DNA of 64,000 nt, from positions 450,236 through 514,235 of the forward strand of contig BQUP01000010.1 of assembly GCA_022835595.1 (NCBI GenBank), given 5' to 3'. A program made the position numbers and the translations under genes. The stretch is from Cystobasidium ongulense (Eukaryota; Basidiomycota; Cystobasidiomycetes; Cystobasidiales; Cystobasidiaceae). The notes under the pieces are model-generated. The model made no database searches, was not told where the DNA came from, and saw only the letters and a list, made by a program, of their open reading frames with translations. Below, piece after piece: positions 1 through 64,000 of this stretch. Within the stretch, counting starts at the first letter, position 1. Each line of letters begins with the position of its first letter.

Positions 1-1422
1 TTGATGGTTTCTAGATATGGAAGTTTGTTCCTGTGAGAATCTCCGCTTTGCTTTGGAACTGGAGACTATCGCTGGGGTCCGGTGTAGCTCCATTAGCAAG
101 ATCAATTTTCTATCAATCCCGCATAGGAAGGGTGTGGCTGAATCTTGCATCGTCATCTCGCTGAGGAGAAGCCTACAGCGGTGGGTCCAGCCGGACACAG
201 CTACCTGCAACAAAGTAACTGGGAGATGGAGAAAGGCGTTTAGTAGCATTGGTGTTTGGGATTTTCGCAGATCCTAGTCTTTGGCCGGTGTTTGTTCTCA
301 GTGTTTGGGTGGTTACGTACGTCGACGTCGCCAGAGTCAGAGGCAGGCGCTTGGAAGGGCTGGATTGCGAACGGGATGCGCGCTTGTTTGCCTGAAGGAC
401 TCGGAGATGATGGGGACGTAATAGCAGCATACCCACGCTCATCTTGATGACAGTCTGCTTGTTGCTGTTGTGACCATTCACTCCATCAAAGACCACATCC
501 AGATCAAATGCTCACCGCTGCGTACTCGACCAAAGGCCTGCCGCTGTACACCAGGACGGGCAAGACGACCTCGCCAGCGTGCAGCTCCCCAGACCTCGTC
601 ACGGCCTCGGCTGCAAACACCTTTTACTTCAAGCCATGGCACTCCATCTGCCTCGCTGTGCCCATCCTGCTCGTGAGCAGCGTAGTCGTCGTCCGGACTC
701 TCTCGCTGCTTGTTGACCTGCGTAGGTCGTGTTGATTTCCTCGCGTTTGACGGTGGGCTGACCTGTCCATACTGCACTCCAGGACAAGACAGCTTGAACA
801 GCATGCAGTGATGATATATTATACAAGATGGACCAAGGCATCAAGAAGTGAAGGCCATTCCATGGCTTGGACAAACCGCAGTACAGCATGTAGCATAAAG
901 GTGATCGGATTGAACAACGAGATTGGAAGGTGCAGCAATAGGTTAGGTCGAGGGTCCGTTTGCGGTAGTGATAGTAGCATATTATAGTTGTGTCAGTGTC
1001 AGTGTACCGTATCCGCTTGACGTGTATCCATTATCCGCGAAACTATACATGACTTTGCGCCTGTGTGTCATTGTTGCGATATCGATGACCGCAACGAAGA
1101 GAGAGAGAAGCTTGGACTGACGCCTACTCCATCCCTACCAACACACTTGACACCTCCAGAGACTGCTTCAATACACTGGCTCAACCCAGCTTTCGAACAC
1201 CTACTCCGCTCGTCATTCTTCGTCAAGCTTGGACATCGCCGTGACAGCCGAAGCTGAAAGCCATTCCTCAAGCCTGGCAGGGTATTCTTGGAGAAGCTAC
1301 ACCTCCGAGGAAGCTGCACTCTACTGCATGCTACATCAAACACTAGCATATCACTCTGGAACTCTCAATCCCTTGTCAATCCCTCCCTCTCATCGTTTCA
1401 AACCACTCCACCTTCCACTACT
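1..1422. other. No supported gene
   Basis: I see no gene I can support here. Several 60-108 codon open frames overlap on both strands between about 170 and 800 and none resembles a family I know. A minus-strand stretch at about 510-620 is open and ends at a GTGAGC donor-like site, so it could be an exon of a gene, but no flanking exon was found. The last part is presumably promoter and leader of the Iml2-type gene that follows. Confidence 0.4.
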
Positions 1423-3713
1423 ATGACGCCGAACCAGGAACAGCTGCTCGCAGCAGAAGCAGGAATGAACAAGTTGATGGACGACGACGTAGACGGAGCA
1501 AAGAGCACACTTGAAGCACAAAATAGTTCTCCGTATGCATTAGCTGGATTGGGAATATGCGAATTCCTAGCTGCTGCAGTCGGGCTCGAGGATGAAAGGC
1601 TTACAGCAAGTATGGAGGCTCTGGCACTTGCTGAGAAGAGCGCTAGGAAACACAAGCATTCTAATAGCATTGAAGAACCTGGTCAATGGTGGGTTCAACA
1701 CGGAATGGAGTATGAAATCCTTATTGCAGATCTAGCGGCTGCTCAGGCTGTGAGTTTTCCCACAATTCGGGTGGCGAGATATAAATACTTGATTATACTG
1801 ACACTTGGCTTATGTTCCTCTAAAGCTCCTTCATATACTAGGAGAAAGCTATGTCGAATACATGAAAGCAGTCTGGAAACTCAATAGCGCGTACAAGCAC
1901 TTCACCGCTATCTACAAAGCAGTCTTTCCAAAAGACATTTCTCCAACTGCAAGTGTATCATCCATTATCGCCGATCTAAACCACCGATATGAAACAGCAC
2001 TCCTCTCACACGCTATGAAACAAGCTTCAATAAAAGAAGCTGCTAGTGCTAAATCAGGCTGGGGCTTCCGACTTCGTGGTGCTTCAGTGCCTGGCAAAGT
2101 ACATTCTGCAATCGACCTGCCTGGACTAGGGAAATCATCTAGAAGTAGAGTAGCTTCGATGGATGGAAAGGACGTATCGGTAACACTACCAAATTCAGCG
2201 GCATCAAGTACTAGAGTAATTACACCCCCGAGCGAATTAGAGAATACATCAAATGAAATAGTCAGCAATAGTATACCAAAACCTGCATGGAGCGAAAGTC
2301 CAGTCACTTCTTTCGTAGTCAGCGGCGGTGCTTTCGGTCATGCTATTTTTGAACTCATGTTCGCGCTCATGCCACCGAAGGCTAGAAAGATGTTTAGTTG
2401 GTTGGGGTATGGTGCTGGCGATCGCAAGAAGGCTCTGAAAGTGAGTAGTGCTCGTACGCTCTGGTCGTTTTCTCTACTTATTGCTAACGCCTTTGATACC
2501 TCATTAGCTACTTGAAGTTGCCGCTCTTACCGGTGACGATGTTCACGGCTCTTTCGCATCTCTTGCTTTGGTCAGCTGTAAGTCTGCTCTTTTCGTTCGT
2601 TCGTCTTTCGTATACAAATTCAAATTCCGTGATTGTGTTCCAGACTATACCTCCATACTCGTCAGCAGCGGGTGGCAGTCGGACAGAAAGTACCTCACCA
2701 ATGCATGTCACGCTGTATCAGACCGGGCACTGGCCAAACATCCACACGGCAAGCTATGGCTAGTCAACAAATGCAAGCTACTTCGACTAGATGGAAAGGT
2801 CAGTGAAGCAGCTTCGCAACTCCAAGAAGGTCTGTCAACACCATGCGGATTCAGACAAGCAACATCAACTTTACAGTATGAATTGTGCTGGGTGCAACTA
2901 TCATTACGGCAATACTCGCAAGCGTCAGAGGGTTTCATGGCCATGATTGATCTCAATTCTTGGTCACATACCACATATTATGCTCTTGCTGCGGCATGCT
3001 TGCATGAGATCCCAAATCGGACGCCTCAAGAGGAGACGAAAATGAGAGAATTGTATGAGAAGATCCCTGCTGGATTCAATAGGAAGAGGTTCATGGGACA
3101 ACCTCCTTCTAGCGAAGTCTACTTGGAAAAGAGAATAAAGTTTTACAAAGCTAAAACGGAGAAGTGGATTGAACAAGGACTATTACAGAAAGATGCGGAA
3201 TGGTTCGATAGTGTCACTATCTCAATGGCACTCGAACTTTCTCTCTTCTGGAACCAATTCGCTCATTATCCGAGAGAAAGCTTGGAGGTACTCGTCAAGC
3301 GACTCGAGGGTTACCTGATTGCTGAACCACCAGTTTTGGACACACCTGAAGAGCTTAAACTATGTGAGACTATTCTTGGAACCTGCTATATCACCTTGCA
3401 AGACTATACCTTAGCGGGAAAATACCTCTCGCTCGCGGAAAACTCACCGGCTCCACTGGATGAAGCCTATACCTATCTGAACGCCCTCTCCAGATTATCT
3501 GGAGCTGTACTAGAATGTCAAGAAGCAGAACATAGCAAGAAGGGACAAGCGAATGATAGAAGTTACTGGACGAAAGCATTCGCAGAAGCAGAAAGTAAGC
3601 TAGACGCTATATTTACATATCATTCTCATGATATGCAAGGTAGAATTGAAGGAAGAGCACAAATGTTACGTGTCGAGATTAATGAGAGAAAGCTTGCATT
3701 AGGTATCGTTTGA
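1423..3713 (+). CDS. IML2: Iml2/TTC39-family protein
   Basis: Four exons (1423-1749, 1826-2440, 2508-2577, 2644-3713) encode about 694 residues. The introns have GTGAGT or GTAAGT donors, and intron 2 has a clear TGCTAAC branch. The family (Iml2 in yeast, TTC39 in animals) consists of helical tetratricopeptide-like proteins; yeast Iml2 is linked to mitochondria and lipid-droplet or inclusion clearance. The N-terminal part has the alanine/leucine-rich helical repeat typical of the family, with the motif LLHILGESYVEYMKA just after intron 1. The last exon carries further helical repeats. A serine-rich segment (residues about 190-260) separates the two helical blocks. The start is the first ATG in frame that leads into the conserved N-terminal helix; the frame is open further upstream but only through non-ATG codons. 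Family assignment is from motif memory, not from a search. Confidence 0.8.
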
Positions 3714-4407
3714 TTGGAAATTGTAACGTGGAACAAACCATTCCCTAATCATTGTAAAGTATGTCCAGCAGTTCTTAAGAAGCATAGCATCAGTATGAAT
3801 TCATGTAACTTAGCCTTACTATTGAATGAATCATGATAGAGTTATAATCCATCAACCTCCCCACCGCGATTAGTGCAGATGTCATGTGTCCTAGCCACTC
3901 CAGCTTGCTCTTCGAACTTCCTGCTTCCGACTCGCGGTTTTGCTTCTTGCTCTCGACGGCGCAGACGGCGAGAAAGAAGACGTAAAGCGAGACATGCGTG
4001 AACAGCAAAGCCACAAGTCAAGTGCAGCATGCAAACTTTCGCGCTTTCAGCGCTTTCTTCCCCATCGTCCGCCTTGCTTCCTCAAGGAAAGAACGAGCGA
4101 GCCCGTACAGCAGGACAGGCACACCAAGCTACAGCACGAAGGGCCGTACTCTGCCGTGAGCAAGAGGGTGTCTGATCAGCATGGCGTGGTTCTCGCTGCT
4201 GCGCCTGGACATTCGCGCGTCAGCCGTGAAATAGGAGCCTGGACTGGAACTGGATATGCGGATTGCAGCTGACCTTGTTCCTCACGCTGACGGTTGCGTA
4301 CTGTTTATGCTCGAGTCAGCCGGCAGCAGCAAGGTCGGTGCTGCCACAGCATTCCATTCCTGGGTCGAGTCTGCCTGTTGCCAGTGCTGGCGTGTGGGCC
4401 TCTTTCA
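3714..4407. other. Intergenic, promoter side of NDR-type kinase
   Basis: No gene supported. Open frames here (for example 3940-4272) lack family features. The region from about 4100 probably carries the promoter and leader of the downstream kinase gene, whose own start is uncertain. Confidence 0.4.
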
Positions 4408-7400
4408 ATGCCCTATCCGCATCATCAAGATCATCAGCATCAGCAACTGGAAGGTGAAGCTGGACGGTCACCGCAGACGCCCAAGATCAAGCAGAGGCAA
4501 CAACAGCAAGGCACTCCATTCACTCACAGCAGCAAACCCACTCGCAGTCCTCACATCCGTCCCAGCCCTTCTCCAACATCCGCATCACCTTCTGCGCTCC
4601 TCAAGCACCGACACATCCACCGCGTTCCTCCACCAGCAATCCTGCCTCCCGTCCTGAGCTCGACCAACTCTGCACTACATCTCACACTCAGAAGCGAGGC
4701 AGGCTCGCATCTCAGCACGCAAGTCGACGAGCTACTGTCCCGACACCTCGCTCAGACTCCACCTGCTAGTGGCGGCACATCAGCGCACGTGAGATCCGGC
4801 AATCCGGCCATCAAGGACTCGAACGCGCTCCAATCTGCGTCTACTTCTCCAGTCGCATCTCAAGCATCCATCAGTGCACCTCCCCTCCCTCCGAAGTCTA
4901 CCAGTCCTGCAGGTCCGCGCACCGTCATGGCTACACCCCACCTTGATCAGCCCAGAAGGCCTCTACCCGTGCCGCCTAAGCAAGAATCGATACCTTATCA
5001 GTATCCAGCTAGCTATGGGCCATCGATATCCAAGATACGCTCTTTTCCAGCGGAAGTCCCTCTTCGCTATCACGGTTTGCCACCTGGTGCAGCTCACATG
5101 CCATCATCACTAATGCCAGGCAAACAAGGGCTAGTATACGGACATCCACATCCTCAAGTAGTAGCTAGTGCCTATGCAGATCAGTATCCCAAACCTGGAG
5201 GAAATATGAATGCCCCAGTCGCTCAACAGCAAAGCACCATCTCGCGAACATTTGCCAAAGGCGGCGCATCAATAATATTGCATAAAGGTTTCTTTGATCT
5301 CTTGTCACTATCAGCTTACAACTCACCTCAAGGCAATTCAACTCCTGCTCCCGACTACGGCCAAGGATGGCTAGGCGACAGGCCGATTGTACCATCTGCC
5401 GGAAGAGTAGTCACGAGCCCCATGTTTCGGGCACAACCTGTATCAGTACCAGCTCAGCAAGCGAAAGGGTATAGACGCATAAGTGTTGACATGATAGGAA
5501 AGCCTACTGGATTTGCGTAAGTCCATCAAACCCCTTCTACGGGCCAGGTCGCTGATTGTCCGCTCTGCAGGCATCTTGCACATGCTTCAGATGCAGAAGA
5601 AGCAGCAGACTTACTCACACGTTGGAAAATAGATGGAAAAGGAAAGCTCGCGGGTACGTCAGCAACATAATAGCACATTGTACGCTGAGCTAAAGATGCA
5701 TTGTGTGCTGCAGAGCCGGCCTGGGTGGCAGCCATCAAAGACGCTGCTCGGATACGAGCTAGGACCCGGGCTGTTGCCCAAGTACAAGCCAACATTGACG
5801 ATGAGCACCGGAAAGGCTCCCTGAAGGTCGTCAACGGCAATCCCGATTCTCTTATCAGCTTGTTCACGGATCGAGCTGTGGATGGCTCCCATCTACAAGC
5901 TTCACCTACTTCACCACTCTCGCACGAGCTGCCTACACCCGGGTTACCTCCTGCATCACCCATGCCTACCAACCTCCAGAATCCGATGGATGATGTGGTC
6001 ATCGTGCACGATGAAATCCCCTACAGACCTATCTTGCCGCCCCCGACGATACGAGCTTACACCAGCAACACTGTCGTCATACGCTCGGCGGACGCTCTTC
6101 CAGCGCTAGATACCACCAATCATACACCGATGAGTGATGGACCATCTGAAAGCTTGTCGTCTTATCCGATCAGAGCCCCTCTGCCAGATTCTACGAAGGA
6201 AGCCGATACACGTTTTAAACCCTCCCTCGAGACGGTTGAGAAATCCGTTGCGACAAAGATCTACCTTGAAAATCGCTACTATGCAATACTGAAGAGACCC
6301 CGAGACCGAGATCAACGACGAGCAGCATTAGAACGCGAACTTGCCTCTGCAAATATGTCTGATGCACAACGGAGAAGAATTCGAGCTGCTTGGACTCTAT
6401 CTGAAACGGAACATCTACGGGATTTGCGCAATAGAGTTAGTGTGAATTCATTCCAGAAGATTAAGACTATTGGACATGGTGCTTTCGGTGTCGTCTCGCT
6501 CGTCAAGGAGCAGGGTAGCGGAGAGGTCTACGCCATGAAACAGCTCCGAAAGGCAGACATGCTGCGAAAGGGACAAGAAGGACACGTCAGAGCTGAGAGG
6601 GATGTGATGAGTGCCGCTAGTAGCTCGTCTAGCAGTAGATGGATCGTAAGGCTCGTCTATTCATTCCAGGATGTAGATCACCTTTATCTCGTCATGGAAT
6701 ACATGGGTGGAGGGGATTTGCTCAACCTGCTTATCGAGAGAGATACCTTCGAAGAAAGCTTTGCAAAGTTCTACGTGGCAGAAATGGTATTGGCGATACA
6801 GGAAGCTCACAAGCTTGGCTATATACATCGCGACGTCAAAGTAAGCATCTTCACTACAAAATTTGACATTTCTGAATATGTCAGGACTGATTCATACAAT
6901 GACAGCCCGACAATTTCATCTTCTCGTCGGACGGCCATATCAAACTCAGCGACTTTGGATTGGCGACCGACCTTCACTGGTCACATGACGGCGCATACTT
7001 TGACGAACAACGACGCCAGCTTCTACGAAAGCATGGAATTGATCTCGAAGAAGGCAGCGTCATGAATGGCCGAAGACATCTCAACAACGCCTATAGCGGG
7101 CTGGATCTCATGGACTGTCCTGACACAGATGACGATGAAAAGACCCCTAATGGTGGATTGCTTACAATGAGGGAGAAATACCGCAAGAAATTGGCTTATT
7201 CTGTTGTTGGGACAAATTCATACATGAGCCCAGAGGTCATTAGGGGAACTGGTTACGATCAATCCTGCGACTGGTGGTCACTTGGTGTCATCATGTTCGA
7301 ATGTGAGTTTCGTGGAGCTGATTATCTCAGGGAAATACTTACTGAGGCCCCCTTTGAAGGTTTGTACGGCTTTCCACCCTTTGTTTCAAAATCTCGGCAT

Positions 7401-8143
7401 GTTACGCGTCAAAAGATCCTGACTTGGAGGCAGAATTTGAAGTTTCCGGCACGACCTCGTGCATCCAGAGACGCTCAAGATCTGATTAGCCGTCTTATTT
7501 GTGAGCGGGAAGAGAGACTAGGATCCCGAGCCAATGCGAGCACAATCCGGCCAAACGCAGTGGTCGTGCAACAACGCCGATCAGGATTCTTAGGACCTGC
7601 ACCTGGTTTCGCGGGCTTAGCAGACGGAACAGAGGACATCAAAGCACATCCATGGTTTCGTGATATTGACTTCGCGACCTTACATCTGCAACCTCCACCC
7701 TTCAAGCCAGACCTGAAAAATCCTTCAGATACGCGCTACTTCGACGAAGGTATTGAAGATAAACCTTTGGGTAGGTCGACGACACTTGTCCTCTTGAGCA
7801 CCAGCTGATTATCTGTACAGCTGCTCCGGATGCGCAACCTGGCCAAGCCGAAGCGACCAAGGATCCTATGCTCCGGGACAAAGTTCATGGCAAGCATCTT
7901 CTCGATGTGCGAAAGCAATTAGCATTCCAGGGCTATACTTTTGTAAGTGGTTGCAGACCTTTTAGTTGTTGACTCAGCTAATGAACACTCATCGTCGACC
8001 AGAAATCACCAAGGCAGAAGGTCTTTGATCCCAGGAACGGACTCAAGGCGCTAGCGGACTCTTTTGAGGAAGTAGAGGATGTCCGAGGCCGAGCTACACA
8101 ACGCGAACCTAGTTCTGCTTTCCGAAGAGCTATGTCTTTATAA
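4408..8143 (+). CDS. NDR-family AGC kinase with N-terminal CRIB-like motif
   Basis: Seven exons (4408-5516, 5571-5653, 5714-6840, 6906-7302, 7360-7770, 7821-7942, 8003-8143) encode about 1129 residues. Residues 1-355 are low complexity, rich in Pro, Ser and Gln. A CRIB-like motif follows across intron 1 (IGKPTGFAHLAHAS, with the F-x-H-x-x-H spacing of Cdc42/Rac binders). Near residues 585-640 is the basic Mob-binding helix region of NDR kinases (ENRYYAIL, then SETEHLRDLRNRVS). The kinase domain starts near 643 with GHGAFG; HRDVKPDN and DFG follow, the activation segment carries the long NDR insert, and SPE replaces APE. The tail ends in the hydrophobic motif FQGYTF. NDR kinases (Cbk1, Orb6, Cot1) act with Mob2 in polarity and morphogenesis. 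Intron 7303-7359 is 57 nt and stop-free; splicing it restores FECLYGFPPF. The start at 4408 is the most plausible ATG but upstream exons are possible. Confidence 0.85.
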
Positions 8144-8516
8144 TTTGTGCATATTTGCGGGCTCGATTGCAATATGCTATCCGTACTATAGCTTCTGAGG
8201 CGTGGTGTGCAGTGTGACTATAACTTCATTTTGTACATAATGACTTTCATGATCCAGGTTGATTGCAACGATGCGCTAGAATGCAGTGATCTATTCACAG
8301 TGATCATGTTGATCTTCTGTGTCCAAATACTCGTGAATTTTGACATGTCTGAAGTACGGACGAGACTTCAGCGAAGCAGCGGGAAGGCAGACGGAAGACG
8401 CGAACTTACCGTCTCAGGTTGGAAGCAACACTAAAGGTCTTTCCGCATATTTGACACCTAAAGGGGCGATCTCCGGTCTGCATAAGTGAAGTTGTCAAGA
8501 CACGAGTGAAGATTGA
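8144..8516. other. Convergent 3' intergenic region
   Basis: Lies between the 3' ends of the kinase gene and the zinc-finger gene. It has no gene; it should hold the 3' untranslated regions and polyadenylation signals of both. Confidence 0.5.
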
Positions 8517-10250
8517 TCAGAACGGCTGTGATGCTGAGCTCACATGAGAAAGCATGTGTGTTGCGAGGCCACTGGGTCTTGAGAAGCCTCTTCCGCATGC
8601 CTCACAGACATAACGGCTCAGTGAGGAACCGCGCTGAATAACATCCGGGGCGGAAGTGCCTATGCTCGGTAGCAGAATGCTGCTTTGGAGCATGCCACTG
8701 TTGCTTATCAAATTTTCAAGCGTCCCTGGAGGGGGAAGTGGAGGATACCTTCTTGCACGATGAGAGGACGCATTGAAAGATAATGTATTTCGTTGATGAC
8801 GCGAGTCTTGAGCACTACTGGAAGTTGATGCAGGCAGGTAGTTTGCTACAGAAGACGAATTGCGTGTAGCTGGAAAATCGAGTGGTGCGAGGGGCCCCGC
8901 GCTGGTGAAGGAACCAAAATTACGTGGTAAGTTCGGCAGAAGAAGGGAGCTGACGGTAATTCCCGAACTGGCTCTTGGGATATGGCGGATGGAACGATTG
9001 CCGGTAGAAGGAAGATTGAGCGGTGTCAAAGGTTTGGCGCCAATAGAGTCGACGTTGAGAGATGGCTCTGGCAGGAGAAGGGAGCTGAAGGTGTTTCCCG
9101 GAGTCACATTTGGCCTCTGTCCAGTGTAAATGTTACTGGTTGACGGGATACTAAGTGGTATGGAAGACCTAGCGCCAGAGGCAGCCACACTCAGTGATGA
9201 AGCTGGCAGGAGAACGGAGCCGAAGGCATTATCTGAGCTGACGCTTGTACTCTGTCCGATAAAGGACAGTTCATCGCTGTAGAGCGAGCTATATCCCCTA
9301 GCAACGTTGGCAGGCGGTTGGGGTGAACCGGTGGCGAACCCATGGAGAGTAAAGTTGTCCGCGCTGCACGGAACCAGAGCGGGTTCATATAGAAAACTTT
9401 GCGTGTCACTTGCGGCAAGACCTCGAGAGTATAAGCCAAATTCCGTGTTGTCGAGGTGAGAAGACTCCATGTCGGCTGCCAGTCCGTCGTACAACGGTGG
9501 GGTCGTTAGACTAAGGTGGGACAGCCTAGTTGCCATAGTCGGTGACTGGATGAGCCCAGAACTTGAATAGGAAGGATAGGAAGAGTATGACTGCATAGTC
9601 ACTGGCATGAGATCTGAACTTTCACTCGCAAGAGCAGGTGGTTGAAGAAGTCCTGACGTCGGATAAGACGGACGGGGTTGCATGGGTGTTAACATGGTGT
9701 CCGACGGGCGTACATACGCGACGTTGTAAGGGATGGTAGAGGATGCCAACGAATTGTTGAAGTAAGACCCATTGTCTAGGATTGAGGCATCTATGGGGTA
9801 GTCTCGAGCAGTTGGGGCCTGCGAGTGGTCAAATGAAGGGTGGCCCAGTGAGGCGGTATTGTCCGCCTGGGAGGTAGAAGATGAGCGACGGTGCGGAGAG
9901 GAGGGGTCGGGCAGTGGCGACATTCTTGCGAAAGCGGTCGGCTGCATGATTTCGCTTCGGAGTAGGTCTCTCGCAGAGGCTGAAGGCGTGAGTCTACTCC
10001 TGTGGGTTGATTCACTAGCAGAGGGGAGAACCTCAAGTAGGCATGCGTAACTCTTGGCCTGACGCAAGCCGCTCTTAATCGGTGGGAGTGTTAGTGAACT
10101 TTGTCCGTTCTCCCCGTCGCCACCTGCACTCTATGTTCAGCAAAGTGAAACAGCATGACGGCATAGTGATATTGTCTCACCGTGTTGGTCGCCCCGGCTA
10201 AGCGCTTCTCGCAAGGGCGGTAGACGGACTCTATCGTCATGATAGGACAT
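8517..10250 (-). CDS. Single C2H2 zinc-finger protein with internal repeats
   Basis: Two exons (10250-10181 and 10123-8517) encode about 558 residues. The first exon gives MSYHDDRVRLPPLREAL, a short start motif (R-L-P-P-L/I-R) common in fungal transcription factors. The C-terminus has one classical C2H2 finger: CEACGRGF, then SRPSGLATHMLSH, ending 9 residues before the stop. Everything between is Ser, Pro and Leu rich with no other domain. Between about 8870 and 9280 three units of about 45 residues repeat, each with an F/V-(G/S)S(V/L)LLP core followed by a PL-PST-like segment. A lone finger with adjacent basic residues can bind DNA weakly or act in a dimer; I infer a transcription regulator but the target is unknown. 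The intron has donor GTGAGA and branch GCTGAAC. Fungal proteins of this shape are common and poorly named. Confidence 0.7.
8870..9280 (-). repeat. Three tandem ~135-nt coding repeats in the zinc-finger gene
   Basis: On the plus strand the phrases GGCAGGAGAACGGAGCCGAAGG, GGCAGGAGAAGGGAGCTGAAGG and GGCAGAAGAAGGGAGCTGACGG recur at about 9206, 9070 and 8934, about 136 nt apart. They encode copies of the same motif (F/V-x-S-x-LLP). The copies differ at many positions, so the duplication is old. Confidence 0.75.
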
Positions 10251-11059
10251 CCCAGAACATTCGCACGAAGATACGTTATAGGACCGGTACCACCAGAGTC
10301 CTGAAGGTAGAGAAGGGAAAGAGGCAGCAGACTGCTTCCAGTCAGCTTTTACGTGAATTAGTAGTCATGTTGGACGCTTCAGGAGCGTGACCTTGTGGGA
10401 TCGTGCAGGCCCGTCGAACAGCGCCATTAGACCCGGAACCTTGTTGGCGGTGGATGCGCGCAAAGACCGAAATCCGTACGTATTGCTTGCCGCTTTGTGG
10501 GATACCTGCTATACCTTGCCACTATTATTGGAGGGAGCCGGAATGTAGCACGAGTGCTACCAACAGGAAGCATGGAGATCAGGAAGAGACCATTCGAGTA
10601 TAAACGGGAAGAAAACATCGGCATAATGTCACAAGGATTGTAACTTGTTGAACGACTCTTGAACGACTCATCATCAAACGCTTTAGTGGTAACTTTAACG
10701 GCTTGAAGGCGTAGTTGTGGAGAGTTGCGTCGGACAAGGCACAGGTATGCTTCCTGTCAGTCAGTCCTGCTTTCACCGCCTGGTGCAGTCTTTATTACGG
10801 AACACATCTGCCCCAATCTTGAGTGTATACGTAGGGCAGATCCATGCTCAAATGGGACATAGGACATTGCGACGAAGGTCAGAGAATCCTCGAGAATTCT
10901 CTGATTTTCCAGAGCAAAAGATTGTGGTGCTTCATGCTATGCCCGGAAGGGCGACAAGGCCGCTTTACGTCTTGCTCTCGCAGCGTCCAACGCTCCAAAT
11001 CAGAGTTGGCTTTCATCCAACCACTAACTCCGAAAGAGCGACGGCACGCTCCGAGCAGG
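10251..11059. other. Divergent promoter region
   Basis: Separates the zinc-finger gene (minus) from IES6 (plus). Open frames occur, including one from 10844 that runs in frame into the proposed IES6 start, but none shows a family feature. Most is probably promoter. Confidence 0.45.
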
Positions 11060-11985
11060 ATGTACGATTCGGACCAGAAGCTCTGCCCAATAGCCAGTGC
11101 TGACGCTTTGTTGTGATTCGTGCAGGCCGTCGAGCGTCCGAATCGTCAGAAAGGCAACGAACGGCGCGCCAGCTGCTGGAGACTCGACGTCGGCAACGCC
11201 TGCCGCGGATTCTTCTGCAGCAGTCACACCGCGAGAAGGCAGCTCAGACGACACTGCTGCTCCAGACGTCAGCGTGAGTTCCAGCGCAGTGAACGGCTTC
11301 GCAGCTGGGTTCCAATTGCTGAAGCTTTGCTGTTGATTGTCGGTCGAACAGAGCCTGATCGAAGAGCTCAACTATGCGAATGCACCACGACCCTTCAAGA
11401 ATCCCAATTATGCACAAAAGGTAGCTGGAAATAGGCGTGTGAAGACAGCCAAGCAGATTATCCAGCTGGAGCGAGAGCGTTACGTCAAGCCGAAGAAGAA
11501 AGCTCGAGTTGTCGCCCAGTCTCAGTCAGTTACCGCTGCGGGTACACCAGTAGATGGAATGGACTTGGACGATGAAGCTGCCCAAGCTGCTGCTGCTGCT
11601 GCTGAGGCCCTTGTAGAGCCAGAAGTCGTCCGGAAAGAGGACTATATCGCTTGTAAGGGATCCTATTTATACGTATTTCTGTGGCTACGATATGGAAGTT
11701 TGACGACCCGTTCCACAATAGACCATGAGTATGAAGCACCTCCTTCACTGCGCCCCTCAAAGAAATACTGTGACATTACTGGCCTTGAGGCCCCGTATAC
11801 CGACCCGAAGAGTCGGCTGCGATATCACAATGCAGACATCTAGTCAGTCCAGCTCCCGTGTACCCAAGTAGCGAAGCACTCTAACATTCTCTGCCTTTTT
11901 TGTCAGTGAACTGCTCAAGCAATTCTCCTCGGGAGCAGAGCAAGAATATCTTATGCTCAGAGGGCAAGGGATGGTCATCAGATAG
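11060..11985 (+). CDS. IES6: INO80 complex subunit Ies6 (YL1_C domain)
   Basis: Exons 11060-11061, 11126-11273, 11352-11652, 11722-11842 and 11907-11985 give about 216 residues. Ies6 (INO80C in animals) binds Arp5 and helps the INO80 remodeller grip and slide nucleosomes in the nucleus. The C-terminal half carries the YL1_C signature: [20 protein letters not shown], then [14 protein letters not shown]. The middle holds the conserved [11 protein letters not shown] stretch and a Lys/Arg-rich helix; an Ala-rich acidic linker follows. The N-terminus is variable, as in homologues. The proposed start codon is split: AT ends exon 1 and G opens exon 2, giving [10 protein letters not shown]. The frame upstream of 11060 is open back to an ATG at 10844, so a longer protein cannot be excluded. 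Intron 4 uses a GTCAGT donor. Confidence 0.85.
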
Positions 11986-12069
11986 CAAGGCGGAACGGGA
12001 GCAAGGCTGTATGCATGTCAACCACATTTGCTTTTCTTCTTTTCATTTATTGTCGTTGTATATCTACTT

Positions 12070-14939
12070 CTAAGCTTTGGGCACAACAGGCTTCTCAATC
12101 TTGGCGACCTTTGCCTTGAGCGACGTTGTCGAGGCCTTTCCATCTGGAATGACAATAAACTCCATCGTTCCTTTGCTATCTTCGCTTAAGTCCTTATCGC
12201 AAATGTAATAACCTTTACGTTCGAACTGAATAACATCTCCCTTCTTGACTTGTCTGACATTCGCATCGGCGTAGGCTTCGTCCTTGAACTCTGAAACGGG
12301 ATTGATGAAGTCGGTCCAGTCATCATCTTCTTCGATCTTCTTCTTTGTGATCAAGAAGTCGTAGTCCTTCAGGATGACGCTGACCAGAGGTGCTTTTTCA
12401 GAGATAGCGAGCCAGTGAACCTTCTTTGCTGTCTTCTTGAAGTCGCCCTCCAAGTGGAGCTGAATGTCCAATGACTTGATCGGTGTGTCATTGGTTGTGC
12501 CTTTCAAGATATAAGCATTGCCCCAATCCATGAAAGTGACTTCCTCATTTGGCTCGAAAGAGACGGCATCAGCTTGCTCGATGTACATCTTGGGGGCATA
12601 GGTGGTAGTCTTGTTGCCAATATCCAGATTCTTCTTGTGCTTAGGGATGGCCATTGTGGACTCCACAACAGGTGTACCATCCTCTTGAGTCACAGTGCAC
12701 TCGACACTGGGAGGATACATCAGACCAGACTACTTCCGCAAATTTGAGAGTACAATGACTCACGCATCCTTCTTCAAGACAGCGGTATATCGAGGTGCGA
12801 TTGGGTCGATGACTTGCTTGTTCATGCTCCAGATACCGTCCCATTCTAAAGAGGTGACAGCTTTTGAAGGTCCTTGAGAAAGCATGTATTGAGTTAAGGC
12901 TTCAATAGTTAATCCTCTTCGACGCATTCCTCGAACTGTTGGGAATCGTGGATCGTCCCAACCGTCGACAAGGTGTTTCTCCTCTACCATAGCCTTCAGC
13001 TTTCGCTTCGATAGAAGAGTGTAAACGAAGTTGATGCGGCTGTTGCGAAGTTGTGGCAACTAAGTTAGTTACACAATTGATGCAGCCCATGTAGCGCAAC
13101 TCACCCGTAATCCCAGATCTCTACGCGTGGCAAGTCTAGCGAATCCTGCATCCACCAATACTGTGGATTACGATCGTGATATTCATTCGTCCTCAAGCAG
13201 TGTGAAATTCCCTCCTTGGAATCGACGATAGGATTGGCGAAGTCATATGTAGGGTAGACTTTCCATCTGTCTCCCGTCTTGTGATGTGGGATCAGATTGC
13301 ATCTGTAGATGACAGGATCGCGCATTGCCTTGTTTGGATCGTCATACGAGATCTTGGCTCGTATGCACCATCTTCGTCCCTCTTCGCTTCCTGTTGTCAT
13401 CTCAGCAAATCGTGCTAGATTTTCTTCTATGCTTGCATCCCGTCGCTCAGAGGGAATACCGTCCATACGCTCGGCTCGCATCTAGCAGAAGAGGAATCTG
13501 TCAGCGAAAGCAAAGGCACGTCCTCTCGTAGGAGAAAGCTCGATAACACACCTTTTCTTGTAGCGTATCGTCAGCGTATGCCTTTCCTCTCTTGATCATC
13601 TCTACAGCTAGCTTGTAAAGGTCGTCGAAGTAGTCGGAGGTGTAGGTAACTCTGTCACCATGTACACCCATCATAGCTAGGTCTTCAATAATAGCTTGTT
13701 GGAACTCGGCCTAAAGAACAAGTACTAGTCAGCACGTCTTTAGCTTCAAGCCTTGTTGAACAGCTTACCTTCTCTTTGCTTGGGTTGGTGTCATCGTATC
13801 GAACGATGAACTTGCCTCCGTACATATTTGCGAAATGCTTGTTCAGGATGGCTAATAGACTGGCGTTAGCAGAGGTTTTCCGCAAATCTGCATCGGAACG
13901 TGTTGCTTACCAGCTGTAGGAGCAAAGGTAAAGAATGAATCAGTACAATTGTAACCTTGTCGCACTGGACGAAACGCTGTCACCTTTCGCATGTCCAATA
14001 TGTAGGTATCCAGAAGGCTCAGGTGGAAGACGGGTGACGACCCTTCCATAGACAGCATTGGGTAGCCCGAGCTCGAAAGAAGCGGCGGCGGATTTGGATT
14101 TGCCCTTGATTGCGTCTTTCTGAGCTTGAGCAAAGGCTGCGAGGGCTTCCTGCACAGCTGGCAAATTCTCGATATGCGAGTACCATCTTGCTAAGTGAGG
14201 GTGTAGGTTTCGCTTGAGGAGTCCTTGGAAGACAGATGAGCCTAGAGATAGACGTGATTAGCAAATAGGACCAATGCACCGCACTGGAATCGACGGAATG
14301 AGCTGACTCTTTGCTGCTCCCCAAACTGCGAAATCAGCAGCCGTAGGCTTGTACCCGACGATATAGGAGCGGAGAGTAAGACGACGGTCTAGGGCATCAG
14401 CTGCAGTAGAAGCAGTCTGAAAGTTGGCAGTCTTGGAGAAGTTGGTTTCAGCAAAACTGATCCACTCGTTGATCTAAGGAGGAGTCAAGCGGGCGAATTG
14501 TCGGTGAGCTTTACAAACGAAAGACAAGCTTGTGACCATTGCACACCTCATCAGACTCGGCCTTGTTGGCTCCCAAGACCCCAAGTGCAGCGAATGCTTC
14601 AGCCAGCGACTTGATGATTGCTATAGGCGCAGTTGTCGAGGAACTGGTAGCAGCAAAATGATGCGGTGATCGAGGATGCAGGATGATGGATTGGAGAATT
14701 GCTCGAGTCAGCGACCTTTGACAGTCGAGAGACGGTGTCCTAGTGTGCTTTAATAATCTAGCCTACCTTCCACTCTCGAGCTTGACTGTCTCGCTGGCAT
14801 CGGCAGCCTTGTCCTGATAGTCGATAGTGACCACGCCCTCACTGCCGGCTTGAGCAGCGAGCTCTCCAGCGAGCGCAATCACGCCCCACGCTGGAGGGTT
14901 GGCCCGTGTGTATAATGTGAGCTTTGATGTTGATGCCAT
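12070..14939 (-). CDS. GUS1: Cytosolic glutamyl-tRNA synthetase
   Basis: Ten exons (14939-14767, 14643-14547, 14473-14308, 14241-13984, 13913-13911, 13851-13769, 13710-13552, 13481-13105, 13039-12764, 12706-12070) encode 742 residues. The enzyme charges tRNA-Glu with glutamate in the cytosol. Residues 1-190 form a GST-like appendage, as in fungal enzymes that bind Arc1. The class I catalytic core starts near 205 with [14 protein letters not shown] (HIGH motif), then [32 protein letters not shown] and the KMSKS-equivalent LLSKRKL. The C-terminal beta-barrel anticodon domain is complete. Exon 5 is only 3 nt (CTG) and restores the conserved HAKAA. The exon 8/9 junction was chosen to give [14 protein letters not shown], matching the family better than an upstream acceptor. 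It shares a 246-bp divergent promoter with the Eri1-type gene. Confidence 0.93.
13911..13913 (-). other. GUS1: 3-nt microexon of GUS1
   Basis: The exon CTG is flanked by CCTACAG acceptor and GTAAGC donor. The neighbouring introns are 70 nt (13914-13983) and 59 nt (13852-13910), each with its own branch-like site (ACTGATT and GCTAAC). With it the protein reads HIGHAKAAILNKHF, the family consensus; skipping it would lose one alanine only. Confidence 0.75.
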
Positions 14940-15185
14940 GGCTTAAGCTGGCAAGTTGGCTGTTCTACCAGTTGGAGCCGGTCCAAGTTTCGAAGGCCTT
15001 CTGTGCACTTTTTTGGCTGCCTGCTGCTGGCAGTTCTTTCCTCTGCACATACTTGCAACAAGCACGAAATACACGTTTAATACACAGCGAAGACATGGAC
15101 AGCTGAAGCACAGGAGAATCGCACGCGCAGGCTGGAGTAGCCCTCGCGAAGGGCCTTCTTGCTCCTCGCGGACACGCACACGCCC

Positions 15186-16447
15186 ATGGAGCAGGTAGCG
15201 ACTGTTGACGCTCTTCGCGAGGCGCTCGGCGCGCTCAAGCTGGACACGAGAGGCCACAAAGCAGTCCTCAAAAAGCGACTACGAACAGCGAGGAAGGCGC
15301 CGTCAGCCGAACATGTCGAAATAAGCACCAAATCGAGACGACCCGCAAGCCAGGACTTTGATAGCTACCTCGTGCTGGACTTCGAAGCTACATGTCAGCA
15401 ATACGTGCTTGGCCAAGGGAGTCGCTTTGATTTCCCGAATGAGGTATGCACGTCCTCTTATATCCATTGACCTTCGTATACTAATATCCAGGCTCTAGAT
15501 CATCGAGTTCCCTGTGTTGCTATTGCAGTGGCGCCATAACGAAGCTACATTGTCAGACAAGGCGACATCCAGCGATAGTTCCTCAGACAGTGACCCAGAC
15601 CAGGCCAGTCCAGATCTGGAACACGATGAGCACGCTTGGGAGCTTGTTGTAGTCGACGAGTTCAGACAATTCGTCAAACCAACCTGGAGACCCAAGCTGT
15701 CTAAATACTGCACTGAACTGACAGGCATTACGCAGGTGAGGTCCTGAGGCTCTTTAGTATACATATCAATTTAAACTGACTTGTGTTACACAGGACGATG
15801 TCGACCAGGCAGGCACCTTTGTTCAGGTCTTGCAGGCCTTCAAAACGACCTTTATTCAGCCATACAAGCTGTTCACGAAACACAACAAGACAGCATGGGT
15901 AACAGACGGTCAATGGGTAAGCTTGACACTCGTCAATCTGCGCAGCTATTCAGATGGGTAATTAATTATTCGTTACTTGCAGGATCTTCGCGATTTCGTT
16001 GCTAAGCAATGCTTCATCTCCTTTGTTCCACGTCCATCATGGCTGAAAGGACCCTATATCGACCTTCGCTCATCGGCAACTGCCTATTTAGCTCGAAAAA
16101 TGCCCGTTGTCATTGAAGCAGTCGAAACACCTGAATCTGTCCTAGATGACGAGGGATACATTAATACTACAAGTCCAAAAACTACAGTCTTGATACCTAC
16201 AACGCGAGGGTTGGCGACTCCGAATATCCCAGCGGTATTGAAAGCATTAGGTCTAGAACCCTTCGAAGGACGACAACATTCTGGTATTGATGATGTTAGA
16301 AATATAGCTAGAATACTACAAGAGTTGGTCCAACCTGAACGAAATTGGAGAGTAGCGGCAAACGCCAAGATTGAGGGGAAGGATAAATCCTGGTATTGGA
16401 TGAGAAGTAACGGTAGGATAGCTTGGAAATATCCACTCGACGACTGA
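15186..16447 (+). CDS. ERI1: Eri1-type 3'-5' exoribonuclease with SAP domain
   Basis: Four exons (15186-15443, 15499-15735, 15794-15916, 15983-16447) encode about 360 residues. Residues 4-35 match a SAP motif (LREALGALKLDTRGHKAVLK), the same N-terminal module found in animal Eri1. The DEDDh nuclease begins with DFEAT (residues about 65-69), continues with KYCTELTGITQDDVDQA and VTDGQWDLRDFVAKQC, and ends with HSGIDDVRNIARILQEL, which supplies the general-base His and last Asp. Eri1 enzymes trim 5.8S rRNA and histone mRNA 3' ends and can degrade small RNAs. An acidic Ser/Asp insert of about 30 residues separates the first two nuclease motifs, and a second insert precedes the His motif; both look like surface loops. 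Two of its three donors are GTATGC and GTGAGG. Confidence 0.88.
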
Positions 16448-17166
16448 AGAAATGGACGGTAAAGGAGAAATGAATAATACTATTGAGGCGGCCTTTCTGA
16501 CTGGTGTAGTCGTTCGCAGAGTCTGCTATTCAAGACAATTTTTCAAGAAAGTAGAGCGAAAGTTGCTTGTTATTGTACTTTCAAAGTTGGCAGTAAGATA
16601 GTTCAAACCAAACAGGACAATCCAAGTGAAACAGAGTAAAAAGAGCCGTGGTCAAGTTATCATGCTTTGCAACAGACCACGAAACGTGCACAAGCTTGAC
16701 TGCATTTCTGAGACCCTGTTAGCTAGCCTACAACAACGAGAAACACAATTACTGATGCGAACACGCCTGCGAGAAAGGAGACTATCAAAACATTTTGTCG
16801 TCGTCTGAGAGACACTGGGGTGTTTAGGTGAAGGCCGGTGGTCATCACTCCGCTAGGACTTGATGCCAGTCAGGTGATCCCTTCCTAGAGCGACTCAAAC
16901 GTATACAAGTAAACGAGGCGAAATGAAGGACTTATCCGTGATATAGCTACACGAAATCACTTAGGACTTATTTTGTTGCTGCGAATTTCCAAAAGCATGG
17001 CTGAGAAGCGGGCGTATAGCTTCTGTCCTTTCGAACAGTAGAAAACGACTTAGAATCGAAGAGTGTTTTTTTTTCCTAAATAGAATAGTGTTTCGCTTGG
17101 AGAACTCTTTCCGCTTGTGCAAAATACGGATGGATGAAAGACTAGAAACGATTTGTCGACCTTGGT
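16448..17166. other. Convergent intergenic region
   Basis: Between the 3' ends of the Eri1-type gene and GID4. No open frame with family features; AT-richer than its neighbours, consistent with 3' untranslated sequence. Confidence 0.5.
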
Positions 17167-19083
17167 TCACATAACAGTGAATGAAGCACATGCTTTAGGT
17201 CGCATATAGAGCTGTCTTCTCTTCAGGTCTTTCTTCACCTTTTCCATGTCTCCGACGCCACGCAGTACCTTCAAGTTGCCCCATTCATCAAATTCATCCT
17301 TAACAGCTTCCACCTCCTCATTCTCTTCCAACATAGCTCCTAAACCATCACCTACGTAATGTAACTCCAGTTCTTGGTAAGTATCTCTACTATCATTCTC
17401 TTCATATACAGAATCATTACTGCTAGATACTGAAGCGGCTGTTTCGTCCGGATTACTTCCACATCTAGGGCATGTAGGAGGTGTAAAATAGAATCCTCTC
17501 ATGACAGCATGTGCCCAAGGACCTCTATAGCCAGTTTTAGCATTATAAAAATTAGTAGATAATCTATTGCCATCGATGATACCATTATTTCCATTTGGCA
17601 TCGGACTGATCCTGAGAGCAGAAGCTACTAAGCCAGCTCTAGCTACGCTTCTGTGTAAAGAGGAAGAAGATGATCTAGTTCTTGCTCGGAAAGTATCTTC
17701 GAATGAAGGTGTTAGGAAGAATGGAAGTGCTGATGGAACGGACGAGGGTGACGGTGGAGGCGGTGGAAATTCTTCCAGAGAGGGTGTGTAGATAGTTTGA
17801 TCTGCAGCATCTGTATGGGGTCTTTCTACCTCGCTACTTCCCAGCTGCGCACTCTCTTCAGGCTTGCTCGAGATCGCATGGCCAGACAAATTGCCGATGT
17901 TGTCGCTTCTACCGCGCACGACAGAGGCATACGAATCATTTCGAGCAAGGAAAGGACTAAGAGGTCGACGCGCATTTGGAGCAGAAGCTGAAAGAAGACT
18001 TTGTGAGGTCTTGAGATTGGTATGGCTAGAAGTAAACGGGGAAGCTTTTGAAATGCTTAACTGGGGACGGTCGGGAGCTGGATTCAGTTCAACGGCGATG
18101 TAGTAGAAACCTAGAGGGTGTCCGTTCAGTATCGTTTACTTCTCGTACAAGTAGATCGTTCAGAGTAACCTACCGTCAAAGCTTGCCTCGCTCAAGTCTC
18201 GTCCCTCTTTGTCATTGACGAAGCATCTCTCCTTTAAACGCATAAGAACGACGTTAGGCGGGACTTTGAAGCTCTTCCTCTTCTTCTCCAACACCCTCTT
18301 CCTTCTCAACTGCCTTGCGACGCCATCACTCTCATTCTCAGTCTCTGCGTCGTCGCTTTCTTCATCATCACTTCCATATTCACTTGATGGGGCCGTAGGA
18401 ATAGGACTGGCATAGGCGCTCGGAGCGGCACTACATGCTGCTGAGGCTGATACTGGATTGCCACGCAAGTAGATATCACGACGGAATTTGTCCCAGTGTG
18501 CGTGGTCGTCTTCTTCGCTTGCTCCCCATTTGTCTGTTACGAAATCGTGATGCTGTGGACCTATGATCTGGTGGCGGACAAGCGATAAGAGGTCTGTCAG
18601 ACTCTGGACTTGGAAGTGCTCGTGACATTATGGGTGTGGATAGTTTGCAAAGGCGTCGGCTGAGCGCACATCGCTAAGCGAGAGAGATGGATGTGGTGAT
18701 GATGTGTGACAGCGGCTCTAAGACTTACCTCGCCGTCAAAGAAGGTGACTACCTTGGGGAGCGATGGCAGCAGGTTCTTGATGGTGAGCGTGCCTGCGTG
18801 ACCAAGAAGCTAGTCGTCAGTATTGAGCATGGTTCTCCGCTGTCGACTGTCCTGTTCTGTCATCTTGTCAGGCATATGCATGCGTTGCAGAGCACAGCAT
18901 CCGAACAAGCTCACTCCGGAAGCTAGCAGGGCACTCACCGCAGACGTCTCCTGTACTCTCATCCACGCCTGCTATGCGCACCTCCACCTCATAGCTCTGC
19001 AGGCCGGATCTCTGGTGTCCGCGCCATACTGCACCCACTGCCAGCGGCATGGACGGGCTTGTCGGAGGAGTGCGAGCCGCCAT
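17167..19083 (-). CDS. GID4: GID E3 ligase substrate receptor Gid4/Vid24
   Basis: Four exons (19083-18939, 18793-18729, 18567-18174, 18110-17167) encode 515 residues. Gid4 recruits proteins with N-terminal proline degrons to the GID/CTLH ubiquitin ligase. The beta-barrel strands are recognisable: GTLTIKNLLPSLPKVVTFFD, then HDFVTDKW and DHAHWDKF, VVLMRLKERCFVND, SEASFDGFYYIAVEL, and near the end RGFYFT with YQELELHYV, as in the animal protein. Two long inserts interrupt the barrel: about 65 residues, acidic then Arg/Lys rich, after the HW motif, and about 145 Ser/Pro-rich residues before the last strands, which also contain a CPRC pair. Animal GID4 is about 300 residues. Intron 2 (18568-18728, 161 nt) is long for this window. 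The start is the first ATG of exon 1. Confidence 0.88.
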
Positions 19084-19869
19084 CCGGTGGATCTCGTTGA
19101 TTCTTTGTATGATTGATATGTAGTTGTTGATTTACTCGAGAGTTCTCATCCAGTTCTGACCATCCATTGCTGCTTGCTTCTCAAGCTTCGGGGGATATTG
19201 AACCCCCCGGCCTAGCAAAGCGTCTTGAAGACGGGCATGTTGGACGTGAGGCTGGAGATAAAGCAAGGTGTGCTATTATGTTGGTGTGGCAGCAAGGGCT
19301 GTCTATCAATCCTGCAAGCCCTGTAGCTTGCGTCTCCGGTGAGCCTTGGGTTTGGTTGTCGGACGGACGTTGAGAGCGAGCAGCGAGTCGGGTCGAGAAA
19401 GCTCAAAGTTGGGCCCCCGCTTTTTCGGATTGAGTGGCGAGTGGCGAGAATGGTTGGGGATGCACCGAACTGTCTGAGACGCTGCAGAGACATGCACATT
19501 GGTAAGACCATCGCAGCTATTCTCGGCATCGCTCTAGATGCGAGAGTATCTGAGGCTCGCCAGTTTACCCTGTAGAAAATAAGGACACTCCCTTGCATAG
19601 TAGAAGACTCGGACACTGCTCGTCTTCTCTCTTGACAAGTTGGAGAAGCTTGTGAGAAGGAATCCATCTCTCTAACTGATACTGTCTCGACATATTCATG
19701 CTCCTTGTCGCCTGCAAGCTGCCCGGCTGGCCACGGTGATCATTGTTTGGTCGCGATGACTCCCCAAGAACCAAAGCAAGAGTGGATGTTCAAGACCACC
19801 TGCGGCTCCTTGATGTTTGATTTTGCATTGTGGTGTCGTCTCTACCAAGTCATTAACATCTTGATTACC
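19084..19869. other. Divergent promoter region
   Basis: Separates GID4 (minus) from the M50-like gene (plus). No coding region supported. Overlapping open frames between 19167 and 19770 on both strands lack family features. Confidence 0.45.
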
Positions 19870-21754
19870 ATGCCAGCTTTCGTGCATCCAGATACATTGC
19901 ATCCCGGGCAGCATGGTCGCACTCGAGCGAGCAGAAGAACGGGTTTCAGAATGGCCATGTTAGCACTCGCATTCTCGACAAGCGTGCATGCGGTCCCCTT
20001 TCACTTCGAAGACCATCCACCATGCCAGACATGTCAAGCTTCACGGTCGAGCAGTGCGTGATGCAGGAGGCTCGAATACCTCTATCTCTACCACTTGACA
20101 CTGACTTGTATTTCAATTTGTCAGTCTCTATTCCCAAGCGCGGTGGGGTTGGCAGGCTGCTTGTCCGGCTGCCTGCAGCACACGTCGAGAAACGCCAAAC
20201 TTTTGGAACAGACACCATCTATACCACATCTACTACTACTATCATTGCGTGAGCCCAATTTGCCAACGGTCTTGCAGGATATATATATAATTGCCGGCAC
20301 GGGCTGAAGAAGTATGTGATTGTTTCATGCAGTCGCCCAAGCGGAGTGACCCCTCTGGCTACTACCACTGCTACCGCTACTGTCACTCTTGCAGGGGGAA
20401 ACGAACCAGATCCAATAGATGCAAGTTTCCGAATCGTGACCGCGACGGTGACTATGACAGAAGCAGTACCGGTAGAATATACTCTCACCGACCAAGTGAC
20501 GATGACAGTATCACAATCAGCTGTCATACCGGTTCCGATAACAACGACAAGATTGTCAACCATCACTTCCAGCTCGACTGTTCAACAGTCTACTCAAACG
20601 GTCAATAACGGCCAGGGAGCACAAGAAGCTTCTCAAGCTCAGGAGACTGGTATCCCATTCGATTATACTTGCAGAGCTGGTGATGCAAATGAGAAGTATC
20701 CAGGTGGAATGAGTTTAGAAGCTACTGACAATCAGAGGGTAACGCTATGTAAGCTGCGCCTCATCACCTTTCATACGCTATCAAGTTTACTTACTCGTGC
20801 CTCTTTCTATATTCAGATCTAATCGGTATTTATATTATCGGTATTCTAGTAGCTTGGAACCTCATAGGTCTCAGAACTTTACTTTATCCAGTAAAAATGT
20901 TAACTGTAGCCTATCATGAATTTTGGCACATTCTAGTAGGAGTATGTTTAGGCCAGAAATTGATAAAGGTAGATTTAGCTCCTGAATTAGGTGGTAAAAC
21001 GGTCTTCAATGTTCCTGAATTGCCGGAAATCTCACTTCAACCTTATGCTTGTTATTTTGTGAGTATTTCCCATTTCTTTTTGCTACATTTTGGATGAATA
21101 TTTCCAGACTGATAGTGGTGCCTATTAAACAGACTGCCATGGTCGGTAATGCACTCATTGGATCGCTCCTCGTCTTCTGCGGCTTCAATACCCTCGCTAG
21201 CAAGATTGCAAGCTTCTTTATCGGTCTGAGCTATGCTGCCATCTTGTGGTATGCCAATGGCGCTCTGGCATTGTTGCTTACAGCAGCTTGGATCGGCTTA
21301 ATGTAGGTCGAACAGTAAATTCCCATCGCTAACGAGGCAGCTGGCTGACTCTTACTCCCATCTGTCTAGGGTTGGCTTCTGGTTCATCAATCATGGCTTG
21401 TATTTGAAGTATTATGTCCTATTCATTGGTGTCATGACTGCATTGTACTTTATTTGGGATATCAGTAAGTCCAAGCTCTTCTTGAGCTTCACCAGGAATG
21501 ATGCATATTGAAATCTGCGCCACAAAACAGTGGACGACTTTATCTTCCGCAAACAACATCCATGTTGTCCACGTCAACTAGAAAATCGATTTCGAACAGA
21601 AGCAGGACCACGTTTTTATGCTTCAATTTGGACAGGTGTATGGGCTGCTATTTCGATACTCTTCTTCGTGGGATTCATTTTGCTTGCTGTTGCTGTTTTC
21701 AGACAGACTCCTCATGGGGAATATTGTCAAGGTCAGACTTTCTTGCCTACTTGA
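19870..21754 (+). CDS. M50B-like membrane metallopeptidase with secreted Ser/Thr-rich N-terminus
   Basis: Seven exons (19870-20053, 20125-20248, 20333-20748, 20817-21058, 21133-21302, 21370-21464, 21531-21754) encode about 484 residues. A hydrophobic signal (MAMLALAFSTSVHA) starts at residue 28; if translation began at 19951 it would be the N-terminus. A dibasic Kex2-like site (HVEKR|QTF) follows, then about 130 Ser/Thr-rich residues likely to be O-glycosylated. The membrane part has about six hydrophobic segments and the zinc motif AYHEFWHILVG (HExxH). A segment near 21133 (TAMVGNALIGSLLVFCGF) resembles the region after the zinc motif in fungal M50B-like proteins. These are intramembrane-type proteases of unknown substrate. 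The protein ends with a last TM helix and a short Cys-containing tail. The intron at 21059-21132 has a nearer acceptor that would bring an in-frame stop, so the later one was chosen. Confidence 0.8.
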
Positions 21755-24700
21755 GCACTCGGAAGTATAAGTCTACAAATAGCTGTTTGTCTTCTGTCTT
21801 CTCCTCACAATGGACTCTAGCTCTCAAAGGATAGGCAAACCTTTCCGACCATTTTGTATTAGACGTGATTTAGTATTTTGGTTGGCGGAAGCGAGAAAGC
21901 AGACCCAGCTTTGAGCCTCGTTTCGGCACCCAACCTTTTGTCGATTCCTCTGGTCCAAAAAAACGAGATGATGATGCAGCTGATAGCTCACACAGCAGAC
22001 TCTAAATTCCCAGCTCTGCCCAGAATGCCAAAAGGTATCCAGGGAAGACGATGCCAGCGCTTCATCCGAATACAGTGCACAAAAGTGCAAAAAAGGTAGT
22101 GACCCGAACCCGGATTGAACAGATGACCAATCGATGCCACTCGAATAGACTGGAGTCGAACCTAATAGATAGGAAGTGTGTGAGAATTCACGACTTTGTC
22201 TAATCATTTGCGTTGGAGATGTGCTTACGCTCTACCACTCTGTAATAGAATTATTGTAAGCCGAAGTTCGAAAGATAGATTGGTATTTCTAAACTAACGA
22301 GCTATCGGGCCAAACGCATTGGATGGTGAACTACAGAAATTTCTTAGACATACCATATCCCTTTGTCCCGGTGAGTTTTGCGAGTCTTGGAAGGAGTGAC
22401 AAATTGTGCTGATAGCGTCGCGCCTCCTGGCCAGCTGCTCGTGCTCTTCCACTGTCTTGATGGCCAGCATGTCCTCAGCTACACAAATGCACAGGATCCA
22501 CGCCTCACTATTGCCATTGAATTCATTCGTCACCTCGACGCATACTCTGGCACCCTCAACGAAAATTGTGACCGCTCAAAGCCCACCCGACTCGATCAAC
22601 TCAGAGACACATCGAAAGAGCCGTTTCAACGGCTGGCCTAGCCAGCAGGGTTTGTCAGGTGCAGCTGTGTAAGTCGAAACGACACATATAAAGGCGCGTT
22701 GTACGAATACGCGTTTTGGACAACCGTAAGCTTACTCTACGTTATTGTACAGCTAGCCGTGTTCTTCGATGGCCACGTTAATCATCGGACTCATAGATGT
22801 GTCTGTGCAATCACACATCGAGGGATTCAGACTTCGACCATCGAGACAATATCAGACTAATTACACTAATTTTTAAATCGCAGTGACGTCTGGACCGTAT
22901 CCCCAAGTACTAAACAATTTGGAAAGACGATTGCAGCCTATCCAGAGGAGATCCTCCAATAATACATACACTTGATAGGGCCATCGGACTGACCACAGAT
23001 CTGCATATAGATCACCAGATCATCAAGAGTCACTTATTCCCATATACTTGGATAAGAACAGAGTTTCGGAGACCTCTAGGACGGTTGATGCATGAAGTTT
23101 GATAAGGAGGTCCAGGTATACTATATACATGCTCTAACTTCCATAACCTGTAACGCTATTCTTGCAGGACACACCTCTATCTAGATTCAGGGCATCTTGT
23201 ATTGAGTGACCATGCCATCGTAGCGCTCCTACACTGTCTCACTGGCGGAGGAAACAAATTCCTGTCTTCAGGAAGTCTGGAGCTCCAGACTTTGCTGGGC
23301 GCAGATCGACGCGACGCAACGCGCCAGATGAACAGATCTCGGGTATTGAGATCTCTTGGATCGGTAACAGGAAGCTTTCGCACTGCTATTGCACTGTGTA
23401 TGACGCGCTCTGCGCCAGTACCGAATTAAGCTATGTGAACGGTCTGCTCTGTTGTCTAGGTCGTACAAAAAGCTACCGGTAGCATTAACGGCTGGCAGCT
23501 GTATCAAGTGTAAAGCAAGTAACAATAATGATGGAAGGCCCCAAAAGTAATAACAATAGTGGAAGATTCAAGATTCATCATTGTCAAGGGCGGGGCGGGA
23601 AAACGCGTTTTACATCCATAACGACGCGTTTCTCGAGATCTCGGAAAAGAGTTAAGTTACGGCAAGCTGCGATACGAACGCGATCGATGGCCTGCGATTG
23701 TCAAGATTCTTACGGTACACTAGGTGAGCCTTGACAGCAGAAGGCAGGAAGAACCATGGTGAATTAAGATTTACTGTAGTAGTGACGGAATTGCCTGTGG
23801 CTGAGGTCATGTAGGCTTGGACAGACCCTGAGACCGAAGATGCATAAGGGTAATCTTTCCAAGCTAAGCATCCAAGCCTGTACATACATACAGGATTTGA
23901 GTCTCCGTTAGAAAAGCGTTGTTTTAACAGCCCGGTTCCGTATCGGATTAGTAGCAGTACTGATATGTCTGATGATACTAAGTGCTGCAGCGTTGCGCCC
24001 AGCGGTACGTGAGGCGCCGGTCGTGCTAGTACTTTGGATTATCGTTTGCGTCAGACAGGTATGCAAGATAAGAGTGACTGGCCGCTTGAGTCAGTAGGAC
24101 GAGCTAGAAACAGAACATCCAAACTTATACCTTATAGTGTAACTCCTGCAGCATTGCAGCAGAAACGTGAGCAGAAGAAAGACTCGCTACAGAAGTTCTG
24201 GCCTTTGCGTTTGGTGACCGGAAAGGGTACAAACTCGGACTCTCCACATAATGTTGCACCTGGTAAGTGCTAGAGAGTGAACATGTATCAGAGCCCAAGA
24301 TAAGGCAAGGCTTCTCTTCTCTTTCAATAAATCAATTTGCCTATTATATATTTTATAGCTTTACTTCACTTATTAAAGCCCACTCCCTTGCTCATCACAC
24401 TGCGTACGTTGTGCGGTGAGTAAAAAAAAAGGAAGCTGACCACGCACACAGTCGTGGGATTTCCAAGATCTACCCTACCCCAAGATTCCCAAGTCGAGTC
24501 GGGGCGGCAAAGTGGCGCGCGCGTAAAGTGGGCACAGGCAGCATCCTCTCGCTCTCGCCACGCCCGCACGCAGGACGACACTCCGACGACTGGAGGAAAG
24601 AAGCAGGAGGAGGAGGAAGACTTGAAGCCTGGACGAAGACTATCGTCATATTCAATATACCGACACAACGTGGCCCTCTAAGCTGCCATTGACGCAGCTT

Positions 24701-25019
24701 CTGGCGTGCCTCCGAATTGCATCCAGCCCGACCCGCTCACCGGGACTGGCCACCTGCCAAAAGCGGACAGCGCGAGCACTCCAACCACCTTCCGTCAAAG
24801 GAAAGATAGCAATATAAACCAGCTAGCGGACAAACCAGAGGGCGCATTGTGTGCTTTTCCATCGTACCGCGCCTGTGTTCCGCATCAAGGCAAAAGCAGC
24901 GGCAGGCAGAGTCGGAAGGCTCCATATCAAGAAAGACCTGCCTCGTACAATTGAGCAGGCGACCAACGCTGCATCAAGCAGTGGGAGCAACGAGAGCATT
25001 ACACGAGCCCGCATTAATG
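21755..25019. other. Largest gene-free stretch of the window
   Basis: About 3.3 kb with no coding region I can support and no recognisable mobile element. A tRNA-like fragment (about 22088-22245, minus strand) is discussed under rejected items. Three ACGCGT hexamers lie at 22709, 23603 and 23624. From about 24450 the sequence becomes GC richer and merges into the presumed promoter of the Ran1-type kinase. Confidence 0.4.
23594..23629. promoter_or_regulatory. E2F-like site and paired MluI cell-cycle boxes
   Basis: GGCGGGAAAACGCGT followed after 15 nt by a second ACGCGT. ACGCGT is the palindromic binding site of fungal MBF; GGCGGGAAA matches the E2F consensus. A third ACGCGT is at 22709-22714. 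The nearest downstream start codon is almost 2 kb away, so function is only a possibility. Confidence 0.25.
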
Positions 25020-25587
25020 CATCACGAGCGTCAAGCAGTCCCAGAATAGTCAATACTGCTTGTCTTGTCCTCAATCAGAAACACCTTTTGCATTAAGAGC
25101 AATCTGTAAGGCCAATTCAATTCATCTCATCAATCCCGTCGACTTCTCTCCTCTCAAAGGTCTACTCCACTGGCAAGCCTGGCGCTCTTCCATCTTCCCT
25201 CTCCAGTACCTCGACACCTGGCAGCCTTCACCCGCTCTCTCTAGCTGGCCAACTTCCATCAAAGCTTCGACTCGACTGCCTTTTCGTTCGCGCACAGCCC
25301 GGTCCCGTGACTACAGCAACGCATCCGAGGGCATCTAGCCAGCCAGCAACACATCGACGCTCGACACCACGACGCAGCATCACCTACCTACGGTCCAGCT
25401 TTCACTGTGCACGCTTCGCTGCTCACACTCGCCACCCCCTCACCTCGCTCTCAACCCCGCCCAATCTTCGGCCGCCCAGAAGACGCGGGACAGCGTGGCA
25501 ATTCAAGCGAACCGAAGCAAGACAAGCCAAACAAGTCAACACAGAGAAGCTTTAATTCTTATATACCAAGCCATTTAGCCAGTCACC
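25020..25587 (+). promoter_or_regulatory. ATG-free pyrimidine-rich leader of the Ran1-type kinase
   Basis: From the ATG at 25017 to the kinase start at 25588 the plus strand contains no ATG at all, in a stretch rich in CT. A random sequence of this length would hold about nine. This is the signature of a long 5' untranslated leader kept free of upstream starts. The kinase ATG itself has a strong context (CACCATGAC). The transcription start was not located. Confidence 0.6.
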
Positions 25588-27490
25588 ATGACTAACACCC
25601 AGCAGCTCAACCAGAACTTGACCGGCCAGAAAATCGACAATGGCGCCCTCGAGCTGGTGTCTGTCATCGGTATCGGTGCTTACGGCGTCGTGTACAAAGC
25701 TCTTGCTCGAGATGGCAAATACTACGCTGTCAAGTGCTTGAACAAGACTGGCCTCGACAGCCGGCAACGAGGTTTTCAGCGCAGGGAAATCGCCCTGCAC
25801 ACTCTCGCTTCTTCTCACCCAAATATCGTCACGCTACACAATGTCATCGAGACACCTACTTGCGTATATGTAGTCCTTTCATACTGCAGCGATGGTGACC
25901 TCTTCTCTCAAATTACCGAGAAGTCGACCTACCTCGGCCACGATGCTCTCATCAAGGACGTCTTCCTACAAATAGTCGAAGCCGTCGAGTACTGCCACCG
26001 ACTCGGTATCTACCACCGAGATCTCAAACCCGAGAACATCCTCTGCGACCAAGGCGGAAGACGGGTTGTACTTGCTGATTTCGGTCTTGCAACTGCCGAG
26101 AAGACATCCGGCGACTTTGGCTGCGGATCTACTTTTTACATGTCACCAGGTAAATTGATTATTCAATAAACCTCTTCCATCCAGACTGACACTCTTCTAC
26201 TACTCTCCAGAATGCCAAGGCGGGTTATTCCAACGATTAGGCTCCTATTCCACGTTACACAATGACGTCTGGTCGCTTGGAGTCATCCTCGTGAATCTCA
26301 CTTGCGGCCGCAATCCTTGGAAACAAGCATGTCCCAACGACGAGACCTTCCGAGCCTATCTATCCAATCCCGACTTCTTGCAATCCATCCTTCCCGTTTC
26401 CAACCAATGCAACGACTTACTTAAGCGGATATTCGCACTTAATCCTGCATCTCGTATCTCCATGAAAGACCTCAAAGCCGAAGTCAAACGTATGACCCGG
26501 TGGACGATGACACTAGATGAGCTACGATATGCTACTAGAGCGACCAAGGAAGCCGCTAGAGCTTGGGCACCATCGTGGGTGCTTGATGATCCATCCATTC
26601 CCGATGCTCCACCTCCAAAGCCTCCTCAAGCACTCCCCGCTCAACCGAAAGAAGCACCTCACCAACCGAGACCAAAAGCGCCTCGTGAGACAATCTTCGA
26701 CATTACAGACTCTTCGACCATCTCATCGGTGGACTCGCTGCAAGAATGGCAAGCACATCAGCAGCAACAACAGCAGTTCCAGCAACAGATCAAACGTGCT
26801 CCCCCTCGCTTACAGGGTCCCCATATTCCATCACCTGTAACATCACCCTCCGCATCATCAGTGTGTCCCGACTTTCCAGCACCACCCCCGCCAACGAAAG
26901 CGCGGCAGGCTGTAGCTGGCGTATCGAGTATACGGACGGGTCAAGACGGGATCGCTAGCAAAGTGGCACTCAATCTTCGTTCAAACTTTTCATTATCCGA
27001 CAGTGACGAAGGGACGAGCGATGAAGACGAGGAAATGGACTATATCGGTAGACCGACGACTTATGTCACACCTTCCAAAACTTATGCGCAGCACACACCG
27101 CAACCGACTCATCCGAGTGCATTCCAGCAGAGGCCATCTCCGCAACCACATCCTTTCGCTACCACCAAACCTTCCACACCACATGCTAGAGACTTTGCCT
27201 TTCGTCCACCCAAAAACTCACCTCCTCCCTTAACATCGCAAGCGCCTAGAACGCCCCGCCAATGTTTCACAGCTGCCAGCAGTAATAGGTCGCGGAAACA
27301 GTCATTTGAATCCAATTCTTCATCCTCGAGCTCTGCTTCTTCCGATGCTAGTTGGACAGGGCTGCCGCCTACACCAGATACACCTGTCTTTCAACGGCGG
27401 ATGCCAGCGAGTGGGCTGACAGCAGTCGAGAAGCCTACAACTACATCGACTTTCTCCATCGGAGCTGGCAAACTCAAGTTCTCCTTCTAG
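25588..27490 (+). CDS. Ran1/Vhs1/Sks1-type serine/threonine kinase
   Basis: Two exons (25588-26149, 26211-27490) encode 613 residues. The kinase domain fills residues about 20-305: glycine loop GIGAYGVV, VAIK-lysine region YYAVKCLNK, catalytic HRDLKPEN, DFG in LADFGLAT, then FGCGSTFYMSPECQ, where the intron splits the SPE motif. The long loop after it (GGLFQRLGSYSTLHNDVWSL) and the NLTCGRNPWKQA segment are typical of the fungal family with S. pombe Ran1/Pat1 and yeast Vhs1 and Sks1, kinases acting in nutrient response, meiosis control and G1. The C-terminal 300 residues are Pro/Gln/Ser rich, with poly-Gln and an acidic SDSDEGTSDEDEE patch, and presumably regulatory. Which paralogue it corresponds to cannot be settled here. 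A long ATG-free leader suggests regulation at the mRNA level. Confidence 0.88.
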
Positions 27491-28279
27491 AAGCGCCTCA
27501 TCGGCATGTACATATAAATCTAAACTGCCGTGCTTATCAGCATCGGATACTACATAATCTACGCGACGACTCTGGAAGTCTGCATCCAGTTTGGCTGGGG
27601 CCGTGACACTATATTCACATCTACAGCTTGACATCAAATGGACAGTCAAACACAAGTTTTCGAATTTCTTGCAACAGCTGAACAAAGAGACACCAAGACA
27701 TCGAAGGAGTACCAACATATACAAGAGGAGCTTTATTGTCGCCAATGTTATCGCTCAACAATAACCGTATTCCCGGGATTTCTATAAGGGTGTACCGCTA
27801 TCTGTCTTTCATTCTCTATCAAAGTTTAACATTGTTGTTGTTTATATCTTACATACGCATCCATATTTTTTCCAAAACAAGAGCCTTTTAACAATCATAT
27901 TCATGTATCGTTTCTTAATCTTTCTCTATATCACATTACAATATATTACAATCTTGGGTTATTCAGTAGCTCTCAACTCTTCTGTAGCTACGGGCCTTCT
28001 CGAGATATTTTTTATAAATCGACACATACAAAGTAATCAATACAGCTTCATAAGCTAGGTCCGAATAGCTCTGTAGTTGCTCCAGACGCTTGTTTCAATG
28101 CAAAGCTTTCTCGAGTACTTGCTGTCTCTTTACGCGTTGTTTTGAAGAGATGATCGGACATCACGCTTGAAGCTGTAGCCAACGATGCAGCTTGACTCAC
28201 CACCAGAGAAGCACGACAGCGCGAAGCGAAGTACCAACGATAGCATATCAACAACAACAAGACACAAGCTTTCGACACG
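27491..28279. other. Intergenic, 3' of kinase and promoter of RPA2
   Basis: No gene supported. The middle (27780-28030) is AT rich with T-runs, as expected for a 3' end followed by a promoter. Confidence 0.5.
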
Positions 28280-29597
28280 ATGTGTGAGTCCGCTTGTCCG
28301 GCTTGAAGTCAGCGAGTCTGCAACACTGGGAGCTGACGCGCTCTGAAGCTGGTGGAGGATTCATGGCAGGATCTCAGGGCGGTGGCAGTCCAGGAGGAAA
28401 GGTGAGCCGTGCAATGTGTACAAGAGACGATGAGAAGTCCCGTCCTCACCCGCCTTGGAACTCCCGCTTCTCTCTTGTGCTCTCAGAAACAATCAAGCCA
28501 CACGTACAGGCCTGTCACCATCAAGCAACTCGACGGAGCCTTCCAGCCGCACCCAGACGCCTCCTTCAAGATTGACGACGTAGATCTAGATCATGTGAGC
28601 TTTTTGCACCGCTCCATTTGCTCGGTTGGCCCCTCGGCCTCGTTCTTACCGTTTCCTACCGCGTCTTCCCAACTTCCTAGATCACTTTCGTCGGAACAGT
28701 TGTCAACATTGCCAAAAGCGCCACGAATATCTCTTCGACCATTGAAGATGGCACAGGAAGTATTGACGTCAGACAATGGACTGATACAGCAGATGATGAT
28801 ACTGGAAAGATGGCCGGAATTGAGTAGGTCACGAAGGTTCTCTGGACTGCAGAGGTGCAAGGCTGAGGAACCTACCGTCTATGTATGCCTCTCACAACCA
28901 AAATCTTTACAGACAAGGAATGTATGTTCGAGTGCACGGTGACCTCAAGTCGTTCAACAACAGAAGAAGCGTGAATGCAACGTCTCTCAAGAAGGTGACG
29001 GATCACAATGAAATACAGTATCATCTGCTCGAAACTGTCTACGTCCATCTCTACCATACCAGAGGCCCCGTAAGTCCAGTTCACCTTGCATTCTACTAAA
29101 CATACTGACTGGATTTTCCCCACCGTCAAGCCTCAGGCGGGTGGTGGTCAAGCCATGCACGGAATGCAACGCGTACCACAGCAACAACAACAGAGAACAG
29201 GCGCTGACCCATATGCAATGAAGTGAGCTTTTGATGGCTTGTTATATTGACGACGAAACTGACTCGAATTTGACGATCAGTAACAATGCCGCTGCAGCTG
29301 GCAACGACACGTATGGCGATTTGAAACCTCTGGCTAGACAGATCATGCAATTCATCGATAGAGTAGGAGCAGATAACCTCCCCGAGCAAGGTATCAGCGT
29401 CGAAACTTTAGCACGATCCATCCAGGGAGCGTCGCATGCAAAGATCAAAGCGGAGCTGGATGACTTATTGTCAGATGGTATGCTTTACACCACGACAGAT
29501 GATGAACAGTAAGTACCGACCAATTTGAAACTATTAAAACAGTCCGAATCTCCTCTCACCCCTCTTCCCATTTTCTAGCGTTCTGCCCACTAGTTAA
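28280..29597 (+). CDS. RFA2: Replication protein A 32-kDa subunit
   Basis: Eight exons (28280-28283, 28349-28401, 28487-28594, 28681-28823, 28913-29069, 29131-29222, 29281-29508, 29579-29597) encode 267 residues. RPA2 is the middle subunit of the heterotrimer that coats single-stranded DNA in replication and repair. The Gly/Ser-rich phospho-region MSGGGFMAGSQGGGSPGG leads into RPVTIKQL. The OB fold holds ITFVGTVVNIAKSATNIS, the SIDVRQWT strand and YVRVHGDLKSFNNRRSVNA. After a Gln-rich linker the C-terminal winged helix (GISVETLARSIQG, then DLLSDGMLYTTTDDEH) binds repair partners. Length and order match the family. The first exon is only ATGT; it was chosen because it yields the Met-Ser-Gly start typical of the family. 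An alternative start in exon 2 (MAGSQ) would lose five residues. Confidence 0.92.
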
Positions 29598-29813
29598 ACC
29601 TTCTCGCGGCTACCTCGATGACTTAGTTTTTCTGTATCAAAGCGGTCTCTCCATCGTAAAAATGGAAGTACCAGTGTTCCGGTTGTTTATGCTGAAGGGT
29701 CATAAGTAGTTTCAATGCAAAATTCCAATTAGACAGTCAAAGAGCCATCAACAACAAGACGAGCTGCATATGTTGAGTTGCAATCTGCTGTTTCCAATTT
29801 CCCATACAAGCTC

Positions 29814-32800
29814 CTAAGTGCCAGCTATACGCTTCGTGATGGCATTTGCTAATTGTAATAAACCAGATTTCCGACTGTCCAGCAGCTGAGTAGCAACATC
29901 AAACATGAAATCTTCCGATACCTTCAGCGCATCATAGACGGTCAGGTCAGCGAGGTTAAAGTCGCTGCTGCTTGCAGAGGTGAACGATCTCACCTGCTCG
30001 AATTGCTTCAATGGAAGCAGAGCTTGTAGCTTATTCCTCGCCTTGTACTTTCTCGACAGATCTTCATTGAGGGCTTTTAGACGTGTCGAGATCGCCTTCA
30101 TGCTACCCCTACTATCTTGTCTGATCTGCTTGAACTGTTTGATATTCTTAAAGTCGCCTGGCGTATTGGACTTTACAGTAAAGGCAATATCAAGAAGACA
30201 GTATGCCTGTAAGATGCAAACAGTCAGTCAGATGAAAAGCGGCATGTCGAATTTTGCCTTACCTCAAGGGCAAGCTGCGCTATATGGTAGATCTGCCACA
30301 GTGATTCGTCAATTGTGCTTTGTGATAGGTCGGCATGGCGTTCTGGGGGCGGGTATACGGTTAAGTCAGGCGCTGAAAACGAAAGAATGAAGTAACGTGA
30401 CGACCAGCTCACCTTTAAGAAATGACAACACTGCTGCATCTTCGATCTTGGCCTCTTTTCCGGATAGCCAAGCAAGAACAGGGCCTGCCCAGGTCAACAA
30501 CTTGGCTTCGTGTAGCGTGAACTGCAAAGAGGAAGGGGATCAGAACCACGACGCAGTCCATTCCTGTACAAGTCATGACCCACAGCATCAGTTTCTTTCG
30601 GGGACCCGTCCGAGCTAGGCGAAGTCGACAAATATTGTGGATCAAGAAAAGCAAGATAGAGTTGGGCAAGTTTCTGCGTCCAGCGATTCTGTAAGAGCGA
30701 GCGTGAGTAAGCTCATCATCGGGGCAACTTGTTCGTGTTCACTTACATTAATAGGAGAAGCGACTTGCGTTTGCTTTATGACAGGCTCTTGCTCAGATGG
30801 CTGGTGGTCTGGAAGTATAGAGTAGTCTCGATTGTCGTTCAGATCGACTGGCAAGAGAACGTTAGAAGTGAGTATATAGGAGAAGCCGAGTGTCCTCTTA
30901 CGGTCTTTCGTTATTTTCCGCAACAGCTGGAGAGATGGCTCGCTTTGGCCCGTGAGGTTTACCCTCAAGCTGGACGTTCGAAGATTATCGAGTACCAAGG
31001 CCGAGCGCGACAGCGAATAGGCAAGTCGATCCTTGAAAGATGTGTAGTCTTCCAGCTGCAGAAGCCATGTAAGCAAAGTAGTACGTAGGTCCCATGCCTG
31101 ACGATTAGCTTGATGTTGGCTTACCAAATAATACGATGTACTCGACCATGCTTGTGCGACCGAATAAGCTGTCTACGGACGGGTGAAGGAGCTTAGTCAG
31201 TCTCGACTAGTAGTTTGGCTACCGGAAACGCTACGAACCTCCTCATCTGCCTTCGAGTACCAAGCAGAAGTTGTTTCTAAGGTATGGGGGAAGCTAGTAA
31301 CTTCCCCGTCTATCACAACAGGCGTCCCTTGCTTTCCAGCGTCGGGGGGCGCGAAGAAAGTACAACCTCTTTCTAGAGCCCAGTGTCCCAGGGTATCGTA
31401 TTGAACTTGTTTTGTATCCATGAGTTTGTAATGCTTGAGAACCAGGCTAGGAGCTCCCGCAATGTGATATAGCCGGATCAGAAGAATCCGAATCTGGAAG
31501 CGATATTTGCTGCGGCGTATAGCGAATTCCAGTATGGCTATGGCCAGCTCTAGGTATTGGCTTGACTTTTGAGCGAGCTCCCATGCACCAAGATAGCACT
31601 GAGCTGCCAAGAGTGCAAGCTCATCATTAGGCTGCAGATCTGTCACAATCAGGTCTTTGCCTGCGTAACACAAATAGCAATTTAGTTTGATCGTTTCGTC
31701 ATTGAGGAAGTGCTCCACTTACCAAAGTGAAGTGAAGCGAAGTATGCAGTTGCAAGCCGATGACCACGCTGAAGCTCTTCCTCGATGCTTCCGTAGCGCC
31801 CCTGGAGGTAGCGACGGACCTTCTCGGCAGTCAACGAGCATTCCATAGATTGCAAAGTCTGCAGAAAGATCATCAGTCTCGCCTGTTACGTATGGGAATC
31901 TGCACCAAGGTTGACCCACGTCTACATCTATGTCAATCGTATTGTACTGAGAATCCAGCCATGATGTAAAGGCTTGTTTGCCTTCTTCGTTGAGGATGGC
32001 GAGGTATTCTTTCAGATCGGTGAAGCAGCAAGCCTTATTGGCATGCCTTTTCATATACAAGATTATGAGTTCTGTAAATGTAAATACTAATCAGAATTAA
32101 ATATACAAAATACGTAGAGCGGACATAGATACCTGCAAGCTCTGGCAAAGCATGACCCGGGAACCAAGTAGCTAACTTGAGTAGGCCAAGAGTGAGACCT
32201 CTGTCTTTTTTGGAAAAGCCCTCATCGGCGCCTAGATCTTCCAGCTGCTTTTTGAGGCTGATCAGCTGCGCAAGTCCATTTGGTCCATCTCCACCACCTC
32301 GATCCTTAGTTGAGCTGCTCCACCAAGAACTAGGCAAAGTTGCTTGTACCTCAGCAGTCGCATCACCATACGATACTGCCTTCGCGCTTGTCTTTGTGGC
32401 AACAGCATACGCAGCTTGTATGGAAGTTGTAATGGTGGCCCAATTTGTATCCCCTTCTCCTAATTTCCTCTCCATCGCAGCCCACAATACGAACCAGTAG
32501 TGTCCGACACCATGTTCAAGCATTATTTCTCTGCGTAATAGATCTATCTGCAGGTCCTTGTGACAGAATTTGATTCCTTGAGGACTGTTCAGTATTAAAA
32601 TGAGCTGAGAGGCCGCCGACTTCGAGTCGACGTGCGCGCTGGCCGGCGCGCTTGCGAGATGCTGTAATACCTTAATGAGAAGATAGAACGTATGCGGATT
32701 TGTGCATACCAACGGATCTGCAAAGCGCTGTCCCTTGGGTTTGGTAGGCTTCAGAGGCGTTAAGGATTCTTCATTGAAATATAGAAGAGCATCTTGCAAG

Positions 32801-33629
32801 CTTTGATAAACTGTTTCGGGAGTAGATTGCGAAATAGGAGTATAGATGCGTCCTTTAGCGTGTACATTCGATAAATCGTTTGCCTGAATGACGACTGCCG
32901 TAATGTAGGACCAGAGGAGTTGCTCGTATGCGTTCAGGTATTGAGCGTGACTTGCATGTTTAGCATCGATTGTGGCTCTGCAGGCCTGCCAAAGGAGACT
33001 TCATGTCAGAGGCACCTCTTGCTAGTCGTTGGGAATATGGAGTATACTCACGATTTCTAAGGCCCTGAAAGCACCTATCCTGACAAAGTAGTAGACCGCT
33101 TCGAAGACTAGCTCGAGATTTGTTGGGTGGGTCTGAGTTGCGAGCTCCCACATGGCGAGGGCGGCTTCTCCTGAAAGAGCAGAGTCGTATCGACGTCGGC
33201 CAAACGAAGTGTAGGGGAAGACCACCGTTGGGACTTACTACGGTCACCCTGTTCGAAAACCCAGGAACAAAGGCAGAGCATGTTGGCGTCGCCGAGAGCT
33301 TTACCACCACCTTTGACATCTTTTGCGACTTCTTCGACGACTGCGAGAGCATCTTGTAGCTGACCTTGCCTGGCCAGACATACAGCGAACAATGACTATT
33401 GCGTGAAGGGGCCTTAGTATAACATGCATAAATGCGCAGAGTGTTTACTACGGACCTGAACAGGAGGGCTGTAAGGCTTTGCACGCAGAGTCTTCTGGCA
33501 GGTTTGTAGGGCGAGCTTGGTATTATGCGTGAGCAGGGCAGCTGTTGTTGTTGTTGTTTTATCAGATTACAATTTGACGAGGTCGCGTGGAGTATTGCAG
33601 GACCACGAAACAGAGCAGGGAAGACCCAT
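29814..33629 (-). CDS. MDM20: NatB auxiliary subunit Naa25/Mdm20
   Basis: A many-exon gene (at least ten exons); the longest is about 32075-32900. Naa25 anchors the NatB acetyltransferase Naa20 to ribosomes, acetylating N-termini starting Met-Asp, -Glu or -Asn. Family features in order: TKLALQTCQKTLRAKPYSP and LARQGQLQDALAVVEEVAKD (TPR helices at the N-terminus), ALAMWELATQTHPTNLELVF, then a long helical middle, AQCYLGAWELAQKS, and the well conserved IRLYHIAGAPSLVLKHYKLM followed by KQVQYDTLGHW. The C-terminal exon is Lys rich with IKQFKQIRQDSRGSMKAIST. The stop is at 29814. The 5' end is the weak part: the first clear coding exon begins near 33540 and has no ATG. A 4-nt exon ATGG at 33629-33626 fits the phase and gives MAALLTHNTK, but the donor (GTCTTC) is poor. 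Confidence 0.82.
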
Positions 33630-34140
33630 GAGGCGGGAGAGAGAAACACGGAGAGGCGCTTGCAGTCAGCATCGCACTATCTCATGTATCGCAGCCTTGT
33701 TGCGAGCAAACAGACTGACTGCATATCGGCTCCAACGCCCGTCTCTCGACGAGTCCAGCACTGGTCCGCCGTGACTGCCAGAAGCCTCGGACGAGCTGGT
33801 CGCTCATGGCAAGCAGCAGACAGTCCTGATCCTAAGCGAGAGTGGGTTACCTCAGCCCGTCTCGAGCTGCCATGTGCAAGTGCCGATAATGCTGCAGTGT
33901 GGCTGTTGCTTTGCCGCGGTGCCTCTTCGGGACTCTGTTTTTCGCCCGCTGAAGTGGTGGCAAATCCGTGCTGGAGCTGGCTGCTTTTGGTGAGCATCGT
34001 CTGTTCCTCACCACCAAAGCACAGCAGCAGAAGAGCACACACCGGCTGCGACATCCACTCTCTCTCTAGCTGTGCATCGCGAGTCCCTCATCCGCCCGCC
34101 CACTCGCGCTCTCCCGCTGTCCGCAAGTGCATCGACAGTC
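33630..34140. other. Divergent promoter region
   Basis: Between MDM20 (minus) and SUR2 (plus). Long open frames on both strands here have no family features. CT-rich just before the SUR2 start. Confidence 0.45.
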
Positions 34141-35397
34141 ATGGCCGCCTTCAACAACGCCTCGAGCACGACGGGCAGGCTTTCGCCATTCGATGGCCTT
34201 GCAGGTGGACCACCGTACGAACTCGTACCCACACCTCTAAGCTATCCCATCTACTACACCCCTCAAACCTCGCTTCTCTCCTGGATCAGCGACAAAGACC
34301 TCAGCTTGCTGACTCCGGTCGTGCTCTACTGGGTCGCATCTGCCTTCTTCGAAATCATCGACAAGTCCAACTTCCCGTTCTTCGACAAGTACCGCTTGCA
34401 CGAGCCTGAAGAAGTCAAGAAGCGCAACAGAGTCTCGGCAAAGACCGTCTTGTACGCCGTGTTGCTCCAGCAGGTCCTCCAGACCGCCCTCGGGTACATC
34501 GCTCTTGACGAGAATGAGGCGATACATGAAGCTTTACGAGACCATCGGATAGGGTTGCAGACATACGGAGCATTCATTAGCAGGGTTGCTTTCCTGCTTT
34601 TCGGTCCTAGCATGGGTTCGAGAGCACTCAGATATTGCGGAGCTGAAGTGACAAGTTTCATGTACTGGTGGGGCGTCCCAACGATTCAGTTCTTCTTCGC
34701 TAGGTGAGTACACAGATAGGCGCTGCATAGAACTGCACCTGATTACTCCTACTCCACGACAGCTTCCTCCTCGACACCTGGCAATACTTCTTCCACCGCT
34801 ACTTCCACACCAACAAGTTTCTCTACCGCCACTTTCACTCGCACCATCACCGACTGTACTGCCCGTATGCCTTTGGAGCTCTTTACAACCACCCACTAGA
34901 AGGCTTCGTCCTCGACACAGTCGGCACAGTCCTCGCGCACTACTTCAGCGGCATGACAACACGGCAAGCTATCCTCCTCTTTGGCATTTCCACCTTGAAA
35001 ACAGTAGACGACCATTGCGGCTGTAAGTCTTTTTCGCCACCATCTTTTGCCACTCTATCATTACCAAATGTGGCTGACATATTGCTTTGTTTTTCCCATA
35101 GTCGCACTACCATTTGACCCACTCCAAGTCTTCTTCGGCAACAATGCAGCATATCATGATATTCATCACCAACAATTCGGCATCAAGGTCAATTTCTCGC
35201 AACCGTACTTCACCCACTGGGACACGCTTCTGCGCACACGCATGACACCAGAGCAAGTACCTGAAAAGCACAGAGAACGGTACCATGCTGGTCCATGCAA
35301 AGACCTCAGTGACAGGCTGAAGCAGGTAGCACAAAAAGCGGTAGATGCTATCGATGGAGTGTTACCAGATGCACCTAAGGATCTCAAAGTCGAATAG
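34141..35397 (+). CDS. SUR2: Sphinganine C4-hydroxylase
   Basis: Three exons (34141-34703, 34763-35022, 35102-35397) encode 372 residues. Sur2 is the ER di-iron enzyme that converts dihydrosphingosine to phytosphingosine. The fatty-acid-hydroxylase histidine boxes are all present: HRYFH, then RHFHSHHHR, and HDIHHQQF near the C-terminus. Hydrophobic segments (LLTPVVLYWVASAFFEIID and YGAFISRVAFLLFG) fit the family's membrane topology, and DTWQYFFHRYFHTNKFLY is close to the fungal consensus. The N-terminal motif PIYYTPQTSLLSWISDKDL also matches. ATG at 34141 sits in a good context (GTCATGG). The gene faces the Spt3-like gene 3' to 3' across a palindromic repeat. Confidence 0.93.
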
Positions 35398-35644
35398 ACC
35401 TATTCCTTTCAGCTAGACCAGAGTATGTCTATACTCAGGCTCTTTCCACTATTCTCACATGTATCATTATATCTCGTCCTTTATACCATCGTCGGTACAT
35501 TCAGTAGTTCGTACATAATTCGCATTTTCGATTTGGTTTGTCAAAATTAGACGATTTCACCCGTAATTTCCGCAACTCAAACATTTGCCAGCATCGGAAT
35601 CCTTGACTACTTGTTACAACAACACCACTGATAATTAATCCATT

Positions 35645-35832
35645 AGTACATTACAAGAGCTCTTGTAATGTACTTGCTGAAATTATACTATTGACTTGGA
35701 AATACATTGTAACATTACAAGAGCTAGCTCTCTTGTAATGTACTTGCTGGAATTATATTATTGACTTGAAATACATTTGGTGAAAGTATGTTATCATATA
35801 AATACATTTCTCTTGTAATGTACTTGCTGATC
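35645..35832. repeat. Tandem 70-80 bp repeats with long palindromes between convergent genes
   Basis: The phrase TCTTGTAATGTACTTGCTG occurs at 35661, 35731 and 35811, and the sequence after it (AATTATAYTATTGACTTG) is repeated after the first two. Copy 1 is a perfect 30-bp palindrome (35645-35674, AGTACATTACAAGAG then its complement). Copy 2 is a 12-bp inverted repeat around CTAGCT (35712-35723 with 35730-35741). Copy 3 lacks the left arm. The block ends about 18 bp from the stop codon of the Spt3-like gene. Hairpins in either transcript could act in 3' end formation. Confidence 0.85.
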
Positions 35833-35849
35833 ACCCTCTGCTCCTGTGA

Positions 35850-37486
35850 CTACCGGAACAGATCTACGAACTTTCTTCTGCGCCTGGATGGCGCAACTCT
35901 ATCCCAGCCTTCTCTTCTGGAAGAATGAAAGGCTTCCTCAAAGTCCCCGAGCAGTACGTCGTACCCGCTTGCAATGCTAGCATAAGCAGTCGTTGAATCG
36001 ACCTTGCTATGTTCGACAGCCGGGTCATCCGGTAACTCGAGGGGCCCGTCGATATCAGCAGGGCAATGAATGGGTACAGGCATGCCATGGGTCATATTTG
36101 TGCCAGCAGGGGCCGAGAAGGGTCCATCAGGATGACGGTTTTGTTCTTCAATTTTCATACCCTCCATACGTTCAAGCTCCTTTTTCTTTTCTTCTTCCTC
36201 TTCTCGTCTCTTTTTTGCTAGATCAATCCGTTTTTGACTCGATGTCTTCTTGCCTTGTTTTTTGGAAATCGTCTTTTCTTTCGCTGATTTACCTCCCTTT
36301 TCTGGACTTTCTCGCAATGTCACCTTGCTAGCTCGTAGATCGGCCTTTTTTAGTAGATTTATACGCTTTCCGGCGGCGTGTTTGCCTTGTTCAATATGGT
36401 CGAAGACTATCTCATGTGCAAGAAAGCCGAGAATATCCAGGAGTTCGTCGGAGATTGGTATGTCGTGCAAGTTTAACTGGGGTCTGTTATGAGAGAAAGA
36501 GGGAACTCTTTCAGCTCAGCTCGCGCTGATTCTGATTCACCTGATGTCAGCACACTCACGTTACGAAATCTCGAAACCGCTTCGAACGGATCTTATGATG
36601 CGTGAAACCAGCCTGTGCACGTGACTCGGAGTATTGAATGTATTCTGACGGTGACATGTTAACGGTGATAGCATCCGTAGCTTGTAGTTTACGTAAATGT
36701 TCTAGAAAACCTGGCGGCAGCTTTCTCCGCAAGATTGCTTCTGGACTGTCTTCGGTGCTCTGTACAGTGGCAAGGCTAGGGAAATCCTCGCTGTATGTCG
36801 AGATAACACTAGTTGCTAGGAATGCTTGCGGAAGTGTCGCTGGTGAAAGATCTGTAGCAGAGGGTGCGCCGTTACTGCCACTTGCAATTGTGGTTGTACC
36901 GCCACCACTGCCACCTCCAAGCCAAGCGTCGTCAAAGTGTTCTCCATCATTCGCTTGATCGTCGTTTTCATTCAGCATATCAAGCTCGCTAGCACCTGAA
37001 GCGCTTTCTTTCGCTTTCTTGCGCGATTCTTCCAGACTAAGGAAAGAAGCGAGCCGATAGAACCGTGGTTCATTGTGCAGGTGTAGAAGGAGTAGGAGCG
37101 CTCCGTAGGGAATCGTATTTGCGACTACGCCAGACGTGGCTGCTGACTTTGAATAACGCCGAAGGACATACTTTAGGCGTATAATCAAGTCCAGCAATGA
37201 GGCGTGAAGGCATGACTCCAGATATGCCAAAGCGGTGTGTGATAGCGAAGGCAGCGACTGGACTTGCAGCTGGCGGTCGCAATCCTGATCAGCCAAGGGC
37301 AAGGCATTTAGACGAGTCACATCTCACCATTTGCTGCAGCTCTTGCTGGAATCTCATCTTGCTTCCATGCGGGCTGCGCCTTTCCAGGCGTGTCAGTGCA
37401 AGATCAAGCTGCGCCAGACCTTGATCAATCGAGTTAGTTGCAGCTTTGTCTCTTTCCGAAATCACAGATTTGTCACAGCAGAGCAT
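35850..37486 (-). CDS. SPT3: SAGA subunit Spt3-like protein
   Basis: Three exons (37486-37328, 37257-36560, 36483-35850) encode about 496 residues. Spt3 is a double histone-fold subunit of SAGA that helps deliver TBP. Matches: FQQELQQM in exon 1, RLASFLSLEESRKKAK after the first fold, then YIQYSESRAQAGF with SKRFRDFV, and DELLDILGFLAHEIVFDHI in the second fold, the same order as Spt3. Between the folds lies a Gly/Ser/acidic insert, and the second fold is followed by about 170 residues with a Lys/Glu-rich helix (KKRREEEEEKKKELERMEG) and a basic C-terminal RRRRKFVDLF; this extension is longer than in yeast Spt3. Divergence in the first fold keeps the call moderate. A start at 37357 (MRFQQELQQM) is an alternative to 37486. 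Confidence 0.7.
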
Positions 37487-37634
37487 ACAGGCAACTAGTC
37501 ATTAGAAAGAGGCACCGCTGCACTTTCCTATCATTTGTGAGTACCCCAGGTCTTGCACTTGGGCTGAAGCTGACAGCCCATCCTGTTCGATTCCCATCAG
37601 ACAGACCGAATCACCAGTCTCTGAACTCGTCAAA

Positions 37635-38261
37635 ATGCCCTACGTAGCTCCTTCAACATCATCAAATCCCCAGCCGAATCCCATAAATCGGTATTCTGCA
37701 CGAGCTTCGTACTTTGGACCATCGGGCTTTCAACCCTCTGCCGGTCTCGAAAGAGCACGTCGACCTTTCAGAACCAAGAATGCTTTGACAGGACTTGGAA
37801 TCATGGGCTTCGCTGCCGCCGTCTATACCTATTCCATCAATGCCGTCAAGCAAGACGACTTTAGCGATATCCCAACCGCTAATCCGGATGCTGGCAAAGA
37901 GGGTGTCAAGACTATTGAAGAAGAAATGGCAGAGAAAGGCGCACGCATGGGTGCTAGAGGCATAGGCGCTCTAGTTGGATACGGAAGCAGCCCACAAGGA
38001 GAGAGCATCAAGGTCTCCAATGCCTCTGTACAGTCAGACTTGCAAAACACAGCGGCTGCTCCCTCTCCTCAGCCAACACCGCTCTCGTCGCCACTGCCGC
38101 CTTCAGCAGCAGCAGCCGTCACATCCGCAAATGCTCTTACATTATCATCCTCAAGGCCAGCAAGCAGCTTTATCATTGGAGCGCCAGACGTGGACCGTTT
38201 CGGGAGATTAGGTGACCGTAGAAACCAGGATGCAGCCATTGATGGAAAGCGAGTGGCGTAG
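37635..38261 (+). CDS. COA3: Cytochrome c oxidase assembly factor Coa3
   Basis: A single-exon gene of 208 residues. Coa3 sits in the inner mitochondrial membrane and, with Cox14, regulates Cox1 synthesis and early assembly of complex IV. The core is residues 40-80: ARRPFRTKNALTGLGIMGFA, then AVYTYSINAVKQDDFSD, one transmembrane helix with the family's YTYSIxAVKQxDFSD signature. Fungal Coa3 is usually 85-130 residues; here about 110 extra C-terminal residues follow, with Ala/Ser/Pro-rich linkers and a short C-terminal GAPDVDRFGRLGDR motif. No intron breaks the frame. It starts about 150 bp from the divergent Spt3-like gene. The family match is clear; the role of the tail is unknown. Confidence 0.87.
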   Translation: MPYVAPSTSSNPQPNPINRYSARASYFGPSGFQPSAGLERARRPFRTKNALTGLGIMGFAAAVYTYSINAVKQDDFSDIPTANPDAGKEGVKTIEEEMAEKGARMGARGIGALVGYGSSPQGESIKVSNASVQSDLQNTAAAPSPQPTPLSSPLPPSAAAAVTSANALTLSSSRPASSFIIGAPDVDRFGRLGDRRNQDAAIDGKRVA

Positions 38262-38491
38262 CTACCGGTCTTAGGATCTTGACGATGGGGAAATAGCAAT
38301 GTCGTCCAACCATGCCTTTTGCGCATTGTAGCATATAATATAGTAGGATTGAGCTTCAGCTAGTTGCATAGACCACACTCTTCTCCATCATGCGTGCCCT
38401 CGATCATCTCTCAGACTGACCATGGCCATCGTAATGCTTCTCTTTCTTGTACAACATATTGTATCTGCTACCTTGAGGATTGAACTCTACG

Positions 38492-39584
38492 ATGGCTTGG
38501 AGGCAGTTCCTGAATCGCAGTATAGAGCAACTCCGCGATGAAACGACTCGGGGTGAGTGCGGAGTCTAATTTCATGTCGCGATGAACGCATTGCTGCCAT
38601 ACCCACAAGCATTATCATCAGCATCTGATCCAATGGCTGACTGTCATGTCGCTCTTCGTGCAATACAGTCATGCGCGCGTCGCCGCTAGATCCCCACGCC
38701 AACGCAAAAGTACTGCCTCTAGTCAGCATCCGCAAGCCTGAGGATATCCGACAATTTGTCACAGGAAGCGATTCAGACATTGGCGGGCACTCGAAAGCTT
38801 TTCTGGACGTGTACCCCCCAGAAAGTTCAGACGCAGGCAAGGGGAGGTTTCATGGAGAGCTCAGCTCGAAGATTGCACCTGGCATGAAGCTTGCTGGCAC
38901 AAGGGTAGACCGATCAGGGTATGCTGGGATGCGTACGAAGGTGGGGCAACAGTTCAACACCTACAGCTGTACGAAGCACTGAGATGTATCCTATGCAGGC
39001 ACGACCGACTATCTTTGGAACCAGGACGTGGGATACATCGAACTTTGTCTTTCTCAAAGTGAGAGTGAAGCCTTCGCAAGATCAAGGGATGCGATTCTTT
39101 GTCAATATACAAACCGATGGTCCAGGTAGGGACGCATAATCAAAAAGCACCTTACAGCTACTTTTAACTGACCATATCAAATACACTCTATAGTCTCCTC
39201 AGATCTCTTCCAGCATCGCTTGTGGCTGGGTGAACCTGGAAAGTGGCAAGATGTTCTTGTACCTTTCCAAGACTTTGCGTTGACGAACGCTGGAACACTG
39301 TCAGAAACACAGATAGAGATGTTCAGAGAGAAGGTAACATCCATTTGTCAACATGTATGCGGAGTTTGAGCTGACATGGAGACTTGCTTCAGGTCCGGAC
39401 TGTGGGAATATCTGTACTTGGACCAGGTGAAGGTCCTTTTGAGCTCGGTGTTGAAAGCTTCGAGTGTGTCAACGTGGAAGACAGGGAAGCGGACTACTTG
39501 CTCCAAGGGCGGAAGAAAGCCCAACAAGCGGATCAGCAGCTTTCGTACCTGCTCGAATCGAAGGAGAAAGAGGGATCGACTTGA
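38492..39584 (+). CDS. CIA30/NDUFAF1 family protein
   Basis: Five exons (38492-38552, 38669-38940, 38999-39125, 39194-39333, 39393-39584) encode 263 residues. The CIA30 fold is a galactose-binding-like beta sandwich; NDUFAF1 assists assembly of respiratory complex I. Matches include the N-terminal MAWRQFLNRSIEQLRDETTR, SDIGGHSKAFLDV, GYAGMRTKARPTIFGTRTWD, DGPVSSDLFQHRLWLG, WQDVLVPFQDFALTNAG, and GISVLGPGEGPFELGVESF. The last exon adds a Lys/Gln-rich helix. No obvious cleavable mitochondrial presequence beyond the amphipathic N-terminus. It follows COA3 on the same strand, so both neighbours serve respiratory assembly, though nothing shows co-regulation. The start is the first ATG giving the conserved WRQ motif. 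Confidence 0.85.
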
Positions 39585-40377
39585 GCAGGATCGGCAGCCA
39601 ACTTCAATGCTTCCGTCTGCGAGATCTGTTGTCTGTAGCCGCACGCATGCGGTGAAGTGTTCAAGCGAAAAGGTGTGTACTATATTGTACGATAGAAGAA
39701 ACACGGACCGACCGAACGACTACTCAGGTATCGAGCGAAATCCATCAGAACAGCGAAGTGGCGTTGTTTGTCCTCGACCTTGATCGAAGCACACACGCGT
39801 TCTACAAGCTTTGTTGGCGGACCTTCCCTTCAGAGCACAGCGCGACGGCGTTAAGTTTCTCGTTAAGCGGTAATGACTTTGGTAGGACCTATCAGAAGTA
39901 TTTGTTACGTGCCCACAAACAAGGACATGTCCATCTCTGTGTCGCTTCTTGATAGCCCAAAAGAAGGGCCCACTTTCGGCACATGACAAGTGTCAAGTAA
40001 CTTAACGACTTCCTCAAGTTTTTTATATCTATATACGGCACTCTCATACGCGGGCTAATCCTCTCAGCGACTTCGCTGCCCCATGCTGTGGCAGTGAGGC
40101 CTGACGCATGCCCGAAGGCGTTCGCACCCCGCCACAACAGAAATAAATAATGAGCAAATTATGAGCAGCCATATTTTGGGTGTGCTCGGAGACGTCTAGG
40201 ACCGAAGTCTGTTTCGAAGCAGGACGAGAAACTCGATGGGACTTCGCTTCGTTACACTGACTGATGATCACTCTCTTCAAACACCGCTGTCTGTTCTCCT
40301 CGTGCTTGTTGTTCCGGAGATTCTAAGAACTATATTACAGCACTAGATTCATATATAAGGAAGGAAGACCGAGAGCC
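39585..40377. other. Intergenic region with proximal TATA box
   Basis: No gene supported. The last 30 bp hold ATATATAAGG at about 40351-40360, only about 18 bp before the esterase start codon. Confidence 0.5.
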
Positions 40378-41912
40378 ATGAGATTTCAAGAATGGTCCTC
40401 GATTCTGGCTACGGCATTAGCAATCTTGGTCTTAGTGCCCGCTTCAGCAGCATTCGTCACGTATCAATCCAATGTCACCACTGCCCGTCGGTTCTTGGTT
40501 AGCCAGGTACAAACGCCACAGTACCCTTACACAGTGCGTCCGAACCGCCCATGTGCAAACAAAAAGCCTGCATGATGGTCTCTGTCATATACTGACGAAA
40601 TTCTCTTTCCAGGTCCACTTACCTGACAGGACGACAAGGAACCTGGCTCCCCTCACCACGCCTCCACCGATGTTGCTGTGCTTGAGTGGGAGCGGTGCTC
40701 GAGGGCCAGGCAATGATTCAGCCATAGTGGGTCGGTAGTACAACAGCCAGCCAGCGCGTATTGAAACCGCTTCCTTCCACACGAATAGCTCTCAGGCTAC
40801 GACGGAGCAAGCCGGAAGATCCGTCAGTATAATGCTGGCGAAAGGACACTGTCTCACCTTCTAGCTGCCGAAGAGTCAGTCAGAGTCACGTGATGATTAC
40901 ATAGACAATCCGTTAATCATCACTTTATCGCGAAGGTTCTTGACCGTAACTCCAGTATGCCCCGTCGATACACCTCAGTCAGAAGCGAATGTGGGTCACC
41001 ACTTTATCGGACCTTAGCTGGCAGCGCTTACGAGTTCTGCCCTTACAGTGGAATGTTTCAGCTCTACCTGGCATACTTGCTGAAGTTGTAGAAACATACC
41101 AAGTTGACCTCAATAGGGTGAGTATCATGTTTCTTTCTATATCCTGCCTCGTTTCCCAATTGCGAGCTAAGTGCTGTCATCGTAGGTCTACTTGTCAACC
41201 TACAGCATGGGTACACGAGCAGCTTGGGATTTCCTCATGCAATACCCGGATATCTTCGCTGGCGCGATTCTTAGTAGTGGGGCGACACATGCCAAAGCAG
41301 ATGCTTTTGCAGATATAGTCGGTATCCCTATTCGGAACTTTGTTGGGGCTGCAGATGAAAATGGACTGGAAGCTGCCACTGCCACGGCTATGGCTCGTTA
41401 CGTGAGCTGCTGAATGTAGGACGATTGTCTTGAGCCTTGAGCTGAAATCTGATGTCTATGCAGAATGCCGCTTATGCGGCTGCCCAAGCCAATGGGACAG
41501 TGTCGTCGTCTAGCGGACGTCTGGATACAATAGTCGTCCCTGGCGCCGACCACTTGACAATGACGGACGGCCCCTGGGACAACACTACAATCGTCGATGG
41601 GTATACGGGTGCATTAGCTTGGCTGATCACACAACAGCGCCCACAACCAGGTGAGCGCGCAGACTCCAGCCCTCGACGACTGACTGACACGGTGGCTGCT
41701 TTCGCTTGCCAGCCCAAATACCTGGATTGGACTTGACAGAGTACGCGACCGCTCAGAACGCTACCTCACCTGGCAGCTTAGGTGCAGCTGCCACCTCTTC
41801 AGCGGCAAACAGCCCCGTCGCAGATACAACTGGAGGAGCATTGAAGTCGACGACAATTCAGGGTCTAGTAGGGCTCGTTCTGAGCATCTTTATTCTTCTT
41901 TGCATCTTTTGA
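40378..41912 (+). CDS. Secreted, GPI-anchored-like serine esterase/peptidase
   Basis: Eight exons (40378-40506, 40613-40730, 40796-40874, 40936-40990, 41049-41117, 41186-41401, 41464-41650, 41713-41912) encode about 350 residues. A signal peptide (SILATALAILVLVPASAAF) opens the protein. The alpha/beta-hydrolase core shows the oxyanion-loop stretch MLLCLSGSGARGPGN, TPVCP, ALPGILAEVVETYQVDLNRV, the nucleophile elbow YLSTYSMGTRAAWDF (Ser in S-M-G), NFVGAADE for the acid, and VVPGADHLTM for the His. The family resembles PHB-depolymerase-like esterases and predicted peptidases. The C-terminus has a Ser/Ala/Thr spacer and a hydrophobic tail (QGLVGLVLSIFILLCIF), as in GPI-anchored cell-wall proteins. 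Two introns use GTCRGT donors, chosen because they keep the frame through conserved motifs. The substrate cannot be told. Confidence 0.75.
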
Positions 41913-42194
41913 AACCGCATCATCATTCGCTCCGCTGGAGCTCTGCATTGTCTTCTTCTTTATGGGCATCATTCGTTATCTTCTTTCCACACTGCATTCA
42001 CTTTTCTGTAATTACTTTTTAGTGGCCGGTAGATATGAGAGCTCAGCGACTAGGTACATAAGGCCAAAGTCTAGAAAAGGTATTCATTCACTTGAGCCCG
42101 TCTCGCACATGATTGCATGTGGCGATTGTTCTGCACGTGAGTTGGCTTCCTCGAGCGGGCCAGCCTCTTTTTGCTTCGTAGCAAATCAGCAGCG

Positions 42195-43019
42195 ATGAGC
42201 TTCAAGACAGCAGCAGTTGTGACGACATGCTGCTTCTTATTGGGTGAGCGGTGCAGTCGTGCTGCCCACAGCAGGCTGCAAGTAGCTAACCTACGCACCG
42301 AGCTTTACAGGCGTCTTGCTTTCGGGACTGGGCAATGCCGACTGGCCACTGCTGTATACGAACAACTGGACAAAGAATGATCTTGACAGGGCAGAGCGTT
42401 ACTACCTCACGCTGTTTGAGGCGCCCGGCGCTATCCCTGCTCTGCTGCACGGCATGGTACGCTTGTCTCCTTCTCTCGAGCCAGGCTTTCCCGCTCTTGA
42501 ATAGCTAACAACCCTGCCGTTCACAGGTCGGCGTCTGCCTGCTCGCTCTCAGTGCCAAGCTTGCAAAGTGGAACGAAACCAACCTTTTCTTTGATGGGTC
42601 GAGTCTTGGTAAGTGCAGCATGGCGAAATGGTTTCAGGTTCGCGAAATTGACATGCAACATCGATATTTCTGCAGCCTTGGTTGTGGCCGCCATGGCTCT
42701 CTATGGCAGTGTGACTGTGCCGAACCTACGTGCACTGGCCCGTCAACCTATAGCAGAACAACAGATGGCGCTGGCTGGGAGAATGCGAGCTTGGCTCAAG
42801 CGGGAAATGGCTACCGGAGCCGACTTGCAAAAACCACCTCCCCTCGACGACACACTCCGATATGAAGTTCTCAGCTTGCTTTGTGCGTCAAACAATATCA
42901 TTATCGCCTTGCTAGTCGGCGTTGTCTTGTTTCAGGGCGCTCAAGTTTACGCACATTGGCAATATGAGCGGGAACTAAAACAGATTGCAGCCGAAGAGGC
43001 GACTCGGAAGCGACAGTGA
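42195..43019 (+). CDS. SHR3: ER packaging chaperone Shr3
   Basis: Four exons (42195-42243, 42311-42456, 42527-42608, 42676-43019) encode 206 residues. Shr3 is an ER membrane chaperone that keeps amino-acid permeases from aggregating and lets them enter COPII vesicles. Four hydrophobic segments are visible: TTCCFLLGVLLSG, ALLHGMVGVCLLALSAKL, LVVAAMALYGSV and NNIIIALLVGVVLFQG. The short first loop GNADWPLLY and the C-terminal charged tail ending YERELKQIAAEEATRKRQ fit the family, as does the length (yeast 210). The start ATG was chosen because it lies just before the first TM. It lies 3' of the esterase on the same strand, about 280 bp away. Confidence 0.87.
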
Positions 43020-43289
43020 TGTTGCGGAATGCTTTACAAAACCAAGCCAGATGTGTAGATAGACTGAAAGATGGCGCATGTGGTATTTCGCAATATGATG
43101 ATAGTGATACAGTTGAAAGCAAGCCTATGATCTAAATATGAATGGGCACTAAAGTGAAACTTCTATACGAAGAACTATCTTCACTGAAGAAATCTACTAC
43201 ATGTAGGCACTGCTGAAGCACCTTTTGGACTTTTGGTTGATACATTTCGTTCTCCTTTTTGGGCGCGCGCGCAGTTGGGGCATGTACCA

Positions 43290-44586
43290 CTAGACACCAG
43301 CGCTGCAGACTTGATCTAGACTGACTGTCTGCGTGTATAGTGGGACATCCGAGTAGCTCCTTGGACGATGATGGTCAATTGGCTGCTGATGGTGATGGTG
43401 TAGCTGCGGTAATTGTTGTGAAAGGTGGTGTACATTGGGATGCAAGTGCGGGGGCTCGTGGAACGGTACAAGCGGCCGACTGTTCCAGTCAATGGGGCCT
43501 TGATACATAGGCGGCGAATTGTTGGAGAAATTGTAGTTTTGCGAAAGCATCGGCGTTGCTGGGTTCGATACACTGGCGTAAGGTGAAAATGTTCCGGTGT
43601 AGGCTGGCTCTTCAGGCGGAATATACAAGCATAGACCTGATGGTTGAGGAGAGTCCATAGGATAACTTAGAGGAGGAGGAGCAGGCTGCACCTTTGGCTC
43701 GCCCGGAAGGAAATCGTAACGCGCATAGTACGCTGGCTCAGCAGCAGGTGCGGTGGTCGGAATATGATAGTCATGATGACCGGCAATGTACGGAAGACTT
43801 TCGTGCGCATAGACCGGATCGTAGATACTGCTCTGTAGCGATGTTGTAGACGAAGAGAGATAGCCAAAGTAATTTTCAGCACTGTCCGATGCGCTTTGAG
43901 CGTCTTCATGCTCCAAGGTATTCTCGGGTTCTGCTTGCACTTGGACAAGAGACTGCACCGGTGGTGTCGGCATCGACGCGGCATATTGCGGTTCTATGTA
44001 TAGGTGCGGTCGTTCCTGAGGACGCTCATAGACCTGGTGATGCGCCGGTTCGGGTGTAGCGGAGCTTTCCGAGGATGAGGAAGTCATCCTGCGAGCCTTG
44101 GCTGCTCGCTTCTTGGATGTCGTCCTCTTCTCGTCGGATTTGGCAGGATTAGCTGAAGCTGATTTCGGTGTCTTCGTTCTATTAGCTTTGGCAATGGCTT
44201 TCTTCTCTCGTGCTGCCTGGTTTTCCTCCCTGCGAATGTGTAGAATCCAGTTAATCTTATGCCACGCTCTACCGTCGAATAACAGCTTACTTTGTGACGG
44301 CATAATATTCACAATCCGTTTTAGCAGCATTACACTTGTTGCAAGGATCAGAGCCATCGCACCGTATTTTGCTGCAGTTCATAGAAGCGATGCTTTAGTC
44401 ATTCTGCCAATCGCGGGGGACTGCGTGTCCTATCATGCAGTAGCCAACTTACCGGTGTCGGCAACGAAGACAAGCTATTGTGATACGACGACGCTGGTCA
44501 TTGGAGGCGTCGCTACTATCAGGACTTTTTCTACGCTTCAGCGAGAAGAAGCCACTGTCTGACGTGTTGTCTTTTCTACCCGGCAT
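43290..44586 (-). CDS. Zn2Cys6 binuclear-cluster transcription factor
   Basis: Three exons (44586-44453, 44371-44291, 44229-43290) encode 384 residues. The fungal-type zinc cluster is split by intron 1 and reads CLRCRHRKIRCDGSDPCNKC then NAAKTDC, all six cysteines present with usual spacing. A Lys/Arg-rich helix follows (KKAIAKANRTKT and TTSKKRAAKARR), likely nuclear localisation or DNA-binding linker. The rest is Pro/Tyr/Ser/His-rich, with a His run (LHHHHQQPIDHH) near the C-terminus, and no fungal-specific regulatory domain. Such short factors act in fungal metabolic or developmental control; the target is unknown. A large upstream gap of 1.9 kb suggests a complex promoter. Confidence 0.85.
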
Positions 44587-46517
44587 TCTGTACGTATGGC
44601 TTTTGTGTATTCGTCTGCACGTGCGAGTGTTCTAAATTGTGGAGAAGCGGATGTATGCGAGGGAATTGGTGGAGTGCGCGAGCCTAGTAAGTAGACCTAG
44701 CAAAGACCTTTATTGACTTCAGAAATCGTATATAAAGCCGAATTGTGATTTCCCACTTGAGTCTCGAAGGGATACAGCCGGCCTTTCCGAGACAACGACG
44801 GTGTCTCACTATCGGTAGAAGCAATCGACTTCCGGCCTCACTCGTTGACCTGCCGAAGTAAGGAGAGTGTGCACAGTAAGGTGAAGCTTTTGCACTGATG
44901 ACTCTTGATGGGCTAGTAGAGCTTGATCTTATAACGTCTGTTTGTTGGTGTATCGGGGATGGTTGAGGGCAACTGCCCTTGTGGTCAACCGCTGAAAGAA
45001 GTGAGGAGGTAGCCTCGCGCGCGTCTACGTCTGCCCTAGCAACTGGCAGATGTATCCATCTTGTGCGCTGAAGGATGGAGCATGGAGTCAGTCCGAATCA
45101 CTGCATGTTCCTATGCAAAGAACAGCGGTGCTATGGATGAATGCAACATACTGTACTGTATTTACTACTGGATATTTAGTATTTGCCCAAATGAAAGGGT
45201 CCCCCTAAATTCCACTGACGAGATATGCACTGGAAGCAATATCCCTCCGTCACCACGGCGCTGACGTACGGTGTTGTTCTTCTTGAAGCGATGCAGCAGA
45301 AGAGCTAAGGAAGAAAGCTGATGAATGGGTTTGCAGCAAAAAGATTGCAACAGCCGTCTGTTCGTGAAACTCTCCTGCCTGTCGAGAGCAGGGAATTAAT
45401 ACGGAGGAATTCCCCCGACAACAAAATCGACAAATGACAAAGGCCTGGGTGTGCGATAATTTACGGACTTTTGCGACTGGGAAGCGAGGGCAACTGACGA
45501 TTAGCCTGGGCCGAAGTGGAGGTGGGCTTTGTGCGGCTTTGCTTCGACCAGCGCCCTTGCAAATCTTTGGTAACGGCGAGCCACCAGAAGGGTCTCGACA
45601 TGTGCTCACGATCAGCGCCGGCAGAAAAGAACAAACCCACCCGCAGCGCGTGTGTAAAATAAAACTCAAGAATTGTTTAGACCGTTCGTTATCGAAACAC
45701 CTGCTTATGGCTATATTTCACATGTCTCACGTGAAATCGATCGAAAGGGAAGCACTTTTGGCGATGCTGCTGTCCGATCAATGGCCGCTGTTCGTTTCGG
45801 GCGTCGGTTGCCGGTCGTGAGCGACACCAGCGTAAGCAGTTTACGCGTGAGCATGTGCAGCTTCGGTAGGCACCGTACAATATTAAATAAGTAAGGTACC
45901 GTAAGTATAACTTATGCACCTATGCATAATTTGGGTGTGACTGAGAAGAGACAGTTACGCATCATCCAAATGATCGTCTGCAGGACCTGGTGTATTTCAG
46001 GGAGGAACCGACTTCGGGTAAGCATTCAGTCATGCATAGCCGGAACACAATGTGCATAGCATTGGACCACTCTGTATACTGGTGGCACACTACTGTGGTG
46101 TGTGTGGCCTCACCGACTGGCTTGGAGCCCTGTTGAAATATTGCGATCTTCGCGATCTTCCAACCAAAGTGTGCAAGTGTACCGTACTGCACGGATTCAA
46201 CGACTTGACTTGCATGGAAGCACACACGAATATGGTCTATAGTCCGCCATCACAAAGGCCTGCTCGGTGTGGTTTACCAGGCTATCTTGTTCAGTTGTTC
46301 GCCATTGTGCTGGTTCGGCCAATAGAGCCGCCAATGCCTCGAAAATATATGGTCGGCTGCGTTCGGCAGGCACGCGATCAATTGTGCTCCGTCCTGAAGA
46401 TGGCGCATTGGCGAGAAAGTCTTCAATACCACTATGCGCGTCGTCTGGGCTGCTGTATGCTGCGTAGGCTGGAAACGTGTCGAACCGGTATCACGAGCTT
46501 TATTCCGAGACGAGCGC
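44587..46517. other. Long intergenic region upstream of Zn2Cys6 gene
   Basis: No gene supported over 1.9 kb. Open frames such as 46052-46528 (+) have no family features. It holds the promoter of the minus-strand Zn2Cys6 gene and the 3' end of NPR3. Confidence 0.45.
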
Positions 46518-49397
46518 TTATTGTATGAATGACACGATGAAACTGTCATAGTCTGCCAGAGTTGTTCGGACAGCCTTCCTTGACAGCCCAGCTCGGTAAA
46601 GGATTTCGTCGAGGTGATGCGACCCATCTAAGTAAGGCAGCATTCGCTGAAAGGCAGGTGTAGAAGCCGATCCCTTTTCAGATTCTACTTGGGTAATAAG
46701 TTCTTTTATCCATAGTTCTTCCTCGGTTGTGGGTTCCGACGGGTTCGCGATGATGGAAGGGGCATTCAGAGAAGCCAAGTATGCTCGTCGTTCTTTGGCA
46801 GGTCTGGCTGATCCACCCTTAGCATTATGTAAGCGAGAAGATGTCGGCTTAGAAGCAAATGCTGCAGACGCAGCAGACATGTAGGGATAGCTGTTGGGAA
46901 AGCTGCGAGGCAGAGGACTCCTGGTAGCGCTCGTGTGATCATTATCGCCTTCATCTTCGGAACCGCCTTCCTCGCCGCGTGTGGAAGCAGAGGAGATGGT
47001 GAAATTCGAATTGTTCTTAAATCTGCTTTTTGTGGGCTCCAGTCCTCCGTTAGAACTCGCCATACTGTCCTTGATGTCTCCCCCAACTAGATCCACGTCT
47101 TCATCCTCTTGAAGCGAGACGTCAGAGCTGGCTTTTCTTTGTTGCTTTGCTTCCTCCTTCTCATAAGCGGCCCGCTTGATATCTGGGGTAGCTAGAAGGT
47201 TCATATGCACTTTGAGCTGTACCAACAGCTCATTCTGGAGTAGCCAAGTCAGGGCGTCGAGGTAGACACTTCTGAGCCGGTGACCCGGCGTTAGGAGGGT
47301 TTCAAAAGGCTGGGGAGTCGAGAGAGTAGCCAGGACGCGAGGTAGCTGGGGTAGATCCGGAAACGTTGCTTCAAATCTGGCCGTCCAGCTTGCAAGCCTG
47401 GCAGAAATGCGTGAGCAACGTAGTATTGCAAGCGGAAGGTATCGACGCTTACAGCTTGATCTCGCCAGGAGCGGTCGGCCTACATGGCACGTATATGCAC
47501 TTTAAGCTTACGGCGTCAATTAGGCGAGCTTTGCGCCAGTATATCAAGTGTTCTGCAATCTCAATAATGCTGTTACTATCGGTGTCCAACAGTGTTTCGT
47601 ATTCTGTGAACGTTAGACTAGAGCAATTGGCGTAAGAGCGCGGAAATATAAAGCAGATATAAACCAACGCTCACGTTGGACTCATGATTTCCAGAAATCG
47701 AGTGAGTAAGTTGTCATCCTCTATCTCCAGTAGGAGCTCCTCCGGGTCTTGCAATGGCAGAAGAGTTTGCCAAGGAGCGATATCGATGTGCATGACTCGG
47801 CCTTCGAGCAGTCCGCCCGTTAGGTGACTAGTCAATTTGGCCAAGTCAAGTCTATGATTATCGTACGGAGTTGCCATTTGTCTATGTTTGATGGAGAGTG
47901 CTTGTCTGACTAGGTCCCCAGACCTGTTGGCTCCCGCTGATAAAGGGTACATCCCAGAGCCTGCACCAGTAGTGGCCACATCGAAGCGACTGTCGTCGAA
48001 AAACTCTGTGTGGAGTAATACAGACATTTCAATTTCGTCGTTGAATACCAATTTCGCCATCCCGTCCCGTTTCAGCCCGTGGTAAAGCTCGGCTAGCTGC
48101 GCGCATAGGCCAGATACCTCGCAGACCTGTGCTATATGAGGAGTAAGAGGCATGCCTAAATTTTATGGAGGAGACATCAGCAAGACTCGCGCCATTTCTC
48201 AAATTCCGGCAGCTGACCAGATTCCCTAGCTTTTTCGCGAAGGCCGGCTATGCTAGCAGCCTCTCTCGTGACATAGCCTGTTCTTCTTTCTTCATACTTC
48301 AATGCAGCCATCAAAGGTACTATAACATCTCTATAGTAGATACTTAAATGGTAGGACAAGTGCTGTTCAGGCGGCGAATCGATGACAAGGACGATTGCCC
48401 ACGATTCGAGCTCGTTCTGTGATGTTTCGGGCAAAGGGATGGATGCTGAGGACGGGGTCGGTTGACTTGTTGTGGAAGCGCTTGCCGGTGATGCATCCGG
48501 AAGATGCGAGAGAGACATTGTGAGCTGGGAATGTGCTTGTTGCCGAGCTCGCGAATGCGTGCGCTGCTGAGTTGGGTCACTAGCTGTAGAATTTGTGTGT
48601 AATAGTGTGGGTTGTTGCAGATGCGAAGGGGCCCGACTTGTGCCTGACCTCGATAGAGACGAGTCCCGGGAGGTTTTTGCATTTACATCGGGTGGCCTGT
48701 TTGGCATCGACCTAGAAGTGCGACGAGAGCTAAGAGCAGAAGGAGGAGCTGATCTTCCACGCTCATCAGAACCAGCTTGAGTTACAATAGATTGTTTTTT
48801 ACTCCTGCTATCGCGGAAGAACCCTGAAGTCGAAGTTCCTTGTTCGGTGTAGTCCTCTTCATCGGAAACATAAGGACTTGCGTTTCGCGTACGAGGGTTA
48901 TAGCGACTACCGTCTTGATGTCGGCGAGAGCGCGAGCTTGCTGGATGTGCAATAAAGGCGAGGTGATTGATGACCATCTCAAATCGCTTGTTGCAGAGTG
49001 CTTTTCGCGGGCACAGCAAGTCACCCAGAACATCTGTGTCGAGACCGAGGTGCACCTTGAATGATTCACGTTCTCTCAGCTCGCGTGTATCGTATTCGTC
49101 GTGCAGGTCGTCTTCATCCTCGGAACTGCTGCTTGAAGAGGATTCGCCACGAATAAAGCGTGACCCGAACATATCTGGAGCTTGAGCCTCTTCGTCAGAG
49201 GACGACTGCGATGCTGCATCTTCCGAGTACCCGCGGTCTTGACTACTTCGAGACTGTGCCTCGCGCACTGCAGAAGACTTGCCGTACAGAGGCCGCTGAA
49301 CTCGAGGCGTTGCAACTGGATTCGGTGGATACGAGAAGAGTAATCGAGACCCGCTCGCCGAAGAAGCGACGAACAGGACCGATAGCAGCGACGCCAT
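46518..49397 (-). CDS. NPR3: GATOR1/SEACIT subunit Npr3
   Basis: Four exons (49397-48218, 48155-47675, 47617-47453, 47397-46518) encode 901 residues. Npr3 with Npr2 and Iml1 forms the GTPase-activating complex that inhibits TORC1 when amino acids are low. Matches: the longin-like start (MASLLSVLFVASSASGSRLL), the GLDTDVLGDLLCPRKALCNK segment, WAIVLVIDSP then YRDVIVPLMAALKYEE, SGLCAQLAELYHGL, HIDIAPWQTLLPL with LLTRFLEIMSPTLTFTEYET, AEHLIYWRKARLI, and the C-terminal winged helix (YLDGSHHLDEILYRAGLSRK). Two Ser-rich inserts (residues about 40-110 and 175-325) are disordered. Intron 1 (48156-48217) uses a GTCAGC donor with branch GCTGATG, which restores the frame. The protein ends with DYDSFIVSFIQ. 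Confidence 0.9.
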
Positions 49398-49780
49398 GGT
49401 ACGCCAGTGCCCTGTCGGTGTTCAATTCAAGAAAACGTGTGCATACGGACCTCAGTTTCTTTCGATACAAGTCGGAACGAGGCAAACGGACAAGCTCTTG
49501 GGCCGCCAAAAGTTGACAGTGCGGGCAACGGGAAATGGGGAGCATCTGCTAAATGCTATATCCCAAGAACGACCCTCCATGTACCTCGTCTATAGCATGT
49601 CCAAGAAACGTCCTTCGTGTCTGTCTGTCATGCGGTATCTTAACACTTGACGCTATCGTTTCACCCGGCCAAACCGACTGGACTGACGAGACCGTCCCAG
49701 CGCCCTGAGCAATTACATTGACATGAGGAACCTGGCCTCCTGCTCTACCTTCAGCGCATCAGATCTTGGACCTTCAAGAG
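49398..49780. other. Divergent promoter region
   Basis: Between NPR3 (minus) and the gene of unknown function (plus). Open frames on the plus strand here are antisense extensions with no family features. Confidence 0.5.
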
Positions 49781-50997
49781 ATGAGTAATAGCCACACCCC
49801 TCCGACTCGCCCAGGTTCGGCGGTTTCAATCTCCTCAACTGGGGCGACTGTTGCTACTACAGTAGGGGCGGGCGAAGGTGAGTTTGTCAATACGGATGTA
49901 AGGCTTCATCTTCAGTTCAAGTATCCAATCTCAAGTCTCGACAGATCACCCTAATGCCCCCCGATATAACACTCTCGGAGATGCTTTGAGGTTTGCTTGA
50001 ATCAAATTTGAAGGTTAGGATTTGATATTCGCTGAAACGATGGCAACCCAGAAGTCATACCTCTTGGGAAGGCCCGACAGTTTATGCAGCTGATGAAGTA
50101 GAGGTGGACCAATGTAGTATGTCCTAGCCGACATCTGCGCTTGATAGAATCTTTGCTTACATGTAGCTTTGTTTTTCAGGTATTCTACTGCATGAGGACA
50201 CGTTGGCCGCACTACAGGCCGGAGACACCCAGTCGACTACTAATAAGAAAGAATCCACCCGTATGCCCAGCCCCATATCGCTGTCACTCGCCTGCATGCC
50301 CTTGTTAGAACACGGACATAGAGTCCGACTCGATGTGAGGATCGACAATCGTATACCTTATGGCAAGGTTGCCCTGTCACACTGTGCGTACTGTACCATT
50401 CAAGGGATCTGGAGCTAGCTAAGCGAAGAAGTCGCAGATGATGCTATATTGCTACGGGTCTCGCCGGACGCTGCAGTCCTGTGCAAATTGCATCAAGGTG
50501 AAGACCCTACAATACACGAAATGGTCCTTTGCCCCTTTTCTGAGAGTCTATATGGTGAGTCATTGGACTTAATCTACCCGGGGATGAGGCTCATAGCCTG
50601 CATAGCTTGTGGGAATGATCTGGACCTCGACTACATCGTTCCTTTCCTCCTTGCCCATCCTGGTAAGGTAATTCCATTGTCGAGTGGTCCGCTGTGGTAG
50701 GGCTGACACTGTACGACTCGATTTGCAGGTCTTCTGCTGTATAAGAAGCAGATTTTGAAGCTAACTTCGCCAAAGCACGAGACCATCCTTTTGGTCGAGG
50801 TGGCCAAGTTGCACCTAGCAGGATTGGAAGGGGATGAGGTGAGGGGTAGGACAGAAGAACGTTCAGGAGTTCTTTCAGGAAGACTTGGGAGGGTGACACC
50901 TAAAATCAATGTTGATGAAGACCATGCAATTCCGTTCAATCACCCATATAGGACCAATGACGACGATGAGAGCGTAGTTCTCGGAGATAGTGACTGA
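49781..50997 (+). CDS. Uncharacterised conserved-looking protein
   Basis: I do not recognise this gene. Seven exons can be joined in phase (49781-49877, 49945-49990, 50052-50113, 50180-50367, 50419-50554, 50606-50662, 50729-50997) to give 284 residues. After a Ser/Thr-rich start come DHPNAPRYNTLGDALR, SWEGPTVYAADEVEVD, ILLHEDTLAALQAGD, ISLSLACMPLLEHGHRVRLD, then a middle rich in acidic residues, LDLDYIVPFLLAHPGLLLY, and KHETILLVEVAKLHLAGLEG. It has no signal peptide, transmembrane segment or metal-binding motif; the alternation of short strands and helices suggests a compact cytosolic domain. The exon 4/5 join uses a weak GTTGCC donor, and the 51-nt intron at 50555-50605 is stop-free, so those parts are uncertain. 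The gene is divergent from NPR3. Confidence 0.55.
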
Positions 50998-51401
50998 GGA
51001 GGATGGAGTGCAAGACGTAGATGATAGTATGAACATGGGTTGTTCAAGTAGGCAGTCTTATGAATCTGTTTGTATAGTATGCATTTACTCTTCTGCCGAC
51101 TAGCCGGAACGAGGGTGGTCCGCCACGTATGCGAAGCTTTCGAGTTATTGGTCAGGAGTGTATGGCTTGCGATTGTCATGCAGTTCAGCAGTTCACGTCA
51201 GCTGTGTAAGCAATACTTGCTGTACAAGACATCGAAGTCGATGGAAGATCAAGCCAACCCGCCGCCACCTTTGATGGAAGCTCTGCTTTGCTCAAAGGCC
51301 TCGTCACCACTGCTTGATCCGCATCCAACAACATCCATCACAGGTGCAGCACACCCGACACACCTTTGTACACTCCACCACAGCACACTCTCCACAGCAC
51401 G
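50998..51401. other. Intergenic, promoter of CDC48
   Basis: No gene supported. The last 150 bp are CA/CT rich, as in leaders of other genes in this window. Confidence 0.5.
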
Positions 51402-54538
<3,137 letters not shown>

Positions 54539-55225
54539 AAGGACTTTTTGGCTGGGTGGAAGGAGACGGATGGGGAAAAAGACCAGTAGACTCGTGCTCT
54601 CTACCTGACCTTGTCGCGATGCCCTCTCCTCCATGTCTTCTCAAATAGAAATAGCAACGTGGTTTTACAAAGTAAAGAAAATGTTTGAACAGGTTTGCAT
54701 AGTTACATTGTGGCATTGAATGCAATAAAAAGCACAGTGACTTGTTTGAATTGTATGGGCCTTTTTTGGCGTCCCATTTTATACTACAGCCTTGGCCTAT
54801 TGACACTAAAGGAACCGCCTGAAACCCTCGATACTTCAGCCTCGCTTCAGTGTAGTTTAAATGTGGGTATCGGCAGCTTTGCACACCCTTACAATTTTCC
54901 GTTTGATTCATATCTTGTTGGCAAGCTTGAAAGCTGAGAGTCATGCTGACGCCACTAGCATCGCACCTGTATCACGCGAACGACAGCCTCAAAGGCTGAT
55001 GTTCATGGTCTATGGTGTGCAGCTTTCATCGAGTATCACCTCACTGCCGGCGCAAGCTTGTAGCCAGAGTCGTATAAGCCATCGTGTCACTTGCGGGCGT
55101 GGCGGAACCTGCAGGTGACGCGGCTTGCCAGCTTGGAGCACATCGCTGACCTTGACCGCAACTGCAATTGCACCCAACACCAACATCTGCACCTGCATCT
55201 GCAGAGCACACACGCACGCACGGCC
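54539..55225. other. Intergenic, 3' of CDC48 and promoter of RPT3
   Basis: No gene supported. AT-rich just after CDC48, then the promoter and CA-rich leader of RPT3. Confidence 0.5.
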
Positions 55226-56868
55226 ATGGACGAGATTGGCATCACGCCCAAGCCTACGAGCAACGCGGTAGGCTTACTTGCATCTAGCTTGTGTGATGAT
55301 GGTGCTTTGGCGAGGCTGTCGTCGACAGCCAGAGCTCGGCCAGCGCGGTATATAGCAACAGCAGCTGGCTGACAGTCATATCATGCTCCTTCTCTTCGCA
55401 GGAAATCAGCAACAACGAGCTCGCAGAGAAGGCTTCGCTCGCCAAAAGCGTCCTGAACGAGGAGGATCTCTTCATCAAGCACAAGAAGCTGCAACGGCAT
55501 CTCGAGTTTCTAGAATTGCAAGAAGAGTACATCAAGGATGAGCAGAAGAACTTGAAGCGAGAGCTGCTGCGTGCACAGGAAGAAGTCAAGCGTATCCAGA
55601 GTGTTCCCTTGGTCATTGGACAGTTCCTGGAACCCATTGATCAGCACACCGGCATTGTGGGATCTACAACAGGCAGCAACTACGTCGTCAGAATCCTATC
55701 GACCATCGATAGAGAACTCCTCAAACCTTCAAGCTCAGTCGCTCTTTACAGGCACTCGCACAGCTTGGTGGATGTCTTGCCACCAGAGGCCGACTCGAGT
55801 ATCAGCGTGTACGTACTCCATTCCCGTCTGTGTCGGGTGTACGCAGAATTACTAAACTTTATTCCTTGTCGCTCCAGTTTGGGTCAAGAAGATCGTCCTG
55901 ATGTCAAGTACACCGACATTGGTGGTCTAGACATGCAGAAACAAGAGATTCGCGAGGCTGTAGAACTTCCCCTCACTCAATTCGACCTTTACCGCCAAAT
56001 CGGCATTGACCCTCCACGCGGTGTATTATTGCATGGACCGCCAGGAACAGGAAAGACTATGTTAGTCAAGGCGGTAGCACACCACACAACAGCAGCTTTC
56101 ATTCGCGTCGTTGGTTCCGAATTCGTACAAAAGTACCTCGGTGAAGGACCCCGCATGGTCAGAGACGTATTCCGCTTAGCGAGAGAGAACGCACCTGCTA
56201 TCATCTTTATTGATGAAGTCGACGCTATTGCCACGAAACGTTTCGACGCCCAAACTGGTGCAGATCGAGAGGTGCAACGTATCTTGCTCGAGCTTCTTAA
56301 CCAAATGGATGGTTTCGATCAAGACAGTAACGTCAAGGTGAACTTCGTTACGCTATTCCTGTTTGCATTGTAGCTCACTGACGCATCTTTGCGCTCGACA
56401 GGTTATCATGGCTACAAATCGAGCCGATACACTTGATCCTGCTCTGCTGAGACCAGGTCGTCTTGACCGAAAGATCGAATTCCCCCTACCGAACAGACGC
56501 GAAAAGCGTCTAATTTTCCAAACAATCACATCGCAAATGAGCTTGAGTCCAGATGTCGACCTCGAAGATTATGTCTCACGGCCAGACAAGCTCTCATGTG
56601 CTGAAATCTCCAGTATCTGCCAAGCAGCCGGCTTACAAGGTGAGAAAGAGAGTTTCGTAGACAGATCAGTCCACTCAGATGAAATCCCTCCCTTCTTGCA
56701 GCCGTGAGAAAGAACAGATACGTTATTCTGCCAGGAGACTTCGAAGAGGCATGGAAGCAGACAGTCAAGAGAACGGACGAAACACTCGAGTTTTGTGAGT
56801 TTATGCGTGTTTCTCACCAACTCAATACCGTCTCGTCTGACAATCTTTTCTTCCCTGCAGACCGATAA
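55226..56868 (+). CDS. RPT3: 26S proteasome regulatory ATPase Rpt3
   Basis: Six exons (55226-55267, 55402-55808, 55878-56337, 56402-56639, 56702-56794, 56861-56868) encode 415 residues. Rpt3 is one of six ATPases of the proteasome base ring. An N-terminal coiled coil (residues about 30-80, [19 protein letters not shown]) leads to the OB ring ([20 protein letters not shown]), then the AAA domain with Walker A GPPGTGKT, pore loop [13 protein letters not shown], Walker [15 protein letters not shown] and [16 protein letters not shown]. The chain ends LEFYR, giving the HbYX motif that docks into the 20S alpha ring. The last exon has only 8 coding bases, so an intron splits the HbYX tyrosine codon. 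Introns 55809-55877 and 56795-56860 are of length 3n and stop-free. Confidence 0.96.
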
Positions 56869-57172
56869 ATGTAGCATTGTAAAGGCAGTTTCGAGCGTTA
56901 GCATCTGCCAGCGTATACCCAGTTTTGATGCCCAGGAAAACAACGCCAATGCAGAGTTGTTGACGAAATATCAGGCGATTGCTTATCTGCTCATGTCCCA
57001 TTTCGCATCACATCAAGATCTATTTTAAAGTCGTAAGCTACAATATTTCATCTAATCCATGCTCTGATGGGGCAAGAGCTCCAATTAAAATCTGCGTGAC
57101 AACGTATGCAATACATGCTTTGCGACAAATTTGCAACAGAAAGATAACATTGCAACATATATAGTGCCCTCT
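56869..57172. other. Convergent 3' intergenic region
   Basis: Between the 3' ends of RPT3 and the phosphatase gene; AT rich, no gene. Confidence 0.5.
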
Positions 57173-60100
57173 TCACAAAACGCCATGGAAACGTCGAGCA
57201 TCGACAAGTATATCTTTAGCTCGGGCTTTCCATGCAACTTCCATTTCATCCCGGATCTTCTGATGGCGTTCCGGATGCATCTTCTTCACTCGCACGACGT
57301 ATAAGCCAGATATCGGCTTATGATCGCTTGGCGTGGCAGACCAAGAGCGGTAATCCAAAGCTTTAATCTTGTCCTGCTTGAGTAATGGCTCGTTTACCCG
57401 ATACAGGATTCGGTCACACCACGCTGGGATCCGCTCCTTGGCTGAGGAATCATAATTGTCGGTACCACTGCAAATCAACGAGGTCAGATTAGCGCATTGC
57501 TCTTTTCAGGGTTTGATAAAGTCACTCACGGATCAAATTTATACGTAGGTGCGAAGTTGATCTCAGCCTCCCTGAAACTTCTCAAGCGGAAGCTCTGATT
57601 TGTCTTCATCTCCTTGGCTAATTGATCGTGTTCGAGAAGTAACTTGAGATTGTTGGAACGTATATTCGCGCTGACTATGCTTCTCGTTAGGCTGATACGA
57701 TAGTTGAGGTCGCCGCTAATGGAGCACGATATTGTAGAATTAGCTAGGTTCGTGAGCAGGAACAGACAGAAACTCACGAGAGAAAGCATATTTCGTGCTC
57801 GAAGACTGTCTGACCGCTGCCCCCGATATAAACTCCAGGCATGGCACTGGATGGATGTAGAAAGGCGGCTTTGTTTTCCAGTATATCGATTAGATCTTTG
57901 TTGCGTTGTCTTGTCCCCCGTTGTCCAGCCTTAGAGCGCGTTGGCTTCAGCATATATAGGCCTAATTGCACGAGCAGCTGAAAGCAACTCACGGCCAAGT
58001 GACAATTCAAGAAGCATATCGAGCTGTCATCAATCACAAATCGAGCAAGAATAGCCCCCTTGTTCCCATAACGACCGCCCATTCCAGTTTTAACGGAAAT
58101 CTTGGCAGCATCTGAAACGTTGGGTTTCTCGGAACATTTGACAAAGATAAGGCTCTGGAGCTGGGAATGCAAGTCATCTTAGCAAGTCGTTGTTTAGGCA
58201 CAGGCAGTGTAAATTCGACCTTACGCCGACGAGGTTTTCAGCATGAAGCAGATAGTAAGGAGAATCTGCTGGCATTGCTGTCCGCACAGCTTGTACCAGA
58301 CGATCGTGCCATCGCATATACTGATGGGATACCTGATCTTGAAATAGAGCATCTGCCTTTTTGCGACCCAGTATCATGTTTTCTACGAAGGGGATCAAGT
58401 GTCAGCAACGCTTCGACCGGTTACCCAATAAGGTGAAAGTGGAAAGCGTACTAGCCGTCAGTTTCTTATTTTCAAGATCGACAACCTCCTGCAAGCCAAA
58501 TACGACAACCTCTGGTGGTTCCTCCCGTGATCCAACTCCAGCTAGACTGGAGTGTAGAGCATCTGACAGGAAGTTGACACTGAGGGCATCGTTCTGCAGA
58601 TCGGCAGGTTTCGAAGAGCCAATGTTCCAGGAACAGATAAACACCTTGATATCTCGATAAGTAGAGAACTCTATTTCCCGCCTGAGCATGGCATGCTCTA
58701 GCCAGTCTATCTCGAGGAGGCCGTCCCACATGATCAGATTTTCTCGGCCATAACTGGCCACATGCAGCATATCAGACTAGAGGTGAGGTGAGCAGTTAAT
58801 GAGGTTGGTGTTCGGAACCGGTCTTTTGGCTCTATAGCTTACAGTACCCAGAGTGGCCAGATCGACCTGTATTCCGACGATGGGCTCATCAGACGCCTTC
58901 CATGCCTTTGCTACTTTCCAGGGCGTGTATTTCGTATCGTACACATAAATAGTTCCCTCACGATTACCAGCCCAGAGCATATCATTGACGCCTTCCAGAG
59001 CAGTGATTGCGTAAGGCGAGACGCGAACAACATCGACGCATTGAAGCGCACTTTTGTCCCATATTGAAATATGGCCTGTTTCGTGGGCGAGGTATACTAG
59101 ATTTGGCTCGCAAGGTATCATGGTGCCATCCATCACTGATCCCACTGGACATCCATTATCAAGTGCATGCATAGCTCGAGTTGTGAGGTTTGTTGCGCCC
59201 TCGGCGGTAACGTCGTATACGCGAACTGTAGGTGAACGAGCTGCATTTGATGACAGGTGGGAAGAGATTGTAGATTGTCGCACAGGCCCGTGACACGACC
59301 AGAGTTGTTCTCCGAAGCATTTCAGCAAGCAATGCTTATCGCCCAGTCTATACGTCCGAGGAGTTGAAGACAGGCTTGGCGAAGCCGCAGGATCCGCATT
59401 ATTACTCCAAACCTGCACCTTGCCAGATTCGCATACTGTCACCACACGATTACCTGTCGCTCGATAGATGACCGATATAGGGCTTGAGTGTGCAGACGAT
59501 TTGGTTTCGAGAACGTGCAGGGTCTGAATATCTACTTCGAAAAGGTTGCCATCTTTGCTACCAGCCCAGGCAATCCTCCCATCTCGCCCTCGCTCGGTAT
59601 CGACAAAGACGAACTCGACTGCGACTATTTTGTGGTCGCCTTGTAGTGTTATAATACCTGTTGTTTGGCCAGTCCAAGTATCCCAAATTCGCAAATGGGT
59701 TGTAGCGGAGATGGCGTAACGACCATGGACAGCAAATGCGTACACCGAATGTTTCGGAGATAACCTTCTTTCCGGAGTGATAATCGGAGGCCTTCTATTG
59801 GCAAAAGAGGCGTCTGGCATCTCAGTCACTACTTTCTTGTCGTCTCCTAAATCTTCTTCCGAGCCCGAGCTTGATGAGTCCAAGGTGCCGTCTGCGACAT
59901 TGCGAGCGAAGCGATGGCCATTCGCGGGCAGTCCCCTATCAGAAGCTGTGGGTGGAGCGGATCTCGCTTCTGCAGCCTGCACATTGCGCACAGGCGGGGG
60001 CGGTGGGATATATGTTTCGGATCCCTTCAGCTCAGCCGATGGAATAGGCACGGTGTCCCGCCTATGCTGAGGCAGAGACTTTCCTGTTGCTGGATGTTTT

Positions 60101-61413
60101 GCGGATCTTTTTTCAATAGCTGTAGCTGCTCTCGGCCTTCCCCTTGCATCAAGTGCGCTTCTATTGGGCAGAGGTGGTGCTAGCGAGCTGGCCGCTTCTT
60201 GGAAGGGGTTATCGCGATTTTGCACTGAATTCGACCTGTCCCTAGAAGGTAGGACTGGACGAACTGGAGTCGCAGCAAGGGTCTGTTCTAAAGACCTGGA
60301 CACGCTACTCGCCGTGGGCTCCGAGGTGACCTTGCTCGGCCTTCGAGCTATGGGAGGTGGTGTTGCAGTTCTCGCTGGCGAAGAGCCATTTAGTGCGGAG
60401 AGAGAACGCAGCGGGGTTGGATAAGTGGAACTTGGAGTACTGCTGCTTGGACTAGAATTGTCTGACTTTCCGTAAGCTACCACATGTTGCAGTGCCCGCG
60501 AAGCGCTATGAGGGTCAAAAGTCTGCCCGGGGTGCCCACTTGGGGATTTGCTCTCTGGAGAAGTCTGCTCAGAATGAGGACTAGAAGCCGATGTAGCATA
60601 CGACTTGGAAGGTTTGGCATGACCGAATTTCGCTGCCAAAGCACTGACGCCGCTTGCCACAGTATGAGTTGTTGAGTGTAAGACGGAATGCTTGTCCTCC
60701 TCGGCCGGATGCAATGGAGCATCTATAGCTGAGGCAGACGGGGTATTGGGTCCTGACCGCCTTGAAGCTGGTATTGGAGGCGGCGTACGAGGGCGTTTTG
60801 GCGAAGTTGCTCGAGGTGCGGTAATGTCCGAAGTAGACGACTGTGGCGGTGAGAGGTTGTAAGCAAAGGAAGGGGGGACGACGGCAGTCATTGACGCTGC
60901 AATAGGGCGTGTCGCATGCGGTATTGGGGGTGGAGCTTTGGTGCTTGGCTCGGTATGTGCATCGACGAAGTCTACAGGCTCGCGCAGTCTTCCTGAAGGT
61001 GCCACCACTGGCTGTGTAGGTTCATGAGGTGACGGTATAGTAGGTAATGGACCTCTACTTGGGCGCACGGCAGCTTCAAAAGTCGCCACGGTAGGCGATG
61101 TTCTCTCGCTGCTAGCTTGCCTGTCATCTTCTACTTGGACTTGCAGTCGCGCAGCTTGTTCCTGCAATGGAAACGACCTCGAAGTAACAGGTTTCGGTCT
61201 CTTGACTGGCGGAGGACCAGATGAAGGCGGCGCAGACGCAGTAAGCGAGGCAGAGCTGCTAGTTTTGGAAGATGACGGCGGGTAGTACGGCTGTCTTGAC
61301 TTTGGGCTCGTCGACGCGGATGCCAGCTGCTCGAATCTCGACGCCAGCGAGCTGACAGAGCCACTGCGCAGGTCCTCGTCGCCAGCGCTTCGTTCGTTGG
61401 CCGGCTGGCTCAT
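57173..61413 (-). CDS. WD40-repeat inositol polyphosphate 5-phosphatase
   Basis: Seven exons (61413-58843, 58776-58452, 58382-58225, 58160-57993, 57929-57778, 57715-57530, 57467-57173) encode 1284 residues. Residues 1-540 are disordered, Ser/Pro rich. Residues about 545-890 form WD40-like blades (VYAFAVHGRYAISATTHLRI, WAGSKDGNLFEVDIQTLHVL, VVTVCESGKVQVWS, YLAHETGHISIWD, LWAGNREGTIYVYDTK). The C-terminal catalytic domain has all 5-phosphatase signatures: FICSWNIGSSKP, VVVFGLQEVVDLENKK, GMGGRYGNKGAI, SGDLNYRISL, PAWCDRILYR and SDHKPISGLY. It should remove the 5-phosphate of phosphoinositides or inositol phosphates. WD40 plus 5-phosphatase is known in plants and some fungi but differs from the Sac1-containing Inp51-53 proteins and lacks a Sac1 domain. 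The start is the first ATG, MSQPANERSAGDED. Confidence 0.92.
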
Positions 61414-61796
61414 GGTGTCTAGGTCTTGCCCATGTAGTGCTATGGTTCCTTGCAGAAGTCCTTCAGCTCATGACAATGCATTTCTTCGTCGAGTCGTGAC
61501 AGACAGAAAGTCGACATGGGTGGCTTTGAGAAAGACAGTTTGTTAGGCACGTGCAAAAATACCAGTATGCACGGAGATCAGGAACAATGCAAAGCAGAGC
61601 TAGAGGACTGGACACATTGTCGAATGTACCAAAAACGTTTGCTTATAACACGCGTTTGCTGCTCATACACGATGGACAAGACGGTGTTCGTGGGCAGCAA
61701 CGGCACCACAGCTGCTGACTATATTGTTATACAACAGGATGAAAGCTACAGAAAGGCAGAAACCACTTATCCTCTGGGCTATCAGAACGAGAGTCA
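61414..61796. other. Intergenic between two minus-strand genes
   Basis: Promoter of the phosphatase gene and 3' end of PRP45. A plus-strand open frame (61516-61956) runs through it and into the PRP45 antisense; it has no family features. Confidence 0.5.
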
Positions 61797-63895
61797 TCAG
61801 TCTCTTGCTCGCTTTCCAGGTCTATCATCTCCTCCCCTTGTATCAAGACCGTGCTTCTTAGGGGCCGCCTTCTTAGCTTCATCCAAGAAAGCATTAACAC
61901 CGAAAGGATCCGCCGTAGCCGATGAGCTTGTCATCTGCGTATCTTTCTCAAACTGAACCGGTCCCTCTCGAACAGTCTGCAAATCTGAGCCCTCGAATTT
62001 GCCTTGTCCGAGACCGAATCTGTCGTTCTTCATTGAACTTTCAATACCCTCTGCCGTTCCAGCGAGTTCTTGCTCGTCTTCACCGTCGACGTGACCTCGT
62101 CTGTAGATGGCAGCCGCAGCAGCAGCACCAGAAAATAGAGGTCGGTCGTAAAGATTGTAACTATCATCATCACCAAAGGAGTGAGAAAGCTGTTCCTGAT
62201 TGAAAAGTCTTGAATCGAGCATAGATTCCTTCGACATAGTAGGTTTGGCAAGACCGAGAGCGACCTTTTCCGAAATATCTCGGTTCTGTGCTCGTGCGAG
62301 AACACGGGCTCGGGTCTCGGTACCCATGTTGGACATGCGCAATTCCCTCTCTCGCTCCTGTCTTCGCTCGCGACGCATGGCGTCACGTTCTTTCGCGGCA
62401 CGTCTCTCCTCTTCCGTCTCTCCGTCGTCCAGATCCTCTTCTTCATCGCTTCCAGCAGCACCAACAGGTGTGTCTCCGCGCTCGACGTTTCTTCGTGGGG
62501 CGACTTCTCCTCCGTCGGACTCCTCGTCGTCTGTTCCGTAGCTAACAGCAGCTTGACCAGGAGCGCCGGAAATTCTGCTCGTGGCCGCAGAAGTTGATGG
62601 AGCAACGATACCGGCACGCTCGTCTCGTGCACGTTGGGCAAGCAAACGGAGATGTTCTTCCTTGTCCTCCTTCTGCTTCTCTGCGATACGTTGCTGTAGC
62701 TGTGCTCGTGAACGAACTTCCTCTCGAGCATGTCTATCGGCGACATAGAGGGATTCAGAGAATTGTGCGAAGCGGTCGTTGATATGAATCTGTGTTATGA
62801 AAGCATGTGATGTTAGTCTGGAAAGACAGGCTACCTTTTTACAAGAAGCCTTGTCATGACTCACGTCTTGCAGACCTCGACCATCTGCTGCCAATCGCTT
62901 ATCTAGCGGAATAGTATAACCCTTGTTATTCTTCCAGTTCGAAACACACGGCGGGATCATCCAGTCCTTCTGATCTTGCGCCGTAATCTTCCTTGGAGGG
63001 GATCGCATAATAGGAGCAGGGGGACTAGGAGGGCCTCTGGGTATCTTCTTAGCCTTGAATCTGGGAGGTTCCAGAGGATCTTCCACGACATCTACCATTT
63101 TGATGAGACGTTGTTTAGAATCATCGTTTGGCGTGTATCTAACATAATTCGCGTTTGCGACTTGAGAGGTCACATTTTTTGGATTTGAAGCTTTTATTTT
63201 ACCACTAACTAGCTTCTGTAAAGCTGCTTGTGTTCGAGCTGTTGTGTTGGCAACTTCATCCTCGCTCGGCCGTTCCATCTCTGCGTTCTTGACATCTGTA
63301 CGTTTGGCGAGGGGCACGAGAGCCTTGAACGAAGCTTGGACAGTCCTGCCGTCTCTATGACCCTGCTGTGCGATAGCCTCACTGTAGACGTGCAGTCAAA
63401 GTTCAGTCTTTGCTGCTCAACCTGGCTGAATCAGACGACTTCGAAAGACTCACTATCTAATCTTGCCGTCTTCATTCACTTGCAGGGGAAGCGTGTTGGA
63501 GTTGGTCTAGTCCCGAGAATAGTATCAATAGACTGTCTAGCACGCATGTTTCGCATGACTCACTGTCCTCTTCCTGCCGAGGTCAAGCGGGTATTGGGCA
63601 CGATGGCACTCGGGGCTGCCAGACAAGCGCACTTTGCAGTCAGCAGCCATTCCTCCCAGACGAAAGGCGTGAGACCACGAAATGGCACTCACAAAGCACC
63701 ACCGTCACCATAATCCTCCTGCTTGCTAGGTAGCCATCCTTTCCTGGAGCCATAAGGTGGAGCTTTGCTCCTGTGCGATATCAACGACAGCTGGGCCGAC
63801 TTTGCAGCCAGCTCTCTCTCCTGCTTGTGAGAGGACGAAGAGACTTCTTCGTTGTGCACTGGTGCTGGCAATAGCGAGCTCAGCATTGTTGCCAT
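61797..63895 (-). CDS. PRP45: SNW/SKIP-domain splicing factor Prp45
   Basis: About six exons encode some 580 residues. Prp45 (SKIP) is a spliceosome component of the NTC-related complex needed for the second step and a transcription co-regulator. Exon 1 starts MATMLSSLLPAPVHNEE, then short exons give AFPECHRAQYPLDLGRKRT and TNSNTLPLQVNEDGKIRY, followed by EAIAQQGHRDGRTVQASF. The SNW core is PPSPPAPIMRSPPRKITAQD then DWMIPPCVSNWKNNKGYTIP and LDKRLAADGRGLQD. A charged helical region follows (QQRIAEKQKEDKEEHLRLL, EEERRAAKERDAMRRERRQE), then DISEKVALGLAKP and YNLYDRPLF, and a C-terminal basic DDRPGKRARD. Intron 62790-62864 is 75 nt and stop-free; its removal joins LQD to IHINDRFAQF. Complete within the window. 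Confidence 0.92.
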
Positions 63896-64000
63896 TGTTG
63901 CTGCCGTTGTCGTCGACTGTGTCCGTCTGGAATCGACTTAAGCAAGTTCGCTGCCTCTGCGGTTTTACAAAAGTCTGGGGCCAAAAGTGAGTGTGGCAAA

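Follow-up and report, generated by a model that had tools for sequence, protein, structure and literature searches.

Immediately downstream of the HIGH motif, the glutamyl-tRNA synthetase (GluRS) gene of the basidiomycete Cystobasidium ongulense is interrupted by a segment in which three bases, CTG, are framed by ordinary splice signals. This raises the question of whether these bases constitute an exon of only three nucleotides or the interior of one longer intron. In order to address this question, we analyzed the gene within its window (the whole stretch of 64,000 nucleotides of contig BQUP01000010.1, positions counted from its first letter). We consider it very probable that the CTG at 13913-13911 forms a true coding exon of 3 nt, constitutive for the most part, with the enzyme reading GHAKAAILN at the fixed length of its family. 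This assessment is based on the sequence itself, on the absence of a second route to the family length, on a spacing that is fixed among relatives and on inner splice sites that are strong.

The host gene and the predicted microexon

In our own gene model, the gene extends from ATG to stop across positions 12070..14939 on the minus strand and comprises ten exons, including the 3-nt one, which together encode 766 residues. The host protein reached 521.2 bits with TIGR00463, exceeding the curated cut-off (401.75) for archaeal/eukaryotic-type glutamyl-tRNA synthetases, while its 361.6 bits with the glnS model are under the cut-off of 425.8. Pfam domains assigned to the protein were PF00749, both anticodon-binding domains and GST_C, with the GST_C-like sequence forming the N-terminal part. 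A Pfam row for a skip fragment, made with a piece shorter than the full protein, was left aside. The host enzyme is a cytosolic-type glutamyl-tRNA synthetase. The glutaminyl-tRNA synthetase (GlnRS) gene of the same genome (L009, minus strand) shows an apparent intron directly before GYLHIGH; the HIGH block is therefore interrupted in both the GluRS and the GlnRS gene, at different points.

All elements of the predicted microexon are located on the minus strand. The upstream exon (13984..14241) carries the HIGH codons at 14002-13991 and ends with GGA CAT GCG AAA G. It is followed by intron A (13914..13983; 70 nt, GTGACA...CCTACAG), which combines a weak donor with a strong acceptor and contains a CTGAT branch candidate with its A at 13940. 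The predicted CTG exon (13911..13913) would complete one alanine codon with its bases 2 and 3 and open a second one with base 1 (G|CT G|CC). Intron B (13852..13910; 59 nt, GTAAGC...CTATTAG) shows the opposite arrangement, with a strong donor, a weak acceptor and a CTAAC branch candidate (A at 13866), and an AG at 13860, 6 nt past this candidate, has to be bypassed. The downstream exon (13769..13851) begins with CC ATC CTG AAC AAG CAT TTC. Lying between canonical GT...AG introns, the predicted exon falls into the class of ultra-small microexons (≤15 nt). Both flanking introns are of viable size, 70 and 59 nt compared to a median of 65 nt, and each has a candidate branch site; a CTRAY sequence at comparable distance was present in 78 of the 121 confidently predicted introns of this genome.

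Inclusion of CTG yields AAA GCT GCC ATC CTG AAC (K-A-A-I-L-N, i.e., GHAKAAILN), whereas skipping, by removal of a single intron of 132 nt (13983-13852), yields AAA GCC ATC CTG AAC (K-A-I-L-N, GHAKAILN). Since an exon of three bases leaves the frame unchanged, either product stays open, as the first-pass annotation of this DNA had stated. That annotation had also proposed the 3-nt CTG exon after HIGH and its two-intron route, and all the features it named were found on the minus strand. Its length for the skipping intron, 124 nt, has to be corrected to 132 nt; an intron of 124 nt would end at the 13860 AG, after which an in-frame TAG follows at once.

Splice-site strength favors inclusion

For a homology-free view of the locus, a gene finder was self-trained on 242 kb of the genome (the window and 19 further loci), resulting in 66 genes and 285 introns, 121 of them confident and with a median length of 65 nt. 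This was the third training, the two before having degenerated (1150 introns in 13 genes; one confident intron). The gene finder chose precisely the structure 13984 | 13913-13911 | 13851, a result to be read with the fact that training was seeded from seven other introns of the GluRS gene and that later rounds took in the tested one. At the 5' end of the gene, exon 2 begins at 14643 according to the gene finder, compared to 14715 in our own model. The first intron (window 14766-14644, minus strand) may accordingly end at 14716, as we placed it (51 nt), or at 14644, as the gene finder did (123 nt), a difference of 24 residues in the N-terminal part.

Splice-site models were then built from 113 self-predicted introns, with the GluRS gene left out. 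Among these introns, the inner sites ranked high (acceptor A, 96th percentile; donor B, 82nd) and the outer ones low (donor A, 4th; acceptor B, 7th). The earlier description of both introns as normal therefore holds for their length, branch candidates and inner splice sites; the two outer sites are weak. The two-intron route scored 6.4 nats ahead of the single intron, a gain matched in 0/5000 simulated introns. Elsewhere in the 242 kb, none of 1932 GT..AG stretches of 132 nt contained an equally good internal exon of 3 nt, nor of any size between 1 and 15 nt. Sites of the form AG-NNN-GT that passed the thresholds (acceptor 4, donor 5) occurred four times in 485,004 strand-bases, the CTG site being one of them. 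Among its 224 internal exons, the gene finder gave four others of 0-3 nt; two predicted 1-nt exons look false, because on inspection the skipped letters continue as plausible protein. A search for the telomere repeat TTAGGGGG gave no match, with a search method that may skip repeats.

Both introns combine a strong end with a weak one, and it is the strong ends that border the microexon. Skipping would have to pair the two weak outer sites across 132 nt, past the stronger inner ones, and should be rare; near-constant inclusion is therefore expected. CTG would then complete two alanine codons just past HIGH. As three bases cannot hold factors on both splice sites at once (there should not be space for U1 at donor B together with the 3' splice-site factors at acceptor A), the two short introns would be removed one by one, by intron definition. 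Our guess at the order is that intron B, with its strong GTAAGC donor and CTAAC branch, would leave first, followed by intron A, spliced onto the strong CTACAG acceptor.

A regulated exon would behave differently: inclusion and skipping would both occur at a controlled ratio, and the skipped form would be a full-length enzyme minus one residue, probably inactive. The frame-neutral length, two open products and canonical outer sites are compatible with such regulation, and a glucose-dependent microexon switch has been reported for Trichoderma Xlr2 in the available excerpt of PMC11121469. We nevertheless consider regulated skipping quite unlikely, given that the much stronger inner sites predict steady inclusion. 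Furthermore, the RNA around the microexon folds no better than shuffled sequences (z 0.05), and no Rfam match was found within window positions 11500-15500. A broader proposal, namely that this compact genome repeatedly uses 3-nt exons in fixed-length motifs and that inclusion of the GluRS exon serves to control an essential synthetase without affecting the frame, appears decidedly improbable as well. If it were true, skipped transcripts would give full-length enzyme lacking one residue after HIGH rather than decayed mRNA.

The additional residue matches the fixed length of the family

Next, we listed all routes from GHA to N that use a single intron or a pair of introns (GT or GC to AG, each of at least 35 nt). 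Of 35 open in-frame routes, just one, in which CTG is an exon, delivers KAAIL and thereby the family's five residues. The previous claim that the two-intron reading gives the family's HAKAA is thereby borne out: it is the sole route of family length, and site and intron-length scores favor two introns. The predicted CTG exon is needed for the family protein.

The protein including CTG scored higher than the skip protein with all ten synthetase models of NCBIfam; an eleventh match, an oxidoreductase model on the GST-like part, scored both equally. Using the 292-residue core as query, inclusion was also superior against 44/44 matched PDB sequences, a set in which several entries represent variants of a single protein. 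Eukaryotic relatives enter this comparison as PDB sequences.

The spacing from GH to R.DDTN was determined in bacterial relatives, represented by the best 80 of 588 confirmed ones, which are GlnRS-like by sequence and were partly found via the pattern GYLH[IV]GHA. It amounts to 21 in 77/80 and 22 in 3/80, with one locus, carrying F in place of R, counted by eye; in the three relatives with spacing 22, the additional residue sits after the N. In a further 30 loci obtained with a bacterial GluRS model (two of them representing one gene, and one recounted by eye), the motif was present in 26, all with spacing 21 (26/26), and absent from four. Counted by eye, the genome's own GlnRS and organelle-type GluRS likewise show 21 each, whereas the skip form would have 20. 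Viral contigs were searched for relatives too; two stretches matched a pattern, neither of which is a relative.

These comparisons bear directly on the possibility that the 132-nt intron 13983-13852 is simply removed as a whole, leaving this species one alanine short after HIGH (GHAKAILN). Such an intron would have canonical GT and AG ends and an open frame, and 4/113 confident introns are of this length or longer. However, it would join the two weak outer sites and create a spacing of 20, found in 0/80 relatives and 0/26 further motif-bearing loci, and its product scored lower than inclusion in every synthetase comparison; we regard it as very improbable. That the additional residue comes from a nested stwintron, or from a single intron of non-canonical type, has next to no chance: although stwintrons are described, in the literature excerpts available, for several fungi, one more residue from a single outer pair would by inspection need an intron starting with ACAGCG or ending with TCTAT, which could result neither from canonical ends nor from a donor or acceptor that is split, while a canonical two-intron route exists. 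Inspection also placed CTG outside both introns, each of which has complete ends of its own, so that the locus was rejected as a stwintron, and a single intron with ends shifted to win one residue was discarded because a canonical site is absent. Donor GTGACA is presumably unlike the U12 consensus, which speaks against a U12-type intron.

Comparison with known tiny exons

That three bases are near the lower limit of exon size, as assumed at the outset, agrees with published exons as small as 1 nt. A close fungal case is the 1-nt exon of Fusarium CYP621A, shown by RNA reads (PMC12940212). Like the predicted CTG exon, it is a tiny exon in a fixed-length motif of a fungal gene, needed to assemble the protein, and lies in an apparent intron of more than twice the median length with ordinary AG and GT borders. 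In contrast, it measures 1 nt, is required for the frame and belongs to a P450 gene, whereas the CTG exon is 3 nt long, frame-neutral, part of an essential synthetase and predicted from sequence.

In plants, 1-nt exons are described for APC11 and VPS55 in the available part of PMC8831610. According to the excerpt of PMC4674806, the Arabidopsis APC11 exon is constitutive and was tested by reporter constructs, and intron definition combined with successive removal was proposed for it; PMC8378409, as excerpted, proposes intron definition for microexons. The APC11 and CTG exons share the ultra-small size, constitutive inclusion (probable for CTG) and the proposed successive removal by intron definition; APC11 differs in being a plant gene with a reporter-tested exon of 1 nt. 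Exons of 3 nt are known in animals, for example in mouse Ncam (PMC8042270, in excerpt), and 3 nt was the smallest size known in 2015 to be alternatively spliced, as stated in the accessible text of PMC4674806. The Ncam exon resembles the CTG exon in size and frame neutrality but resides in an animal gene, while inclusion of CTG is probably constitutive. The P450 genes of Phanerochaete chrysosporium provide another fungal example of small introns with microexons, the latter, however, of at least 6 bp, the shortest given in the excerpted text of PMC1184071.

The '3-bp exon 2' of Ganoderma gpd belongs to a larger exon, as far as the available text goes, and in the excerpts of PMC3990503 and PMC8022950 microexons come up solely as a search setting. 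Among the matches listed in the open-licence literature, judged by titles and the beginnings of abstracts, there was neither a 3-nt exon in a fungal gene nor a microexon in a fungal glutamyl-tRNA synthetase.

With the GluRS locus, the few exons at the lower size limit are joined by a probable constitutive one of 3 nt, located in an essential housekeeping gene and beside the catalytic signature. Extrapolating from PMC12940212 and the available part of PMC8831610, the CTG exon is likely to escape automated annotation as well as short-read mappers, so that the synthetase would be reported one residue short. Introns A and B would also make a simple natural minigene for studying how the spliceosome handles two sites with three bases between them, and which intron is removed first.

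Further predicted ultra-small exons

In a gene for an MFS transporter (L013:1116-1118, plus strand; contig C1, 601116-601118), GTG was predicted as another 3-nt exon, bordered by strong sites and located between introns of 69 and 79 nt. Its inclusion gives WRWGYRM and its skipping WRGYRM, with MFS_1 scores of 77.9 and 75.5 bits, respectively. The match to a transporter paralogue on contig C12 extends to residue 56 and resumes at residue 61, and the 164 bases in between would offer room for the same double intron.

At locus L026 (minus strand, plus-strand positions 7382/7383), two predicted introns of 74 and 62 nt abut at AG|GT with an exon of zero length between them. This arrangement may represent either one intron of 136 nt or a recursive (zero-length) splice site, and the resulting protein is the same either way.
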